Source of the DNA: Fimbriiglobus ruber | Lineage (GTDB): Bacteria > Planctomycetota > Planctomycetia > Gemmatales > Gemmataceae | Length of the DNA: 64,000 bases | Direction: 5' to 3' | Assembly: GCF_002197845.1 (NCBI RefSeq) | Contig: NZ_NIDE01000014.1 | Span: 1,302,001 to 1,366,000 of the forward strand | Notes under the pieces: model-generated | Told to the model about the DNA's origin: nothing | Databases searched by the model: none | Seen by the model: only the letters and a program-made list of their open reading frames with translations | Made by a program: the position numbers and the translations under genes | Shown: one piece after another, positions 1 to 64,000 of the stretch | Layout: each line of letters begins with the position of its first letter | How positions within the stretch are numbered: the stretch's first letter is position 1

Positions 1-1477
1 TCGCCACCACGCCGGCCGCCGCCGCCGCCTCGACGTTGTCGGCGAACGGGAAGAACGCGTCGGACGCGAGGACGGCTCCCTTCACCCGCTCGCCCGCCTT
101 CTTGATCGCGATCTGCGTCGAATCCACCCGCGACATCTGCCCTGCCCCGACGCCGACGATCTGCGTGCCCTGCGCGAGTACGATCGCGTTCGACTTCACG
201 TGCTTACACACCAGCCACGCGAACCAGAGGGCCGCCCGCTGGGCGTCGGTCGGCTCGGTCTTCGTGACCACCCGCCACGCAGCCGGGTCGTCCGCGCCAA
301 CGTCCCGCGCCTGGACGAGAAGGCCGCCGTCGACCCTGCGGTAGTCGGTCCCCTGAGGGCTGCCGAACAGCGGGCCGACTTTCAGCAGGCGGACGTTCTT
401 CTTCCAGGTCGGCTTGGTAATCAGGATCTCGAAGGCGTCCGCGTCGAAGTCCGGGGCGATGATGCACTCGACGAACCGCTGGCCGGTGGCGAGCGCGTCA
501 GCCGTCGCGGGATCGACGGTCCGGTTGAACGCCAGGATGCCGCCGAAAGCCGAGAGCGGGTCGCCTTCCCACGCGTGGGCGAAGGCGTCGGCCAGCGTCG
601 GGGCGGTGGCGGCGCCACACGGGTTGTTGTGCTTGATCACCACCGCGGCCGGGTCGGCGAACTCGCGGGCGAGGTTCAGCGCGGAGTCGAGGTCGAGGAT
701 GTTGTTGTAACTCAGCTCCTTGCCGTGGAGCTGCTGGGCCGTCGCCACGCAGGGCCGGGCCACGCCGGGCTCCGTGTAGAACGCGGCAGTCTGGTGCGGG
801 TTTTCGCCGTAGCGGAGGGTCTGCTTGCGGATGAGCGAGACTTGCAGGACGTCCGGCTGGGCGTCGCCCGTGTCGCCGTGGTGGAGCCCGTCGAAGTAGC
901 CGGCGATGGCCGTGTCGTACTGCTGGATGCGGGCGAACGCTTCTTTCGCTGAGGTCAGCCGCATCAGCCGGGTGACGCTCCCGCCATTTTGAGCGAGTAC
1001 GTCCAGGAACGGCGTGTACTGCTTCGGGTCGACGAGGACGGAGACGGCCTCGAAGTTCTTGGCCGCCGCCCGGATCATGCACGGGCCGCCGATGTCGATG
1101 TTCTCGATCGCCTGGGGCACGGTCACGCCCGACTTCGCCACCGTCTGCTCGAACGGGTAGAGGTTGCAGACGACGAGGTCAATTTCCGGCAGGTTGTGTT
1201 CGGCCAGGGTGGTCATGTGTTCGGGCTTGTCCCGCTTGGCGAGCAGGCCGGCGAACACGGCTGGGTGGAGCGTCTTGACGCGGCCGTCGAGGATCTCCGG
1301 GAAGCCGGTGAGGTCGGCCACGTCCTTCACTGCCAGCCCGGCGTCCGCCAGTGCTCTCATCGTGCCGCCGGTCGCGATCAGCTCGACGTTGTACTTGATC
1401 GCCAGGACGCGGGCGAAGTCGACGAGCCCGGTCTTGTCGGACACGCTGAACAGGGCGCGGCGGATGGGACGGAGCAT
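1..1477 (-). CDS. purH: Bifunctional AICAR formyltransferase / IMP cyclohydrolase, C-terminal end cut by the window
   Basis: Catalyses the last two steps of IMP synthesis in the cytoplasm: formylation of AICAR with 10-formyl-THF, then ring closure. The protein starts MLRPIRRALFSVSDKTGLVD, the typical N-terminus of the methylglyoxal-synthase-like cyclohydrolase domain (about residues 5-150). The transformylase domain follows and contains the family motif KHNNPCGAA. The start ATG at 1477 is preceded by GAGGA at a good distance. About 490 codons are present and the frame stays open at base 1, so only the last few residues are missing. It is a stand-alone gene here, facing away from nothing obviously purine-related. 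The identification is secure. Confidence 0.96.
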   Translation of the reverse strand, partial: MLRPIRRALFSVSDKTGLVDFARVLAIKYNVELIATGGTMRALADAGLAVKDVADLTGFPEILDGRVKTLHPAVFAGLLAKRDKPEHMTTLAEHNLPEIDLVVCNLYPFEQTVAKSGVTVPQAIENIDIGGPCMIRAAAKNFEAVSVLVDPKQYTPFLDVLAQNGGSVTRLMRLTSAKEAFARIQQYDTAIAGYFDGLHHGDTGDAQPDVLQVSLIRKQTLRYGENPHQTAAFYTEPGVARPCVATAQQLHGKELSYNNILDLDSALNLAREFADPAAVVIKHNNPCGAATAPTLADAFAHAWEGDPLSAFGGILAFNRTVDPATADALATGQRFVECIIAPDFDADAFEILITKPTWKKNVRLLKVGPLFGSPQGTDYRRVDGGLLVQARDVGADDPAAWRVVTKTEPTDAQRAALWFAWLVCKHVKSNAIVLAQGTQIVGVGAGQMSRVDSTQIAIKKAGERVKGAVLASDAFFPFADNVEAAAAAGVVA

Positions 1478-1500
1478 GGCGGTTCCTCGAACAGAAAATC

Positions 1501-1642
1501 AGTTAAAAATGAAAAGTTAAAAATTAAAAAATGAGGCAAAACATAAAGGGCAACGAGATGAACATCTCTCCCAAGTTAAAACATCTTCGGCCTTAATGTT
1601 CTTGTTTTCATTTTTTTAATTTTTAACTTTTCATTTTTAACT
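1501..1642. repeat. AT-rich long inverted repeat between tilS and purH
   Basis: Arms at 1501-1534 and 1608-1642 are complementary over 34 bases with one extra T in the right arm. Each arm is built from short A-rich words (gttaaaaa/tgaaaa). The 73-base middle holds a smaller perfect hairpin (gagatg at 1555-1560, catctc at 1563-1568). The composition is far more AT-rich than the surrounding DNA. It lies downstream of the minus-strand purH promoter side and just beyond the tilS stop, so it could act as a terminator for tilS read-through only in the opposite direction; a MITE-like or REP-like element is the better guess. Confidence 0.7.
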
Positions 1643-1667
1643 TTTGGTATGGGGCTTTACCAATGGT

Positions 1668-2648
1668 TTACAAACGCCGCCCGAGTTGAACCACCCGGCC
1701 GACCCGCCGGGCGGTCACGCCGCCGGGGAAATCGACGGCCGAGGCGTCGTCCCGCGTCATCCCGTGTAGCCGTTCCCAGTGGGCCGCCGTCATCGCCCCG
1801 CCGGGCCAGCCCTCGCGCTCCCACGCCAGCCGGAACATCGCGCGGACAAGATGCGGCGGCGCGGCAGTCAACGTGTCCGCGGCGAACACGAGAAGGTGCC
1901 CGGCCCGGGGGCGCTCGGCCGCGGCGAGCAGGTCGGCCGCGGCGCGGTCGACGACCTGCTGGGCCTCGTCCGCCTGCCCCGCGAGCCGGCCGAGGGCGCT
2001 CACCACCTCCGGGTTGAAGATTTTGAGCAGCGGCAGCAACTCGTGCCGGATGCGGTTGCGGGTGAACGCCGGGTCGACGTTCGACGCGTCTTCGCGGTGA
2101 GGTTGGTCGAGTAAATTTAAATAGCCGATGATTTCCACGCGGGTGACACCGAGCAAGGGGCGGACGAGCGACACGTCGGCCGTCAACGGACGGACGGGTG
2201 CGATCCCGCGGAGACCTTGAAGGCCCGTGCCGCGGACGAGCCGGTGAATCACGGTCTCGGCCTGGTCGTCGGCCGTGTGGCCCGTGGCGACCCAGCCCGC
2301 CCCTACCTCCGCAGCGATTCGCCCGAGCCAGTCGTACCGGAGCCCGCGGGCGGTCGCCTCCAGGTTGCCGCCGCTCCGAGTCGCTTCCCCACGCACATCC
2401 GCCGTCCCAACGTGGACGGGAACACCCAACCCCACGGCCAGGTCGCGGACGAACGCCTCGTCCCGGTCCGCGTCGGGGCCACGCAACTGGTGGTTGAAGT
2501 GGGCGACGGCGACGTGGACGCCCGACGCTACAAAGGCGCGGAGGAGGGCGACGCTGTCCGCGCCCCCGGAGACGGCGGCGACGCCGGTTCGTCCGCGCAG
2601 GTGGTGCCGGTCCAGAAACCGCCCGACTTCGGCCGCCAGTCTCGCCAC
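1668..2648 (-). CDS. tilS: tRNA(Ile)-lysidine synthase
   Basis: Converts C34 of tRNA-Ile(CAU) to lysidine using ATP and lysine, which switches the tRNA from Met to Ile decoding. The PP-loop ATP-binding motif SGGADS is at residues 27-32 and is followed by the family pattern AHFNHQLRG. Further on are GHTADDQAET and a DPAFTRNRIRHELLP stretch, both typical of TilS. The start is GTG at 2648. Length (326 aa) is short for the family, in line with a protein having the N-terminal catalytic part and a reduced C-terminal domain. A longer open frame on the same strand (1657-2706) is a shadow. Essential gene in most bacteria. Confidence 0.93.
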   Translation of the reverse strand: MARLAAEVGRFLDRHHLRGRTGVAAVSGGADSVALLRAFVASGVHVAVAHFNHQLRGPDADRDEAFVRDLAVGLGVPVHVGTADVRGEATRSGGNLEATARGLRYDWLGRIAAEVGAGWVATGHTADDQAETVIHRLVRGTGLQGLRGIAPVRPLTADVSLVRPLLGVTRVEIIGYLNLLDQPHREDASNVDPAFTRNRIRHELLPLLKIFNPEVVSALGRLAGQADEAQQVVDRAAADLLAAAERPRAGHLLVFAADTLTAAPPHLVRAMFRLAWEREGWPGGAMTAAHWERLHGMTRDDASAVDFPGGVTARRVGRVVQLGRRL

Positions 2649-2783
2649 GGAAGCCCCCGCGCCGGGTACAATTCACCACGCCCGCGCCGCCGCCGCGGCT
2701 TGCCACCGTTATACCCGACCGGCCTGCCGGTCCGAGGGTTAGCGGGACAATTGTCTTGACTCCGACCTCCCGGGAGGCTATCC

Positions 2784-3413
2784 GTGCCGCCCAACGAAAA
2801 CACTATGGACCCCGCTCCCGTCCCGGCCGGGCCAGCGGCTCAGCCGGGCTCCGGCGCGACAACTGGTATCGTCGTGGCGACACCCGCGACCAACGACCCC
2901 GGGTACGAACTCGTGGACGTTGATCTGGACGACGGCCCGGTCCGCCGACGGCGGCCGCCGCTGGCGTACCCGGTGGACGACGGCCGGCTGAAGTTCTGGG
3001 TCCGCTGTGGCCTGGTCTGTATGGCCGCGGTGTTCGCGTCGATCCTCGTGGTCGCGGTGTGCCTGAACCCGTACAACCCGGACGGCACCGCGCGGACGAT
3101 GGCCACGCACACGCAGCTCGGGCTGCCGCAGTGCAACATGGTGCAACTGATCGGGAAGCCGTGCCCGTCGTGCGGGATGACCACGAGCTTCACCTTGCTG
3201 GCGCACGGGGACGTGTCGAATTCGCTGCGGGCGAACTGGGTGGGGACCCTGCTCGCGCTGTTCTGGTTCAGCCTGATCCCGTGGGGCCTGTGGAGTGCCG
3301 TCCGCGGGCGGTACTTGTGGATCGGGTCCGGCGAGGCGTTCGCCGCGTACTCGGTCATCATCATGCTGGTATTGATGCTCGGCCGGTGGGGGGCCGTGCT
3401 GCTGTCGGATTAA
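2784..3413 (+). CDS. DUF2752 family membrane protein
   Basis: Protein of 209 aa starting at GTG 2784 behind a good ribosome site (gggagg). The N-terminal 60 residues are polar, followed by a hydrophobic segment around residues 70-95. Then comes the DUF2752 signature GKPCPSCGMTTSF, a CPxCG motif followed by a second membrane segment and a third near the C-terminus. DUF2752 proteins are small integral membrane proteins of unknown function whose conserved cysteines may bind metal or form disulfides. The next gene begins about 110 bases downstream on the same strand, so co-transcription is possible. Confidence 0.85.
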   Translation: MPPNENTMDPAPVPAGPAAQPGSGATTGIVVATPATNDPGYELVDVDLDDGPVRRRRPPLAYPVDDGRLKFWVRCGLVCMAAVFASILVVAVCLNPYNPDGTARTMATHTQLGLPQCNMVQLIGKPCPSCGMTTSFTLLAHGDVSNSLRANWVGTLLALFWFSLIPWGLWSAVRGRYLWIGSGEAFAAYSVIIMLVLMLGRWGAVLLSD

Positions 3414-3526
3414 ACATTTCGGCGGGGGTAGACCACGTCGGGCGAACCGGCCTCGGGCGGGACTCGTGTCCTCGCCGGGGCCGGCCGGCTCGACTCCCCG
3501 CCGTCCTTTTTCGGGGGGGCTCACGG

Positions 3527-4207
3527 ATGGGCCGGGTACAGCGTTCGAAGGCGTGGCATCGGTGGGTGATCGGGCTCGGCGTCCTGGCCTTCGCGTCCAT
3601 GGGCTGCAGCCCGTCGACGCTCTGGTTCATGGCCGGGGGGTCCGAGCGGAAACAGAACGCGGAATACCCGCTCCCCCCGAAGGACGGGAAGAAGGACATC
3701 ACGGTCCTGATTCTGTCCACGGCGTCCCCGACCCTGGGTGTGGAGTTCGCCGGCGCGGATCGCGAGATCGCCGCCCTGATCGGCAAGAAGATGATGGACC
3801 AGTCGAAGGACGGCAAGCACCCGGTCAAGGTGATCGAGCAGTCCAAGCTCCAACGGTTCAAGAATTCCCACAACAACTGGCAGACGCTCGGCACGGCCAG
3901 CATCGGCAAGCAGCTCGGGGCCGACTACGTGATCGAGTTCAATCTCGAAGCGATCAGCATGTTCCAGGCCGAGTTCGCCCGCGAATTCTGCCAGGGCCGG
4001 GCGGCCATGACCGTGACCGTGTTCGACGTGGATAGTCCGGAAGCCCCGAAGTACACGTACCCGTACAACCCCCAGCTGCCGGAGAAGGACGTACTCTCAT
4101 TCCCGCCGGCCCACTACCGCCAATTCATGATCGACCGGTTCGCCACCGAACTGTCGTGGAAGAACATCCCGCACGTCGGCGGGAACGAGATCGCGAACGT
4201 GCGGTAG
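3527..4207 (+). CDS. Putative lipoprotein, unknown function
   Basis: Predicted 226-aa exported lipoprotein. The N-terminus has basic residues, a hydrophobic stretch and a lipobox FASMGC, so processing at Cys (about residue 27) is expected. The mature part has no domain I recognise. It contains the phrase TASIGKQLGADYVIEFNLEA, which resembles the envelope proteins that assemble a name or value from a lookup, and ends with a WKNIPHVGGNE tail. The longer upstream open frame (from 3059) overlaps the DUF2752 gene, so I chose the internal ATG that gives a complete signal peptide. Confidence 0.75.
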   Translation: MGRVQRSKAWHRWVIGLGVLAFASMGCSPSTLWFMAGGSERKQNAEYPLPPKDGKKDITVLILSTASPTLGVEFAGADREIAALIGKKMMDQSKDGKHPVKVIEQSKLQRFKNSHNNWQTLGTASIGKQLGADYVIEFNLEAISMFQAEFAREFCQGRAAMTVTVFDVDSPEAPKYTYPYNPQLPEKDVLSFPPAHYRQFMIDRFATELSWKNIPHVGGNEIANVR

Positions 4208-4331
4208 CCGTGACGGGTCCGACCGGAGTCACACCGGCCGCGGCCGGGTACCCGATTTCGGGCGCCCGACCGCGGCCGTCGCGTTTTGGTACAATTCCGG
4301 TGGCCCCCGCCGCGACCCGCCCGGAGCCGTC

Positions 4332-4856
4332 ATGCGCGACTGGATACGAAACGTCTACCTCGCGGTCACGACGATCACCGAGGGGATGTACGTCACCCTC
4401 TGGTACTTCGTCCAGACGTTCCGCCGCAAGGCGTTCACGCAGCACTTCGCCTATCCGGAACTGCCGGTCCCGATTCGCCCGCGGTACCGCGGGTTCCACC
4501 GGTTCGACCTGACCGCGTGCATCGGGTGCGACAAGTGCGCCCGGGCCTGCCCGGTGGACTGCATTTACATCGAGAAGGAAAAGGTCAAACTGGCCGACGG
4601 CAAGACGGCGTTCCGGGTCGACGGGTTCAAGATCGATTACACCAAGTGCATGTTCTGCGCGCTGTGCGTCGACCCGTGCCCGGCCGACTGCATCTTCATG
4701 GGCTCGACCTACGACATCAGCTGCTACACCCGCGACGGCTGCGTCGTCGACTACGCCAAACTCCCGCTCGACGTGGCCTGGGGGCCGGACACGCTCAACC
4801 CGACGGTCGTCCACGAGTCGAAGAAGGTCTCGCTGCCGGTGTGGACGAAGACGTGA
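4332..4856 (+). CDS. nuoI: NADH-quinone oxidoreductase subunit I (NuoI-like 2x[4Fe-4S] ferredoxin)
   Basis: A 174-aa iron-sulfur protein with two full CxxCxxCxxxCP clusters: CIGCDKCARACPVDC (about residues 58-72) and CMFCALCVDPCPADC (about residues 100-114). The N-terminal YFVQTFRRKAFTQHFAYPE region and the FHRFDLTACIGC context are those of Complex I subunit I, which carries clusters N6a and N6b on the membrane arm junction. Unusually, no other nuo gene is adjacent; Complex I genes must lie elsewhere, or the protein serves another quinone-linked complex. The start ATG at 4332 gives the usual family N-terminus. Confidence 0.88.
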   Translation: MRDWIRNVYLAVTTITEGMYVTLWYFVQTFRRKAFTQHFAYPELPVPIRPRYRGFHRFDLTACIGCDKCARACPVDCIYIEKEKVKLADGKTAFRVDGFKIDYTKCMFCALCVDPCPADCIFMGSTYDISCYTRDGCVVDYAKLPLDVAWGPDTLNPTVVHESKKVSLPVWTKT

Positions 4857-4973
4857 AGCAAAATCATAGGGCCAGCGATAGGTACATCCGGTAAATAACT
4901 GTCCTGCCATGAACGCGGTCGAAGCGGGCGATTATCTCGAAAATACGTCAACCTCACCGATTGGCCCTTCCTT

Positions 4974-5645
4974 ATGGCGCTGGAGCTTCAGACCCTTCCC
5001 AGCATTCACCCAGGCGTCGCAATCCTGACCGGTTATGGAACTTCCACCGTAGTTCGGCTCAGTCTTGACCCGACAACACTTCCTTCTGGTACGATAATAC
5101 GGCCCGTTTCCGTGAACTGGGTGGCACGAGTGGGTGGACTTCCGCCACGACAGGTCACGCGGGACATCGGTTGGAGTGACGTCCCGCAGCACACCGGGAA
5201 AAACTGTCTGCTCTGGATAAACACAAAAAACGAGCGAACAATAACGGAAGAGGCCGCCATCGGCGTGATGGCGCTTCTGTTGAAGGATTTGGAAAATGCG
5301 ACGATTACCCGTGTCGTCCAGATTGGCGGAGGAGGCGATTACCATCTGACACTCCAAGGCGGCGGACAAACACAGGCTGAGAGCAGTGGTGTTCACACCG
5401 ATCCCCTTGGCTACCTCTCAAGCGCGCGGCTTGTAAGGAAAGCCGCACAGGTACTCCAGAATAGCCCCGACGGATTTGCTTGCGTCGTAGCGTTCAGCCA
5501 CACCGCATCTTCAGAAGTCCATTGCTACCTGCATTTCGTGAGACCGCCAGCTGCCATTACGGGAACCCCAAGTTCGACCGGCGGCGGTAAGGGAAAGAAA
5601 ATGCAAAAGGGCAAACCCAAGCGTTCACAGAGCAGAAAGCGATGA
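4974..5645 (+). CDS. Unknown protein, first gene of a two-gene low-GC module
   Basis: A 223-aa protein I cannot assign. The middle part has hydrophobic strands with a GGGGDYHLTL turn followed by ESSGV and, later, an AFSHTASSEVHCYLHFV strand. This order loosely recalls compact alpha/beta nuclease-like or uncharacterised planctomycete proteins, but no catalytic set is evident. The last 30 residues are strongly basic (KGKKMQKGKPKRSQSRKR), which suggests nucleic-acid contact. The stop overlaps the next ATG (ATGA), so the two genes are translationally coupled. Base composition is clearly lower in GC than flanking genes, with codon use unlike them, pointing to acquisition by transfer. Confidence 0.7.
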   Translation: MALELQTLPSIHPGVAILTGYGTSTVVRLSLDPTTLPSGTIIRPVSVNWVARVGGLPPRQVTRDIGWSDVPQHTGKNCLLWINTKNERTITEEAAIGVMALLLKDLENATITRVVQIGGGGDYHLTLQGGGQTQAESSGVHTDPLGYLSSARLVRKAAQVLQNSPDGFACVVAFSHTASSEVHCYLHFVRPPAAITGTPSSTGGGKGKKMQKGKPKRSQSRKR

Positions 5646-6820
5646 TAGTCCCTGAACTTCAAACGAGTGACAGCGCCTCTATCGCGGCGGCGGAGGGAAA
5701 TTACGCACTCGGAACGGGTGATACGGAGTTGGCGAAAAGAAAATACTTTGAAGCAGGAAAGGCGCTCGAAAACGAATCTGAAAGTGCATTACGCGCAGCG
5801 AATCGAAATTTTCTACGCTTCCTGGCCGCCAGCCAGTATTTTCACGGCGGCAACTACAAGATCGCTTTGAAAGTCGTTCGTCGTACCGAAGAGCGGTTTC
5901 TCGACCCCGGAGCGCGAGCCCTATTCGGTCCCTTCCGCAAAGAAGTCGAAGACCGTGCTGATCCCGGGTATTTGAATCGAATGCGGGAAAAGGTACGCAC
6001 GCTCGGGATGAAAGGCTTTCATGCGGACATTCTCGAACTCCTCAAAGTACATCCCTACGTCTTTAGTCGCACTGGTCTTGCGTTTTTGCGCGCGGTCGTT
6101 TGTGAAGAATTAAACCGTTATCACGCGGCGTCGCTCTTCTATGCCAGCGCATTGAAGTTTCAGCCCGATGACCCGACGCTTCCCTACCTTGCCGCGATCT
6201 ACCCGCAGTTACTTGCATCAAGGGGGCGGCTCGATGAGGCTTGGGAATACGTCCGGTATCAGTTGGAGGAAATCAACCACCCGACCGTACAAATCAGCGC
6301 TTCCATCGTTTGTTACAGGAAAGCGTCCCTCACAACAGGCGAAGAAGAAACGCGACTACTCGAAGAACAGGCGAAGTTTTTTGAATCGGCCTGGGCCGGC
6401 TATCAGCAGATGCCCCTTGCCTTCCAGAAAAATGCTCTCCTTCGGGAATACATGAGCTTATGTTTCGGGATGGTGGCGTTCGCGCTTTGGAAGCGCGGAG
6501 ATAATCATGGCGCCGAAAAGGTCTGTGACACGGCACTCGCGTTTAATCCTCAGGGAGACGCAACGATTGCCGAAATCCAAGCTCTACTCAAGAAAGCTCA
6601 ATCACTTGCGCCCGGCATTCCTGAGATCGCGGACAACCTTCGAGCGTTTAATGAGTATGACCGTGCCGCTACAGACAGACCGTTCGATGTTGTGCGGCCG
6701 GCTGTAAATAACCGCATTGCGGATTATTTATCAAAATCCAGTTTCGACCCGTTCTCGGAGCAGCAGACACGCATGGACGCGGTCAGAAAAAATAGGATAA
6801 GTCAATTGCAGTTATTGTAA
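5642..6820 (+). CDS. Helical-repeat (TPR-like) protein, second gene of the low-GC module
   Basis: A 392-aa cytoplasmic protein with no signal peptide or membrane segment. It consists mostly of paired helices with TPR-like spacing, for example the pairs around residues 15-90, 140-200 and 265-300 (ALWKRGDNHGAEKVCDTALAFNP). The C-terminus is polar, with the pattern YLSKSSFDPFSEQQTRMD. Such repeats usually build protein-binding scaffolds. It overlaps the upstream gene by four bases, so both products are probably made in fixed ratio and may form a complex. A partner role in a defence or stress module is possible but is inference. GC is low like its partner. Confidence 0.72.
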   Translation: MIVPELQTSDSASIAAAEGNYALGTGDTELAKRKYFEAGKALENESESALRAANRNFLRFLAASQYFHGGNYKIALKVVRRTEERFLDPGARALFGPFRKEVEDRADPGYLNRMREKVRTLGMKGFHADILELLKVHPYVFSRTGLAFLRAVVCEELNRYHAASLFYASALKFQPDDPTLPYLAAIYPQLLASRGRLDEAWEYVRYQLEEINHPTVQISASIVCYRKASLTTGEEETRLLEEQAKFFESAWAGYQQMPLAFQKNALLREYMSLCFGMVAFALWKRGDNHGAEKVCDTALAFNPQGDATIAEIQALLKKAQSLAPGIPEIADNLRAFNEYDRAATDRPFDVVRPAVNNRIADYLSKSSFDPFSEQQTRMDAVRKNRISQLQLL

Positions 6821-6847
6821 TCCGCGGCCCACTTTGATCTTCGTGCA

Positions 6848-6906
6848 ATCGCTTCGCCGGCATCCTGAGCCTTCATCTTGAAGGCTCAGGATGCCGGCGA
6901 AGCGAT
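6848..6906. terminator. 28-bp perfect hairpin between convergent genes
   Basis: Arms 6848-6875 and 6879-6906 are perfectly complementary with a three-base loop. The hairpin sits between the ends of two convergent genes and would work for both strands. There is no T-run, so it may be a factor-aided bidirectional terminator or a repeat element. Confidence 0.75.
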
Positions 6907-6920
6907 CCAAAGCACATCTC

Positions 6921-8741
6921 CTACCGCCCGACTACCTTCAGCACTTCGAACTTCGGCGCCGCGCCGAGGACACTCATCACCGGCAGCAGCGGGGCGAACG
7001 ACTTGACGTCGTGCCACGATTCGTCGGTGATTTTGACGTACCCCGGGCCGCCGGCCCCGCGGGCGAACATCGCGTCGAACGGCACCCACCGGCCGTCGGC
7101 GTAGACCTCGAACCACATGTGGTACGCCAGGAACGCCCGGCCGCCGCGGTCCTCCGCGTAGACGACGCCGAGGGCCGTCCGCGACGGGACGCCCAGCGCA
7201 CGACACATGCCGGCGGACAGCATCGCGTACTCGGTGCAGTCGCCGGTCAGCGTCTTGGCGACGTTCCCGCACGAGGCCATCGCCTGCGAGAACTCGGTCG
7301 ACCGCATGTTCCGGTTGACCCACACCTCGACCGCGCGGGCCTTCTGGCGGGCGGTCGCCGTCGCCGGCAGGCCGGCGGTCGCGGTCGCCGCGTGCCGCTT
7401 CACCGGGTCGTTGTTCCAGTCGATGAAGAAGCAGTCCGACAGGAACTCTGCCCCCGGGTCGGCTGGCGCGTTCGCGGCCGGGGCGGCGGCCGGGGGTGGC
7501 GTCACCTGGAGTTCAAAGGTGCGGGCCGCCTCGTCGAGGTTGCTGATCGTCTGCCGGTCGTCTTGCGTGAACGCCTGTTTCAGAGGGAGGTCGCCGGCCA
7601 GTTTCACACGGTAGACCACGGCCGACTGCTCTTGCACGTTCGGAATCGGCCGGTCGAGGCGGATCGATTGCACGTCGAACAGGTCGGGCACCTTGCCGGG
7701 GACGCGGGTGGCGAACTCCTTCGTCGTGCGGAGGATCGTCAGCTTGCCGCCGAACATGGGCATGTCCGTTTCCATCTTCAGCGGTTCGAGCGTGTCCGGG
7801 TCGGCCCACATCGTCACCGGCGGCAGCCGGAACGCCCCGACCGGTTCCATCGTCTGCACCGCCCGGAGCAGCTTGCGGGGCTTCTGGCCCTCGGCCAGCA
7901 CGCCTTCTTCCACGTCCTTGACTGCGATGCTCACCTTCACGACGCGGTTGATCTTGCCCTCGTACCAGAGGTACTCGATCGTCTCGCCGGGCTTCGCCTT
8001 GTGGTCTTTCAAGAGGCTGGCTTCCCGGGCGACCCCGAGTACGCCGTCCGGCCAGGGGATGTCCTTTTCGGCCCCGGGCGTGTCCTTGCTCTCGATCTTG
8101 ACGGCCAGCGTGTGCCCGGTCACGCGGCCGGCGAGCGAGAGCATCTGGTCCCGGCCGATCCCCTGGCGGGACCGGGTGGTCAGTATGGCCCCCTCCGGGG
8201 TTTCCATCGTCGCGTTCTCACCCCACTGCTCGGACCGCTGGCCGAACCGGGCGACGGTCATTTTTTGGGCCATCGTGGCGTACAGGAACTTCTTCCCGTC
8301 CCGCTCGTACTCACGGACCAGGACGTGCGTGTAGCCGACGTGCATCGCCTTGATGAACATGGCGTTCCACGTCTCGTAAACGACGGTGCCGTCGTCCTTG
8401 TCACCGGCCGCCGGTTTGGCCGGCTGGGTCTGGGGTTGCGCCGGCGGGGGGGCGGGGGGCTGGGTCGGCGCCGCCGGCACGGGTTGTGCTGTCGCCTTCA
8501 CCGGCTGTTCGCCCACCAGGGTCGGTGACTTCGTGTCACCCGCCGGCGCCATCCGCTTGGGCCGGATGACGATGAAGCCAACTTTGTCCGGGGCATAGTC
8601 GGTCGAAGCGGACGCGCCCGAGCCCTTGGGTCGGATGACGATGACGCCCGGCGGGTCCGCCCGCCCGCCCGCTGCCGTGAGGAGGCCCGCGACCACGCAG
8701 CCCGCGATCAGTACGCCGGTTCGCAACGCTAACGTCCGCAC
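6921..8741 (-). CDS. Secreted transglutaminase-like (papain-fold) protein
   Basis: About 606 aa from the GTG at 8741, which places a clean signal peptide (hydrophobic stretch ending near ...TAAGGRA) at the N-terminus; the open frame extends further upstream to 8801. After the leader come two VIVIRPK-type repeats and a Pro/Ala/Gln-rich linker (about residues 75-120), then a large beta-rich region. The C-terminal transglutaminase core has Cys in LTGDCTEYA, His in AYHMWFEVY and Asp in VPFDAMF, giving a complete Cys-His-Asp triad. Members of this superfamily act as peptidases or cross-linking enzymes; substrate cannot be told. Expected location is the periplasm or envelope. Confidence 0.85.
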   Translation of the reverse strand: MRTLALRTGVLIAGCVVAGLLTAAGGRADPPGVIVIRPKGSGASASTDYAPDKVGFIVIRPKRMAPAGDTKSPTLVGEQPVKATAQPVPAAPTQPPAPPPAQPQTQPAKPAAGDKDDGTVVYETWNAMFIKAMHVGYTHVLVREYERDGKKFLYATMAQKMTVARFGQRSEQWGENATMETPEGAILTTRSRQGIGRDQMLSLAGRVTGHTLAVKIESKDTPGAEKDIPWPDGVLGVAREASLLKDHKAKPGETIEYLWYEGKINRVVKVSIAVKDVEEGVLAEGQKPRKLLRAVQTMEPVGAFRLPPVTMWADPDTLEPLKMETDMPMFGGKLTILRTTKEFATRVPGKVPDLFDVQSIRLDRPIPNVQEQSAVVYRVKLAGDLPLKQAFTQDDRQTISNLDEAARTFELQVTPPPAAAPAANAPADPGAEFLSDCFFIDWNNDPVKRHAATATAGLPATATARQKARAVEVWVNRNMRSTEFSQAMASCGNVAKTLTGDCTEYAMLSAGMCRALGVPSRTALGVVYAEDRGGRAFLAYHMWFEVYADGRWVPFDAMFARGAGGPGYVKITDESWHDVKSFAPLLPVMSVLGAAPKFEVLKVVGR

Positions 8742-9134
8742 GTGGCACCTCTCAACGACGGGGTTGGACCTCGTTTGCGCCGCCCGGGCCGAACGGTACA
8801 ACGGTCGGTTATCGGTACAACGCGCGGGGCGGCTGGACGTGAGCCGCCGGGGGAAGCCGGTGCCGGGGAATTGGGACTCGGTCCGCCGGGCACCCGGGGC
8901 GCGATTTATTTAGCCCAGATTACCAGATTAACCGGTTCACGTGCTAGATTTGGCAAAACCGCTACAGTTGAGCGGTTGAGACGGGTAGAATACACCGGAG
9001 TGACCCACCCGCTGGTCGAAGGGCGGGTAGAGTGAACTGGTCGGGCATCCCGATCCACACCCAGACACCACAGCCCACCCGGTTTGAACTTCGTCTGATC
9101 GACGTAAACGGAACTCGACCGAGAGGTTGTATCA
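8742..9134. other. Divergent intergenic region
   Basis: No gene is supported here. It separates a minus-strand and a plus-strand gene, so it should carry both promoters. A 7-bp hairpin (8957-8963 with 8971-8977) is the only structure noticed. Confidence 0.5.
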
Positions 9135-9773
9135 GTGAACGCGGACCCGCTCGCCGCTCACCTGTGTGTCAACCGGTACGGGGATTTCACCCTAACCGAC
9201 GCGATCCGGCCGGCACTCGACGTGCCCGTCCGGCCCCGCGAAGGTTACCGGATTGAAATCTTCCGCGACCGCACGAATCGGTTCCGACTCCCCATGTTGT
9301 CGGCTGCCGTTTCGTCCGAGCGTCTGTTTGACACCTTTCTGGCTCTGCTCGAACCGCTGGGTGATCTCGTTCACGTGGTTCTGGAAAGCAGCCACGGGAC
9401 GGGCGCCGATCGCCATACGGACTTGCGCCGCAACCAGATCGATCGTCCGGTCCTCGAAAGTCACTTCTGCGAATTCGAAGACCTGTTGATGAACGACGGG
9501 TGTACCGGGATCGCGGTTCTGGGCGCCCGGCGGCCGATCGAAGTTCAGTTCGACGAGCACAAGCTCCTGTACGTGTACGCCCCGGATCTACGTCCGTTCC
9601 AACGCGTGCTGAAGAAGGCGGGCGTCCGCCGGCGCAAGTCGCTGGCCCTGATCGCCGAGGCCGAACACCTTCACCATAGCACGGATGAGCGCGAAGATCA
9701 GTTTAAGCAACTCTGTTTGCGGGTTGGGGTCGGAGACTTCGACCGCGTCTTCAGTGACGAAAGCTTTTCGTAA
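9135..9773 (+). CDS. Conserved hypothetical protein
   Basis: A 212-aa soluble protein with no signal peptide. It has an acidic and histidine-containing middle part (SSHGTGADRHTD, then ESHFCEFEDLL) and an EVQFDEHKLLYVYA strand followed by a basic helix (RVLKKAGVRRRKSL). The layout looks like a single alpha/beta domain, and similar proteins of this size are common in planctomycetes, but I do not recognise a family. A strong hairpin follows the stop, which supports a single-gene transcript. Start at ATG 9135 (GTG alternatives lie upstream). Confidence 0.7.
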   Translation: MNADPLAAHLCVNRYGDFTLTDAIRPALDVPVRPREGYRIEIFRDRTNRFRLPMLSAAVSSERLFDTFLALLEPLGDLVHVVLESSHGTGADRHTDLRRNQIDRPVLESHFCEFEDLLMNDGCTGIAVLGARRPIEVQFDEHKLLYVYAPDLRPFQRVLKKAGVRRRKSLALIAEAEHLHHSTDEREDQFKQLCLRVGVGDFDRVFSDESFS

Positions 9774-9797
9774 ACGGATGTCGGGTGAGCCGATCGG

Positions 9798-9851
9798 AAA
9801 ATGCGATCGGGGCCGGGTGGAGTTGTTCCCACCCGGCCCCGATCGCATTTT
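9798..9851. terminator. 23-bp perfect hairpin between convergent genes
   Basis: Arms 9798-9820 and 9829-9851 match perfectly around an 8-base loop. The outer four pairs are A:T, so transcription from either side ends in a short T-run, as expected for a bidirectional intrinsic terminator. Confidence 0.85.
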
Positions 9852-9884
9852 GCTGCCCCATCTATTGCAATGGGGCTGAGCGAT

Positions 9885-10337
9885 TTACGGCAGGAACGCC
9901 CGCTGGCCGCCGGCTTCGAGGATTTCCCGGATGGGGACGGCCGGCGACGGGCGGTTGTTCGGGACGGTGTAAAAGACCGTTGTCTGGTCCAGATCGAGAT
10001 CCATGTCTTGCGGGAACTGGTGCTCGCGTTCGACCGGCACACCCGTCGGGACGGAGGTCGTGGCAAGCATCCACCGACTCGAGCGGTCGGGGAGTTCGTA
10101 CAGCGTCAGTGTCCGGTTGACCGGGTCATACGCCATCAGCGTGATGTCCGGCTTCGGCGCGGCGGGGCGAGAGATTGGGGCTGTCTGGTTCGTGGCCGCA
10201 AGCGGGGAAGGCGGTCGGGCTTCGGTGGTGGCGGTCTCGGTCACGGCACCCCGGGGAGGGGCGTCGCACCCGGTCGCACTCGCGGCTGCCACCGCGATCG
10301 TCGCCAGACCCGCGTGGGCCATCCATGTCGTCGTCAT
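9885..10337 (-). CDS. Small putative lipoprotein
   Basis: A 150-aa protein with an N-terminal hydrophobic stretch and a lipobox ASATGC, then a low-complexity Pro/Thr/Ala linker to about residue 60. The rest is a small beta-rich domain (DITLMAYDPVNRTLTLYELP, then TTVFYTVPN). No family recognised. It is likely attached to the outer or inner membrane through the lipid-modified Cys (about residue 24). An 8-bp hairpin at 10368-10387 lies in its probable 5' untranslated region, and ggag-type ribosome site precedes the ATG at 10337. Confidence 0.72.
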   Translation of the reverse strand: MTTTWMAHAGLATIAVAAASATGCDAPPRGAVTETATTEARPPSPLAATNQTAPISRPAAPKPDITLMAYDPVNRTLTLYELPDRSSRWMLATTSVPTGVPVEREHQFPQDMDLDLDQTTVFYTVPNNRPSPAVPIREILEAGGQRAFLP

Positions 10338-10549
10338 GGCTTCCCTCCGGGAGCCAGGGATAGAGGACGTACCCCTCGCGGGGTACGCAGGTACTTTATT
10401 TTAACACGATTTAAACGTCGTGGAGTAGCAGTTCCTGGCGAGTTTTGGCGAGGGACGAAAAATGAACCGGAGGAAAGAGCAACGGCCGTAAAATAATCCC
10501 GACCGATAGACCAACCTCTCCCCATCGCGGCGCCGGTGTCCACCGACTT

Positions 10550-11602
10550 ATGCAAAACCTCCCGCACCCGATCGATCGACTGTGGGCTCCCCGCACACCT
10601 CGCCCGTACACGGATGTTATCGACGTTCGTTCCCCCGGAGAATTCGCGGAAGACCACATTCCGGGCGCCGTCAACCTGCCCGTGCTGACCGACGCCGAGC
10701 GAGCCGAAGTGGGCACGATTTACCACCAGATCGGTCCGTTTCCCGCCCGCAAGATCGGGGCAGCTTTGGTGGCGCAAAACATTGGCCGCCATCTACAAGG
10801 GTACTTGTCGGACAAGGATAAGGACTACCGGCCACTTCTCTATTGTTGGCGCGGCGGCCACCGCTCGGCCAGCATGGCGCACGTTTTAGCCCAGGTCGGG
10901 TGGTACGTCACCGTCCTTCAGGGCGGGTACAAGACCTACCGCGCGCACGTCCTCGCCCGATTGAACGACCTTCCCGCCGGCCTCACATTACGCGTCCTGG
11001 CCGGGTCGACCGGGACGGGCAAAACGCGGGTCTTGCACCGGCTGATCGAGCGCGGGGCACAAGTCCTGGACCTGGAAGGGTTAGCTCGCCACCGCGGGTC
11101 GGTCCTCGGCGAACACGCGGGCGACCCGCAGCCGCCGCAGAAGTATTTCGAGTCGCTGCTCCTCGCGAGGCTGGAGGCGTTCGATCCGGCCGCCACGGTC
11201 TGGGTCGAAGCCGAGAGCAACAAGATCGGCAACCGCTACCTGCCCAAGGCTTTGTGGAACGCGATGCGGCAAGCGGGTGGCGTCGAACTGCACATGCCGC
11301 TGGCCGCCCGCGTGCGGTATTTGATCGAGGACTACCGCCACCTCGTCGAGCGCCCGGAAATTCTTTTGCAAAAGCTCGACCAGCTACGCTCCCACCACGG
11401 ACACCAGCAAATCGATGACTGGCAACAGCTCGTCGCCGCCGGCAAATGGGACCACCTCGTCGGCGAACTACTTATCAAGCACTACGACCCGCGCTACCGA
11501 ATGTCGTTCGGGCGAAACTTCCCGAACGTCACGCAGTCGGTGGAGCTGGCGGATTCCACTCTGGAACGGATGGACGCGCTGATCGATGAAATAAGAGATT
11601 AG
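10550..11602 (+). CDS. mnmH: tRNA 2-selenouridine/geranyl-2-thiouridine synthase
   Basis: Replaces sulfur by selenium at wobble 2-thiouridine (tRNAs for Lys, Glu and Gln), by way of a geranylated intermediate. The rhodanese domain spans residues 15-130, with the active Cys99 in YCWRGGHRS. A P-loop domain follows with Walker A GSTGTGKT at residues 152-159. This two-domain order and the length (350 aa) match MnmH. No selenophosphate synthase gene is near. Function depends on selenophosphate from selD elsewhere. Start ATG at 10550; recognition of the family is firm. Confidence 0.93.
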   Translation: MQNLPHPIDRLWAPRTPRPYTDVIDVRSPGEFAEDHIPGAVNLPVLTDAERAEVGTIYHQIGPFPARKIGAALVAQNIGRHLQGYLSDKDKDYRPLLYCWRGGHRSASMAHVLAQVGWYVTVLQGGYKTYRAHVLARLNDLPAGLTLRVLAGSTGTGKTRVLHRLIERGAQVLDLEGLARHRGSVLGEHAGDPQPPQKYFESLLLARLEAFDPAATVWVEAESNKIGNRYLPKALWNAMRQAGGVELHMPLAARVRYLIEDYRHLVERPEILLQKLDQLRSHHGHQQIDDWQQLVAAGKWDHLVGELLIKHYDPRYRMSFGRNFPNVTQSVELADSTLERMDALIDEIRD

Positions 11603-11624
11603 TCATAGAGATCACAGAGAGAAA
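11599..11624 (-). repeat. Degenerate CTCTGTG-type dispersed repeat
   Basis: Inverted, imperfect copy of the repeat found at 13771-13802, 16468-16502 and 16618-16652. It lies at the left edge of the low-GC island 11.6-13.7 kb. Confidence 0.6.
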
Positions 11625-11639
11625 GCAAATTATTTGTTA

Positions 11640-12938
11640 TCAGTTAAACGAATATGCAAAAAGTTTTTCTCTTTCTCTTTTCTCAATTGCTTTAAAATAT
11701 TCTTCCGGGATACGGCTCCATTTATATTGCAATTCGTTTTTCTCGATTTTATCCAAAGAAACCTTAGTGTTTGTTGTCAATTGAAAGATTTCTGAATTTT
11801 GCCGGGCTCTTATGTTCGATGGGTCGGCTTCTATCGCGGCTGAGAACTGACGATTTACTTCATAATTGGGATATCGAAGACTAGCCCTCGCAATTGCTCC
11901 CAACTCCAGAAGTTCACTCTTTATTCGAGACGATGTTTTCCTGACAGCTCCAGCGTCGCATATCTCTATGCAAGCCTGATATTGTCCTTGGTCCAATAGG
12001 ACTATTGCAACCCATAGATACGGCCAAACTGCTGGAATACCCATCTGGATTGCTCGTAGAAGGTCTGTCACTCCTTCTTCTTTTGGATAAAGTAATTTAC
12101 CTCTTGCAGCATAAAGAATAGGGCTGTCGCCTTCCAAATTCATGGCGAATGTGAGGGCATCCCGAGCCTCTTCCAGCATCCCAAGTGATTCGTAGCTCTC
12201 CGCAAGTAGCACTACGCACATACTCAGAACGGGCGGATTGAATGGCTGTTCTCCTGCCAACAACCGGTGTATTGCTGCAACTAGTAGGGGAATGAGCCTT
12301 TTATGCTGCTCCCTTGCTTCAGCATCGCTATGCTGGATTGCCGCACTCTCAATCTCCAAGGCGAAGGCCAATAACATCACCGAGTGCGTACTGGGCGAAG
12401 CCACAATGGCGTCGGCCATCTTCTTCGCATCTGTGAAATTGGCTTGCCGCAAGACCTGCAAATACATCCCCTGCAAGTTCTCATTGGCTTTCGCGAGTTG
12501 CCACGCATCGCGGAGGAAATCCGCAGCCACTTCGGGAACCTCGAACCCCATCCAAATACGACCGCGTAGAAATGATAGGAATGGAGGATAGATTTCGTTT
12601 TGCGACTCCCTGAGCAATGTCAATGCTTGATCCAGTTCGCCCTTATCTCTCAGGTTAGCCGCCGCAACCAGCTTGGGTCTCCCACGCTCGATAGGCCCTT
12701 CGAGGTTTCGCTTCAGATCTCGGTTATAGTTCAAGTCCAATGCGAGGCCACGGATACGTTTTTGTTCGGCTTCGGACAGCGAATACCACGGCATTTCCAT
12801 GGCGTCTCGAATTTCATCTGCCTCTTCCGAGTCAAACGTCCCGTGGTCGAGATGGGCGTAAACACGCAACATATCGAGGAGATACTGCCGATAGATATCG
12901 ATTGCTGGTCCCATTCCTAAGCCTCGTCTACTTGCCAT
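11640..12938 (-). CDS. TPR-like helical-repeat protein in a low-GC island
   Basis: A 432-aa soluble protein made almost entirely of helix pairs. TPR-like units are visible around residues 85-160 (GELDQALTLLRESQNEIYP), 215-265 (ESYESLGMLEEARDALTFAMN) and 290-345. The N-terminus (IDIYRQYLLDMLRVYAHLDHG) and C-terminus (KAIEKREREKLFAY) look conserved rather than random. No enzyme motif is seen, so a scaffold role is likely. Its ATG lies inside the end of the upstream gene (22-base overlap), so both form one operon. GC content is far below that of the neighbours, indicating horizontal origin. Function unknown. Confidence 0.72.
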   Translation of the reverse strand: MASRRGLGMGPAIDIYRQYLLDMLRVYAHLDHGTFDSEEADEIRDAMEMPWYSLSEAEQKRIRGLALDLNYNRDLKRNLEGPIERGRPKLVAAANLRDKGELDQALTLLRESQNEIYPPFLSFLRGRIWMGFEVPEVAADFLRDAWQLAKANENLQGMYLQVLRQANFTDAKKMADAIVASPSTHSVMLLAFALEIESAAIQHSDAEAREQHKRLIPLLVAAIHRLLAGEQPFNPPVLSMCVVLLAESYESLGMLEEARDALTFAMNLEGDSPILYAARGKLLYPKEEGVTDLLRAIQMGIPAVWPYLWVAIVLLDQGQYQACIEICDAGAVRKTSSRIKSELLELGAIARASLRYPNYEVNRQFSAAIEADPSNIRARQNSEIFQLTTNTKVSLDKIEKNELQYKWSRIPEEYFKAIEKREREKLFAYSFN

Positions 12939-13339
12939 TCAAGACGAGTGGCTACGAGCCTCTCTTCATATTCTGCCAAAGGCATAGTTTCGTTTGGTCG
13001 AACAATTCCATGAATTTTACTGTCTGGCAGCAACTCTAATCCTTCAGCGAGGACTGTTTGTACAAACGGCCCTTCTCCCATTTTGAAACAATACCGATTG
13101 TCTGATGAAAATCCCCCACATCTCCTTGGCAGTAGGCTAGGTGGTATATTTCGCCATGCGTCGTTAACCGACATTCCTTTGTCATTAAAAATAACGTTAT
13201 TGCTAGCATCGACATCAACATCCAGTCTTTGGGGTGGAGGAATCATGCCAGGAACACGAACACCCAACCCTGAGCTTGAGCGAGCCACAATTGGGAAACC
13301 GTCCACTGCCATTCTCATCGAACGGAAAACCGTCGGCAT
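12917..13339 (-). CDS. Small unknown protein upstream of the TPR-like gene
   Basis: A 140-aa protein without signal peptide. It carries a core VIFNDKGMSVNDAW followed by LPRRCGG, then a C-terminal part rich in short strands. The ..GMSV..W..P..L.PRR arrangement resembles what I recall of small toxin-like proteins related to Tse2 (ADP-ribosyl-transferase-like fold), but I cannot support that beyond weak resemblance. It overlaps the start of the helical-repeat gene by 22 bases, which suggests a coupled pair, as in effector/inhibitor or sensor/effector modules. Low GC like its partner. Confidence 0.6.
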   Translation of the reverse strand: MPTVFRSMRMAVDGFPIVARSSSGLGVRVPGMIPPPQRLDVDVDASNNVIFNDKGMSVNDAWRNIPPSLLPRRCGGFSSDNRYCFKMGEGPFVQTVLAEGLELLPDSKIHGIVRPNETMPLAEYEERLVATRLEWQVDEA

Positions 13340-13399
13340 TTTTTACTCCCTAAGGTATTCTACCGGCACAAGCGGTTCTTCACGAGACTGGTTCCGGGG

Positions 13400-13688
13400 T
13401 CACTGGGGTAATGGAAGTGTCCAGATGCGAATGCAGTTCCGGACAGTGTTCGGCAATTCTACAGGGAGAAAACCTTTTGCCATCTCCTGTGACGCATCGG
13501 GTTTAGGACCGCACCATAAGGGTCCGAAGTAGGGTTCTGGCATAATAAGTCGGCGCATTTTCTCTTGCACGGATATCAAGAGTGCCAATTTTGACGAGAA
13601 AATTCTCCTCGAATGCAATAGCTACTCTTGCTTGTTCAGTTTCCTCGCCTCCTCCATTATTGAAATCCGTCGCAAACTGCCCTCGCAT
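13400..13688 (-). pseudogene. Possible frameshifted small gene at the head of the low-GC island
   Basis: Two short overlapping frames lie here: one from ATG 13688 to 13503 (61 aa, ends ...ARENAPTYYARTLL) and one ending at 13400 whose C-terminal part reads PYFGPLWCGPKPDASQEMAK. They could be the two halves of one protein separated by a frameshift near 13560-13570. Composition is low in GC as in the two downstream genes. No family recognised, and the reading is tentative. Confidence 0.3.
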
Positions 13689-13770
13689 TTTCCGGAATCA
13701 AACAGTCGAATATAGGATCTCTTGACCGTAGCTAGGATTTGTTCTCTCCGTGCTTTATGCTGTTGGTTAA

Positions 13771-13802
13771 TTCTCTGTGTTCTCTGTGACCTCTGTGGCT
13801 AA
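13771..13802 (+). repeat. CTCTGTG-type dispersed repeat
   Basis: Reads ttctctgtg, ttctctgtg, acctctgtg, gctaa in succession. Copies in inverted orientation occur at 11599-11624 and 16468-16502 and in direct orientation at 16618-16652. It marks the right edge of the low-GC island and lies just upstream of the ABC operon. Confidence 0.75.
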
Positions 13803-13836
13803 AAATTCTACTCTCCCGCCGAACGAGAACACGCCC

Positions 13837-14607
13837 ATGACTCTGGCGGTCGAAACGCGGCAACTCGCGCGGGACTTCGACGGCGTCCGCGCGGTCGATT
13901 GCATCGACCTGCGGGTCGAGCGGGGGACGTTCTACGGGTTCCTCGGCCCGAACGGTGCGGGCAAGTCGACGACGATCAAGATGCTCACCGGGTTGCTCGC
14001 GCCGTCCGCCGGCGAGATCCGCGTCCTCGGACGGGACATCCTCGACCCGGGCGAAGCCATTGAGGTCAAGCGGAAGCTGGGCGTCGTCCCGGAAAACCTC
14101 GCGCTGTTCGACAACCTGACGGCGCGGGAGTACCTCACGTTCGTCGGCCGGATGTACCTCCTGCCGCGGGAGACGATCCGCGCCCGGGCCGACGAACTGC
14201 TCACCCTCCTCGACCTCAACGCGGACGACAAAAAGATCGCGCTCGAATACTCCCACGGGATGCGAAAGAAACTGGCCCTGGCCGCGGCCCTGCTCCCGAA
14301 CCCGGACCTCCTGTTCCTGGACGAGCCGTTCGAGGGCGTGGACGCGGTCACGTCCCGGGTCGTCCGCGACGTCCTGGCCGGGTACGTGGCCCGCGGGGCG
14401 ACGGTGTTCCTCACGTCGCACGTCCTCGACCTGGTCGAAAAACTCTGTACGCACGTCGGCGTCATCGTCCGCGGTAAGCTGGTCGAGCAGGCGTCCCTGG
14501 ACGCGATCCGCCAGGGCGGGTCGCTCGAAGCGAGCTTCCTTCGGGTCGCCGGCGCGGACGCGGAGGGGACGGGCGCGAAACTCGACTGGCTGGGGGCCGC
14601 CTCGTGA
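13837..14607 (+). CDS. ABC transporter ATP-binding protein
   Basis: A 256-aa ATPase subunit of an ABC-2 type exporter. Walker A is GPNGAGKST (about residues 37-45), the Q-loop region reads VPENLALFDNLT, the signature is YSHGMRKKLALA, and Walker B is LLFLDEPFEGVD with the switch His in LTSHVLDLVE. The arrangement is that of the CcmA/NatA group. The ATG at 13837 (MTLAVETRQL) gives the family start; the open frame runs further upstream without support. The stop overlaps the GTG start of the permease, so the two make one operon. Substrate unknown. Confidence 0.92.
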   Translation: MTLAVETRQLARDFDGVRAVDCIDLRVERGTFYGFLGPNGAGKSTTIKMLTGLLAPSAGEIRVLGRDILDPGEAIEVKRKLGVVPENLALFDNLTAREYLTFVGRMYLLPRETIRARADELLTLLDLNADDKKIALEYSHGMRKKLALAAALLPNPDLLFLDEPFEGVDAVTSRVVRDVLAGYVARGATVFLTSHVLDLVEKLCTHVGVIVRGKLVEQASLDAIRQGGSLEASFLRVAGADAEGTGAKLDWLGAAS

Positions 14608-16460
14608 TCGTCGAACACCTCAAAACGTTCGTCTGGCTCCGCTGGCGGCTCGTCGTCAACCAGACCCGGCGGGGCGGGTCGCTCAACGCGGCGATCGCGA
14701 GCGTCCTGGTCGCCGGCGTCCTGGTGACGACCGCGGTCGCGTTCGTCGGTGGGGTCGCGACCGGGGCCGCGCTCGGGGGCGTGTCGCCGGCCGTCCTGAC
14801 CTACGTGTGGGACGGCGTGGTCGTCGCGTTCCTGTTCGCCTGGTCGATCGGCCTCGTCGCCGAACTGCAGCGGGCCGACAGCCTGTCGCCGGACAAGTTC
14901 CTGCACCTGCCCGTGTCCCCGGCCGGCGTCTTCCTGATCAACTACGTCAGTTCTCTGTTCGACGCGGTCGTGATGGTCTTCTCCGCGGGCATGGTCGGCC
15001 TGACGCTGGGCCTGGCATTATCGCGGGGGCCGACACTCCTCGCGCTGCTCCTGCCGGTCGCGGCGCTGATCTTCATGGTGACGGCCGTCACCTACCAGTT
15101 CCAGGGCTGGCTGGCCACGCTCATGGTCAACAAGCGCCGGCGGCGGACCGTGGTCGTCGTCGCGGTCCTGGCGATCGCCCTTCTGGGCCAACTTCCCGTC
15201 ATCGTGACCAATTTTTTTTCGCGCCCGGGTCGGGCCGGGGGAGTGGCCCGTCAACATGCCGACCTCCTGGCCCGCTTTAACGAGCGAACGAACGAACTCG
15301 TCAAGACTTCTGCCGGTAAGCTCCCGCCCGACGAGTTCTCCCGCCGCCTGGACGAGATCCAACAAGAGTACCAAGACGGGCTCGCGGCGGTGGAATGGGA
15401 GGGGAAGAAGCCGCTGGAGGAGGCGGCCGCCTGGGGGAACGTCGTCTTCCCGCCCGGCTGGGTTCCCCTGGCGGTCGGGGCCGCGGCGGAGGGTCACGTC
15501 GCCCCCGCGCTACTCGGCAGCCTGGGACTGACGGCCATGGGGGCCGTCGGCCTGTGGCGGGCGTACCGCACGAACCTCCGCATCTACACCGGCCAACTCT
15601 CGAACCGACAGCCCGGGCGGGCGCCCGCGGCCGAGGCGAAGGCGAAGGGGGCCGCGGAGGTTCGGCCCCGCTTGCTGGAATGGAAGCTCCCCTGGGTCGA
15701 CGAGCCCGTCGCGGCGGTCGCGCTGGCCGGGTTCCGGGCGATGCTGCGGGCGCCGGAGGCCAAGATGGCGCTCATGAGCCCGGTCATCTTCGGGGCAATT
15801 TTCGGGTCCATGTTCGTGGGCGGTGCCCCGAACGTCCCGCCCCACTGGGCGCCGATGCTGATGGTCCTTGCGGTCGCCACCGTCCAGCTTTCCGTTTACC
15901 AGTTGATCGGCAACCAGTTCGGGTACGACCGCGGCGGGTTCCGCGCGTACGTCCTCAGTCCGGCCCCGCGACGTTCCATTCTACTCGGCAAGAATCTGGC
16001 CGCGGTCCCGTTCGCGGCCGGGCTCGGGGCGGTGGTGATCGTGGCGCTCGCGGTGATCTTGTGGGTCCGCGTGGATCGGGTCCTGGCCGCCGTCGAGCAG
16101 TGGGCGGCGATGTTTCTGGCGTGCTGCATGGTGGCGAACGTGGTGTCGATCTACGCCCCCATTCCGATCGTTTCCGGGGCCTTCAAAGCCGCCTCCGTCC
16201 GCCTCGTACCCGTGCTGTTGCACATGGTCGCCTTCTTCGCGCTCCCCGCGGTGTTCGCGCCCGCGATCGTGCCGCCGATCGTTGAAGGCATTCTGGAGGA
16301 AACGGGGCTCCTTCACGGCTGGCCGGTCTCACTGGTTTTGTCCACGGTCGTCCTCACTGCGGTCGTGTTCGTCTACCGGCGGGTGATCGCGTGGGAAGGC
16401 GGGTTGCTAGCCGACCAGGAGAAGAAGATTCTGGAAATCGTGACGAGCAAGGAAGAATAA
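14604..16460 (+). CDS. ABC transporter permease, large ABC-2-like
   Basis: A 618-aa integral membrane protein with about 10-12 hydrophobic segments: four to five in the first 200 residues, a polar region of about 90 residues (200-290, rich in charged residues), and a second membrane block from about 290 to the end (for example AFFALPAVFAPAIVPPIVEG). It starts at GTG 14604 overlapping the ATPase stop, so it is the translocation partner of that subunit. The duplicated layout suggests two fused six-helix halves, but the substrate is not evident. Confidence 0.85.
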   Translation: MIVEHLKTFVWLRWRLVVNQTRRGGSLNAAIASVLVAGVLVTTAVAFVGGVATGAALGGVSPAVLTYVWDGVVVAFLFAWSIGLVAELQRADSLSPDKFLHLPVSPAGVFLINYVSSLFDAVVMVFSAGMVGLTLGLALSRGPTLLALLLPVAALIFMVTAVTYQFQGWLATLMVNKRRRRTVVVVAVLAIALLGQLPVIVTNFFSRPGRAGGVARQHADLLARFNERTNELVKTSAGKLPPDEFSRRLDEIQQEYQDGLAAVEWEGKKPLEEAAAWGNVVFPPGWVPLAVGAAAEGHVAPALLGSLGLTAMGAVGLWRAYRTNLRIYTGQLSNRQPGRAPAAEAKAKGAAEVRPRLLEWKLPWVDEPVAAVALAGFRAMLRAPEAKMALMSPVIFGAIFGSMFVGGAPNVPPHWAPMLMVLAVATVQLSVYQLIGNQFGYDRGGFRAYVLSPAPRRSILLGKNLAAVPFAAGLGAVVIVALAVILWVRVDRVLAAVEQWAAMFLACCMVANVVSIYAPIPIVSGAFKAASVRLVPVLLHMVAFFALPAVFAPAIVPPIVEGILEETGLLHGWPVSLVLSTVVLTAVVFVYRRVIAWEGGLLADQEKKILEIVTSKEE

Positions 16461-16467
16461 AACCGGA

Positions 16468-16502
16468 TTAGCCACAGAGGTCACAGAGAGCACAGAGAGA
16501 AG
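16468..16502 (-). repeat. CTCTGTG-type dispersed repeat
   Basis: Inverted copy immediately after the permease stop. Together with the copy at 16618-16652 it can fold into a long hairpin. Confidence 0.75.
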
Positions 16503-16617
16503 AACCAAGAGAGGAAAAAGCAAGAATCGCAAGATTTAGCAGTGTGGTTGAGTTGTCTGTTTTTGATCCATTTTGTCGGCGAACATTTCTGACCTCGTTG
16601 GGCTCATTTCTCTATGC

Positions 16618-16652
16618 TTCTCTCCGTGCCCTCTGTGTCCTCTGTGGCTAAG
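16618..16652 (+). repeat. CTCTGTG-type dispersed repeat
   Basis: Direct copy located 39 bases before pheS, ending in ctctgtggctaag. It faces the copy at 16468-16502 across about 115 bases, and the pair may act as a terminator or as a REP-like element. Confidence 0.75.
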
Positions 16653-16690
16653 TCCTCGGTTTTCTTTGGCTAGATTGGGAGCAGCGCATC

Positions 16691-17725
16691 ATGGCCGACG
16701 CGGTGGACGAGTTGAAAGCCCTGGAGACGACCGGCCTCGCCGAACTCGGGGCCGCGACCGACGAGACCGCGCTGCGGGCCTGGAACACCAAGTTTTTCGG
16801 CGACAAGGGGCTGATGAAAGCCGCCCTATCGGCGATCGGCAAAATTCCCAAAGACCAACGGGCGGCTTACGGCCAGGAAGCGAACAAGGTCAAAGTCGCC
16901 CTCGAAACGGCGTACGAATCCGCGTTGGCCGCAGTCAAAGAAGCCGCTATGATGGCGAGCCTGACCACGAACCCGCTCGACGTGACGCTCCCCGGCCGCC
17001 CGCGGCCACGGGGCCGGTCGCACCCGGCTACCCAGATCCTACGGGAGATCTACGCGGTCTTCGCCGACATGGGGTTCCAGGTCTACCGGACCCGGGAGGT
17101 CGAGACGGACGAGTACAACTTCGAGTTCCTGAACATGCCGCCGGAACACCCGGCCCGGGACATGTGGGACACGTTCCACACCACCACGAAGGGCGTCGTC
17201 CTCCGGACGCACACGTCGCCGGGGCAGATCCACGTCATGCGGGAGTCGTGCCCGAACCCGGTCCGCGTGATCCTGCCGGGCATGTGCTACCGCTACGAGG
17301 CGATCACGACCCGGAGCGAGATCCAGTTCTATCAGGTGGAAGGGCTGGTGATCGGCGAGGGCGTGACGATGGCCGACCTGAAGGGGACGTTGACCGCATT
17401 CGCCCGGCGGATGTTCGGCCCCGAGCGGCAGATCCGCATCCGGTCGAGCTACTTCCCGTTCACCGAGCCGAGCATTGAAGTGGACATCGACTGGCCGAAG
17501 GAAGACCCGAACCGCGACCGGCTCACGAAGGGCACCGGCTGGCTGGAGATCCTCGGCGCCGGCATGGTCCACCCGACCGTCCTGCGGAACGGCGGGTACG
17601 ACCCGGACAAGGTGACCGGGTTCGCGTTCGGCATGGGCCCCCAGCGGATGCTCATGCTCAAGCACGCGATCGACGACATCCGCCTGTTCTGGCAGAACGA
17701 CCTGCGGTTCCTCCGGCAGTTCTAA
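16691..17725 (+). CDS. pheS: Phenylalanyl-tRNA synthetase alpha subunit
   Basis: Charges tRNA-Phe with phenylalanine as a (alpha-beta)2 enzyme. The N-terminal coiled coil is at residues 1-95. The class II catalytic domain follows, with HPATQILREIYAVFADMGF, motif 2 RYEAITTRSEIQFYQVEG and motif 3 GFAFGMGPQRMLMLKH near the C-terminus. The length of 344 aa is normal. The usual partner pheT does not follow; two strong hairpins and a divergent-family gene come next, so alpha and beta subunits must be encoded separately in this genome. Start ATG at 16691. Confidence 0.96.
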   Translation: MADAVDELKALETTGLAELGAATDETALRAWNTKFFGDKGLMKAALSAIGKIPKDQRAAYGQEANKVKVALETAYESALAAVKEAAMMASLTTNPLDVTLPGRPRPRGRSHPATQILREIYAVFADMGFQVYRTREVETDEYNFEFLNMPPEHPARDMWDTFHTTTKGVVLRTHTSPGQIHVMRESCPNPVRVILPGMCYRYEAITTRSEIQFYQVEGLVIGEGVTMADLKGTLTAFARRMFGPERQIRIRSSYFPFTEPSIEVDIDWPKEDPNRDRLTKGTGWLEILGAGMVHPTVLRNGGYDPDKVTGFAFGMGPQRMLMLKHAIDDIRLFWQNDLRFLRQF

Positions 17726-17729
17726 ATGA

Positions 17730-17757
17730 TCCCGGCGGGCAAAGATGCCCGCCGGGA
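17730..17757 (+). terminator. 12-bp hairpin after pheS
   Basis: Arms 17730-17741 and 17746-17757 pair perfectly with a 4-base loop, directly after the pheS stop. A short T-run (17766-17769) follows. Confidence 0.8.
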
Positions 17758-17771
17758 CCGGCACGTTTTCA

Positions 17772-17810
17772 TTCGCGACTGCCGGGCAATCGGTGCCCGG
17801 CAGTCGCGAA
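17772..17810. terminator. 17-bp hairpin between pheS and the DUF1559 gene
   Basis: Arms 17772-17788 and 17794-17810 are perfectly complementary around a 5-base loop. It lies between two convergent genes and probably serves the minus-strand gene ending at 17895. Confidence 0.75.
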
Positions 17811-17894
17811 CGCCGTCCCGATGGCGCCCCGCTCCTCAGACGTTGTGTCGACGCTCCACATGCCAAAATCGGGACGTCGTTTCGAGGCGACTCC

Positions 17895-18857
17895 TTATTG
17901 GTTCATGCCAATGGTTTCGCCACCCGCATACGTGCAGGCGGCCCGGTAGTTGGCCTGGGCGATGGAATTGCTGACGAATAGAACGTGCCCGTCGGCCATG
18001 GCGAAATTCGCCCCGTTCGTGTGTTTGCTCCGGAACGAATACAAATCCGGCCAGTCTCCAATACTTTGAAACCCGGGTTGACCAGTTATAAACCCGTTGT
18101 TCAACGTAATTGCGCAGGTGCCGTTCGATGCGTTCGAGTACGCCCAGGCGGCCCATTGGTCTATGATCGACACCTCTTCCCCGATCATCGCCGTATTGCT
18201 GGTCCCGTCGGCGATACTGGTAATCTTCAGCGGGCGCGTGACGTCGGACCGCCAGAAGATTCCGTCCCCGTTGTCCAAGCCGTTGGTGCTGCCGTTAGTG
18301 ATTCCCGTGCCGGCGACCGGGTTCCACGTCGCGGTACCCCAGGCCCAATTGGACCCGGACACGCCCTTGTAGCTCGTAACCCCCATCACCGTTCCGCCCG
18401 GCCAGTCGGCCGTATTCGTTCGCGTCGGCGGGCTGATGTCGCTCGGGCAAATGAACGTCGGCACCACGGTCTTAATCATCGCGACGATCGCGGGGTTGGT
18501 CGTGTCCTGGTTCGCTTCGGGAGAATTTCCGAGTCCGCCGCTCGTAAACAACGGTCCCTGTTCGATGTAGGGCAGGATCCGGGCGAGCCAGCTCCAGGAC
18601 GCTTTGGTCGCGGCCCAACAGCACCCGGAGTTGTTCGGGTCGCCGTTGTAGGGGAACTGGCCGCGGACGTCGTGGAAGCCGTGGACACCGAGCGCCAACT
18701 GCTTGAGATTGTTGGTGCATTTACTCCGGGCCGCGGCCTCCCGAACTTTCTGCACGGCCGGCAAAAGGAGGCCGATCAGAATTGCGATGATCGCGATTAC
18801 GACTAACAGCTCGATGAGCGTAAAGCCGGCCCTGCGTCGAGAAGAACACCGGACCAT
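17895..18857 (-). CDS. DUF1559 protein with type IV prepilin-like leader
   Basis: A 320-aa pseudopilin-like protein typical of planctomycetes, where dozens of paralogues occur. The N-terminal leader ends RRAGFTLIELLVVIAIIAIL, the prepilin peptidase motif followed by the 20-residue hydrophobic helix. Downstream is the DUF1559 region with CTNNLKQLALGVHGFHD near residue 55 and the C-terminal motif MADGHVLFVSNSI. Start ATG 18857 has an excellent ribosome site (GGAGG); the open frame extends to 18980 without need. Role is probably in a surface or secretion-linked pseudopilus, but this is inferred from the leader only. Confidence 0.92.
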   Translation of the reverse strand: MVRCSSRRRAGFTLIELLVVIAIIAILIGLLLPAVQKVREAAARSKCTNNLKQLALGVHGFHDVRGQFPYNGDPNNSGCCWAATKASWSWLARILPYIEQGPLFTSGGLGNSPEANQDTTNPAIVAMIKTVVPTFICPSDISPPTRTNTADWPGGTVMGVTSYKGVSGSNWAWGTATWNPVAGTGITNGSTNGLDNGDGIFWRSDVTRPLKITSIADGTSNTAMIGEEVSIIDQWAAWAYSNASNGTCAITLNNGFITGQPGFQSIGDWPDLYSFRSKHTNGANFAMADGHVLFVSNSIAQANYRAACTYAGGETIGMNQ

Positions 18858-19265
18858 GTGTGGTCCTCCGAAATGAGGAGAGAAGTCACGCCGCCGATCG
18901 GCGGCTACACGGAATAAAGGGAGCCGAACATCAGATACAGAACGACTGCGATACGGTCGACTGGAACACAGCCCGATCAAAATGAGCGAGTTCAGATCAG
19001 GCTGTGGGAAACTGCCGAATTCAACTAGACACGCTGGCGAAAATGAAGTTCTGCCTTAGTTTTTTAGGCACTTCATTTCTTTTCATCACCGCTTCTTAAT
19101 CTGTCAAATCACCGACCGACACGCGAGTGCCCGAGTATGATGTCGCGGGCGAGAGAAAGCAAGTAGGAAATTAGTTCGGACGTTTTTTAATTTTTAAATG
19201 CCCCGGGTAAGTCCCAGCCTCCCGATCTCCGTTCCGAAACCGTCACGTTCGGGAAGCCTTTGACT
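18858..19265. other. Intergenic region upstream of the DUF1559 gene
   Basis: No gene seen. An imperfect hairpin at 19041-19078 (aaatgaag with cttcattt, plus tgcct with aggca, three-base bulge) could end the transcript of the lipoprotein gene upstream on the minus strand. Confidence 0.5.
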
Positions 19266-19736
19266 TTATTTATTTCCCTTGTAGACGGCTCCCGTGCCCG
19301 TGTCGATCGTGAACGATTGCACGCCGTCAGACCCGACCTCGAACTCTTGCCCGTTCACCATGGCAAACTGTTTGTTCAACGCGGCCGCTTTTTCTAATTC
19401 GGCTGGCGAGTTACCCATGGGCGCAGTCAAACTCATCGAAATCTTGTATTTGCCCGGGGGAACGCCTCCGTTGGCCGGCCCCGGGATCACGAACGACCCG
19501 TCGCTAGCGTTGATCGTCGCGGGGTAGCTCGTGGCCTCTCCCTTGGCGTTCGTGCCCGTCACGGCCAAGCTCAGAACCTGTGCGGAGTCGGTCACGACAA
19601 AGGGTTTGCTCGCTTTGACCAATTTCCCTTCCACGCGCACCCCCCCTTCGAGTTTCCCGGCACCACACCCCGAGAGAAACGCGAACACACACGCGGACAC
19701 GAATCCCGTGCCGAGCGGACCGACGAATTGACGCAT
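19266..19736 (-). CDS. Small lipoprotein with carboxypeptidase-regulatory-like fold
   Basis: A 156-aa exported protein with lipobox LSGC at about residue 24. The mature part reads VRVEGKLVKASKPF ... YPATINASDGSFVIPGPANGGVPPGKYKISM, which is the beta-sandwich pattern of transthyretin/carboxypeptidase-regulatory-like proteins. In planctomycetes such short lipoproteins are regular neighbours of DUF1559 genes, as is the case here on the same strand. Function unknown; probably envelope-exposed. Confidence 0.8.
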   Translation of the reverse strand: MRQFVGPLGTGFVSACVFAFLSGCGAGKLEGGVRVEGKLVKASKPFVVTDSAQVLSLAVTGTNAKGEATSYPATINASDGSFVIPGPANGGVPPGKYKISMSLTAPMGNSPAELEKAAALNKQFAMVNGQEFEVGSDGVQSFTIDTGTGAVYKGNK

Positions 19737-20332
19737 GTTGCCCTCCGAAAGATTTGTGAAAGAAGACGACGAGTCTCAAACCCCGATTCCACCAGCCCAC
19801 TTTTATATGAGTGTGGTTACGGCATCGGGCTACGGTCGGCGGTAGACTCTTTTGTTGGGCGTATCTACACACCCAAATGTTTGCCTCTCCCACATCCTGA
19901 ACAAACTGCAACCGCGAAGCAAGTGGCCGGCCGCACCGGGAACAAAGATTTCATTGCGCGACGTTCACGCCTCCCCCCGTCCGTTCGACACCCGGTCGGC
20001 GTTCGCCGACGACGCGGTTCGGAGACTTTTCGCCGGACGCGGCAGCGGTACGGGGAAAGCGATATGTCTTTACGCCGAAGGCGTTGTCCAGCAAGAGCGA
20101 CGATGTTGGAAATTCGCGCCGGGAATCGGCGCAAGATGTGACTTTCCAACACCGTCACAAGGCGTTCTTCAACAGACCAGCCCGGATGTGAACCCCGTCT
20201 ATTACCCGGATTTTGGTAAGCCGGGCCAGGCGAAAATCGCTTGAAATCGCGGGTTTCGCCTGCTCGGCGACGCCACCCCACACCCGAAGACCGGCTCCGG
20301 CGCCAGAAAATCCGTCAGACGGGCATGCACAT
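19737..20332. other. Long intergenic region without a supported gene
   Basis: Open frames here are short and lack family signs. The region holds one copy of a 27-base motif (20181-20207) that recurs at 59754-59780. Nothing else recognised. Confidence 0.5.
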
Positions 20333-20944
20333 TTACTTCTCAGAATCCTTCAGCCGCAGGTGTTGGGGCAGGTCGACAAACGAGGCTTTCCCGGCCCGGT
20401 CGTATGTGATCTGCCAGACCCGGTCGTAGACCTCGTCCTCCCACTTCTCGGGGGAGCCGGTCGCTTTGAGTTTCGGAGCCAATTTGGGAATGGCACCGTG
20501 GCGCCAGGAAATCAGGACCACCTTGCCGGTGTACTTCGGGTTGTGGAAGAGTTCGTCGACCAGTTTGTCCATGTCCGCGTTGCCGTACTCGGAGTTGACC
20601 GCGAGCTTGAGTTTCTTGGCCAGTGGGACCACGGTGAGCCGCGGGCGGTGACTCTTCATCGTGTCCTTGCCGGCGAAAAGGAAATCCGGGGTGGCGAACG
20701 GCTTGGGCCGCATTCCGGATTGTTCAAACAGCTTGTACAACTCCACCGCGCGGTCCTTGCCCTCGGGCGTCAGTTCCGGAGACGTCGGGTCATCGACCGG
20801 CTTTTCCGCGTGGCGGATGATCAGCACCTGGCTCGGGTACGTGAGACTCTTGTCGTCCGCGCGGCCGGCCGGCGGACAAAGCCACCCACCGGCCAACAGG
20901 GCCGCGAACAGGACGCCGACGGAAACGGCCGACTTTCGGAACAT
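20333..20944 (-). CDS. Secreted histidine phosphatase superfamily protein
   Basis: A 203-aa protein with a signal peptide (to about ...PPAGRAD) and the phosphoglycerate-mutase-like motif LIIRHAEKP near residue 40, where the His is the phospho-acceptor. A second catalytic His is in ISWRHGAIP. The family removes phosphate from small metabolites or proteins; the exported location points to the periplasm. The ATG at 20944 gives the signal peptide directly; a longer open frame extends to 21061. It appears to be transcribed alone. Confidence 0.85.
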   Translation of the reverse strand: MFRKSAVSVGVLFAALLAGGWLCPPAGRADDKSLTYPSQVLIIRHAEKPVDDPTSPELTPEGKDRAVELYKLFEQSGMRPKPFATPDFLFAGKDTMKSHRPRLTVVPLAKKLKLAVNSEYGNADMDKLVDELFHNPKYTGKVVLISWRHGAIPKLAPKLKATGSPEKWEDEVYDRVWQITYDRAGKASFVDLPQHLRLKDSEK

Positions 20945-21193
20945 GGTGTGCACGACGAATCCCCGGGAGCGAAGGCAACGGGCCGAAACACTCAGGGATT
21001 GGCATACGGGAGCCGTGTGTGGTTCTTGTGAAAAAGTGACAAGACACCGCCGCCGACGCAACAGGCATGTCGCACGCCTGTTATGATGATCGTGATTTGT
21101 AGTGGTCGACCGTCGACCTTGGCGGACCCGGTAGAACGGACGAGATGCTCCCCGATACCGGGCCGCCTCACCTAACGAATGAAACTTGGCGAA

Positions 21194-21811
21194 TCACTCG
21201 GCGGCCTTCTCGATCTTGTCCATTTTCTCCATCTTCTGATCTTTTTCCGCCTTCACGGGCGTTCCGAGACTCACGGTCGTGTGGCTGCGGTCGCCGGCGG
21301 ACACCGGCACCGTCCGCTCCCACTCGACCCGGCGGCCGTCCGCCGTCCATTCCGCGTGGACGGTGAACCGCACGAGTTCCCCCGTCGTCCGGGGGGTCGA
21401 GTTTAAAACCCAGGTGGCCCGCTCTCCGGGGATCGCGAACCCGTTCACCTTGAGGGCGGCGGTGGCCGGAAAGTCGAGTGTGAGCTGGGCGATGTCGTTG
21501 AGCGGGCGGAGGGTTGCCGCAGACGGCCCGCCCCCGGCACCGATCAGCGGCGGGACGATGACCGGCATGTTAAACGCGGACCACGGCGAGTAGTACACGG
21601 ACCCGAGACCGCCGTAGCCGTAGCCGCCATACCCGCCGTATCCGGGCAAATACCATCGCGATTGGACCGCCGGGAAGTGAGCCGGCTGACCCACGGGTCC
21701 GTGACCGCCGGGGCTCCCTGTGTGGTTAGGGTGTTGCGCATGGGCAACGGACCCGGCGACTGTCGCCGCGACGACGATGGCCGCGAACGTGGTGACGGGA
21801 ACACGAGCCAT
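21194..21811 (-). CDS. Secreted protein with TIGR03000-type planctomycete domain
   Basis: About 205 aa from ATG 21811, with a signal peptide ending near AHA. A glycine/tyrosine-rich stretch (GYGGYGGYGYGGLG) is followed by a beta-domain of about 75 residues: LTLDFPATAALKVNGFAIPG, then TPRTTGELVRFTVHAEW and VPVSAGDRSHTTVSL. This is the pattern of the TIGR03000 domain found only in planctomycetes. The C-terminus is a charged coiled coil (KAEKDQKMEKMDKIEK). Role unknown, presumably envelope-associated. Confidence 0.8.
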   Translation of the reverse strand: MARVPVTTFAAIVVAATVAGSVAHAQHPNHTGSPGGHGPVGQPAHFPAVQSRWYLPGYGGYGGYGYGGLGSVYYSPWSAFNMPVIVPPLIGAGGGPSAATLRPLNDIAQLTLDFPATAALKVNGFAIPGERATWVLNSTPRTTGELVRFTVHAEWTADGRRVEWERTVPVSAGDRSHTTVSLGTPVKAEKDQKMEKMDKIEKAAE

Positions 21812-22096
21812 GATGAAGTCTCCGGTCGCCAACCCTCCCCCTCAAGAAATCATACGCAGACGTGCGGCCGTCAGCACGAGAGACCGTCGAAAAACGCGTG
21901 ACTGTAACTCCGACGAGGCACCGGTTTTTACCAAACGAACCCAATTTCGGTGGGGCGGGCGACAGCGACGTCAGTCCGGCTGAAACACACGTACAGGATA
22001 ACCGTCTCGCGGTCGCAAACCGAGCGATTCCGACACCGACGCATTATGGGTCACGGTTCGCAGCGCGAGGTTACGCGCCTTCGTTCGGTTCGCCGC

Positions 22097-22375
22097 TCAA
22101 ACGTCGCCAGACCTCGGCCGAAACGGGCCGCTCTGCGGGTGTTCCCGGAATAACCGACACCACGTTTCTCGGGCCTCCTCCAACGTCAAGCCATTCCAAC
22201 GCTCGGCCAAGGGCGTCGGCACGACTCGGCGGCAGGAGGCGCAGACCACGCGGGCGTGGTGCTGCCGCCAGGGTGAAGTGTCAGTAATCAACGGTCTTCC
22301 ATTCAGCCGGATCGCCGTGTCCCTACCGCCGCACTCGGGACAAACGAACGAACTCTGTGGTGCGGCGATTTTCAT
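22097..22375 (-). CDS. Small zinc-ribbon protein
   Basis: A 92-aa protein with two CxxC pairs, CPECGGRDTA and CASCRRVV, consistent with a single zinc ribbon. The last third is helical (LTLEEARETWCRLFREH). Same strand and 85 bases after the next zinc-binding gene, so they may be co-transcribed. Molecular role unknown. Confidence 0.65.
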   Translation of the reverse strand: MKIAAPQSSFVCPECGGRDTAIRLNGRPLITDTSPWRQHHARVVCASCRRVVPTPLAERWNGLTLEEARETWCRLFREHPQSGPFRPRSGDV

Positions 22376-22460
22376 TCGGCGACCCTGAAAGGCATCGCTT
22401 TTCCCAACGCGAGCGGAGGCCGTCCCCAGGTATCCACAGAATACCCGGACCGGCCGGGTC

Positions 22461-22769
22461 TCAGTTTTTGCTGAATTGAAGCTTCCGCGAGGTTTCGCGC
22501 CCGAGGGGATCGGCGAGGAACCGCCGGTGGCAGACCTGGCACAGATCGAACTCGCGCTTTTCGCAAACCGGGGCCGGCGCCGGGGCCGCGCCCCCGTCTT
22601 CCAGTTCGTCCAGCAACTCGGCCATCGCCTCGACGTGGTCCTGGTCGAGGTCGCCCTCGGTCAACTCGCCCGGCGGGCCGACGGGGATCGACTCCACCCG
22701 CACGACGTATCGGGGGTCCGCGCCGGGGGGCAAATCTTTGCCACAGATGTCGCAGGAGAAGTGCCGCAT
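22461..22769 (-). CDS. Small cysteine-rich (zinc-binding) protein
   Basis: About 102 aa from ATG 22769 (MRHFSCDICGKDLPPG). Cysteines come as CDIC near the N-terminus and CQVC near residue 80, with a connecting acidic helix (DHVEAMAELLDELEDGG), so the two pairs probably share one zinc ion. Similar proteins are recurrent in Gemmata-type genomes as conserved hypotheticals. No function assigned. Confidence 0.7.
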   Translation of the reverse strand: MRHFSCDICGKDLPPGADPRYVVRVESIPVGPPGELTEGDLDQDHVEAMAELLDELEDGGAAPAPAPVCEKREFDLCQVCHRRFLADPLGRETSRKLQFSKN

Positions 22770-23123
22770 GGGATCTGTCTCTCCATCCATCTACCGGGAC
22801 TGGCATCGAGAGTTCGATACCCGGCCCGAACGGGGACGACGTACGACGGTGCGAGCCGTGTGGGGTCACTGGCGAGTTTAACTCCACTATGTTATCCGTC
22901 GCACTTTTGGGGGAGAGAGTCAAGCGCAATTTGTCGGTCTTGTCGGTCGTTCCGGCCACGAACGGCTGCCGCAAAGCCCGGCTCCGCTCATCGTAGGAAC
23001 CCAGATAAGATCATCCGTGACATCTTAACGGACCGCGCCGGCGAGTCGCGAGCGGGCGATTTCTTGCGGCCACCGGCCCGTCGGCGGCCATGACATGGGC
23101 GAGGGGTGCTTGGGAGGGGTTTC
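22770..23123. other. Divergent promoter region
   Basis: Separates the zinc-ribbon genes (minus) from the ECF sigma fusion (plus). No gene or strong structure recognised apart from the ribosome site gggagggg just before 23124. Confidence 0.5.
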
Positions 23124-26113
23124 ATGGCGGAGCGAGCGGCGGTCCTGGCCCGGGTTCTGCGTGCGGCGGCCGGCGAACTCGTCGGTCTCACCGACCGGGA
23201 ACTGCTCCGGCGATTCGTCGATGCCGCCGACCAGGCCGCGTTCGCGGTCTTGGTGAACCGGCACGCAGCAATGGTTCTCGGCGTGGCCCGACGGGTGTTG
23301 CACTCGCAGGCCGACGCCGAAGACACATGCCAGGCGGTCTTCCTCATCTTGTCCCGGAAAGCCAGGACGAATCATTGGCAAGTGTCGGTCGCGAACTGGC
23401 TGTACGCCACCGCCCGCAGGGTTGCTCACACGGCCCGGCGCACGGCGTCCCGCCGGCCCGCCGGGAAGGGATGGCGGCCGTTCCGGAAGCCGTGTCGCCG
23501 GCGGACGCGATGACCGGCCGGGAACTCGTCGCCGCCCTGGACGCGGAACTCGACCGGCTACCGCCACGATACCGCGAGCCGCTCGTCCTGTGCTACCTCG
23601 AAGGGCTGACGCGGGACGAGGCCGCCGCCCGCCTCGGGGTGCCGGTCCCGACCCTCAAGAGCCAACTCGAGCGCGGCCGCAAGCAACTGGCCGACGCGCT
23701 CGCCGCCCGCGGGCACGGGCTCGGCGTGGCCCTCCTGGCGGTTGCCGCCACCTCCGCGGCCGGGGCGTCCCCACCGCGACTCCACGAATCCATCCTGGCC
23801 GCGGCGGGCGGGTCGCCGTCCGCAGGCGCGGCCGCACTCGCACGGGAGGTCACCGTGAACCGGGTCCTTACGAAAACGGCGCTGGGGCTAGTCGGCGCGG
23901 TCGGCGTCGCGGTGCTGGGGCTGGCGTTCGCGTCCAAGCCGACGGCCGCCGCGCCGCAGAAGTCTGAAGCGCAAAAGGGGACGAAGGCTGCTGCGAAAGT
24001 CGAGGCTAGGAAGCCCGAATTGAACGAGCGGGTCATCACCGGCAAGGTACTCGGGCCCGACGGCAAACCGATTCAAGCCGACCTGACAATGGTCTGGAAC
24101 GAGCCGGGGGCGCCGCCGCAACCACTGGGCCGGTCGGAAGCCGACGGCAGCTACAGGGTCGTCGTGCCGTTCCGGACTGAGGAGGGTGGAGGTGTACTGT
24201 TCGCCGCAGCCCCTGGCTGCGGAGTGGATTTCCGTCCGCACGGCCAGAAGTGGCTGCGTGAAACAATGACCCCGGTGGCCGACCTGACGCTGAGGCTGCC
24301 GAAAGACAGACCGCTCAAAAGTCGTGTCCTCGACCAACAAGGGCGGCCGGTGGCCGGGGCGACGGTGTTCGTCCGCCAGTTCTCGATTTTCGACGACAGC
24401 GCGACGGCGGACGCCCGCCTGAAAGAGTGGGCGCGAGCCCTCAACCAGCACAACTCACCGAGAGGCGATCGCGAATTATGGCGCCCGGGCGTGCAGGACG
24501 TCCCGTTAAACCCGGACCCGCGATTGCCATACACGGCCACGACCGACAAAGACGGCCGGTTCGAGATCGCTGGCGTTGGTGACGGCCAACTCGTCATGCT
24601 CAAAGCCCGGGGCCCGAGTTTGGCGGATAAGACTTACATGGTTTTGAACCGCGACGGCTTCGATCCCGAACCGATCAACACGCTAGTCAGGAACATTGAG
24701 TTCAAAGATTTCCCGACGCTCAAGGACATGAAAAGCACATGGCTGCTCCACGCACCGGATGCGGCCGTCGTGCTGGAGCCGGAGAAGATCATCCGCGGCA
24801 CCGTGACGGACCACGCCGGCAAGCCGCGGGCGGGTGTGGAGGTGGTCTTTTCCAGGCCAAACAAGCACATCGTTAACCTGGAGTACAACCACGCGATCAC
24901 GGGTGCGGACGGACGGTACGAGATCCGCGGCGCCCGCAAGCACAAAGGCTACATGGTGGAATGTTTGCCCGATCCGAAAGCCGGGCTGCTCCAGTGCCAA
25001 GCCTTCGCCGACGACACCGCCGGGTACGAACCCGTCACCGTTGACCTGAAGTGCGCGCGTGGAGTCGTCCTCACCGGCACGGTCAAGAACAAGGCCACGG
25101 GCGCGCCGGTCAAGGCACACGCCTACGTAGACATCGTAACCGGCAACCCGTTCGTGAACGCGTACCCACCGTTCCGCTACGCGGGGTCGGACGTGACCGC
25201 GACCAACGATACAGACGCGGCCGGTCGGTTCCGGGTGGTCACGATCCGCGGCCCAGTCGTCCTGATGATCGCGCCCAAAGACCGCGACATGATCGAGTTC
25301 AAACGGGTGCGGCCTAACCCGGCGGACCAGCCAAGGGACTACAGGAGAGGCTTCTCAGAAGTAATAGAAACAATAGGCGGCAACAACCTGGATCATACGA
25401 ACGGCAATCTGGGCTATTACGGCTATGAGAACGTATGGACTGCGGTTAAAGGGTGTTGGTGCAAGATGATTGATACGAAGGAGGAGATTACGGAAGTCAC
25501 CGTGGACGTCGAACTCGAACCTGCCACAAAAACGGTGGTAAAGGTGGTGAATGCAAATGGCGAGCCGGTCAAAGGTGCACGTGGGATCGGTCTGCGTCAC
25601 TACCAGATCTTTCCTCCGCAATCGTTCCCGGAGACCGATACGCTGACGGTCTACGATCTGGAACCGAAAGAAGAGCGATTGTTGTTCGTATTCCAGGAGG
25701 AGCGAAAGTTAATCGCCGCGATGGCGCTGAAGGCGGAAGACAAGAACCCGGTGATCATGCTTGGTCGCGGTGGTCAAGTGGCGGGTCGGGCGGTGGATAA
25801 AGGCGGGAAGCCGATCGTCGGTCTTCATGTCTACCTGGAGTACAGCCATAGCGTGGTGAACAATGGGTACTACACGCTAAAAACGTTCGCCAGTATGAAA
25901 CAGGACGACACCGTGATCACTGACGCGAACGGCGAATTCCGCGTTGGTACGTTGTTCCCGGGCCAAGAGTTCCAATTATTCTTCCGCCGTGACCAAACGC
26001 GCTTTGGCCCGACCGGCGGCGATGCGCCGAAATACCGCATCGAGAAGCACAGCGAGGAATTGAAACTCGGCGACCTCAAGCTCGAACCGGCCAAGGAGGG
26101 CAAAGCAAAGTAA
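23124..26113 (+). pseudogene. ECF sigma factor fused to carboxypeptidase-regulatory-like modules, frameshifted
   Basis: Starts at ATG 23124 after a strong ribosome site. The first frame encodes sigma region 2 (LLRRFVDAADQAAFAVLVNR ... ADAEDTCQAVFLILSRKA) and runs out of phase at about 23454-23462. The other frame resumes with ARREGMAAVPEAV and sigma region 4 (LDRLPPRYREPLVLCYLEGL), then a membrane helix (TALGLVGAVGVAVLGLAFA) and about 700 residues of carboxypeptidase-regulatory-like repeats to 26113. Insertion of one G in the gg before cccgcc restores the usual RRARREG sequence. The paralogue at 35075-38788 is intact. Either an inactivating indel, a sequencing error, or a programmed shift; the first two are more likely. 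Confidence 0.85.
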
Positions 26114-26142
26114 CCCGCGATCACTTCCCCGAACCTGCCGCC

Positions 26143-26170
26143 CCGCCCGAACGTCTTTGGGTTCGGGCGG
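26143..26170 (+). terminator. 10-bp hairpin after the ECF fusion gene
   Basis: Arms 26143-26152 and 26161-26170 are complementary with an 8-base loop, located 30 bases after the stop at 26113. Confidence 0.7.
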
Positions 26171-26282
26171 AGACCGCTCCAGTCTCAGCCGCTTCGTTGA
26201 CGGGCGTTCGGGCCCGCGATAAGCCAAGGGGATACGCGGGGCGGCGACGCCGGCCCGCCGGTTCCAGGAAAGCAGGTCCGCG

Positions 26283-29114
26283 ATGCCGAGTTTTAATCCG
26301 GCCGACGTCGAACGCCGGTGGCAAGCGTTTTGGGAAGCGAACAAGACCTTCCGCACGCCCGACCCGGGCGACGCCGCCGTCGCGGGCAAGCCGAAGTACT
26401 ACATCCTCGACATGTTCCCGTACCCCAGCGGCGCCGGCCTGCACGTCGGCCACCCCGAAGGGTACACGGCCACCGATATCCTGGCCCGGTTCAAGCGGAT
26501 GGGCGGGTTCCACGTCCTGCACCCGATGGGCTGGGACGCCTACGGCCTGCCGGCCGAGGAGTACGCCCGGAAAACCGGCACCCACCCGCGCAAGACCACC
26601 GTCGCCAACATCACCACCTTCCGCCGGCAAATCAAGTCGCTGGGCTTCAGCTACGACTGGGACCGCGAGGTCGACACCACCGACCCCGACTACTTCAAGT
26701 GGACCCAGTGGATCTTCCTGGTCGTCCACGACACCTGGTACGACCCGGCCGCGAAGAAGGGCCGCCCGATCAGCGAGCTGCCGATCCCGGCCGACGTGCA
26801 GGCAGCCGGTGCGGACGCGGTGCGCAAGTACCAGGACGACCACCGGCTGGCGTACCAGGCCGAGGCGATGGTGAACTGGTGCCCGGCGATGGGCACCGTC
26901 CTGGCGAACGAGGAAGTGGTCGACGGCAAGTCCGACGTCGGCGGCCACCCCGTCGAACGCCGGGCGTTGCGCCAGTGGCTGATGCGGATCACCGCCTACG
27001 CCGAACGGTTGTTGGTCGACCTGGACCCGCTGGACTGGTCCGAATCGATCAAGAAGATGCAGCGGCAGTGGATTGGGAAGAGCGAGGGGGCCGAGGTCGA
27101 TTTCAAGCTGGCCGCCCATTCAGAAACGATCAGCGTCTTCACGACCCGCCCGGACACGCTGTTCGGGGCGACGTACATGGTGCTGTCCCCGGAACACCCG
27201 CTGGTCAAGACGATCACCACCCCCGGGCAGCGGACGGCCGTCGAGCAGTACCAGGAAGCTGCGTCTCGCAAGAGCGACTTCGAGCGGACCGAGCTGGCGG
27301 CCAAGAAGAAGACCGGCGTCTTCACCGGCGCGTTCGCGATCAACCCGGTGAACGGGAAGGAAATCCCCGTCTGGATCGCCGACTACGTGCTGGCGACCTA
27401 CGGCACCGGCGCGATCATGGCCGTGCCCGCGCACGACGAGCGGGACTTCGCCTTCGCCAAGCAATTCGACCTGCCGATCGTCACCGTGGTCGAGCCGACA
27501 GCCGCGTGGCTGAAGGAGACCGGCAGCACCGTCGACGTGCTGACGGAGGCGTACTGCGAGGAAGGCACCGCGATCAACTCGGGCATTCTGGACGGACTGG
27601 CGACCGAGCCGGCGAAGCAAAAAATCATCGCCTGGCTGGAAGAGCGCGGCATCGGCACCCGCCGCGTCAATTACAAGCTGCGCGACTGGCTGTTCAGCCG
27701 CCAGCGGTACTGGGGTGAGCCGTTCCCGCTGCTGCACGAGATCGGCCCGGACGGGAGGCCGACCGGCACGGTCCGTCGGCTGAGCGTGGACGACCTGCCG
27801 CTGAAGTTGCCCGACCTGGAAGACTTCAACCCGACCGGCAACCCCGAAGGCCCGCTGACCAAGGCGGAAGAGTGGGTAACGGTCACGTTGGACGGCAAGA
27901 CGTACCGCCGGGAAACGAACACGATGCCGCAGTGGGCGGGCTCGTGCTGGTACTTCCTGCGCTACATCGACCCGAAAAACCCGAACGCCCTGGCCGACCC
28001 GGCCAAGCTGAAGCACTGGCTGCCGGTCGACCTGTACGTCGGCGGCGCGGAGCACGCGGTCCTGCACCTGCTGTACTCCCGCTTCTGGCACAAAGTCCTG
28101 TACGACCGCGGGTCCGTCCCGTGCGTCGAGCCGTTCCAGAAGCTGGTGAACCAGGGCATGATCCTGGGCGAGACCGAGTACCACGTCACGCCCTCGATTT
28201 ACGCGGCGAACACCGAACGTATGACCGGGATGGGCGTCGAAGGCGCGCACCGGCCCGCCGAGCAGGGGAGCGAGAAAGAGGACACTTACGCACTCAAAAC
28301 TCGGGCGGTCGACGCCGTCAAGCTGCTGAATCTGCCCGACGAACTGGTGGAAAAGAAGAAGGGCAAGCTGACGCTGAAGGGCACGGACGTCGAACTGACC
28401 GGCCGGGCGGACAAGATGTCAAAATCGCGCGGGAACGTGGTCAACCCGGACGACGTGGTCAGCGAGTACGGCGCGGACAGTCTGCGGCTGTACGAGATGT
28501 TCATGGGCCCGCTGGAGGCGACGAAGCCCTGGAACATGAAGGGCGTTGAGGGCGTCTACCGGTTCCTGTCCCGCGTCTGGCGGTTGGTCGTGGACGAGGC
28601 GGCCGAGACGATGGCCCTGAGCCCGGCCGTCCGCGACGTGGAACCGGACACGGACACCCTGCGCGCCCTGCACCGGACGATCCAGAAGGTGACCGACGAC
28701 ACCGACGGGATGCGGTTCAACACCGCGATCTCGGCAATGATGGAATTCACCAACCACATGACCAAGCTGGAGGTCCGGCCGCGGAAGGTGCTGGAGACGT
28801 TCGTGCTACTGCTGGCGCCCTACGCCCCGCACGTGGCCGAGGAATTGTGGGCCGCGTTCGGCCACGCGACCACGCTCGCCTACGAGCCGTGGCCGAAGTA
28901 CGACCCCGCGTTGACCAAGGCGGACGAGATCGAGATCCCGGTCCAGGTGAACGGCAAGGTGAAAGCCAAGCTAATGGTCCCGGCCGAGATCGACGACAAA
29001 GCCCTGGAAGCCGTCGCCCTGGCCGACCCGCGGGTGCAAGAGCAGATCGCCGGGAAGACCGTGAAGATGGTCAAGGTCGTCCCGAAGCGGCTCGTGAACA
29101 TCGTGATTTCGTAG
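26283..29114 (+). CDS. leuS: Leucyl-tRNA synthetase
   Basis: Charges tRNA-Leu. Class I signature HIGH-type motif [14 protein letters not shown] at about residue 50, [16 protein letters not shown] shortly after, the CP1 editing domain ([19 protein letters not shown] ... [14 protein letters not shown]) and KMSKS as [11 protein letters not shown] near residue 710. The C-terminal anticodon-binding domain is present. At 943 aa it is longer than the usual 860-880 because of insertions near residues 150-190 and 630-680, as in planctomycete homologues. It is a single gene with convergent DUF4058 gene 6 bases after its stop. Confidence 0.97.
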
Positions 29115-29120
29115 GGCACG

Positions 29121-29813
29121 TTACGCGGCCGGTAACACCCGCTGTTCGACACACGTCCGCGTATACGCGGCCTCCAGCTCGACCGGCAGGCAGAGCCCGC
29201 CCCGGAGCCAGAGCGGGAGCGTCGGCAGCGGCCGGCCGACCGCGACCGGTTCCCGCCAGATATCGAGAGCCCCGGCCCCGTCGCGCTCGACCGGCCGGTA
29301 CGCCGCCGCGAACAGGGCCGGTCCCGCGCCCGGGTCCGCGGCCCCCAAGTGCGCCAGCAACTCCCGGTGCAGGTCGGCCGGCCGTTCCGTCACCACATCC
29401 ACGAGTACCAGCCCGATTCCGGCCCGGAGACAGGTCGCGCACTTCGACATCAGCGCGTCCCGATGGGCCGGCCGGTCCTTGTTCGACGGGCTGACCAGTT
29501 CGACGGCCCCGGCCAGGGTAGGCCCGCCGGAGCGGCTGAAGATGCCGACCTCGACCACGGCCCCGGCCAGATCAAGGGGCACGCTCGCCTGCGGCGGTGG
29601 CGGCGCCCACCCGTCCACGGGGCTCGTCGGTCCCGGCTCCTCGAACGCCGCCACGTCGATCTCGACTCTGTATTGGACGTTCGCCTCGGCGAAGTAGCCT
29701 TCCGGGAGTACGGCGTTGAGCTGCGACGCAAGGTAGGTCGCCCACGAATTGTGGAACGAGTGCCAGTGCCGCCGCTCGCTGAGCGGGGGGTGGAAATGGT
29801 CCAGCAGCGGCAT
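29121..29813 (-). CDS. DUF4058 family protein
   Basis: About 230 aa from ATG 29813. The N-terminus MPLLDHFHPPLSERRHWHSF is the hallmark of DUF4058, followed by LNAVLPEGYFAEANVQ, VEIVSPSNK-type motif (here VELVSPSNKDRP) and GIGLVLVDVVTE. The VELVSPSNK core resembles restriction-endonuclease-like folds, and DUF4058 proteins are abundant in planctomycetes and cyanobacteria, but activity is unproven. The frame extends upstream to 30164 without homology. Convergent with leuS. Confidence 0.88.
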   Translation of the reverse strand: MPLLDHFHPPLSERRHWHSFHNSWATYLASQLNAVLPEGYFAEANVQYRVEIDVAAFEEPGPTSPVDGWAPPPPQASVPLDLAGAVVEVGIFSRSGGPTLAGAVELVSPSNKDRPAHRDALMSKCATCLRAGIGLVLVDVVTERPADLHRELLAHLGAADPGAGPALFAAAYRPVERDGAGALDIWREPVAVGRPLPTLPLWLRGGLCLPVELEAAYTRTCVEQRVLPAA

Positions 29814-29991
29814 AAGCGACCTCGATCGGGGGGCCAGACATGTCCAGCATACCCCGCCGGTCGCCGGCGTGACAGCTTCTCCCAGTCGCCGGGCGGTACA
29901 GCTGCCCAGTCCTCGCCGGCACCCAAGCTTACAAGTCGGGAGGCGGGGGCGAACAAGAGCAAACCTTACGTTCCCCGCGCGCCTTCCGACT

Positions 29992-30023
29992 TGATGACTT
30001 GAAGACCTGATGACTTGAAGACT
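29992..30023. repeat. Two-unit 16-base tandem repeat
   Basis: tgatgacttgaagacc is followed at once by the same word with one change. Lies before the end of the acyl-CoA dehydrogenase gene. Confidence 0.6.
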
Positions 30024-30036
30024 GGTCCCCTCCCCC

Positions 30037-31833
30037 TTACCACTTCCCCAGCATCCCCCTCGCGACGGCGACGCAGTCCGCGTCGTCGTTGTGTTCCAGA
30101 CCGGCGAATCGCTCGTCGATCCGGCGGAACGCGCACTTGAGGAAGTAGTGCCCCGCGGCCGCATCTGCGAACGGGTCGGGGGCCGCGGCGTGGCCGTTAC
30201 TGGCGGGTTTGCCGAGGAGATGGTCGAGCCGGGCGATCACGCACGCGCTCACGAACAGGTCGATGGCGATGTCCGCGATGCGCTCGTGAATCAGCTCCGC
30301 CTGCACGAACGCCGCCTCGTCCTTCAGCCGCATGAACACGTGCGGCAGGGTGGTGCCGAAGTGCTTGACCATCTTCGCCAGGTGGCGGGCTTCGTCGAAC
30401 AGCTCGGGGTGTGACGCCGGGACGTGCGGGGTGTGGGCGGCCCACGGCGTCACCAACTTCGCTCCCACGCCCAGGGCGGCGCCGAGCTTGCCGATGCTCC
30501 ACCGGCCACCCATCACGTCGTCCCGCAGGCCCTTCAGGTACTCGCCCGGCGCCCGGCAGCCGACGACCGCGATAAACGCCTTCAGTACGTCGTTCGCGCC
30601 CTCGCCGATCGTGTTGATCCGCGCGTCCCGCATCCACCGTTCATAAGGCTGGTCGCTGAAATAGGCTTTGCCGCCGAAGACCTGGATGGTGTCGTTCACG
30701 ATCGGCCAGAGGTGTTCGGTCGCGAACACTTTGAGCATGGCCGTCTCGACCATGTAATCGTCCGACCCGCCGTCGATGAGCCCGGCGCACTCGGCGGTCG
30801 CCGCCTCCATCGCGAAGGCGTGGGCGGCCGCGAACGCGATCTTTTTCTGCACCATCTCGAACTCGGCCAGCGGCTGCTGGAATTGCACGCGGGATTTCGA
30901 GTGCTTGACCATCGCCTTCACGCACGCCTTCGCGTGCCCTGTGCAGCTCGCGCCGAACGTGGTCCGGCCGAAGTCGAGGACCGTAAGCGCGACTTTCAGT
31001 CCCTTGCCGACCGACCCGAGGACGTTCTCCTTCGGCACGCGCATGTCCGTGAACTTGAGCTTGCCGGTGGCCGTCCCGCGGATGCCGCACTTCTCGGCCC
31101 GCGTCTCCAACACCTCGAACCCCCGCAGGTCGGGCGTGACCAGGAACGCCGTCACCTTGGAAGAACCGTCGGCAGCAGGCGTCCGGGCCATGACGGTAAG
31201 GACGTCCGCGATGCCGCCGTTGGTGATGTACCGCTTGCCGCCGTTGAGGATGTACGCCGACCCGTCGGGCGTTAGCTCGGCTTTCGTCTGGACGTTCCCG
31301 GCGTCCGACCCGGCCTGCTCCTCGGTGAGCGCGAACGCGGCTAGCTTCCGCCCGGCGACGAGATCTGGCAGCCACTTCTCCTGCTGCTCCTTCGTCCCGA
31401 ACAGGAGCAGCGCCCGGATACCGATGCTGTGGTGGGCGTTGACGAAGACGGCGGTGCTGGAGCAGTGCCCGCCGAGGATCTCCATCACTTTCAAATACTG
31501 CCGCTGATTGAACCCGAGCCCGCCGAAGGCCGGCGGCGCGGTCATGCCGAGGACGCCCAGGTCGCCGAGCCCGCGGACGACCTCGTCCGGGATCTGGGCC
31601 TCGCGGTCGATCTTCATGTGGTCGATGTGCCGGTCCGCGTAGTCGCGCACCCGGGCGGCGGCCTCGTCGGCCGCGTGCTGCTGGTCCGGCGGGAGCGCCG
31701 GGTAGGGGAAGAGCAAATCTTCGCGGACGCGGCCGTAGAAAAGCGCCTTGGCGAACCCGAGCTGGTCCGGCCCGGCGATCAGTTCTTCGACCTGTTTCTT
31801 CTGTTCCGCGATCTGGGTGGCGGTCAGGGCCAT
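30037..31833 (-). CDS. Acyl-CoA dehydrogenase family protein
   Basis: A 598-aa FAD enzyme of the very-long-chain type, larger than the 380-aa short-chain forms. Recognised parts are the FAD/substrate region TEEQAGSDAGNVQT, YILNGGKRYITNGG, and the C-terminal VFGGKAYFSDQPYERWMRDA followed by INTIGEGANDVLKAF, with the catalytic Glu in the EGANDV position. The extra C-terminal domain (about 180 residues) matches the VLCAD/FadE-like group. Start ATG 31833 (MALTATQIAEQ); frame continues to 31941. Likely role is fatty-acid beta-oxidation; chain-length preference not assigned. Confidence 0.9.
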   Translation of the reverse strand: MALTATQIAEQKKQVEELIAGPDQLGFAKALFYGRVREDLLFPYPALPPDQQHAADEAAARVRDYADRHIDHMKIDREAQIPDEVVRGLGDLGVLGMTAPPAFGGLGFNQRQYLKVMEILGGHCSSTAVFVNAHHSIGIRALLLFGTKEQQEKWLPDLVAGRKLAAFALTEEQAGSDAGNVQTKAELTPDGSAYILNGGKRYITNGGIADVLTVMARTPAADGSSKVTAFLVTPDLRGFEVLETRAEKCGIRGTATGKLKFTDMRVPKENVLGSVGKGLKVALTVLDFGRTTFGASCTGHAKACVKAMVKHSKSRVQFQQPLAEFEMVQKKIAFAAAHAFAMEAATAECAGLIDGGSDDYMVETAMLKVFATEHLWPIVNDTIQVFGGKAYFSDQPYERWMRDARINTIGEGANDVLKAFIAVVGCRAPGEYLKGLRDDVMGGRWSIGKLGAALGVGAKLVTPWAAHTPHVPASHPELFDEARHLAKMVKHFGTTLPHVFMRLKDEAAFVQAELIHERIADIAIDLFVSACVIARLDHLLGKPASNGHAAAPDPFADAAAGHYFLKCAFRRIDERFAGLEHNDDADCVAVARGMLGKW

Positions 31834-32216
31834 GGGTGCGACCCCCAACTTGTGTGCGAAGGGTAACGGGAGTCCGACCGGGAGAGGCCGCCCCGAGGGA
31901 TACTCCATTCTACACCGCGGCGGGGCGGGGAAAGTGACCACCCGGAGAGGTCGGCCACGAAGTATCAGACTCTACTCACGATGGGCGGCAAGATGGAGTG
32001 CCTGTGACGTTTTTGAACTTTGGTCGACCTGACCGAGTTCGTGGCCAGACGCTCGGGTGCAGAATGCGATGCCCGATAAATCGACCGTGGTCCTTCGCCC
32101 GGTAGACAAATTCAACCTTTAGCCGAATAATACGGGCTGAGGTCGAACGCCGAGGCGGGCGCGACGAAGAGTGAAGAGGTTTCTCGACCTGCCGTCACCT
32201 CTCCGGGGATCTTTTT
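31834..32216. other. Divergent intergenic region
   Basis: Lies between the acyl-CoA dehydrogenase (minus) and folE (plus). No gene or notable repeat seen. Confidence 0.45.
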
Positions 32217-32918
32217 TTGAACACCCACCGCGACGGCCAACCCGAGAACGGGTATCACAACCTGGAACACCACGAGATCGCCGCCCGGCGGGCGGAGGCG
32301 TTCTGCCACTGTGAAGACGACGAGGCGCCCGCGGCCCTCGCCGCCCCGACCGGGGTCGTCGACCTCGGCCGCATCGAGCGGGCCGTCCGCGAGATTCTGG
32401 CGGCCGTCGGCGAAGACCCGAATCGCGAGGGGTTGTTGGAGACGCCCGCCCGCGTCGCCCGGATGTACGCCGAGATCTTCGGCGGTCTCCACGCCGACCC
32501 GGCCGCGTTCCTCAAGAAGACGTTTACGCAGAAGCACGACGAGATGGTCCTGGTGAAGGACATCGAGTTCGCGAGCTGCTGCGAACACCACCTCCTGCCG
32601 TTCCTCGGCAAGGCCCACATCGCGTACCTGCCGGACGGCAAGGTCGTCGGCCTGTCGAAGCTCGCGCGGGTGGTCGAGGCCGTCGCCCGCCGGCCGCAGG
32701 TGCAGGAGCGGATGACCGAAGACCTGGCCGACCTCATCACGACCGAACTGGCCCCCCGCGGCGTCGGGGTGATCCTGGAAGCCAGCCACTCGTGCATGAC
32801 CATCCGCGGCGTCCGCAAGCCCGGCGCGATGACGATCACGAGCGCCATGCGCGGGCTGTTCAAAACCAACCCGATGACCCGCGGCGAACTCATGAGCCTG
32901 GTGTTCGGGGCGCGGTAA
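32217..32918 (+). CDS. folE: GTP cyclohydrolase I
   Basis: Makes dihydroneopterin triphosphate from GTP, the entry step to folate. Conserved parts: [18 protein letters not shown], zinc-binding Cys in [40 protein letters not shown], and the second zinc Cys in [16 protein letters not shown]. The active-site histidines are retained. The first in-frame start is an unusual TTG at 32217; no ATG occurs before the conserved domain, so a GTG/TTG start is expected. The N-terminal extension of about 50 residues ([20 protein letters not shown]) is not part of the core. A large inverted repeat follows the stop. Confidence 0.95.
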
Positions 32919-32934
32919 AAAAGCAGGGGCGACC

Positions 32935-33073
32935 ATTTGGAGTGCGGCGCTTGACCGCCGCTTTTGTTTTTGACCCAAAACCGCAAATAACTAACAAATC
33001 GACTTATTTTTTACTGATTATCTTGCTGGCGATAATAAAAACAAAAGCGGCGGTCAAGCGCCGCACTCCAAAT
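32935..33073. repeat. 139-bp element with 37-bp perfect inverted ends
   Basis: Arms 32935-32971 and 33037-33073 are perfectly complementary over 37 bases (left reads atttggagtgcggcgcttga, continuing gaccgccgcttttgttttt). The 65-base middle is AT-rich and codes for nothing. Size, symmetry and position between folE and the beta-propeller gene fit a MITE or a large REP element; a terminator role for folE is also possible. Confidence 0.85.
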
Positions 33074-33257
33074 TCTGATCCCCTCATTTTTTGCGGCTAT
33101 CCCTTTTCTTACCGTTGTCCTTCCCGCCTGAAATGTAAGCCCGCCCGCGCCCCCGCTGTATCTCTTTTCGGCTCGTTTTTCCGCCCGTGCTTGAATTGTG
33201 GTATTTTTGTACGGAGAGCCGGCACTCGCGCTCGTCTTTTACTTGAGGTGTTTTGCA

Positions 33258-34589
33258 ATGCGGGGCGTGTTCCCCTTGGTGGTGTCGTTGCTCGCACTCT
33301 CGCCCGCGGCCCGCGGCGACGACTGGCCCCAGTGGCTCGGGCCGGACCGGGACGGGGTGTGGAAGGAAACGGGGGTCATCGAGCACTTCCCGGCGAACGG
33401 GCCGAAGAAGCTCTGGTCCGTCCCGATCCGCGGGGGCTATTCCGGGCCGGCCGTCGTGGGCGGTCTGGTGTACGTCACCGATTACGCCCGGGCGGACGGC
33501 GACGCCACCAACAACCCGGCCAAGCGCGGCGAACTGACCGGCAAGGAGCGCGTCCTCTGCCTGGACGCGAAGACCGGGCAGAAGGTGTGGAAGCACGAAT
33601 ACGACTGTACTTATAGCGTGAGCTACCCGACCGGCCCTCGCTGCACGCCGACCGTCGCGGGCGGGAACGTGTACGCGCTGGGCGCGATGGGCAACCTCGT
33701 TTGCCTGACCGCGGCCGACGGCAAGCTCGTCTGGGCCCGGGATTTCAAGAAGGATTACAACACGGGCGCCCCGATGTGGGGGTTCTGCGGGCACCCGCTG
33801 GTGTACAAGAATCTGGTCATCTGCATCGTCGGCGGCGACGGCACGGTGGCCGTCGCGTTCGACAAGGACACCGGGGTGGAGCGGTGGCGGGCGCTGTCCG
33901 CCCCCGAGCCGGGGTACTGCGCCCCGACTCTGATCGAGGCGGGCGGGACCAAGCAACTCGTCATCTGGCACGCCAAGTCGATCAACGGCCTCGACCCCGA
34001 CACCGGCAAAAAGTACTGGTCCGTCCCCCTGGAGCCGAAGTACGGGATGGCGATCATGGCCCCGCTCAAGATCGGGGACTACCTGTTCGCGGGCGGCATC
34101 GGGCACCAGGCCGTACTCTTGAAACTCGACCCCAACCGGCCGGACGTGTCGGTCGTCTGGCACGGCAGACAAGGCACCGCCATCTACCCGGTCAACAGCC
34201 CGCCGGTCGCCGACGGCGACACGATCTACGGGGTCGACCAACCCGGCCAGCTCCGCGCGGTCCGGGTGTCGACGGGCGAGCGCCTCTGGTCGACGTTCAA
34301 GCCGATCCTCGGGGAAGCAAAAGACGACGACTACGCCGGTGCGGGCTCCGGTACCGCATTCCTGGTCAAGCACGGCGACCGGTACTTTCTCTTCGGCGAG
34401 ACCGGCCACCTCATCATCGCCAGGCTGACCCCGGAGCGGTACGAGGAGATCGGCCGCGCCAAGCTCGTCGAGCCGACCGGCGACGCGATGGGGCGGAAGG
34501 TCGTGTGGTCCTACCCGGCGTTCGCCAACAAGTGCGTGTACGTCCGCAACGACAAGGAAATCGCCTGCTACTCGCTGGCCAAGGAATAA
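33258..34589 (+). CDS. PQQ-binding-like beta-propeller protein, secreted
   Basis: A 443-aa protein from ATG 33258 (gaggtg ribosome site 7 bases upstream). A signal peptide ends near AARGDDW. Then come WPQWLGPDRDGVW, a signature of the PQQ-like WD40-type propeller used by planctomycetes, and blades with VYVTDYA, LDAKTGQKVWKHEYD, ADGKLVWARDF and DTGKKYWSV motifs. Several proteins of this type occur in planctomycetes and may bind polysaccharide or quinone; enzymatic activity is not shown here. A second member is at 49662-50915. Stand-alone gene. Confidence 0.86.
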   Translation: MRGVFPLVVSLLALSPAARGDDWPQWLGPDRDGVWKETGVIEHFPANGPKKLWSVPIRGGYSGPAVVGGLVYVTDYARADGDATNNPAKRGELTGKERVLCLDAKTGQKVWKHEYDCTYSVSYPTGPRCTPTVAGGNVYALGAMGNLVCLTAADGKLVWARDFKKDYNTGAPMWGFCGHPLVYKNLVICIVGGDGTVAVAFDKDTGVERWRALSAPEPGYCAPTLIEAGGTKQLVIWHAKSINGLDPDTGKKYWSVPLEPKYGMAIMAPLKIGDYLFAGGIGHQAVLLKLDPNRPDVSVVWHGRQGTAIYPVNSPPVADGDTIYGVDQPGQLRAVRVSTGERLWSTFKPILGEAKDDDYAGAGSGTAFLVKHGDRYFLFGETGHLIIARLTPERYEEIGRAKLVEPTGDAMGRKVVWSYPAFANKCVYVRNDKEIACYSLAKE

Positions 34590-35074
34590 GTCCAGGAGAT
34601 CCAGGCGAGCGGGGGGCGTGAGCCCCCTGATTCGGGACCAAGTTTCGTCGGTTCAATTCCTTTACGTTCCGAAGCAAAAGCCTTCGGCTCATGAGGCGGT
34701 AGAGGTGCTTCGGCTTGACCGCAGGTCTCCCGTCCGACGCGCGCCGCCGGCGCTCGGCGCGGGTCTCCGACCCCGCCGCTCTTCGCGACCGCAGGTCTCC
34801 AACGCTAGCTTGGCGCAGACGGCCGTGTCCAACGGGGGCGAGCGTCGGGAGACCTTCGGTCCGAAGAGCGGCGGGTCGGAGACCCGCGCCGAGCGCCGGT
34901 GTGGGGGGGCGATTGCTACGGGAAGGTTATACCCTTCCACCTCTGCCGCCTCATGAGCCACGCCTTCTTAGGGAGGAGGATAGTTCAATCCTACCTGACG
35001 GTATTCTAGACGTGAACAGAGGCCATCCTTGACCGGGCCGCCCCACCCTTACCGAGGTTTCCTCACCCTGTCAC
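34590..35074. other. Intergenic region carrying a nested inverted-repeat element
   Basis: No protein gene is supported. The region is dominated by the element described at 34686-34959. Confidence 0.6.
34686..34959. repeat. 274-bp element with two nested inverted repeats
   Basis: Outer arms 34686-34707 and 34938-34959 pair over 22 bases with one mismatch. Inner arms 34747-34785 and 34862-34899 pair over 38-39 bases with one extra C. The inner arms include ggtctcc words that recur (34793-34799). No coding frame. The nested symmetry suggests a non-autonomous mobile element or a large structured RNA. Confidence 0.75.
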
Positions 35075-38000
35075 TCACGGCACTTTTTCGAGGGCTCGCC
35101 GGAGTTTTGCGCGCTCGCCATCCGTCAGTTTCGGGGCGGTGTCGGCCAGTACCTTCAGGAAGTGTTCGACCGCCTTCGGGTCGGTCGGGAAGCCGATGTT
35201 GCCGCCCGGCCCGTCCCAGTTCGCCAGCATCTTGCCGTCCGCGTCGAGGACGGCGCACCACGGGATGCCGCCGCCCTCCTTGCCGCGGTATTTCTCCATC
35301 ACCTCTCCGCCGTGGGCGTACCGGCCGCGATCGATGTCGATAAACACGAAGTGCGGCTCCAGCATCGCCCGGTGCTGATCGAGAAACCGAGACAGCCGAC
35401 GGCAGGGGCCGCACCACGACGCCGTCTCCTTCAAGAACACCCGCTTCCCCTCCGCCCGGGCCCGGGCCCGGGCCGCGTCGAGCAACGACGCGGCGTCGGG
35501 TCGCGGTGGGGCGTTCGCCGCAAGGAACGTCTTGAGGTCCGCGACGGCGGCCTCTTGGTCGGCCGGTAGCGGACACTTCGTGGCGAGCACCTTCCCGTCG
35601 TCACCCAGGATCACGAGAGCCGGCCACCGGTCGAGTTTTCGGTCGCGGTCGTAGCCCTCCCGAAACGCGGCCAGACCTATAGTGTCTTCGGCCGACACCG
35701 CGACCCGCTCGAAGTCCTCGAGCGGCCCCGCAATGGACTGTTTCTTGATCAGAGCGATGAAAGCCCGAGTCGGCGCCTCGCCGGGGTTCCCGAGAACGAG
35801 CAGCACCCGCTGGTGGAGGCGGCGGGCCTCGGCCCGGGCCGAGGCGACGCGGTCGGTCAGTTCGTCCCGCGGCGCGAAGAAGGCGGCAGTGATCTCTTCC
35901 AGCGTAGGCGGCCGGTCAGGCTTGCGGAGTTTCGTGTCACCGACCGAGACCGTCTCCGCCTTCGCCGGCGTCACGACCGTCAGGCCTTCCCAGGGGCCGT
36001 TGTCGGAGATCTTCTCGTGGCTGAGGTGGTACTCCTCCCCCACCAACATCCCGGTGCATGTGTACCACCCGTCGCGGTCCGCAACGGCGACTCCGCCGTA
36101 GCCGACAACGAACGAGGTGTTCGGCCTCTCGTCGGCCGAGAAATGGATGCCGTATTTCACCCGTCCGCCGGCCACGGGCTTGCCCTCGTGGTCGAGCAAC
36201 CGCCCGCGAGCGGCGGCCAGTGGGCCGACGCGGATTGTGACCCGTGGTTGGTCGGCCGTGATCCGCGACAGACCGGCGAGGGACTTGTCGGCCGTCCGTG
36301 CGTACACGGCCGTCGGGACCGGGGCTCGCTCGACCGCGAACGACCCGTCGGCCGCCGTCGCCGTCGCCTCGAACGGGGGGCCGTTCGAGTTTCCCATGAA
36401 GGTGGAGTGGACGGCCGCGCCCGCGACCGCCCGGTTCCCCGCGTCCACGACCGTCCCGGCGAGCCGGCGGGTCGGGTCCGGCCGCGGGAGGTGGATGTCG
36501 TTCACCACCTCCCGCTCGCGGCCGACGGTGACCTTGACCGTCTTCGCGACGGGCGTGAGGATGTACTTGCCCGGCCCGACGAGGAACCGGTAGTTGCCGT
36601 CGGCGTCCGTCTGCGCCGACCGGTGGAGAGACATGAGGTGGTAGAAGGTATCGCCCGCCGGCCGCATCTCCTCGGGGAACTCGCCGCCCAACTCTTGGAG
36701 CGACAAATGACTTCCAACCGCCGGTGTTTTCCCGTCGCCGACCGTCACACGGCCGCGGAGGACCGTCCCCGCTTCGAGCCGGAAGTCGACCCCGCCGACG
36801 ACCGCGCCATCGCGGACCACCATGCACGGGCGGCAGGCCGCGGCTAACCTGTCGTTGACGACGCCGACCACGTAGACTTCTTCCCCATTGACAGTCATCT
36901 CGTAGGTGCCGTCGGCCCGGGTGGTCGCGGACAGGTGCCAGTTGTGGGACGTCAAACCGGCGCTGTTCGCCATCACGACGACCCCGGCCGCCGGCTTGTC
37001 ATCCGGCCCGACCACCCGACCCGACAGCCGTGCCTTACGAATCATCCGCAGCGTCCCCTCCGCGGCTGTCGTGCCGGGCTTGAGATCGAACGGTTTAAAG
37101 TAGCCGTACTCATCGGAGTAGGGAAGGAAAGAGATCCCCGGGTCGATGTCCGCCGGAATCCAATCGAACGTGGCTACCCCGGTTGCGTCCGTGACACTCG
37201 TCACGGCCTTGTTCCCGCCGATGTTGGCATGTTCCGTTCTGTTAGGCCCCTCGATGTACCAGGGGTAGATTGTCAGTCCCGCCACCGGCTTGTCGCCCCG
37301 GTCGACGGCCTTCACGCGGACGGTCCGCGCTCCCGAGAGGGTCAGGGCGACCTCGTCCGGCAACGGCTTTCGTTCCCGGCCCCGCTTCTCGATCAGTGTG
37401 GTCACGTAATCGAACCCGGCGCCCCCCTTGAGTGCGAACACGAACCCGACCTCGATCCCCTCGGGGTAACGGACGACGGCCGACCCGTCGCTCCCGGTTG
37501 TAGTTGTCGTTACCGATTGTAACTCGGCAGACACCAGGACGACCCGGGCATCGCCGACGGGTCGCTTCGCCGCGTCAGCCACTCGGACCGTGGCCGCCCG
37601 GGCCGGCCGGAGGGCGACCCGTACGTCCCGGGCGTCTTTGAGGGTGTTGATGCGGGCCGTCCCCTGCCGTCGGCCGTCCGGGCTCATAGCGATCACGGTC
37701 CGCCTCAGCCCATTCGTCGGGTCTTGGCCGGGCGGGAGGGGCAGCCGGAAGGCCCCGCCGCGGTCGGTGACGGCGGTCGGGACATCCTGCCCGGGGCCGA
37801 TGAACTTGACTTCCGCCCCGGCCACGCTGGTGCCGGTCTCGTCCACCACCCGGCCGGTGACCGCCGGCGGTTCGTCGGGGGTCGGGGTGGGCGGCACGGG
37901 GGAATCACCGGGCTGCCCGCCCGCCTGGGGGTCGTTCGCCCGAGCCGGCGGGCCGGTATCGGGTTTCCCCGCCGCCCCCAGGAACACGCCGGAGGAGACG

Positions 38001-38788
38001 AGGCAGACGGCCGCGACGGCGATCACGATCAGCCGGGTCTTGGCAAGGATCATGGAAGCGGTCCTCAGGCGAAGGAGGGTTTGAACGGTGGCCGAGACGG
38101 TACCGGCGGTGGCGGCTGTGACGATGCCGCGGACCAGCGGCTCGGGGACGGCGACGGCCACCGAGCCAGTCGCCGCTGCGGCCAGGAAGCCGGCCGGGAG
38201 TGAGACCCCTCGCCGCACGAGCCGCGAGCGGAGCCGACTTCGGCCCCGTTCAAGACGGCCCCGGAGAATGTCAACGCTGACGCCGAGTTGCTGGGCCGCT
38301 TCGTCTCGGGTCATGCCGTCGAGGTAACACAATAAGAGGGGGAGCCGGAGCGCGTCCGGCAGCCGGTTCAGCTCCTCGTGCAGGATGTCGCCTGCCTCCC
38401 GCACCGACAGATCGGACGGTTCGTCTACGGCTCGGCCGGGCCGCCGGCTTTCAATCCGGGCGCGGCGTGACGCGTCGGTGCGGGCCAGAAGGGCGAGGCG
38501 GTGGGCGACGCTATACAGCCATCCGCCCAGAGCCGGCTGCTGGCGGATTCGGGCGGCCTCACGGACGAGGATCAGGAACGCGGCCTGGAATACGTCGTCG
38601 GCATCGGGCGACGAGCCCAGTACCTGCCGGGCGGCGGACAGAACTCGCGGCCCGTGCCTGCGGACGATCGCCTCGAACGCGTCCGCGTCGCCGCCCCGGT
38701 GGAAATGGTCGAGCAACTCGGCGTCGGGCCGCCCGTCGTCCGCGCGACATAATTCATGGATCAGTCCTTGATGACGGCGGCGGGCCAT
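35075..38788 (-). CDS. ECF sigma factor fused to membrane helix, carboxypeptidase-like repeats and thioredoxin
   Basis: A 1237-aa one-protein signalling design. Residues 28-105 are sigma region 2 (VLSAARQVLGSSPDADDVFQ), 135-190 sigma region 4 (LNRLPDALRLPLLLCYLDGM, helix-turn-helix following), 247-273 a transmembrane helix (LIVIAVAAVCLVSSGVFLGA). From about 300 to 970 there are several carboxypeptidase-regulatory-like beta domains (VTGRVVDETGTSVAGAEVKF type). The C-terminus has two thioredoxin-like folds; the last has WCGPC at 1125-1129. The sigma part faces the cytoplasm and the rest the periplasm. Planctomycetes have many such fusions; the thioredoxin end makes redox sensing a possibility. 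Start ATG 38788. Confidence 0.9.
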   Translation of the reverse strand: MARRRHQGLIHELCRADDGRPDAELLDHFHRGGDADAFEAIVRRHGPRVLSAARQVLGSSPDADDVFQAAFLILVREAARIRQQPALGGWLYSVAHRLALLARTDASRRARIESRRPGRAVDEPSDLSVREAGDILHEELNRLPDALRLPLLLCYLDGMTRDEAAQQLGVSVDILRGRLERGRSRLRSRLVRRGVSLPAGFLAAAATGSVAVAVPEPLVRGIVTAATAGTVSATVQTLLRLRTASMILAKTRLIVIAVAAVCLVSSGVFLGAAGKPDTGPPARANDPQAGGQPGDSPVPPTPTPDEPPAVTGRVVDETGTSVAGAEVKFIGPGQDVPTAVTDRGGAFRLPLPPGQDPTNGLRRTVIAMSPDGRRQGTARINTLKDARDVRVALRPARAATVRVADAAKRPVGDARVVLVSAELQSVTTTTTGSDGSAVVRYPEGIEVGFVFALKGGAGFDYVTTLIEKRGRERKPLPDEVALTLSGARTVRVKAVDRGDKPVAGLTIYPWYIEGPNRTEHANIGGNKAVTSVTDATGVATFDWIPADIDPGISFLPYSDEYGYFKPFDLKPGTTAAEGTLRMIRKARLSGRVVGPDDKPAAGVVVMANSAGLTSHNWHLSATTRADGTYEMTVNGEEVYVVGVVNDRLAAACRPCMVVRDGAVVGGVDFRLEAGTVLRGRVTVGDGKTPAVGSHLSLQELGGEFPEEMRPAGDTFYHLMSLHRSAQTDADGNYRFLVGPGKYILTPVAKTVKVTVGREREVVNDIHLPRPDPTRRLAGTVVDAGNRAVAGAAVHSTFMGNSNGPPFEATATAADGSFAVERAPVPTAVYARTADKSLAGLSRITADQPRVTIRVGPLAAARGRLLDHEGKPVAGGRVKYGIHFSADERPNTSFVVGYGGVAVADRDGWYTCTGMLVGEEYHLSHEKISDNGPWEGLTVVTPAKAETVSVGDTKLRKPDRPPTLEEITAAFFAPRDELTDRVASARAEARRLHQRVLLVLGNPGEAPTRAFIALIKKQSIAGPLEDFERVAVSAEDTIGLAAFREGYDRDRKLDRWPALVILGDDGKVLATKCPLPADQEAAVADLKTFLAANAPPRPDAASLLDAARARARAEGKRVFLKETASWCGPCRRLSRFLDQHRAMLEPHFVFIDIDRGRYAHGGEVMEKYRGKEGGGIPWCAVLDADGKMLANWDGPGGNIGFPTDPKAVEHFLKVLADTAPKLTDGERAKLRRALEKVP

Positions 38789-39238
38789 TGGCGCTTCTCG
38801 ATACGGGTCCGAACATTCATCTAGAGTAACGAGAGCCCCCGAGCGACATGACGATTCCGATCAGTCCCGATTTTTTCCGGTCGGGTGTAACGGCAAAGGG
38901 AACTAATCGGGCAGGGTAAAGGCGGCGTGGTGTCATCAGGTGCTGTGTCAGGAAACGGTCAAGTTACGTTGTGAAATTCCAGAAAACCGGCCTCTCTGTC
39001 GGCCGAAAAGGCTGCGACCTGAAAAAACGCTTGGGATTCTTAAATCGAGTAATAGCCTGTTTTTGCGAATTCCGGACTCTGGCCCGCTGACTTGGGCTGC
39101 AAAAGGGTCTTTGGTTAAAACCCCGCCATTTGATTTGCCTCCCCTGAACACAACCCGATCTCACTGCGAAATATGCTGAAAGAGATCTCCGCCGGTTAAT
39201 GTACTTATCGGTACACAAGTCGACTCAAGGAGACGGTC
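38789..39238. other. Intergenic region between the sigma fusion and the SDR gene
   Basis: Divergent promoters expected. A lower-GC stretch (about 38940-39220) holds no supported gene. The SDR ribosome site (aaggag) lies just before 39239. Confidence 0.5.
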
Positions 39239-39991
39239 ATGTCCAAGAAACTGCAAGGCAAAGTCGCGGTCGTTACGGGTGCGTCCAAGGGGATCGGGGC
39301 CTCGATCGCCCAGCATTTGGCGGCCGCGGGGGCGGGCGTCGTGGTCAACTACGCGTCCAGCAAGGAAGGAGCGGACCGCGTCGTCGGCGAGATCACGAAG
39401 GCCGGCGGGAAGGCGATCGCGGTCAAAGCCGACCTGTCCAACCCCGCGGATATTCAGCACCTGTTCGTCGAAGCAAAGAAAGCGTTCGGCCGGCTCGACA
39501 TCCTCGTCAACAACGCCGGCGTCTACGAGTTCGCCCCGCTGGAAGCGATCACGCCCGAACACTTCCACAAGATGTTCAACCTGAACGTCCTCGGCCTGAT
39601 CCTCGCGACCCAGGAAGCCGCCAAGAGTTTCGGCCCCGGCGGCGGCAGCGTCATCAACATTAGCTCCGTCGTCTCTTCCGCGACGCCGGCGATGACCACC
39701 GTGTACACCGCCACCAAGGGCGCCGTCGACGCCGTCACCCGCACGCTGGCCAAGGAACTCGGGCCGAAAAAGATCCGCGTGAACGCGATCAACCCGGGCA
39801 TGGTCGAGACCGAGGGGGTTCATGCGGCCGGCCTGTCCGACAGTGACATGCGCAAGCAGTACGAGGCGCAGGCCCCGCTCGGTCGGATCGGCCAACCGCA
39901 AGACATCGCCCCGGCTGCCGTCTTCCTGGCGTCCGACGATTCGGCCTGGCTCACCGGCGAGACCATCCTCATCGCGGGCGGCTATCGGTAA
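39239..39991 (+). CDS. Short-chain dehydrogenase/reductase
   Basis: A 250-aa NAD(P)-dependent oxidoreductase of the classical SDR type. The cofactor motif TGASKGIG is at residues 13-20, the NNAG motif at 91-94, the catalytic Ser near 143 (NISSVV), and Tyr156 and Lys160 in VYTATKG. The C-terminus (ETILIAGGYR) is that of 3-oxoacyl-ACP reductase/glucose-1-dehydrogenase-like members. Substrate is not predictable from sequence. The ATG at 39239 has an AAGGAG site. A GC-rich hairpin after the stop supports a single-gene transcript. Confidence 0.92.
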   Translation: MSKKLQGKVAVVTGASKGIGASIAQHLAAAGAGVVVNYASSKEGADRVVGEITKAGGKAIAVKADLSNPADIQHLFVEAKKAFGRLDILVNNAGVYEFAPLEAITPEHFHKMFNLNVLGLILATQEAAKSFGPGGGSVINISSVVSSATPAMTTVYTATKGAVDAVTRTLAKELGPKKIRVNAINPGMVETEGVHAAGLSDSDMRKQYEAQAPLGRIGQPQDIAPAAVFLASDDSAWLTGETILIAGGYR

Positions 39992-40039
39992 TGACGGGGA
40001 AGGGATAGCTCGCATCATCGGCGACGGGAACTCCGGGCT

Positions 40040-40062
40040 CCCCTCTCCGTTTCGGAGAGGGG
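40040..40062 (+). terminator. 10-bp hairpin after the SDR gene
   Basis: cccctctccg at 40040-40049 pairs with cggagagggg at 40053-40062 around a 3-base loop, about 50 bases past the stop. Confidence 0.7.
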
Positions 40063-40203
40063 CCGGGGGTGAGGTCGCGAGTCCCACTGGACTGATACCC
40101 AACATTTCCCTTGATTGGTTCAAGAGTAAACAACAAATCCGATCGCCGGCTCTCGGTTAGAGTACATCTGGTTCCGGTGTCCTTTTCTCCCCGAGGGTCG
40201 GTC

Positions 40204-41391
40204 ATGCGAGCGCTTCTCGTCGCCGGTTTGTGTCTGTCGGCCGCGGTTGTCTTCTTCTCTGCCGCGGGCGGTGCCGAACCCACCGCGCCGCCTGCCTCGC
40301 CGAACCGGCTCGTGGTCCACGAGTGGGGCACGTTCACCAGCTTTTCCGGGTCGGACGGCGTGCCCGTCGGGTTTCAGCCCAACAACTCCGACCTGCCCGA
40401 CTTCGTTTACCGCCAGGAAGACCCGGGCTCGAAGGTGAACCTCCTCCGTGCCCGCGGGACGGTCAGCCTGGAAACCCCGGTCATCTACCTGTACGCGGAC
40501 CGGGAAACCCGGGCGTCGGTCCGGGTTGTTTTCCCCAAAGGGTGGATCACGGAATGGTATCCATTCGCCGCTTTGCCCCCCAAATTGGACGAGACGCAAT
40601 CCATCCGGTGGGACGTCCGCGCGCTCACCGGCCGCACGGTCGCGTTCCCACAGGGCAGGGAGAGCGATGTCTATTTCCACGCCCGTGCGACGAACGCGGA
40701 CCCACTCGAAGCCGACGTCGCCCTCCCCAACAACCAACAGACTAATGCGCTCCGCGGGGCGACACTCGTCCAGCGGGAAAAGTTCCTGTTCTACCGCGGC
40801 GTCGGCACGTTCCCGCCGCCCGTTACGTTGCGGGCTCTGGGTCAGGGGCGAGTCCGCGTAACGAATCCGGGCCGCGGGGCCGTCGGCGGACTGGTGCTGG
40901 CAACCGTTCGCGACAAGAAGGTGGGCTTCCGGACGATCGGCGAACTGGCCGCAGGCGCGGAAACGGTGGTGGCGATCGCCGACGCCACCGGCCGGCCGGC
41001 CGACCTGGGCGACGTGATGGTGAAAGAATTGACCGTGTCGGGGCTTTACCCGGCCGAGGCGCGGGCGATGGTCAAAACCTGGTCGGCGGCGTGGTTCGGC
41101 GAAGACGGCACCCGGCTCCTGTACCTCGTCCCACGGGCGCGGACCGACGAACTGCTGCCGCTGACCGTCGAGCCGAGGCCGACCGAGGTCGTCCGCGTCC
41201 TCGTCGGCCGGCACGACTTCCTGACGCCCGAGCAGGAGGTGAGCACCGACCAGCACCTCGCCCGGGCGCGGGCGGCGCGGGCCGAGCTGGATGCGGCGGA
41301 GAAAGAGTTGCAAGCGCTTGGCCGCTTCTCCCCCGAAGCCCGCGCTCTGGCTGAAAAGCGGCACGCGGCCATCAGCACGTTGCGCCGGTGA
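40204..41391 (+). CDS. Secreted conserved planctomycete protein
   Basis: A 395-aa protein from ATG 40204, with a signal peptide (ends near AAGGAEP) followed by the striking segment LVVHEWGTFTSFSGSDGVPV. This HEWGTFTS beginning is common among planctomycete exported proteins of unknown function. The middle has alternating strands (VSLETPVIYLYADRE, ASVRVVFPKGWITEWYP), and the last 60 residues are a charged helix (ARAARAELDAAEKELQALGR). No catalytic motif recognised. It lies 110-120 bases before an alpha/beta hydrolase gene on the same strand, which may share its transcript. Confidence 0.78.
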   Translation: MRALLVAGLCLSAAVVFFSAAGGAEPTAPPASPNRLVVHEWGTFTSFSGSDGVPVGFQPNNSDLPDFVYRQEDPGSKVNLLRARGTVSLETPVIYLYADRETRASVRVVFPKGWITEWYPFAALPPKLDETQSIRWDVRALTGRTVAFPQGRESDVYFHARATNADPLEADVALPNNQQTNALRGATLVQREKFLFYRGVGTFPPPVTLRALGQGRVRVTNPGRGAVGGLVLATVRDKKVGFRTIGELAAGAETVVAIADATGRPADLGDVMVKELTVSGLYPAEARAMVKTWSAAWFGEDGTRLLYLVPRARTDELLPLTVEPRPTEVVRVLVGRHDFLTPEQEVSTDQHLARARAARAELDAAEKELQALGRFSPEARALAEKRHAAISTLRR

Positions 41392-41421
41392 GCGGGTGTT
41401 GCCGTCCGCGGAGCCAGTTCG

Positions 41422-42309
41422 TTGATTGAAGGCGTGGAACTTGTCACGTTATTGGTGAGTGAAAGCGAGCGGCGGTACCTGCTGTACCGCCCGCCCGGCG
41501 CGGCCGACGGGGAGCCGCGGCCGGCCATCGTCTTCCTGCACGGGACTGGCGGGACGGCGGACTGGGCCGACGGTGAAACCGGCTGGTCGGCCGCCGCGGC
41601 GCGGGAGAACTTCATCCTCGCGATACCCGAAGGTGCGCCCCCGGACCCCGCGAAGCCGCCCAAGTTCCTGACCAACCCGCCCCGCTGGAATGACGGCTCG
41701 ACGCGGCCGAACGACCCGCTCCACTCGAACGCCCGCGACGTCGAATTCCTCACCGCGGTCATCGCAGACATCATCCATCGTGGTCCTGTCGACCCTCTCC
41801 GGGTTTCCGTGACCGGCTTCTCGAACGGCGCCGGCATGACCTTCCGGCTCGCGGCCGAGCGGGCGGAACTCCTGGCCGCGGTCGTACCTGTAGCCGGGCA
41901 CTGCTGGGTGCCGGACCCCCGGCCCGCCGTCCCGGTGCCGACGCTTTACATCATCGGCGACGCCGACCCGCTCATCCCGCTTCATGGCGGGACGATCCGC
42001 ATTCCCTGGGGCGGGCGGTTGGTCCGCCGGCCCACGGTGACGGAGACGCTGGAAAAGTGGGCTCACGCGATCGGGTGTTCGCCGGTGTCGGAAATCGTGT
42101 CCGACGCGCACGGCATCCGTGAGGAGCGCTACCCGTCGGCCTCTTCGTCGGTCGGGGCCGAATTCCGTGCCCTGTTCGTCGCCGGCCTGGGCCATCACTG
42201 GCCGGGGGGGAAGGGGCAGCTTAACCCGCGCATCGGCGGCCCGCCGTCCGCCCGCCTCGATGCGACTGCCAGGATCTGGGCCTTTTTCCAGGATCAAAGA
42301 CGGGTGTAG
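41422..42309 (+). CDS. Alpha/beta hydrolase, polyhydroxybutyrate-depolymerase/LpqC-like
   Basis: A 295-aa serine hydrolase. The oxyanion region FLHGTGGTADWADG is followed by the nucleophile elbow GFSNGAGM (Ser), an acidic residue in IIGDADPLIPLHGG and a His in GLGHHWPGGKG, giving a full triad. The overall plan is that of the esterase D/feruloyl-esterase/PHB-depolymerase group (LpqC type). The N-terminus starts near a TTG at 41422, 30 bases after the stop of the upstream gene; GTG starts slightly downstream are possible. Substrate unknown. No signal peptide, so cytoplasmic or secreted by another route. Confidence 0.85.
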   Translation: MIEGVELVTLLVSESERRYLLYRPPGAADGEPRPAIVFLHGTGGTADWADGETGWSAAAARENFILAIPEGAPPDPAKPPKFLTNPPRWNDGSTRPNDPLHSNARDVEFLTAVIADIIHRGPVDPLRVSVTGFSNGAGMTFRLAAERAELLAAVVPVAGHCWVPDPRPAVPVPTLYIIGDADPLIPLHGGTIRIPWGGRLVRRPTVTETLEKWAHAIGCSPVSEIVSDAHGIREERYPSASSSVGAEFRALFVAGLGHHWPGGKGQLNPRIGGPPSARLDATARIWAFFQDQRRV

Positions 42310-42318
42310 TTGCCACTC

Positions 42319-42840
42319 TCACATCGTTCCGCGCAGCTTTTCCCACCCCATTCGAATCGAGTTGAACGCCAGTTCGTCCGGGTCGACGTCGGCCACGCGG
42401 CGCCAGTCGAGGGCGGCCACGCCGTCCAGCGGTCGGGCGGCCGCCGGGTCGAGCGCGCGGGCGGTGAAGATCAGGTCGACCACCGGGTACGTCACGTCGC
42501 GGTACAAGTAGTTGTTGAGCGACGATCCGATGAAAACGAGATCGGCGATTTCCAGGCCGGTTTCTTCGAGGACTTCCCGGCGGAGTCCGTCTTCGGCCGT
42601 CTCGTTGAAGTCGATGAACCCGCCGGGGATGGCGAGCTTGCCCTTGGCCGGTTCGTGCGCCCGGCGGAGGAAGAGTGCCCGGCCGGCCTCGTCGAACAGG
42701 AACGCGCCGGCCGCGACCGCCGGGTTAAAGAAGAACGTGAGCCCGCACGCGGCACACTCGAACGGACTCGCCCCGACCGACCCGGAGGTTGCTGCCCCGC
42801 AGCGCGGGCAATAGCGGAACAAGTCGCGTGGGTACATCAC
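42319..42840 (-). CDS. Nudix hydrolase with N-terminal zinc ribbon
   Basis: A 173-aa pyrophosphohydrolase. An N-terminal zinc ribbon (CPRCG ... CAACG) is followed by the Nudix box GGFIDFNETAEDGLRREV (with EETGL to finish), Gly-x5-Glu-x7-REUxEExGU complete. The zinc-ribbon plus Nudix order is found in NudC-like and NADH/NTP-cleaning enzymes; substrate is not fixed. Convergent with the hydrolase gene at a short distance. Start at ATG 42840 or the next codon (42837). Confidence 0.92.
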   Translation of the reverse strand: MMYPRDLFRYCPRCGAATSGSVGASPFECAACGLTFFFNPAVAAGAFLFDEAGRALFLRRAHEPAKGKLAIPGGFIDFNETAEDGLRREVLEETGLEIADLVFIGSSLNNYLYRDVTYPVVDLIFTARALDPAAARPLDGVAALDWRRVADVDPDELAFNSIRMGWEKLRGTM

Positions 42841-42891
42841 GTCTCGGGTTCGTGAGAAAGAGACTCGGCACGGTCGGGAAGGAGACGCTTG

Positions 42892-43311
42892 TCACTCCGG
42901 TTCGGAAGCCGGCGGGTGGGAGAGGTGACCCGATCGCTGTCGTCCTATGAAACTTTCGCGCCACTCATTCAACCATACGGGCTCAGTATACTCGGGCAAA
43001 ACTTCCAGAGCTTCATCCCACAAGCCGGCGGCAGTCAGAAACCGGGCACAGATGGGGTCCACCGTCGCGCCGCATGAGCCCAGAAAATAAGCCGCGAACG
43101 TCAGGGGCCATCGGACGTCAAAGCGGCCGGAAGCAAGTAAGGCGTCGAACGCCGCCGTGGGGAAGTGCGTGCAGTAGGAGATTGCCCGAGCGATTTCGGG
43201 CCACGGGTCGGACCCCGTGCGGACTCGTTTGCACAAGGTCGCGCCACCGGGCATCCCGCGCAAGCGCGGTTCGATCTCCGACCAGGATTCGGGCAGTTTC
43301 GCCATTCGCAT
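42892..43311 (-). CDS. Unknown protein
   Basis: A 139-aa soluble protein with mainly helical segments (SWSEIEPRLRGMPGGATLCK, then AISYCTHFPTAAFDALLAS). The C-terminal tail is polar. No family recognised, and codon use is ordinary for this genome. Same strand as the next gene upstream (43366-43848), 54 bases away, so they could be co-transcribed. Confidence 0.55.
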   Translation of the reverse strand: MRMAKLPESWSEIEPRLRGMPGGATLCKRVRTGSDPWPEIARAISYCTHFPTAAFDALLASGRFDVRWPLTFAAYFLGSCGATVDPICARFLTAAGLWDEALEVLPEYTEPVWLNEWRESFIGRQRSGHLSHPPASEPE

Positions 43312-43365
43312 GGCTCCTCGGTCGGCAGGATCAACCTGTGTACGACGGGATATCGGTATTCCGCC

Positions 43366-43848
43366 TTACTTCCGTTCGCGCACGCGGTGCGGCGACCGGA
43401 ACGGTTCGACGAACAGTCCTACCCGCCGGGCCAGTCGCTTCGCCGCGGGACATGCCCACGGTACCCCGACGTACATATAGTAGTCATATCCGAAATGAAC
43501 GAACGCCTCCGGCCCTTCCAGCCGGCACCAGAATTTCGCGCGAAGAACTTGCCCGATCACCTCTCCGATTTGGCCCAGCGGAAGTGCGTTACCCTCCCCA
43601 AACGCTAGCTGAACGTTGCCGTAATTCTCCAGCCCGACGACCGTCATAGCCGACACTCCGGCTTCGAGAAGGAAGCCAATGACGGCCACGACGTAAGCCC
43701 CCTCGACACGCTGGTACTCCTCGCGGGTGAGGACCACGCCGTCGAACACCCGGCCGACTTGGCACTCCGAAAACCACTCGTCCCGAGTGTACGAGCCGCG
43801 AGCGTCGCGGAACGCGGGATCGTATTTCGTAACCCGGTATTCGCGCAT
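43366..43848 (-). CDS. Unknown conserved protein
   Basis: A 160-aa protein beginning MREYRVTKYDPAFRDARGSY, followed by TRDEWFSECQVG. The MREYRVTKYDP...GxYxxxEW beginning is shared by a family I remember from many bacterial phyla, without known function. The rest has a YVVAVIGFLLEAGVSAMTVV hydrophobic helix, then FHFGYDYYMYVGVP-type strand. May be a small binding or immunity-type protein; this is inference. Its start ATG at 43848 lies just before the insertion sequence. Confidence 0.65.
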   Translation of the reverse strand: MREYRVTKYDPAFRDARGSYTRDEWFSECQVGRVFDGVVLTREEYQRVEGAYVVAVIGFLLEAGVSAMTVVGLENYGNVQLAFGEGNALPLGQIGEVIGQVLRAKFWCRLEGPEAFVHFGYDYYMYVGVPWACPAAKRLARRVGLFVEPFRSPHRVRERK

Positions 43849-43870
43849 CAGTACTTTCCAATTGAGCTAG

Positions 43871-43940
43871 GGAACACAGGCTCCGTTCGGTAAAGGGGTT
43901 GTGTCACGCAATCACCCTCCACGGAAGGAGCCCGTGTTCC
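43871..43940 (+). promoter_or_regulatory. Hairpin in front of the transposase start
   Basis: ggaacacaggctcc (43871-43884) pairs with ggagcccgtgttcc (43927-43940) over 14 bases with one mismatch. The right arm ends directly at the ATG at 43941 and overlaps the ribosome site, so folding could limit transposase translation. Confidence 0.55.
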
Positions 43941-45150
43941 ATGGGAGTGTATACCCGGTTGTCGCCTCGTGTCATCCCCAACGAGGTGTTCGCGGCCGCC
44001 GCCGAGCATTGCCAAACCGTTTTCGCGTTCGGTGATGCGGTGGTCTGCACGGCCGCCATGCTCTGGACGGTCCTGGTGTGGGCGGCGGCTCGCACCGCGT
44101 CGTTATCCCGTGCCGTCCACCGACTGTACCCCGGAACCCACGACCAGACGTTCTGGAACCTCCTCCGGGTCCACCTGCCCCGGCAGGTACCGGCTCTCGA
44201 ACGACGACTCAACCGGTTGCTTCGGCTCCCCGCCCTGTTGCCCCGATTGGCCGGTCGGGCGGTCACCCTGGCGGTCGATTACCATGCCATCCCGTACTAC
44301 GGCGCCCCAAAAAAAAGTGCCCGCCAACTCCGCCGCGGCAAACCCGACCGCGGGACCACCAAGTTCCATACGTATGCCACCGTGTGTGTCGTCGTCGCCG
44401 GTTGGCGGTACACGTTGGCCCTGACCTGGGTCCGCGCCAAGGAGACGCCGACCGACGTTCTCGAGCGCCTGTGGGCCGAGGTGGCGGCCAGCGGGATTGT
44501 GTGCAAGACGGCTCTCCTCGACCGCTACTTCTTCACCGTGCCGGTGATGGCGTGGCTCCAGGATCACAATCTCCCGTTCATCATCCCGGTGGTCATGCGG
44601 GGCCGCAAACCCAAGCGGGGCCGCAAGGCCAAGGGGATGCGCGCGTGCCGGAACTGGAAGGCGGGCTCGTACCCGTACACCCACCGGGCGGGGAAGGACG
44701 CGGTCGACATCCGGTTGGTCGTGACGTACAAGTCGTATCGCCGCCACCGCACGAAGACGCGGCACACGAAGAAGCTGTTCTTCGCGACCTGGAAGGTGCG
44801 ATTGTCTCCGGTCGATGTCCGCGAGACGTATCGGACGCGGTTCGGGATCGAAGCCAGCTACCGCCAGTTGAACCACTCCCGGGCTCGGACCTCCTCACGG
44901 GATCCACTGTACCGGTTGTTGCTGGTCGGGCTGTCGCTGTTCTTGCGGAACGTGTGGCAATGGCTGGTCGGGACCGCCCGTCCGTCAAAGACGCATGGCC
45001 GGAAGGCAAACCGACCGGTCGCGGCATCCACACCCCCGCGGTATCAGGATATCCTCGATGACTTCAGCGAGTACCTGTTCCAGCAGTCGCAACATCCAAA
45101 CCCACCATCACATGCGTCGTGACAAAAAATGGAAACTACTGCGCATGTGT
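43897..45150 (+). mobile_element. Insertion sequence with DDE transposase (ISH3/IS4-like)
   Basis: Encloses the transposase gene. Candidate ends share only the word tgtcacg/cgtgaca (43902-43908 and 45117-45123), so exact boundaries and target duplication are not established. Each end also has a nearby hairpin (43871-43940; 45109-45116 with 45142-45149). It sits between two genes and interrupts neither visibly. Confidence 0.6.
43941..45122 (+). CDS. DDE transposase, ISH3/IS4-like
   Basis: A 393-aa transposase. Asp residues at LAVDYHAIPYYG and in KTALLDRYFFT are candidate first and second catalytic positions, and the third (Glu) is in YRTRFGIEASYRQLNHSRAR, followed by TSSRDPLYRLLLVGLSLF. This ending is characteristic of the IS4/ISH3 superfamily. 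The protein looks complete, so the element may be active. ATG 43941 has an aaggag site; an earlier in-frame ATG at 43899 lies within the hairpin region. Base composition resembles the host. Confidence 0.85.
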   Translation: MGVYTRLSPRVIPNEVFAAAAEHCQTVFAFGDAVVCTAAMLWTVLVWAAARTASLSRAVHRLYPGTHDQTFWNLLRVHLPRQVPALERRLNRLLRLPALLPRLAGRAVTLAVDYHAIPYYGAPKKSARQLRRGKPDRGTTKFHTYATVCVVVAGWRYTLALTWVRAKETPTDVLERLWAEVAASGIVCKTALLDRYFFTVPVMAWLQDHNLPFIIPVVMRGRKPKRGRKAKGMRACRNWKAGSYPYTHRAGKDAVDIRLVVTYKSYRRHRTKTRHTKKLFFATWKVRLSPVDVRETYRTRFGIEASYRQLNHSRARTSSRDPLYRLLLVGLSLFLRNVWQWLVGTARPSKTHGRKANRPVAASTPPRYQDILDDFSEYLFQQSQHPNPPSHAS

Positions 45151-45231
45151 TTTCCAGCCGCCTGACGTCATGGCCCGGTTGATCCGGCCGCCAGGAAAGC
45201 AATTCTTCTGTCGGCCGATCCGCATGACTGT

Positions 45232-45780
45232 TCACGTTTGCTCCGACGTGGCGTGATACTCGAACCGGAACGGACACCAGAGCACCTCGGTGAGACAGGC
45301 CCCTTTGATAGTGAACAATGCCAAGCATACCGACTCGCGCACCCATGCGTACTGCGACATACAGCCAGCGATTCCACATCTGCAGATCGTCACCATGCCA
45401 CGGAATTCGTCATCCCGACAGGCTGCGACGAGTGCATTGGGGATCGGCACAAACCGCAGCGGGAGCGGTAACTCCGTCCCGACATTGACGTGCAACGGCT
45501 GCGCGGTCCTCGATTCGGCACGGGCCGCTACCCCGAATAAGTCTTCGCGACACGCGATGAATCGGCCGCCCGCAACACCCGCAAAGTGGGCGTGTTGCAG
45601 AAACCGTTCGATGTCCTCCTGCGGCTCGAATTCAAAGAAAAAATTACTGACGGTCTCATCGTATAGCAGCAAATCGGCGGTCTTCAGGTTGTGAAACGGT
45701 ACCCGTTCGGCGAGCCGCAATTCGGCGGGAGTCACGGGCAAAAGGTTCGTGTTCCGGCGATAACGCATCGTGGTCCGCAT
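45232..45780 (-). CDS. Unknown protein with a CxCxxxxC motif
   Basis: A 182-aa protein. It has FFFEFEPQEDIERFLQHAHF in the middle and CRCGIAGCMSQYAWV toward the C-terminus, a possible small metal-binding loop. No signal peptide or recognised domain. Lies just past the insertion sequence, whose right end is about 80 bases away, and is transcribed toward it. Confidence 0.6.
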   Translation of the reverse strand: MRTTMRYRRNTNLLPVTPAELRLAERVPFHNLKTADLLLYDETVSNFFFEFEPQEDIERFLQHAHFAGVAGGRFIACREDLFGVAARAESRTAQPLHVNVGTELPLPLRFVPIPNALVAACRDDEFRGMVTICRCGIAGCMSQYAWVRESVCLALFTIKGACLTEVLWCPFRFEYHATSEQT

Positions 45781-45866
45781 ACCTCACGGCTTCGAAGGGT
45801 CAAACCTTCCGGCCCGCCGATCACTGGAGCAGTAAAGAACCGCGACCGTCCCTTTGACTCCTCCTC

Positions 45867-46106
45867 TTACCCTATTGCCCCCACGATGATCCCGACCTGA
45901 TTGTCCTCGTTGACCGCGCCGGTACAGACCGGGCAGTCAGTCAGTTTCAATTCGAGGGCGGCCGCGACCAGCCATCCGGCCCCCGCAAGCGCTCGTTCCT
46001 CCTGGTCACATCCTGCGCAGAATTGTGTCTTGCAAGAGGGACAATGGTAAACGGAAAACCCCGTCAGCGTCTGGCGACAACGCGGGCAGCGGTCGAACGT
46101 CTCCAC
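45867..46106 (-). CDS. Small zinc-finger protein
   Basis: A 79-aa protein with four CxxC or similar pairs (CPRC, CPSC, CAGC, CPVC), suggesting two zinc sites or one rubredoxin-like knuckle plus a partial. The remainder is a hydrophobic helix (AGWLVAAALELKLTDC). Function unknown. Confidence 0.68.
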   Translation of the reverse strand: METFDRCPRCRQTLTGFSVYHCPSCKTQFCAGCDQEERALAGAGWLVAAALELKLTDCPVCTGAVNEDNQVGIIVGAIG

Positions 46107-46244
46107 AAAGGCTCCTCAAGTCAGGCGGACCCGCGCGGAAGAAGGAATCCCTTCAGACAGCTGACTTCAACCGCGACGACCAGTGACCCGGTCACATGAT
46201 CCATGACCCGCCGCACGCGTGCAACCGGGTCGCGCCCACGAACA

Positions 46245-46284
46245 GAGAGGGCTCGGGACCGAGGGATCGATCCCGAGCCCTCTC
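46245..46284. promoter_or_regulatory. 14-bp hairpin between two divergent genes
   Basis: Arms 46245-46258 and 46271-46284 match perfectly around a 12-base loop. It lies upstream of the minus-strand zinc-finger gene and of the TPR gene at 46367, so it may be an operator or a leader structure. Confidence 0.6.
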
Positions 46285-46366
46285 GCAAGATTGCTCACAG
46301 CAGCCTTCGCGAGTATGCTCTGATGGTCCTCTCGCCGCCATACTTGTCACCTTCCGGGAGCGACCG

Positions 46367-48418
46367 ATGGTCCGCAGGGGCTTTCTTTTCGTGGCGATCC
46401 TGTTGGTAGCATTCCCCGTGGCCTACGCCACCGACCCGCCGGCGTCGTGGAAGCGGGAGCGGGTGGTCGGGAAGAAGCCGAACAGCGCGATCAGCTTTCG
46501 GGACGGCACCAAGGACGACGCAAAGTCCTTCGCGTTCCGGGGCGTTTACCCGATCAAGGTGCGGGGCGAGCGGGACGGGTGGCTCCGCGTTTTCGACGGG
46601 TACCGGGAGGGGTGGGTGAAGCAGGACGAGTTCGTTCGGCTCCGGGACGCGCCGGTGTACTTCACCGACCGGGTCAAGGCCGACCCGGACGACGCCTGGG
46701 CGTGGCTGATGCGGGGCTACGGGTGGCACGACCAGGACGAGTACGACAAGGCGATCCGGGACTTTAACAAGGCCATCCGACTCAACCCCAAGGACGCCGC
46801 CGCGTTCGGCGCGCGGGCCGGCGCCCGGGCGGCCAAGCAAGAATACGGCAAGGCCATCGAGGACTACGACGAGGCCATCCGCCTCGACCCCAAGAACGCC
46901 CACCTGTTCAGCTGCCGGGCCTCGACGTGGTGCGACCAACAGGACTACGACAAGGCCATCAAGGATCACGACGAGGCCGTCCGCCTCGACCCCAAGCGCG
47001 CCGAGGCGTTCCACCGCCGCGGGTTCACCTGGGCGGACAAGGACGAGTACGACAAGGCCATCCGGGATTACACCGAAGCCCTCCGGCTCGACCCGAACAA
47101 CGCCGACGTGTACCACCTCCGCGGGGACGCCTGGGCCGACGAGCGGGAGTACGACAAGGCCATCAAGGACTACGACGACGCCATTCGCCTCGACCCCGGG
47201 GAGGTCGCCGCGTTCGACGCCCGAGCCCGCGCCTGGACGGCCAAGAAGGAGTATGGCAAGGCCGTTCAAGATTACACCGAGGCCATCCGCCTCGCCCCGA
47301 AGGACGCCGCCCTGTTCGTCAGTCGGGGGTGCGCGTGGCGGGACCAGAAGGAATACGACAAGGCCGTCCGCGACTTTACCGATGCCATCCGGCTCGATCC
47401 CAAAGACGCCTTCGCGTACCACAACCGCGGATTCGTCTGGGATGTCACGAAGGAATACGACAAGGCGATCAAAGATTACACCGAAGCCATCCGCCTCGAC
47501 CCGAAAGAGCCCTCCCTGTTCGTCAGCCGGGGGTGTACGTGGCGAGAGATGAAGGAGTACGACAAGGCCATCCAGGACTTCGACAAAGCCATCCGCCTCG
47601 ACCCGAAGGAGGCTTCCGCGTTCACAAATCGGGCCGAAACCTGGGCCGCGAAGAAGGAGTACGACAAGGCGATCCAGGATTACACCGAAGCCATCCGACT
47701 CGACTCCTCGGACATCGGGTCGCTCGTGCGCCGGGGGAACGCCTGGGCCGCGAAGAAGAATCCCGACAAGGCGATCGCGGACTTCGACGAGGCCATCCGC
47801 CGCAACCCGAAGGACGCCACCGTGTTCGCCTGTCGCGGGTACGCCTGGGGGCTCAAGAAGAATCCCGACAAGGCGATCGCGGATTATGACGAAGCCATCC
47901 GCCTCGACCCCTCGGACGCCAACTCGTTCAGTAACCGCGGCTGGGCCAAATACGAGAAGAAGGAGTACGACAAAGCGATTCGGGATTTGGACGAGGCCGT
48001 CCGGCTCGATCCGAACCTCGGAGACGGCTACGGCAACCGGGCCTCTGCCCGCGCCAAGAAAAAGCAGTACGCCGAAGCGGTCAAGGACTTCGAGGAGGCG
48101 ATCCGCCTCGCCCCCGAGTTGGACTGGGTGCGGCGGGATTATGCCCTCTTCCGGGCGGCCTGCCCGGATGCGAAGTACCGGGACGGAAAGGCGGCCGTCG
48201 CGCTGGCGGAGAAAGCCATCGCGCTAGCCGGAGCGGACGCGGACTGGGAATACTTCGCCGCGCTGGCCGCCGCTCATGCCGAGGTCGGAGCGTTCGACAA
48301 AGCGATCGAGGCGCAGAAGAAATCATTGGCCGACAAATCGCTCGATGCCGAGGATCGGAGCCGGATGACAGCGCGGTTGAAATTGTACGAGCAGAAGAAG
48401 CCGTACCGGGACGAGTGA
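46367..48418 (+). CDS. Secreted SH3b plus 14-TPR repeat protein
   Basis: A 683-aa exported protein. A signal peptide ends near VAYAT. Residues 25-100 form a bacterial SH3-like domain (FRGVYPIKVRGERDGWLRVF). Then fourteen 34-residue TPR units follow without gaps, each ending near DKAIxDYxEAIRLDPK, and a C-terminal non-canonical helical region (YFAALAAAHAEVGAFDKAIE). The repeat DNA is itself periodic (102 bases), which explains long open frames on the other strand. TPR arrays normally build protein-binding superhelices. Start ATG 46367 is preceded by gggag. Confidence 0.9.
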   Translation: MVRRGFLFVAILLVAFPVAYATDPPASWKRERVVGKKPNSAISFRDGTKDDAKSFAFRGVYPIKVRGERDGWLRVFDGYREGWVKQDEFVRLRDAPVYFTDRVKADPDDAWAWLMRGYGWHDQDEYDKAIRDFNKAIRLNPKDAAAFGARAGARAAKQEYGKAIEDYDEAIRLDPKNAHLFSCRASTWCDQQDYDKAIKDHDEAVRLDPKRAEAFHRRGFTWADKDEYDKAIRDYTEALRLDPNNADVYHLRGDAWADEREYDKAIKDYDDAIRLDPGEVAAFDARARAWTAKKEYGKAVQDYTEAIRLAPKDAALFVSRGCAWRDQKEYDKAVRDFTDAIRLDPKDAFAYHNRGFVWDVTKEYDKAIKDYTEAIRLDPKEPSLFVSRGCTWREMKEYDKAIQDFDKAIRLDPKEASAFTNRAETWAAKKEYDKAIQDYTEAIRLDSSDIGSLVRRGNAWAAKKNPDKAIADFDEAIRRNPKDATVFACRGYAWGLKKNPDKAIADYDEAIRLDPSDANSFSNRGWAKYEKKEYDKAIRDLDEAVRLDPNLGDGYGNRASARAKKKQYAEAVKDFEEAIRLAPELDWVRRDYALFRAACPDAKYRDGKAAVALAEKAIALAGADADWEYFAALAAAHAEVGAFDKAIEAQKKSLADKSLDAEDRSRMTARLKLYEQKKPYRDE

Positions 48419-48428
48419 CCCGGGCGGG

Positions 48429-48490
48429 GCGTTGGAGTCCCGGCTTCAGCCGGTGTATTTCTGAACCGGCTGAAGCCGGAACTCCAACGC
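48429..48490. terminator. 26-bp hairpin between convergent genes, dispersed repeat family
   Basis: Arms 48429-48454 and 48465-48490 are complementary with one mismatch. The word gttggagtcccggct..cagccgg also occurs three times at 59831-59938. Confidence 0.8.
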
Positions 48491-48503
48491 AGCGAAAACC
48501 GAT

Positions 48504-49538
48504 TTACGCTGGCGCCTCAGGTGCTGGTGCGGGCGCCTCCTCAGTCGGTGGCGGCGGCGGCTCGCCCGCGGGCGGCGCGGGGCGGTAGACGAAGCCCTCG
48601 TCGACCTGCTCGAACCCGAGCGACTTGCACATCCCGATGGCAGCCGGGTCCGCGGCCGGGACTTGTAGCTCGACGATCGCGAAGAACTGGTCCTGCAGGA
48701 ACCGCAGAACTTGCGAGACGAGCAGCTTGCCGAGGCCCTGCCGCCGCAGGTCCGGGCGGACCTGGACGTCGATGATTCCGGCCGACGGCTGGCCCCACTT
48801 CCAGCTGAAGCCCTCCAGTTCCCAGACCACCGCCCGGGCCGCCGGCAGGTTCGTCAACTTGTCCGTGAGCCGCATCTCGACCGGCTCCAGAATCCCCCAC
48901 ACGCAGTCCTGCCACCACGACCCGATGGCCGCCGCCCGCAACGACTGGCACTCATACCGCCGGCGGAGTAGGCCGAACCGGGTGTCGGCCACAGTCAGCG
49001 GGGTGTCGAGTCGGCGGTGGAAGATCAGCCGCGATTCGGCCCGCGCGTACCCCATTTTCTGGAGGAACGGGTCGGCGTCCGGCTCGCTGGCCAGGATGCC
49101 GGGCGAGTTGCTGCCGCCGTACAGGCCGAACAGGTACGGGTTCTGCGGCCACTGGGCTCCGATCACGACGGACCCGGCCCCCCGGGCCCGGAGCCGCTCC
49201 TCGCCGCGGCGGAGCAGCTCGCGGCCGATCCCCCGCCGGCGGTACGCCTGCCGGACCCCGACCACGCAGACCACGCCCCGGTCGGCCGACTGGGCCGCGA
49301 GTTCTTCGTCCGGCCCGAACCCGACGAGGACGAACCCGACCACCGCCCCAGTCTCGTCGTCCGCGGCCACGATCAGGTCGCCGTGCTCGAAGAACGGGCG
49401 GCTGAACAGCCACCGCTCGAACAGGCTCGGCGTCCGGACCGGGTACGCCCCACGGCCGGTACACGCCTCGTTCCAGACCTCGACGAGCGCGGGCGGGTCG
49501 GTGTTGCGGTATTGTCGGTAAACGATCACGAGGGGCAC
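48504..49538 (-). CDS. Protein with two tandem GNAT acetyltransferase domains
   Basis: A 344-aa protein. N-terminal GNAT fold (about residues 1-160) has the acetyl-CoA binding motif in VRQAYRRRGIGRELLRRGEE. The second fold (about 175-325) has RPDLRRQGLGKLLVSQVLRF. The C-terminal 20 residues are a Pro/Glu/Ala tail. Tandem GNAT proteins occur in mycothiol synthesis (MshD) and in ribosomal modification, but I cannot assign the substrate. Convergent with the TPR gene across the hairpin element. Confidence 0.9.
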   Translation of the reverse strand: MPLVIVYRQYRNTDPPALVEVWNEACTGRGAYPVRTPSLFERWLFSRPFFEHGDLIVAADDETGAVVGFVLVGFGPDEELAAQSADRGVVCVVGVRQAYRRRGIGRELLRRGEERLRARGAGSVVIGAQWPQNPYLFGLYGGSNSPGILASEPDADPFLQKMGYARAESRLIFHRRLDTPLTVADTRFGLLRRRYECQSLRAAAIGSWWQDCVWGILEPVEMRLTDKLTNLPAARAVVWELEGFSWKWGQPSAGIIDVQVRPDLRRQGLGKLLVSQVLRFLQDQFFAIVELQVPAADPAAIGMCKSLGFEQVDEGFVYRPAPPAGEPPPPPTEEAPAPAPEAPA

Positions 49539-49661
49539 CTGCTGACTGCGACCGTTGCCGGGACGTGTGGCCGGAACCCCGGTGGACCGGGCAGAAACGG
49601 ATTCCCCTAGTATAATCGCGTGACCTGTTCGGGCAACGGACCTCGCTCGGAGTCATTCGCC

Positions 49662-50915
49662 GTGTTCGCTTCGAAACTGCGGTCGGTGCGTGGGGTTGTA
49701 GCGGCGGGGTTGGTGCTGGCGCTGGCCGGCGGGACCGCGGCGGGCGACTGGCCGAACTTCAACGGTCCGGCCCGCGACGGCCACGCCCCCGACACCGGGC
49801 TGACCTGGAAGTGGCCCGCGGACGGTCCGCCGGTCGCGTGGAAGCGGGACGCCGGGGCGGGGTTCGCCGGGGTGGCCGTGTCGGGCGGGGTCGCGTTCCT
49901 GTTCAACCGCGTCGGGGCGGACGAGGTGCTGGTCGCGCTCGACGCGGCGACCGGCGCGGAGAAGTGGAAGTCCGTCGCCCGGACGCGGTACGTGGACGAC
50001 TTCGGGTTCGACGACGGCCCGCGGTGCGTTCCGGTGGCGGCCGGCGGGCGGGTGTTCACCCTCGGCGCGGACGGCGACCTGCGGGCGGTCGAGGCGGCGA
50101 CCGGCAAGGAACTCTGGCAGCGCAACCTGCTGACCGCCTACCACGCGCGGAAGGGCTACTTCGGCGCCGGCACGGGGCCGATCGTGGTCGGCGACCGCCT
50201 GCTGGTGAACGCCGGCGGCAAGGGTGCCGGCGTCGTCGGCCTCGACCCGGCGACCGGCAAGGAACTCTGGAAGGCGACCGACGACGGCCCGAGCTATTCG
50301 TCGCCGACGCCAATCACGGTCGGCGGCAAGGCGTGCGCGGCATTCTTCACGCGGGCCGGCCTGGTGGTAGTGGATGCGGCCGACGGGACCGTGAAGGCGA
50401 CGAAGGGCTGGCGGGCGCGGATCGACGCCTCGGTGAACGCGGCGTCGCCGGTGGTCCGCGGCGACGAAGTCTTCCTCTCCTCGTCCTACGGCACCGGGGC
50501 GATCCTATTGAAGCTGAAGGGCGCGGAGCCCGAGGAAGTGTGGTCGGGCGACCGCTCATTGTCCTGCCATTACAACACGCCGGTCCTGGTGGGCGATTAC
50601 CTGTACGGGATTGACGGCCGGCAGGAGGGCGGGGCCGCCCGGCTGCGGTGCGTCGAGTGGAAGTCCGGCGACGTGAAGTGGTCGGTCGACCGCTTCGGCT
50701 GCGCGAGCCTGATCGCGGTCGACGGCGGCCTGCTCGCGGTAACCGACGGCGGCGAACTGGTGCGCTTCAGCGCGACGGAGAAGGAGTACCAGGAAGTATC
50801 CCGGGCGAAGCTGCTGGACGCCCCGTGCCGGGCGGCCCCGGCGCTGGCCGACGGCCGGCTGTACGTCCGCGACGAGAAGCGGCTGCTCTGCGTGCGGCTG
50901 AAGGAAACTAAGTAG
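49662..50915 (+). CDS. PQQ-binding-like beta-propeller protein, secreted
   Basis: About 417 aa from GTG 49662, which directly gives a signal peptide (VVAAGLVLALAGGTAAG). WPNFNGPARDGHAP, then VLVALDAATGAEKWKSV, VGLDPATGKELWKA and VVDAADGTVKATKG are typical propeller blades. It resembles the protein at 33258-34589 in general plan. Role unknown, presumably in the periplasm. The open frame extends upstream to 49620 without need of it. Confidence 0.85.
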   Translation: MFASKLRSVRGVVAAGLVLALAGGTAAGDWPNFNGPARDGHAPDTGLTWKWPADGPPVAWKRDAGAGFAGVAVSGGVAFLFNRVGADEVLVALDAATGAEKWKSVARTRYVDDFGFDDGPRCVPVAAGGRVFTLGADGDLRAVEAATGKELWQRNLLTAYHARKGYFGAGTGPIVVGDRLLVNAGGKGAGVVGLDPATGKELWKATDDGPSYSSPTPITVGGKACAAFFTRAGLVVVDAADGTVKATKGWRARIDASVNAASPVVRGDEVFLSSSYGTGAILLKLKGAEPEEVWSGDRSLSCHYNTPVLVGDYLYGIDGRQEGGAARLRCVEWKSGDVKWSVDRFGCASLIAVDGGLLAVTDGGELVRFSATEKEYQEVSRAKLLDAPCRAAPALADGRLYVRDEKRLLCVRLKETK

Positions 50916-51056
50916 CCGGGTTTCGAACTCATTCTGTACCCCGGCAGATTGTTCGGCGGGCAACAGATAAGGAAGCACGCTCCTTGAACCTCGGCCGGTC
51001 GGGCGGTGTCATGGTTTCAGATGGTTCCCCGTCGTTCGTTACGTGTTGGAAGTGCG

Positions 51057-52460
51057 ATGCAAGAGCTTTTCGACACTCTGCAACAACGCCGTCGGCCGGA
51101 GGATGTCGCGGAAATGATTCGCGGCGAATCTGGCCACGACCTGACGCCACAAGAGTCAAAGTTGCTGGACAAGGCCGCGCGTCATTCGCTCAAGCGCGGG
51201 CTCGTCAAAGCTACCTCGATGCTGGAAGAGTTCCACCGGCCCGTTTCCCCCGAACGGCAGGTCCGCCGGACACTGGAACTGTTCCGCCGGACGGAACCGT
51301 GGACGGCCGCCGAGTGCGCCGACCCCGAACGTGTGCAGGCGTTTATCCAGGAATTGTGCCCGCTGATCCGCAAAAAGTTCGGCGAGAGCGATTTCAAACA
51401 CCACCGCCTGAACGACGAGCAGCGGACGGCTCAGGGGCTGGATCTTTCGCGCCGCCGGTATAACAAGCTGTTTCGACTCCTCGGCCGTCTGGAGACCAAA
51501 CTCAGTACTTACGTACGAGAGATGCAGAAGTATGACTTTACCCGTGTCGGCAAATCGCGGCTGGCGACGCGGCTTTCGTGGGCCGAGTTCGCGAAAGACT
51601 CGGCGACTGCGGCGTTCGTCGCGTATTTCGCGGCCCGCTGTAACCTGCGAAGCGTCTTCACCAACACGCCACAGCAACGGCCGTATGACGAAATCGCCGA
51701 CATGCTGTTTCAACGACTGGAGCGCCGGCCGGACCGGACGAACTGGTGGGCCGTCGCTCACGTGTTTCCGGACCCGCGCGTGTTGGCCCGGTTGAACGAC
51801 GCACAAAAGGGCGAACTGCTTGGCCGCTGGCTCGTATTGCTGTGGGACATCGCCGGAATGCTACGTGACGTCTGGCAGCGAAGCACCATCCGGCGCGACA
51901 CCATGATCGTGCAGCGGGGAAACGATTCGTCCACCTGGAACAACACGGCTAATGCGTGGAACCGGGCGCGCGAAGCCTGGATCGCTTTGTTGCAAAGCAT
52001 GGGGATGGAAGCAGAACTCGACGCCCTGTGTTTCGGCAAGGTTCTTCGGTTGATGGCGGCCGATGTGGCCTACTGGCATCAGTTGAGCGGCGGCGGGCTC
52101 GACCCGAACACGTTTGTCTGGAACGACCTGCCGTTGCCGTGGGAGGTGTTGGCGGGCGACGCCTCTTGTACCCGCCAGCAAGTGGAAGAATCGTGCCATC
52201 GGCACGGCGTCGACCCGATCAAAGGCGGCTGGGTCGCACCCCCGCCAGAGCGCCGCGTGGAGAAATTCACCCCGACACCGGAACTGGTTCACGGCGTCGC
52301 CGTCGCCGATCCGGCGCTGGCAAAAGTCCTCCGCCGTGCTGGTTGGTTCTCGGGTCGGATACTGCACCAACCTGACGAAGTGCCCGACGCGGTGACGGTC
52401 CGCCGCAACGAACACGGTTTCGCGACGGGTGTGGACCAGGGTAATATCGAAAGTAGTTGA
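51057..52460 (+). CDS. Unknown large soluble protein
   Basis: A 467-aa protein from ATG 51057 (ggaag site). It is mostly helical (SKLLDKAARHSLKRGLVKAT, LELFRRTEPWTAAEC), with a long basic stretch DLSRRRYNKLFRLLGRLETK and a C-terminal region with PPPERRVEKFTPTP. No catalytic motif or family is recognised. It ends 13 bases before the tandem tRNA genes, so read-through into them is plausible. Confidence 0.7.
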   Translation: MQELFDTLQQRRRPEDVAEMIRGESGHDLTPQESKLLDKAARHSLKRGLVKATSMLEEFHRPVSPERQVRRTLELFRRTEPWTAAECADPERVQAFIQELCPLIRKKFGESDFKHHRLNDEQRTAQGLDLSRRRYNKLFRLLGRLETKLSTYVREMQKYDFTRVGKSRLATRLSWAEFAKDSATAAFVAYFAARCNLRSVFTNTPQQRPYDEIADMLFQRLERRPDRTNWWAVAHVFPDPRVLARLNDAQKGELLGRWLVLLWDIAGMLRDVWQRSTIRRDTMIVQRGNDSSTWNNTANAWNRAREAWIALLQSMGMEAELDALCFGKVLRLMAADVAYWHQLSGGGLDPNTFVWNDLPLPWEVLAGDASCTRQQVEESCHRHGVDPIKGGWVAPPPERRVEKFTPTPELVHGVAVADPALAKVLRRAGWFSGRILHQPDEVPDAVTVRRNEHGFATGVDQGNIESS

Positions 52461-52473
52461 GAACGACGGGTTT

Positions 52474-52545
52474 CCTGGAGTAGCTCAGTGGTAGAGCGGC
52501 CGGCTCTTCACCGGTTGGACGCAGGTTCGAGCCCTGCCTCCGGGA
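52474..52545 (+). tRNA. tRNA-Lys (anticodon CTT), copy 1
   Basis: 72 bases folding into a cloverleaf: acceptor CCTGGAG with CTCCGGG (one G:T pair), D-arm GCTC/GAGC, anticodon stem GCCGG/CCGGT, T-arm GCAGG/CCTGC with loop TTCGAGC. The loop is CTCTTCA, so positions 34-36 read CTT (Lys). The base after the anticodon is C, unusual because position 37 is normally purine in tRNAs reading A-codons. CCA is not encoded. Reading the loop one base later would give TTC (Glu) but would lose the universal T33. Confidence 0.85.
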
Positions 52546-52562
52546 CTAACCCGTGTCCGTAC

Positions 52563-52634
52563 TCTGGAGTAGCTCAGTGGTAGAGCGGCCGGCTCTTCAC
52601 CGGTTGGACGCAGGTTCGAGCCCTGCCTCCAGAG
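52563..52634 (+). tRNA. tRNA-Lys (anticodon CTT), copy 2
   Basis: Identical to the first copy except for the end base pairs of the acceptor stem (TCTGGAG with CTCCAGA) and the discriminator base (G instead of A). 17 bases separate the two genes. The same unusual C follows the anticodon. Confidence 0.85.
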
Positions 52635-52769
52635 ATTGTTTCTGAGAAATGTACGCGGTGTAACAATCCGCGGCTGCTCTACATGCGGTTGAAGCAACGA
52701 GGTCGGTTGCCAATCAAGTAAGCGCGCTTCGCAGCGAAGAAGATAACCTGGTTGGCAGGTGACTGACCC

Positions 52770-52877
52770 GGCGGAAAGGTGAGCGCGAGGGAGGTCGGCG
52801 GTTCCAATCCGCCCCGGACTAATTGCGCAAGCGGTACGGTAGCTCAGGGAGAGTACCTTCGCGCTCATCTCTTTGCC
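52770..52877 (+). ncRNA. Candidate circularly permuted tRNA-like RNA in a long helix
   Basis: The 3' half precedes the 5' half: anticodon stem strand GAGGG (52787-52791), 5-base variable AGGTC, T-arm GGCGG/CCGCC with loop TTCCAAT (52797-52813), acceptor 3' strand CCGGACT (52814-52820), linker aattgcgcaagc with palindrome ttgcgcaa, acceptor 5' strand GGTACGG (52833-52839), TA, D-arm GCTC/GAGT (52842-52854) and anticodon stem strand CCTTC (52856-52860). Acceptor pairing has one mismatch and one G:T; the D-loop is short (5 bases). The flanking strands extend the anticodon stem to 22 positions (52770-52791 with 52856-52877, one mismatch, four G:T). Could be a permuted tRNA, a permuted tmRNA-like tRNA domain, or a decayed tRNA arrangement. 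Confidence 0.45.
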
Positions 52878-52989
52878 ACGTAGCGCCCGCTACCACAGAC
52901 CTTTCGTCGTCACGAATCCCAGGAATGCGTCCTCTTCAGGGGGCACAGTGACTTTGGCCCCGCATTGCACCAGGACCGTAGAGGGTAAT

Positions 52990-53532
52990 ATGGGATCTGG
53001 AGACCAGGATCGCGTACTGGATTTCGCCGAGATCGGCATGTGGTGGGAGATCACCAAGTCTACCGCCGATACCGGAGGCGAATTGTTCGAGGCCGTCAAT
53101 GTACTCGCCCCGAACTTCGCGGGACCACCTCTGCACGTCCACCCCACCGCGGAAGAGAGCTATTCGGTGGTATCGGGAACGCTTGATGTTTGTGTCGGCG
53201 ACCAGTGGAGGAAGTTGAATGTCGGCGAGTCGGTCACGGTCCCGGCGGGCGTGCCGCACACGCTCAAGAACACGAGCGGGGCGGAGGTCCGACTGGTCAA
53301 CGTCCACAAGCCGGCGCTCGGGTTCGAGCGGTTCTTCCGGCGGTTCCACGCCCTGGCCCGCTCGGGCAAGATGAAGCTTCCGCCGAGCGACTTACGGTCG
53401 GCCATTCTCATCTCGATGCTCTTCTCGGAACACCCGGGCGAGATCGCCTCGGTCAAGCCGCCCCGCCGATTGATGATAGTGCTGGCCTTCGTCGGTAAAT
53501 TGCTCGGGTACAAGCTACCGCCCGGCCCGTAG
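52990..53532 (+). CDS. Cupin domain protein
   Basis: A 180-aa protein starting at ATG 52990 (gaggg site 5 bases upstream). The cupin core shows GPPLHVHPTAEESYSVVSGT, with the first metal-binding pair (H.H...E), a glycine turn and the second strand block (GESVTVPAGVPHTLKN, second His). Metal ligands are complete, so dioxygenase or sugar-epimerase type activity is possible. The C-terminal extension (ILISMLFSEHPGEIASVKPP) contains a hydrophobic helix, perhaps dimerising or membrane-associated. Function not assigned. The upstream open frame overlaps the RNA region. Confidence 0.9.
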   Translation: MGSGDQDRVLDFAEIGMWWEITKSTADTGGELFEAVNVLAPNFAGPPLHVHPTAEESYSVVSGTLDVCVGDQWRKLNVGESVTVPAGVPHTLKNTSGAEVRLVNVHKPALGFERFFRRFHALARSGKMKLPPSDLRSAILISMLFSEHPGEIASVKPPRRLMIVLAFVGKLLGYKLPPGP

Positions 53533-53588
53533 CAGGCCGGATGGGTGCCGGGATTTTGAAAGGCGCGTTGTCAACTACGGAGGGCGTA

Positions 53589-53858
53589 ATGGATTGGAAC
53601 GAATACCGTCGCCCGCAGTACCCGCTTCTCGGCATTCCCGTCTCCGAATTAACCGCGGCCCTCGCTGTTGTGGCGGCTACGGTTCCCGGGATCGGGGAAG
53701 AGACGCGAATCCTCCGAATGGACACTCGACGCGAAGGCTACCTGTTCGTCGAGACCGGCCGCTTTTCTGGCATACGGGCCGGAGGCGGGCACGACATTCT
53801 CCTTCACAGGACTGAAGACGGTTGGGTGGTCGTCAACGAAGGTTCTTGGCGTGCGTGA
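53589..53858 (+). CDS. Small unknown protein
   Basis: An 89-aa protein from ATG 53589 with a good ggaggg site. It has two hydrophobic strands (LTAALAVVAATVPGIG, then GHDILLHRTEDGWVVVNEG). No family recognised. Same strand as the cupin gene, 57 bases after it. Confidence 0.6.
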   Translation: MDWNEYRRPQYPLLGIPVSELTAALAVVAATVPGIGEETRILRMDTRREGYLFVETGRFSGIRAGGGHDILLHRTEDGWVVVNEGSWRA

Positions 53859-53884
53859 TCCATGTCCGCGCGAGCAAATACTGA

Positions 53885-53943
53885 CGGTCGGTTTCTTGTC
53901 TGGCGGTCCCTTCGGAGCGCTTTCCGTGCAACCGGCGACGGAC
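53885..53943 (-). pseudogene. Fragment of a lipoprotein gene like that at 54772
   Basis: On the minus strand this reads VAGCTESAPKGPPDKKPTV, nearly the same as the lipobox-linker region LAGCAESAPKGPPDDRPAA of the lipoprotein at 54772-55509, but in opposite orientation and without the rest of the gene. It overlaps nothing functional and ends beside vapC. Confidence 0.7.
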
Positions 53944-53950
53944 TCGATCT

Positions 53951-54343
53951 TTAGCCCTCCCGCAGCACACTCACAGGGTAGGCCATGACGTCCGCGTCGA
54001 CTGTGGCAATGGTCACTCCGTGTTGCAGAGCCTGCGCAACGAGGATACGGTCGAACGGATCGCGGTGGTGAGCCGGGAGCCCGGCGAGGTGGGGCAAGGC
54101 ACCTTCGTCGACCGGAAGCGCTTCAATCCTGTGAGCGATTCGCTACCGTGGCAGGTAATCGGCCGGCGGTGCCGGGAGAGGAAGCTTCCCCAGACCGTGC
54201 TTGATGACCGCTTCCCAGACAGACGCCGCGCTCAGGTAGACGTCGTTGACCGGATCCCGAATGACGACCAGAAAGGAAGCCGGCAACCGGGGATCGGCGG
54301 TGATGAGCCAGAGAAATACGTGGGTGTCGAGGAGCAGCTTCAT
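53951..54343 (-). pseudogene. vapC: VapC PIN-domain toxin with in-frame amber codon
   Basis: PIN endoribonuclease of a type II toxin-antitoxin pair. The first 66 residues (MKLLLDTHVFLWLITADPRL, with the Asp of LLLDTH and Glu of SVWEAVIK) run to a TAG at 54143-54145. The same frame then continues without further stops to the TAA at 53951-53953: RIAHRIEALPVDEGALPHLA, then DPFDRILVAQAL and TVDADV, with the remaining acidic residues of the PIN site. A C-to-T change of CAG (Gln) explains the stop. Four-base overlap with the antitoxin start region. The toxin is probably truncated and inactive unless the amber is read. Confidence 0.85.
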
Positions 54344-54579
54344 CGCCCTTCGAACCCGCGCAGGACGTCGTCCGGCAGAGGTGCGTCGAAGTCGTCCGGG
54401 ACGACGAACGCCCCGGCTGCTAGCCCATACGGGCGCGGTTGGGTTTCGTTCGCGGGTAGCGGGCGGAGTTCGGCGACGGGCCGGTTATCGCGGGAAATGA
54501 TCAGGTGTTCGCCGGCCTCAATGCGGTCGAGGAGGGCGGCGGGGTTCTGCCGGAGATCCTGTAAACTGATCGTGTTCAT
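54340..54579 (-). CDS. vapB: Phd/YefM-type antitoxin (VapB-like)
   Basis: A 79-aa DNA-binding antitoxin. The N-terminus NTISLQDLRQNPAALLDRIE is the Phd/YefM dimer-binding fold, and the C-terminus FDAPLPDDVLRGFEGR is the toxin-neutralising tail. The last codon overlaps the toxin ATG by four bases, the usual antitoxin-first order. In the absence of an active toxin it may survive as a repressor or as a remnant. Confidence 0.85.
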   Translation of the reverse strand: MNTISLQDLRQNPAALLDRIEAGEHLIISRDNRPVAELRPLPANETQPRPYGLAAGAFVVPDDFDAPLPDDVLRGFEGR

Positions 54580-54771
54580 GTACGCATAATACTCGGCCCG
54601 GTCAGGTAACGACAGACCGGACAGGCCAGGTACGACCGGACTTCACCGGCGGAGTTCGACCCTTCGAACATCTGGATTTCCTTCATGGCAAAGTCCAACG
54701 TCTGTCGCAATTTCATGAGGCGCGGAGTTGCCGAACGATCGTGTTCACTTCGGCCCGTATGGGGAACCGCA

Positions 54772-55509
54772 ATGAGGGTACGTACCGTCCTGCTCGCTCT
54801 TGCATTCCTCGCCGGCTGCGCGGAAAGCGCTCCGAAGGGGCCGCCCGACGACCGCCCGGCCGCTGACGGGGTGCGGCAGGAATTCCAAGACGCCTGCGCC
54901 ATCGCCAAGAAGTTGCTCGACCACTACCGGCCCGAGGGACTCGACCAGTTCACCGATAAGAAGCACGGCACGTTCGAGCCACTTCTCAAGACCGGCGTGC
55001 TGACCGAAAAGGACGGCCGGACCATCGACGGTCTCGGGCTCGAATACTTTACCTTCCGCCGAAGTGCTGCCTTTTCGCGACAATATGAGTTTAGCTTTGA
55101 CTACTCGCCGGGCCGCTCGCCAAACACCAGTGAGAGGGTAATACTGAACCATCGCGGGGAACCGATTTGGGAGCCCGAGGAAGTGGACGTATCGTCCGAC
55201 CTGCCGGCGGACGTCACGGCGATGTGGGCCGTCGACCACGAGGGTCGTTCACCAACGGAGGCGATCCCGATCGCGTCCCGGGTGTTCAACACCGTGCAAC
55301 TAATCGGCCTCCGCCGGGACCAGATTGTCGCGCTGGTCGGCGACCACCACTCCCGGCGGCCGGACGGGAAGTACAACTCCCCGTTCTGGCCGCCCGACCC
55401 CGGGGACCTGGTCTATCGATTCGACACCGGATCTTACGGCTGGCAGTTCAACGTCAAACTGGACGGGGCGGGCATCTGCACGGGGGTCGAACGGCTCTGG
55501 ATCCACTGA
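54772..55509 (+). CDS. Lipoprotein of unknown function
   Basis: A 245-aa protein from ATG 54772 with a lipobox LAGC (about residue 16). The mature part begins with the linker AESAPKGPPDDRPAADGV, then helix EFQDACAIAKKLLDHYRPEG and a beta-rich C-terminal region ending GICTGVERLWIH. No family recognised. A fragment of a close relative lies inverted at 53885-53943. Followed by a 9-bp hairpin at 55549-55578. Confidence 0.72.
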   Translation: MRVRTVLLALAFLAGCAESAPKGPPDDRPAADGVRQEFQDACAIAKKLLDHYRPEGLDQFTDKKHGTFEPLLKTGVLTEKDGRTIDGLGLEYFTFRRSAAFSRQYEFSFDYSPGRSPNTSERVILNHRGEPIWEPEEVDVSSDLPADVTAMWAVDHEGRSPTEAIPIASRVFNTVQLIGLRRDQIVALVGDHHSRRPDGKYNSPFWPPDPGDLVYRFDTGSYGWQFNVKLDGAGICTGVERLWIH

Positions 55510-55548
55510 CCGGAACCCAACGATCTGCCGCGGTGAGTCACGATCAAA

Positions 55549-55578
55549 AGGAGCCGGACGATGTCGTGGCCGGCTCCT
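55549..55578 (+). terminator. 9-bp hairpin after the lipoprotein gene
   Basis: aggagccgg (55549-55557) pairs with ccggctcct (55570-55578), loop 12 bases, located 40 bases after the stop. Confidence 0.65.
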
Positions 55579-55645
55579 CTGAAGCGAAAAGTCGAGGCCA
55601 GTCGCGAACCCGGGCCGCCCGCCGCGTGTCTTTCCCTCGACGAAC

Positions 55646-55729
55646 GGAAGGGCGAGCCAACCGGTGATGGCACCCGATTGGAAGTCGGGCGAGCGATGAG
55701 CCTTGAGGGTTCGACTCCCTCTCCTTCCG
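55646..55729 (+). tRNA. tRNA-Ser (anticodon GGA)
   Basis: Cloverleaf of 84 bases: acceptor GGAAGGG with TCCTTCC (last pair G:T), D-arm GCC/GGC, anticodon stem CCCGA/TCGGG with loop TTGGAAG (GGA at 55680-55682), a long class II variable arm (gcgagcgatgagccttg) and T-arm GAGGG/CCCTC with loop TTCGACT. Reads UCC and UCU. CCA is not encoded. Shares an upstream segment with the tRNA-Ser at 58530. Confidence 0.93.
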
Positions 55730-55905
55730 CTACAGTGTCTCCGGATCGTACCGTAAGCGTTCGCCTCCGAATTTCACCCGCCCCGCTCTGAACGGCGTTC
55801 AAGTTGCACGTACCATGTCTCCCTACAGTAAAAATCGGGGAATGATCTCCCCGATGGTCCGCAAATCAATAGAAAATAAATTTGAATAAATTTGGGAGAC
55901 GTTTG
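55730..55905. other. Intergenic region before the H1-like gene
   Basis: AT-rich near 55868-55900 (aataaatttgaataaattt), a likely promoter region for the basic-protein gene. No further structure recognised. Confidence 0.5.
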
Positions 55906-56292
55906 ATGTCAAAGAAAAGTCCGGCTCCGGAAACGAAGCAGCCGACTCCGGAACCGAAGAGACAGAGCAAAGGGAAGAGCACCCTCGCGAAAGCGAAAGT
56001 GGTTGTCGCGCCCGCGGCGGAAAAAGTCGCGGACGTTGTGCCCGTGGCCGCGCCGGTGAAAGAACCGGTCGCCCCGCCGGTGGCAGAAGCCGTGCCGGTC
56101 GTCAAAAAGAAGAAGGTCCGGTACGTGCGGGAGAAGAAGATCGCGAAGCCCGAGGTCAAACCCGTCACGGTCCTGGCGACACCCAAGAGCAAGACGATGG
56201 CCGGAAAGATGATGTCGAAGGCCGTGACGACGGCTCCGAAGGACCAGCCCAAACGCGGCCCCCAGGCGAAGTCGAAGACGAAGCCCGAATAG
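55906..56292 (+). CDS. Lys/Ala/Pro-rich basic protein, histone H1-like
   Basis: A 128-aa protein with an N-terminal PAPETKQPTPEPKRQSKGKS stretch, a middle part of V/A/P repeats (VAAPVKEPVAPPVAEAVPVV) and a lysine-rich C-terminus (KKKKVRYVREKK ... KPKRGPQAKSKTKPE). This composition is that of bacterial H1-like nucleoid or ribosome-associated proteins, which bind nucleic acid by charge. It probably helps condense DNA. ATG 55906 has a gggag site; short alternative starts upstream exist. No homologous fold is needed to explain it. Confidence 0.72.
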   Translation: MSKKSPAPETKQPTPEPKRQSKGKSTLAKAKVVVAPAAEKVADVVPVAAPVKEPVAPPVAEAVPVVKKKKVRYVREKKIAKPEVKPVTVLATPKSKTMAGKMMSKAVTTAPKDQPKRGPQAKSKTKPE

Positions 56293-56631
56293 TGGATTTC
56301 GGTTGGCCAGCCACATAGTTTCTACATCGTCCGGCGGAACGGGCAACTCGTCCGCCGGGCGGCCCGCCACCTCTCCTTTCCAGCAACTTCCCACTATCCG
56401 GCCTCATCAACGGTTCACCGCCAAGTTCCCGGGTACGAAGACATGGCACTGGTTCGGCGGGTCGTGGGACTTTTGACGGATGCGGGCATTTGGGAACGTG
56501 CGGGTTGGTCGGCTCCTGGCGCCGAACGCGACCGACGCGAAAAAAGTTCGAGATAGACTGTATCTATTTGCCCTTCAAAGGTCGATGATAGGTGGTTGCG
56601 TCCGAGAATCATCCGCAGAGGAGAGGGAGTT
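56293..56631. other. Intergenic region
   Basis: No supported gene. A short open frame (around 56440-56555) lacks family signs. Confidence 0.45.
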
Positions 56632-56889
56632 ATGAACCTAGTTACACGGAAGCCAACCCGAACCCGGTCTCCCGAATCGTGGGTGATTTACCAAACGGTC
56701 ATTCGGGGCGAAGTGGTCGGCACCAACAGCGTCTGCGAGCAGGGCGAGTGGGAAGCCATGGAACTCGCTCGCCCCGGAGTCAATCGGCTCGTTCAGTCCG
56801 GGATCACGAACGAGGGCGAAGCGGAACGGCTCGCCAGGGGAACGTCCGGCGACACCAAACCGCGGGGCGGGCGGGTGGCCGCTAAGTAG
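56632..56889 (+). CDS. Small conserved hypothetical protein
   Basis: An 85-aa protein from ATG 56632, behind a strong gagaggga site. It contains SWVIYQTVIRGEVVGTNSV and CEQGEWEAMELARPG, a compact alpha/beta layout. Small proteins of this sort recur in planctomycetes. Function unknown. Confidence 0.6.
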   Translation: MNLVTRKPTRTRSPESWVIYQTVIRGEVVGTNSVCEQGEWEAMELARPGVNRLVQSGITNEGEAERLARGTSGDTKPRGGRVAAK

Positions 56890-57062
56890 CCTCTGTCGAG
56901 TGGGGTCACGCGAACCTGGCGGATCGCGCCGGTGGCGGTCATCTCTTTCTTGAACCGCACCGCAGCGCGAATCCGGTCTTTAAAAAAACATCAACGATCG
57001 ACCCGCCGAAGACGCGGGCCGATCGTGGCAAGCCCGGGTGAGAGGCTCCGCCGGGTAAGAAA

Positions 57063-57425
57063 CTAGTGCGCGCCTTGCATATGAGACGGCACGGACATCC
57101 CGAGTCCGAATCCCAGAAAGATAATCATCAGCACGAGTGCCGCGATCGCGACGAATCGGTAGTCGCGTTCGCGTAGGAAGAACGCGAGCATCACGAGTAC
57201 CCGCGCGACCGGCAGCAGGATGAAAAGGGCGATGCCGGCGGTCACGACGCGGGTGCCGGATACCAATCCCGGGTTCTGCACGTTCCAATACTCTTCGGCC
57301 AGCAACAGGGCAGTGCCCAGCGCGGTCGCGACCGAGGCCAGCCAAGTGCCGTACTGGAGCAGTCCGGCCAGGAACCGCTCCAGGCGGCGGGAACTCGAAA
57401 CGGCCGCGTCCACGTCGGGCCTCAC
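57063..57425 (-). CDS. DUF1634 membrane protein, partner of a TSUP transporter
   Basis: A 120-aa protein with three predicted membrane helices (ASVATALGTALLLAEEY, VVTAGIALFILLPVARVLVM, FVAIAALVLMIIFLGFGLGM). It begins at a GTG overlapping the TGA of the upstream TauE-type gene by the GTGA word, so the two are coupled. DUF1634 is often found beside TSUP permeases and may be an accessory subunit. Short C-terminal tail. Confidence 0.85.
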   Translation of the reverse strand: MRPDVDAAVSSSRRLERFLAGLLQYGTWLASVATALGTALLLAEEYWNVQNPGLVSGTRVVTAGIALFILLPVARVLVMLAFFLRERDYRFVAIAALVLMIIFLGFGLGMSVPSHMQGAH

Positions 57426-58273
57426 AGCAAGTTGATGCCGAACGCGCTCAACAGCATCTGCACGGCCAGCGCGACGAGCGCCACCACGAAGAGCAGGCGA
57501 AGGCGGTCGTTGGACACGGCCATGAGAACGCGCGCCCCGAGTACGGAGCCCACGACGGAACCCACGGCGACCGGCCCCGCGATGGCCGGGACAATGTCGC
57601 CGCGCAGGAAGTAGGCGCCGGCGCTCGCGGCGGCCGTCACGCCGATCATGAAATTCGATGTCGCCGTGGAGACTTTGATGGGCAGGCGCAAGGCGGTGTC
57701 CATTGCGGGAATCTTGAGTACGCCGCTGCCGATCCCCAGCAGCGCGGAGATCAGACCGGCACCGTACATCAGGACCATGCCCAGCGGCACGCGCCACACG
57801 CGATAGGCCACGTCGCGCCCGAGAGCCCGGTCGGGGTAGGTCGAATCCAGCCGCAGGGCGGCCCCCCACCGACCGGGCGCGGTCCCCGCTGTCGCGTCGG
57901 TCGGCTCACCCCGCCGCGCCAACATTTGCTGGGCTGAAACGGTCAAGACCACGGCGAACAGAAAATAGAGGTACGGGACGGGAATGATTCCGACGAGGAA
58001 GACGCCGGTCAGGGCACCGAGCGTGGTGGCCGTCTCCAGCACGACCGCGAGCCGGACGTTCGTCAGGCCGGCCCGGAGAAAGGGCGCGGCACTGCCACAC
58101 GAGCAGGCGATCACGGACACGATACTGGCGGCGATGGCGGTGTGAATCTCGACGCCGCAGAACATGATCAGAATGGGTACGATAAAGATCCCGCTGGCCA
58201 TGCCCAGCATGCCGCCCAGCGCGCTGGCCCCCAACGCCACCACGAACAGCCACAGGCTAAAACCCGCACTCAT
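57422..58273 (-). CDS. Sulfite exporter TauE/SafE (TSUP) family permease
   Basis: A 283-aa integral membrane protein with about eight hydrophobic segments and the two repeated halves of the family (ALGGMLGMASGIFIVPILIM near the N-terminus and GLISALLGIGSGVLKIPAMD in the second half). The G-x-GGG-like turns correspond to the family's substrate loop. TSUP proteins export sulfite, sulfonates or related organo-anions; substrate is not assigned here. Coupled to the DUF1634 gene downstream. Confidence 0.9.
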   Translation of the reverse strand: MSAGFSLWLFVVALGASALGGMLGMASGIFIVPILIMFCGVEIHTAIAASIVSVIACSCGSAAPFLRAGLTNVRLAVVLETATTLGALTGVFLVGIIPVPYLYFLFAVVLTVSAQQMLARRGEPTDATAGTAPGRWGAALRLDSTYPDRALGRDVAYRVWRVPLGMVLMYGAGLISALLGIGSGVLKIPAMDTALRLPIKVSTATSNFMIGVTAAASAGAYFLRGDIVPAIAGPVAVGSVVGSVLGARVLMAVSNDRLRLLFVVALVALAVQMLLSAFGINLL

Positions 58274-58529
58274 CGCGCACGATTCCCATTCCTGTACCGG
58301 CAGACGACCGGTGTCGGGCCGCGCTCAAATCCGATCCGGCCGCCCCGGTCATCTCGCACCGGGGACAGAAAAGCGACAGAATACCCCGCACGAAGCGTGT
58401 CGTAAACGCAGTTCCTTGGTTCCCGAGCGTGCCGAGTTCCACCGAGGGTAGACTTCTCTCCGGCCATTACCACACGTGCCGGCCCGCGCGAACCCGAATC
58501 GCCCAGTGCATGTCTTTCCCACGGCGCAC

Positions 58530-58613
58530 GGAAGGGCGAGCCAACTGGTGATGGCACCCGTCTTGAAAACGGGCGAGCGACGAGCCTTGAGGGTTCGACT
58601 CCCTCTCCTTCCG
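58530..58613 (+). tRNA. tRNA-Ser (anticodon TGA)
   Basis: Cloverleaf of 84 bases: acceptor GGAAGGG with TCCTTCC, D-arm GCC/GGC, anticodon stem CCCGT/ACGGG with loop CTTGAAA (TGA at 58564-58566), long variable arm (gcgagcgacgagccttg) and T-arm GAGGG/CCCTC. Reads UCA and other UCN codons through wobble. Nearly identical in body to the GGA tRNA at 55646. Confidence 0.93.
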
Positions 58614-58765
58614 CTGACCGCAGCCCCGCGGCCCGGGCACCCGGTTCACACCCGCCCCGCGTCATACCGGCGATCACTGTCTGACGCTTTTTGTAAAGAA
58701 TTGTCATGTCGACGAAGCGGGGCGGATTCGTATCCCTTCACACCCCTTGTGGGATCAACGACGGC

Positions 58766-59003
58766 GGCCGCCCAGGGAATGTGCCCGCCGACTTCTCGGG
58801 CGGAGCGCTCGCGTCCGATGCCGGTCTACTCTGACTCCGCGAAGTCGACCAGAACGTCGGCCTGATCGCCGCCCTCGACCACGTCCTCCCCGACCCCCAA
58901 GTCCACACTCCTCGCCCAGCGGATCTTTGGCACCGCCGCCGGGTACGAAGAGCGGAATGATCACCAACACCTGCGGCCCGAACCCCTGTGGCAGTCGGAA
59001 TTC
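58766..59003 (+). pseudogene. Remnant of an IS1380-type transposase
   Basis: One frame reads VPADFSGGALASDAGLL, a TGA at 58832-58834, then LREVDQNVGLIAALDHVLPD. A second frame resumes with TLLAQRIFGTAAGYEERNDH and LRPEPLWQ. The DFSGG.L.SDAGLL.LRE.D...GL.A.L....PDP pattern is that of IS1380-family transposase N-termini. The rest is deleted and runs into the thioredoxin-like gene. Confidence 0.75.
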
Positions 59004-59019
59004 GATTCACCCCCCGACG

Positions 59020-59634
59020 TCACTTCGCCCCCAACACCTTGCGGACTTCGGCGTCGATCGCCTCGACGTTCGGCTCGTCCGTGATGACCTTCACCACCTC
59101 GCCCTTGCGGTCGACCAGGATGAGGGCCGGGGTGACGGTCGTCGGGTACTGCTTGCTCCACTTTTTCTCGTTCTCCTCCGTGTCCTTCACCACGAAGTTC
59201 GGGAACGCCGCGCCCTTGGCTTTCAGGAACTTCAGAGCCTTCTCGCGGTCGGCCGGTTCGAGATCGACGGGGTTCAGGGACATGCAGACGAGCCCTTCGG
59301 CCGCGTGGTCCTTGGCCATCTGAACCAGGTGCGGGAACTTCTTCACGCACGGGGCGCAGCCGAGGAACCACACGTCGATGGCCACCACCTTGCCCTTGTG
59401 TTCCTTGACCGCCGCGTCCAGGCCCGCGAACGTGACTTCCTTGAGTTCGACCGTCTCGGCCGTCGCCGCGGGGGCCGCGTCCGCCGGCGGCGCAGCCGGG
59501 GCTGTCCGCGGGGCGACCGCGGCCGCGACCGGCGTGGGCGGGAACGGCTGCGACTCGCACCCGGCGAAGGCGCCCGCACCCAGCACGAGCAGCATGGCGG
59601 GGACCGCGAGGGCGACACGGTGAATCTTCGGCAT
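59020..59634 (-). CDS. Thioredoxin-like lipoprotein (TlpA/ResA-like)
   Basis: A 204-aa exported protein from ATG 59634, lipobox FAGC near residue 25, followed by a low-complexity P/A linker (to about residue 65). The thioredoxin fold has a CxxC site in WFLGCAPCVKKFP, plus TVTPALILVDRKGEVVK with the cis-Pro. This is the architecture of membrane-anchored TlpA/ResA proteins that reduce envelope disulfides or feed cytochrome c maturation. The partner is unknown. A promoter region lies upstream (59635-59957) with repeat elements. Confidence 0.88.
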   Translation of the reverse strand: MPKIHRVALAVPAMLLVLGAGAFAGCESQPFPPTPVAAAVAPRTAPAAPPADAAPAATAETVELKEVTFAGLDAAVKEHKGKVVAIDVWFLGCAPCVKKFPHLVQMAKDHAAEGLVCMSLNPVDLEPADREKALKFLKAKGAAFPNFVVKDTEENEKKWSKQYPTTVTPALILVDRKGEVVKVITDEPNVEAIDAEVRKVLGAK

Positions 59635-59957
59635 GGGTCTGGTCTCCGGGAAAGCAGTGGGAAGCATGCGAGTAGTCTACTTTTCCCGGCACCCGCCAGT
59701 CAACCAGATCGGGCGACGACCACGGCGACGTTGTCCGGCAGACGACAGGGCGTGCCCGGGTGTGAACCCTGTCTATTACCAACAACTCGGACATGGCGAC
59801 AGAGAGGTGTGGGTCATCGCGAGCCTGAGAAGACCGGCTGGAGCCGGGACTCCAACCCCAAACCCACCGTTGGTCGCGACGTTGGAGTCCCGGCTCCAGC
59901 CGGCCTGAAATAAGACCGGCTGGAGCCGGGACTCCGACCCAGATCTGAGCCGTCGCC
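59635..59957. other. Intergenic region with dispersed repeats
   Basis: No gene. Holds the 27-base motif (59754-59780) and three copies of a 26-base inverted-repeat word (59831-59856, 59881-59906 inverted, 59913-59938). Confidence 0.6.
59831..59938. repeat. Three copies of the GGCTGGAGCCGGGACTCC repeat
   Basis: Direct copies at 59831-59856 and 59913-59938 and an inverted copy at 59881-59906, allowing alternative hairpins between convergent or co-directed transcripts. Related arms occur at 48429-48490. Confidence 0.8.
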
Positions 59958-61271
59958 TTACGCCACGAACATCCGCGGGTCCTGGATGTGCCCGGTGAGG
60001 GCGCTGGCGGCCACGGTCAGCGGGGACGCGAGGAAGACCTGTGCCTGCTTGTGACCCATCCGGCCGGGGAAGTTGCGGTTCGTCGTGCTGATGCACGAGA
60101 TCGGCGTGTTCAGCCGGCCGAAGGTGTCCGAGGGCCCGCCCAGGCAGGCCGCACAGCTCGCGTCGCCGATTTTCGCCCCGGCCGCCAGGAAGATGTCGCG
60201 GAGGGATTTGCCACCGATCTTCTCGGTGTCCAAGCCGCGGGCCACTTCCGTCGTCGCGGGGACGACGAAGGTGTCGATCTTGACTTCCTTCCCCTTCAGA
60301 ATGCCGGCCGCGGCGCGGAAGTCGGTCAGCTTGCCGCCGGTGCAGGAGCCGATGTACGCGCGGTCGAGCCGGGTGCCCTGCACTTCGGAAACGAGCGCCT
60401 TGTTGTCCGGCGAGTGCGGCTTGGCGATCACCGGCTCCAGCTTCGAGACGTCGTACACCTTCTCGTAAATGAACTTCGCGCCGGGGTCCGACTTGAACAC
60501 CGTGAACGGCTTGTTGCCGGTCTTCACGCCGCGGGCGTTCACGTAGTCGAGGGTGATCTGGTCCGGGGCGATGCAGCCGTTCTTGCCGCCGGCCTCGATC
60601 GCCATGTTGCAGAGGGTCATGCGCTCCTCAATGTTGAGCGCGTAAATCCCGTCGCCGTCGAACTCCATCGCCCGGTACGTGGCGCCGTCGACGCCGATGT
60701 CGCCGATGACGGCGAGGATCAGGTCTTTGGCCATCAGGTACGGCGGCATCTGGCCGTGGAAGACGAACCGCATGGTCGGCGGGACCTTGAGCCAGGTCTT
60801 GCCGGTGCCCATGACGAAGCCGGCGTCGGTGTTCCCGATGCCGGTGGCGAACTGGCCGAACGCCCCGGCCGTGCAGGTGTGGCTGTCGGTCCCGAGGAGG
60901 ACTTCGCCGGGCCGGGTGTGCCCCTCTTCCGGCAGCGCGATGTGACAGACGCCCTTATAGTTGGGCGTGCCCACGTCGTAGTAATACTTGATGTCCTGCT
61001 CGGCCACGAACTGCCGGAGGACGTCGACGTTCCGGTTGGCCATCGCGTCTTTGGTGAAGATGTAGTGGTCCGGGATGATGACCACCTTTTCCCGGTCCCA
61101 CACCTTCGCGTCCTTGCCGAAGTGCTTCTTGAACACGCCGATCGTCCCCGGCCCGCAGACGTCGTGGGTCATGAGGATGTCGACGTTGACCCAAATGTTG
61201 TTCCCCGGATCGACGGCGGTACGGTCGGCGGCGCGGGCCAGGACTTTCTCGGTCAGGGTCATGGCGGACAT
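59958..61271 (-). CDS. leuC: 3-isopropylmalate dehydratase large subunit
   Basis: Aconitase-superfamily enzyme of leucine synthesis, isomerising 2- and 3-isopropylmalate with the small subunit. A length of 437 aa from ATG 61271 fits the archaeal/clostridial (LeuC2-like) type. Characteristic parts are LGTDSHTCTAGAFGQFATGI and the cluster ligands: Cys in YIGSCTGGKLTDF and the pair in DASCAACLGGPSD. Catalytic and substrate region EVARGLDTEK and STTNRNFPGRMG near the C-terminus. The GGAG ribosome site favours this ATG over upstream ones. leuD is not next to it in this window. Homoaconitase-type activity cannot be excluded. Confidence 0.92.
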   Translation of the reverse strand: MSAMTLTEKVLARAADRTAVDPGNNIWVNVDILMTHDVCGPGTIGVFKKHFGKDAKVWDREKVVIIPDHYIFTKDAMANRNVDVLRQFVAEQDIKYYYDVGTPNYKGVCHIALPEEGHTRPGEVLLGTDSHTCTAGAFGQFATGIGNTDAGFVMGTGKTWLKVPPTMRFVFHGQMPPYLMAKDLILAVIGDIGVDGATYRAMEFDGDGIYALNIEERMTLCNMAIEAGGKNGCIAPDQITLDYVNARGVKTGNKPFTVFKSDPGAKFIYEKVYDVSKLEPVIAKPHSPDNKALVSEVQGTRLDRAYIGSCTGGKLTDFRAAAGILKGKEVKIDTFVVPATTEVARGLDTEKIGGKSLRDIFLAAGAKIGDASCAACLGGPSDTFGRLNTPISCISTTNRNFPGRMGHKQAQVFLASPLTVAASALTGHIQDPRMFVA

Positions 61272-61419
61272 ATCGTGCAACTCCGGGGAGTCGGGTTACG
61301 TGGTCACGGGTTCGGGCGGAGTGCCGAACGGGGGCGCGGGTGTGTCGGACTCCGGGTAACAGTGAATTGTATCACCCCCCGGCGGGTTGGCCGGTGCCGG
61401 CCGCCCGAAACGTGCCGGG

Positions 61420-62028
61420 TCACGCCCGGAATGGGGCCAGGGCGGCGTCCGTGGCCGCCAGGTCGAACGCCTCGGGGTCGATCGGCCCGCCCGTCCATTC
61501 GAGCATGACTTTGTGTTCCGGATGATTCGGGTCCGCCAGAATTTCTAGCAGGCGGTAGTAACCTCCGATGCCGCCGCAATCCTCGGGCGGGCAGGCGCGG
61601 ACGCCGGCCGTGCAGCGCGGGTAGGCCACGCCAGCCTCGGCGGGGATGGTCTTCTCGAACGTGACCGTGTGATCCCAGCTGTCGCCGAAGTCGTAGTTGT
61701 ACCGGATTTTCTTCAGCCCGCGGGCGACGAACTGGCTCAGGAATGCTGTGTGAGCCGGTTCCCCGATCGGCTCGAACTCGTCGCTGGCCGGGCCGTACTC
61801 TTCGTCGCGGTTCACGAAGAAGACCCACAGGTGGTACGAACTCCACGGCATCACGGCCTGAATGATGCCGTGAAGGGTTTCGAGGTCGCAATCCTTGACC
61901 TCGACCCGGCGCCAGATCGGCGGCTTGCTGTCATCCAGGCTGATTTTTAGGCGGTAGACGGGGGCGGCTGACTTTCCCGCCGTATCGGGTTGGCCGGACG
62001 GCAACCCCGGAACTTTCTTGCGAGGCAT
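61420..62028 (-). CDS. Plasmid pRiA4b ORF-3 family protein
   Basis: A 202-aa protein of the pRiA4b ORF-3 family. Recognised parts are VYRLKISLDDSKPPIWRRVE at residue about 24, LHGIIQAVMPWSSYHLWVFF, KKIRYNYDFGDSWDHTVTFE and CPPEDCGGIGGYYRLLEILA, all in the usual order. Such proteins occur widely on plasmids and within IS1096-like elements; the molecular function is unknown. Remains of transposase lie just upstream on the same strand, in line with a mobile history. Confidence 0.9.
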   Translation of the reverse strand: MPRKKVPGLPSGQPDTAGKSAAPVYRLKISLDDSKPPIWRRVEVKDCDLETLHGIIQAVMPWSSYHLWVFFVNRDEEYGPASDEFEPIGEPAHTAFLSQFVARGLKKIRYNYDFGDSWDHTVTFEKTIPAEAGVAYPRCTAGVRACPPEDCGGIGGYYRLLEILADPNHPEHKVMLEWTGGPIDPEAFDLAATDAALAPFRA

Positions 62029-62212
62029 GACGGGCTTCCCCTGCGACGTGGGAATGGGACGTCGGGCGCGACCGTGTCAATTTATCGATCCGCGGACGGT
62101 TTACCCCCCCGCGTCCGCCCGGAGTACACCAGCCGGCCACCGCAAACCGGGTCGGCTCGACGACCCGGACCCCGCGAAGCAGAACGCCCGGGCCCGCGGC
62201 AGCCTTATTACG

Positions 62213-62597
62213 TAACGTACCCGAGGTCGACCACGACGACGGAGTCGTTCCCGAACTCGCTCCGCCGATGACCCCGGGGATTTGCCCGACCCGGTTCCCG
62301 ACCCGGTCGCTGTCATAGCCGACCAGGACGACCCGCGTGTGCGAGAGGCGGCACTCGTCCGCCGGGACGCCGGTCGGGTCGTTCGGCCAACGCGATCGCG
62401 TCGGCGGTTCGCACGCGACCGTGGCGGCCCTTGGGTTTCCGCGGGCGGGTCTTCGCCGTCGACCGGGCCTGTTGCCGCTGGTCCTCGGACCGCAGTGGAT
62501 ACGGTTCGTCGAGCTTGGTGGTCGCCGGGAGTTGCTTTTCGAGGTCCGCGATCCGCTGTTGGGCGGCGGCGCATTGCCGCTGAAGTCGCGACCACAT
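62213..62597 (-). pseudogene. Remnant of a transposase (IS66-like)
   Basis: Frames on the minus strand carry pieces such as CAAAQQRIADLEKQLPATTK (coiled coil), GRHGRVRTADAIALAERP, then, in another frame, DECRLSHTRVVLVGYDSDRV, and finally SEFGNDSVVVVDLGYVT before a stop at 62213. At least two frameshifts are needed to join them. The order resembles IS66-like or related transposases common in planctomycetes, but only fragments remain. The assignment to IS66 is tentative. Confidence 0.45.
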
Positions 62598-62693
62598 GTG
62601 TCGCTGATGTCGCGAAATATCGCGTGAGGATTTTCTGCGACGGACACCGACTCACGGAACCCGTCGGTTCGCCGGACGCGGACCGTCCTCCAC

Positions 62694-64000
62694 TCAATCC
62701 GCCTTCTCGGCCGTGAACGTCACCCGATACATCCGGTCCGCGTCGACCGCTTTCGGCAGCGGGACGAGGACGAAGTCGTCGGTCACGACCGGCTTCAGAT
62801 CTTGGCCCTCGGTGACCGCGACCTTTTTGACCCGGTGCGGCAGGAACGCGAACACCGGCCGGCCGCCCCGCTGCGACCCGTTCGTGTTCACCGGCGCGAA
62901 CGATTTGGCCCCGAGCTTCGGGGTGATCGTCAGGGTGTACGTCCCGTCCTTCACGTCCAGCGCCTGGTCCCACGCGCACGCGGCCGGCTTGACCCGCGCG
63001 ACCCACGCCGGGTCGCCGTAGAACGCGACCACGTCCCGGTCGTACAGGAGGCCGTTGCGCGAATTCTCGCCCGACGCGGCCCGGGCCTCCTTCGGGAATT
63101 CCGTCTCCAATTTGTGCAGTAACGCCTGATGGTTAGCGAAGAACGCCTCGGCGAGGGTGTACCGGCCCGGCTGTTCGACGAAGTAGTCGAGCAGGCCCCA
63201 GCCGCCGTACCCGTACCACGTCAGGACCGTGTACCCGACCATCTGGTTGACGCCGGCCGAGTTCAGCCACGCGAGGGCCATCGCGTCCGGCCCGTCGACG
63301 TGGCCCATCAGGCAGTTGCCGACCGCCAGGTAGACCTTCGGGTTCGACGAGGCGACCGGGTGCCGGGCGTTCTTGGTGTCGAGGCCGAAGAGTTGGCCGT
63401 CCTTGCTGCGGAACGAGCCGTTGCGGTAGCGGAAGCCGATCTGCCAGTCCCGCTCCGTCGCGTGCCCCGAGGTCACGAACAGGTCGGCGTGGTACTCGTT
63501 GAGCGTGTCCACGAGCGCCTTCGTGCTGTCGGCCGACCCGGCTTTCGCATCCGTCACCTTGCCGGCCGCCTTGCGGACGACCCGGCCGGCGTCGAGTTCC
63601 GAATAACAGACGCCTTCCTCGCACTTGTCCAGGGCGACCTCGGTGCCGGACGCGACCTTGCGGATTTCGAGCGGTTCGTTGTGTTCGGCGATCCGCAGGG
63701 CGTTGGCCGCGTCGTGCCCGGTGAGGATGCCCCAGATCACGTCGGTGTACGGGTCGTCGTCGAGCTGGCGGGTGAGCCGGTGGACCTTCGCGACGAACTC
63801 GCGACCGGCCTCGGCCGGCGTCGCGACGAAGCAGGCGTACCGCGGGCGGGTGCGGGTGAGTTCGGCTTTCGCTTCGGCGAGGTCGTCGTAGGCGATGAGT
63901 CGGCCGCCGTACTTCTTTACGAGTACGTCCGCCACCCGCTTCCAGCCCGCCTCGCGGAGCGTCGGGTTGGACACGACGACCGCGTACCCGCCCGCGAGGG
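62694..64000 (-). CDS. C25-like (gingipain-type) cysteine peptidase domain protein, N-terminus cut by the window
   Basis: At least 426 aa, frame open at base 64000. A caspase-like/C25 peptidase fold is suggested by NPTLREAGWKRVADVLVKKY near the visible start, a His in FVTSGHATERDW, and a Cys in VYLAVGNCLMGHVDGPDA, the expected His-Cys dyad. The C-terminal part is a beta-rich domain (DGTYTLTITPKLGAKSF). This type is common among planctomycete secreted proteins. The N-terminus, including any signal peptide, lies beyond the window, so location is unknown. Confidence 0.7.
   Translation of the reverse strand, partial: LAGGYAVVVSNPTLREAGWKRVADVLVKKYGGRLIAYDDLAEAKAELTRTRPRYACFVATPAEAGREFVAKVHRLTRQLDDDPYTDVIWGILTGHDAANALRIAEHNEPLEIRKVASGTEVALDKCEEGVCYSELDAGRVVRKAAGKVTDAKAGSADSTKALVDTLNEYHADLFVTSGHATERDWQIGFRYRNGSFRSKDGQLFGLDTKNARHPVASSNPKVYLAVGNCLMGHVDGPDAMALAWLNSAGVNQMVGYTVLTWYGYGGWGLLDYFVEQPGRYTLAEAFFANHQALLHKLETEFPKEARAASGENSRNGLLYDRDVVAFYGDPAWVARVKPAACAWDQALDVKDGTYTLTITPKLGAKSFAPVNTNGSQRGGRPVFAFLPHRVKKVAVTEGQDLKPVVTDDFVLVPLPKAVDADRMYRVTFTAEKAD

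What the first reader, a model, noticed from the sequence alone, without database searches (positions are those of the whole stretch)
52770..52877. Circularly permuted tRNA-like fold inside a 22-position helix
Seen directly: a tRNA 3' half (variable AGGTC, T-arm, acceptor strand) precedes its 5' half (acceptor strand, TA, D-arm, anticodon stem). They are joined by a 12-base linker containing the palindrome ttgcgcaa, and the outer strands pair at 21 of 22 positions. Nearly all tRNA spacings are canonical; exceptions are a 5-base D-loop, one acceptor mismatch and a C in the third position of the T-loop (TTCCAAT). Permuted tRNA genes are known from some archaea and algae, and permuted tmRNA genes from some bacteria; a bacterial permuted tRNA would be new to me. 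Alternatives are a tmRNA-like domain or rearranged tRNA remnants.
Basis: partly seen in the sequence, partly recalled or inferred. Interest (0 to 1): 0.85.

Follow-up and report, generated by a model that had tools for sequence, protein, structure and literature searches.

The report
Stand-alone bacterial permuted tRNA mimic
This stretch of a planctomycete genome most likely encodes a small non-coding RNA that imitates a tRNA with its two halves swapped, built like the known bacterial Y RNAs but lying far from, and in one relative without, the Ro protein that usually partners them.

Summary
52770-52877(+) has a tRNA 3' half (variable loop, T-arm, acceptor strand), a 12-nt linker and a tRNA 5' half (acceptor strand, TA, D-arm), inside a 22-position helix paired at 21. 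It is beyond chance: 2 of 500,000 shuffles reach 21/22. One other Gemmataceae genome (G016, another genus) carries a homologue with the same cloverleaf. Seven pairs changed on both sides, and G-U pairs show that the + strand is the RNA. It is not a disguised tRNA: the helix runs through the anticodon-loop position, position 33 is not U and no anticodon exists. It is not tmRNA: both genomes have one-piece ssrA elsewhere. The plan is that of bacterial Y RNAs (YrlA, RF02553; full-length match, 28.5 bits, far below the 69-bit threshold). At least twenty permuted Y RNAs were recovered in this family, many beside Ro60-type genes. The window copy differs: uninterrupted stem, GCAA-capped acceptor arm, 5-nt D-loop, C at T-loop position 57, no Ro gene nearby. 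G000 has Ro60 on another contig; none was found in G016. Verdict: a real, new stand-alone YrlA-like RNA. A Ro60-related or independent tRNA-decoy role is inferred; nothing shows expression or binding.

The parts
52770..52791 (+). 5' strand of the 22-position basal helix (inner five, GAGGG, sit where the 3' side of an anticodon stem would be)
   Evidence: 21/22 paired with 52856-52877; 6 pairs with double changes in homologue
52792..52796 (+). variable-loop equivalent AGGTC
   Evidence: sequence, identical in homologue
52797..52813 (+). T-arm GGCGG-TTCCAAT-CCGCC (C at position 57)
   Evidence: sequence; invariant in homologue
52814..52820 (+). acceptor 3' strand CCGGACT
   Evidence: 6/7 paired with 52833-52839; 7/7 in homologue
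52821..52832 (+). linker AAUU + GC-GCAA-GC hairpin that caps the acceptor arm
   Evidence: outer hairpin pair G-C becomes C-G in homologue
52833..52839 (+). acceptor 5' strand GGTACGG
52840..52855 (+). positions 8-9 (TA), D-arm GCTC-AGGGA-GAGT with 5-nt loop, and A26
   Evidence: D stem invariant in homologue
52856..52877 (+). 3' strand of the basal helix
52474..52635 (+). two tandem tRNA-Lys(CTT) genes upstream (context, not part of the RNA)
   Evidence: ARAGORN and Rfam

Best explanation
A stand-alone non-coding RNA of about 110 nt, transcribed from the + strand, with the architecture of bacterial Y RNAs (YrlA): a long basal stem formed by its two ends carries a tRNA-like module in permuted order (T-arm, hairpin-closed acceptor arm, D-arm). 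Shown: anatomy, excess over chance, conservation of the pairing in a second genus, strand. Inferred: that it is expressed, and that it works as a tRNA decoy whose T/D elbow is seen by tRNA-binding or tRNA-modifying proteins (as TruB and DusA act on YrlA), while the stem docks a partner. In the window's genome that partner could be the Ro60 protein encoded on contig C1; in G016, where no Ro was found, it would have to be another protein or none.
For: Rfam YrlA match over the whole model (1-114), 28.5 bits, E 4.4e-4 in 561 nt. Homologue in G016 found by DNA (87% over 75 nt, E 2.6e-19), with 7 double-changed pairs against 0-2 when the partner is slid; RNAalifold recovers the same fold unprompted. 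The + strand keeps 38/40 and 38/39 pairs, the - strand 33/40 and 31/39, because 6-7 pairs are G-U. In Gemmataceae, at least twenty permuted modules of the same plan (T-arm, 6-7 bp acceptor, 2-18 nt linker, TA, GCTC...GAGC) were recovered, many next to TROVE/Ro60-type genes. The window's genome has a Ro60 gene: TROVE E 2.4e-40, vWA_Ro60 E 6.1e-68. YrlA as a tRNA mimic and DusA/TruB substrate that tethers Rsr and PNPase: PMC8394870.
Against: The YrlA score is below Rfam's cut-off of 69, and the junction between the two tandem tRNA-Lys genes scores higher (32.1; 58.6 against 41.2 with a model of local YrlA modules), so scores alone do not prove kinship. The basal stem lacks the internal loop and the motifs of the Ro-adjacent YrlAs. 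No Ro gene lies nearby, and G016 shows none. Only two sequences are known. No expression data; no sigma-70 promoter match.
Confidence: 0.72

Rival explanations
1. A genuine Ro60-binding YrlA that simply moved away from the Ro gene and diverged, acting in trans with the Ro60 of contig C1.
For: Ro60 gene in the same genome; full-length YrlA alignment that includes the basal stem; 3' strands with CUUUGCC / CCUUGCG at the outer end, recalling the UUG motif of Ro-bound RNAs (inference).
Against: The G016 homologue keeps the fold although no TROVE, vWA_Ro60 or divergent Ro-like gene was found there. The local Ro60 gene already has two tRNA-like RNAs of another type directly upstream. No internal loop in the stem.
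Confidence: 0.3
2. A permuted tRNA gene whose ends are joined after transcription at the anticodon loop and whose linker is cut out, as in red algae and some archaea.
For: Canonical cloverleaf spacings in permuted order.
Against: The helix runs on through the loop position in both homologues; positions 32-33 are G-C in the window copy and C-G in G016, not a loop with U33; no bulge-helix-bulge; the acceptor arm is closed by a GCAA hairpin in both.
Confidence: 0.04
3. Leftover of two tandem tRNA genes: 3' half of one, spacer, 5' half of the next, without function.
For: Two identical tRNA-Lys genes lie just upstream, and their junction matches the module model.
Against: A junction does not predict the 22-position outer helix (2 in 500,000), nor its repair by double changes in another genus, where no tRNA gene was found in the 15 kb held around it.
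Confidence: 0.08
4. The tRNA-like domain of a permuted two-piece tmRNA.
For: Same gene order as permuted tmRNA (general knowledge).
Against: Both genomes have a full-length one-piece tmRNA (159 and 136 bits); no Rfam tmRNA match and no room for a tag reading frame in the hairpin.
Confidence: 0.01

Closest known systems
YrlA / bacterial Y RNA (Rfam RF02553)
   Same: Permuted tRNA-like module (T-arm, closed acceptor arm, D-arm) on a basal stem formed by both ends; size within 90-150 nt
   Different: Uninterrupted 22-25-position stem without the internal loop and motifs of Ro-adjacent copies; GCAA-capped acceptor arm with AAUN bulge; 5-nt D-loop; C57; no Ro gene nearby
Circularly permuted tRNA genes (red/green algae, some archaea; PMC3978253)
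   Same: 3' half precedes 5' half
   Different: No anticodon loop or splice motif; not made into a tRNA as far as the sequence shows
Permuted two-piece tmRNA
   Same: Order of the tRNA-like halves
   Different: No tag frame or pseudoknots; normal ssrA elsewhere in both genomes

Membership tests
YrlA (RF02553) | tRNA-like T-arm, acceptor arm and D-arm in permuted order | tested here: met
YrlA (RF02553) | acceptor arm closed by a short loop | tested here: met
   12-nt linker with GCAA hairpin in both homologues
YrlA (RF02553) | basal stem from pairing of the 5' and 3' ends | tested here: met
   21/22 pairs, conserved by double changes
YrlA (RF02553) | score above Rfam's gathering threshold (69 bits) | tested here: not met
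   28.5 bits; several Ro-adjacent copies in the family also fall short (28-68 bits), so this is not a clean exclusion
YrlA (RF02553) | Ro-binding part of the stem (internal loop and conserved motif) | tested here: inconclusive
   the local Ro-adjacent motifs (UACAAAC...CUCGUGCGG; AAGGG...CCUUGUCG) are absent by eye; Ro-binding motifs vary and binding was not measured
YrlA (RF02553) | Ro60/Rsr gene adjacent or at least in the genome | tested here: inconclusive
   present on another contig in G000, none found in G016, which is a fragmented assembly
YrlA (RF02553) | binds Ro60 and PNPase; modified by TruB/Dus | not testable with these tools
   needs biochemistry
Circularly permuted tRNA gene | ends that can be joined to a 7-nt anticodon loop with U33 and anticodon | tested here: not met
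   helix continues through the loop position; 33 is C (window) or G (G016)
Circularly permuted tRNA gene | bulge-helix-bulge splice motif | tested here: not met
   continuous helix in both
tmRNA (permuted) | tag reading frame and mRNA-like domain; the genome's only ssrA | tested here: not met
   one-piece tmRNA in both genomes

The most novel reading that the evidence does not exclude
A Ro-independent class of permuted tRNA mimic: a stand-alone RNA that kept the YrlA module but replaced the Ro-docking stem with a plain long helix, acting by itself as a decoy or scaffold for tRNA-handling enzymes.
Probability: 0.4. Interest if true: 0.65.

Novelty: new variant of a known kind. Interest (0 to 1): 0.47.

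Why it matters
It suggests that a permuted tRNA-like RNA can persist in bacteria away from, and perhaps without, the Ro protein that defines the known class. That separates the two halves of the Y RNA idea (tRNA mimicry and Ro docking) and offers a natural test of what the tRNA-like module does alone.

Tried and rejected
Rfam at gathering threshold: nothing at the locus. A model built from 20 local YrlA modules (R2) did not separate YrlA from tandem-tRNA junctions: tRNA-Lys junction 58.6 bits, window element 41.2, homologue 36.2, so module scores were dropped as evidence of membership. Model R1 over 95 family, 102 order and 392 phylum genomes found only the two copies strongly; its weak hits were YrlA modules, plain hairpins or a tRNA region. 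Exact-pattern scans: a strict pattern found nothing in genome contigs and viral contigs; a looser one found only the record of the G016 copy and nothing viral. No similar DNA in phages or plasmids. The five weaker DNA hits in the family match only 25-33 nt; three lie on ordinary tRNA genes. The PF05731 search alone misses some Ro proteins: G070's Ro, beside rtcBA, scores only 19.4 bits on it but 58.2 on vWA_Ro60, which is why G016 was also searched with PF25045 and the divergent Ro-like protein. The main YrlA papers are not held.

Full report
What is there. The + strand at 52770-52877 reads, in order: 22-nt stem strand, AGGTC, T-arm, acceptor 3' strand, 12-nt linker, acceptor 5' strand, TA, D-arm, A, 22-nt stem strand. 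The stem strands pair at 21 of 22 positions; the acceptor pairs at 6 of 7. ARAGORN and Rfam at threshold do not call it. The stem is far from chance (2 of 500,000 shuffles) and the whole descriptor, even without a T-loop rule, appears 8 times in 980 shuffled single-strand windows. A natural control is close by: the junction between two tandem tRNA-Lys genes (T-arm at 52521) also fits the module, because 3' half plus spacer plus 5' half is what tandem tRNAs look like, but it has no outer helix.

Conservation. Of 95 genomes of the family, one other, G016 of a different genus, holds a homologue (87% over 75 nt). It lies in the Planctomycetota MAG record VGZJ01000018. Its minimum-energy fold is the permuted cloverleaf on a stem that reaches further out than the window's, with one U.U mismatch. 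The window copy's own minimum-energy fold keeps the stem, T-arm and D-arm but pairs the acceptor strands differently, so its acceptor arm rests on the comparison. Between the two, 7 pairs changed on both sides, 6 of them in the basal stem; sliding the partner by 1-3 columns leaves 0-2. Both copies have a mismatch at the same stem position (A.C, U.U). RNAalifold finds the same structure without being told. The G-U pairs fix the strand: 38 of 40 and 38 of 39 pairs form on +, 33 and 31 on -. Position 57 of the T-loop is C in both. The linker is AAUU or AAUA, then a 2-bp stem with a GCAA tetraloop, whose outer pair is G-C in one copy and C-G in the other; so the acceptor arm is capped and offers no free 3' end. 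With two sequences the statistics are limited.

Why not a tRNA or tmRNA. A permuted tRNA must give a 7-nt anticodon loop when its ends are joined. Here the helix runs straight on, and positions 32-33 read GC in the window and CG in G016. Both genomes have complete one-piece tmRNA genes.

What it resembles. The closest described RNA is YrlA, the bacterial Y RNA, whose tRNA-like domain mimics the D, T and acceptor arms, is modified by DusA and TruB, and whose stem tethers Rsr/Ro60 while the tRNA-like domain binds PNPase (PMC8394870; operon context in PMC7790460). RF02553 matches 52769-52881 over its whole length at 28.5 bits, far below the curated 69. In Gemmataceae such RNAs are common: beside TROVE genes in G041, G032, G050 and G006; beside a Ro-like protein without any Pfam match in, for example, G008, G009, G010, G011, G017, G026, G088, G089, G092 and G094; and in a classical rsr-yrlA-rtcBA arrangement in G070. 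Twenty-three extracted modules share one plan. The window element has this plan but differs in D-loop length, T-loop base 57, the capped linker and the uninterrupted stem.

Partner. The window's genome encodes Ro60 on contig C1. G016 has no match to TROVE, only a 14-bit match to vWA_Ro60, and none to the divergent Ro-like protein. As a MAG of 590 contigs it could lack a gene by accident. The surroundings are not shared: in the window, tRNA-Lys genes upstream and a cupin-domain gene downstream; in G016, a reading frame of unknown family upstream and one that looks like leucyl/phenylalanyl-tRNA transferase downstream (named by eye, not tested).

Conclusion. A real, conserved, stand-alone YrlA-like RNA, not filed as YrlA proper because the model threshold is not met and the Ro link is unproven. 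Expression and every step of function are inferred.

Noticed in passing
L019 about 4340-4590 (-), L027 (upstream of its TROVE gene), L028 about 580-1240 (+): Directly upstream of TROVE/Ro60 genes in G000, G089 and G051 lie tandem tRNA-like RNAs in normal, not permuted, order whose anticodon arm is replaced by an insert sharing a motif like CUUGCC...GGCCG...GACUGUUCUCG. They look like Y RNAs with the Y stem placed in the anticodon arm; no description was found in the papers held.
   Followed up: partly
L066 2275-3891 (-) (P0001) and homologues in 24 of 95 Gemmataceae genomes: A protein without Pfam, NCBIfam or PADLOC match, often encoded next to one or two permuted YrlA modules. The best structural matches of its predicted model (pLDDT 76) are all Ro60/Rsr (Foldseek E down to 4.9e-13, TM up to 0.59): a divergent Ro60 lineage.
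   Followed up: partly
L139 2796-7372 (-): G070 carries rsr, YrlA (74.7 bits, above threshold), rtcB and rtcA in a row, the arrangement known from Salmonella; Pfam TROVE alone misses its Ro protein (19.4 bits).
   Followed up: partly
window 52474-52546 and 52562-52635: Two tandem tRNA-Lys(CTT) genes identical over 67 nt; read across their junction they match YrlA models (32.1 and 58.6 bits), a trap for YrlA annotation.
   Followed up: yes
window 58530-58614: Rfam calls this tRNA-Sec (52 bits) while ARAGORN calls tRNA-Ser with anticodon tga; the anticodon argues for Ser.
   Followed up: no
window 51006-52460: A 484-aa open reading frame upstream of the tRNA-Lys genes has no match in Pfam, NCBIfam or PADLOC.
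   Followed up: no
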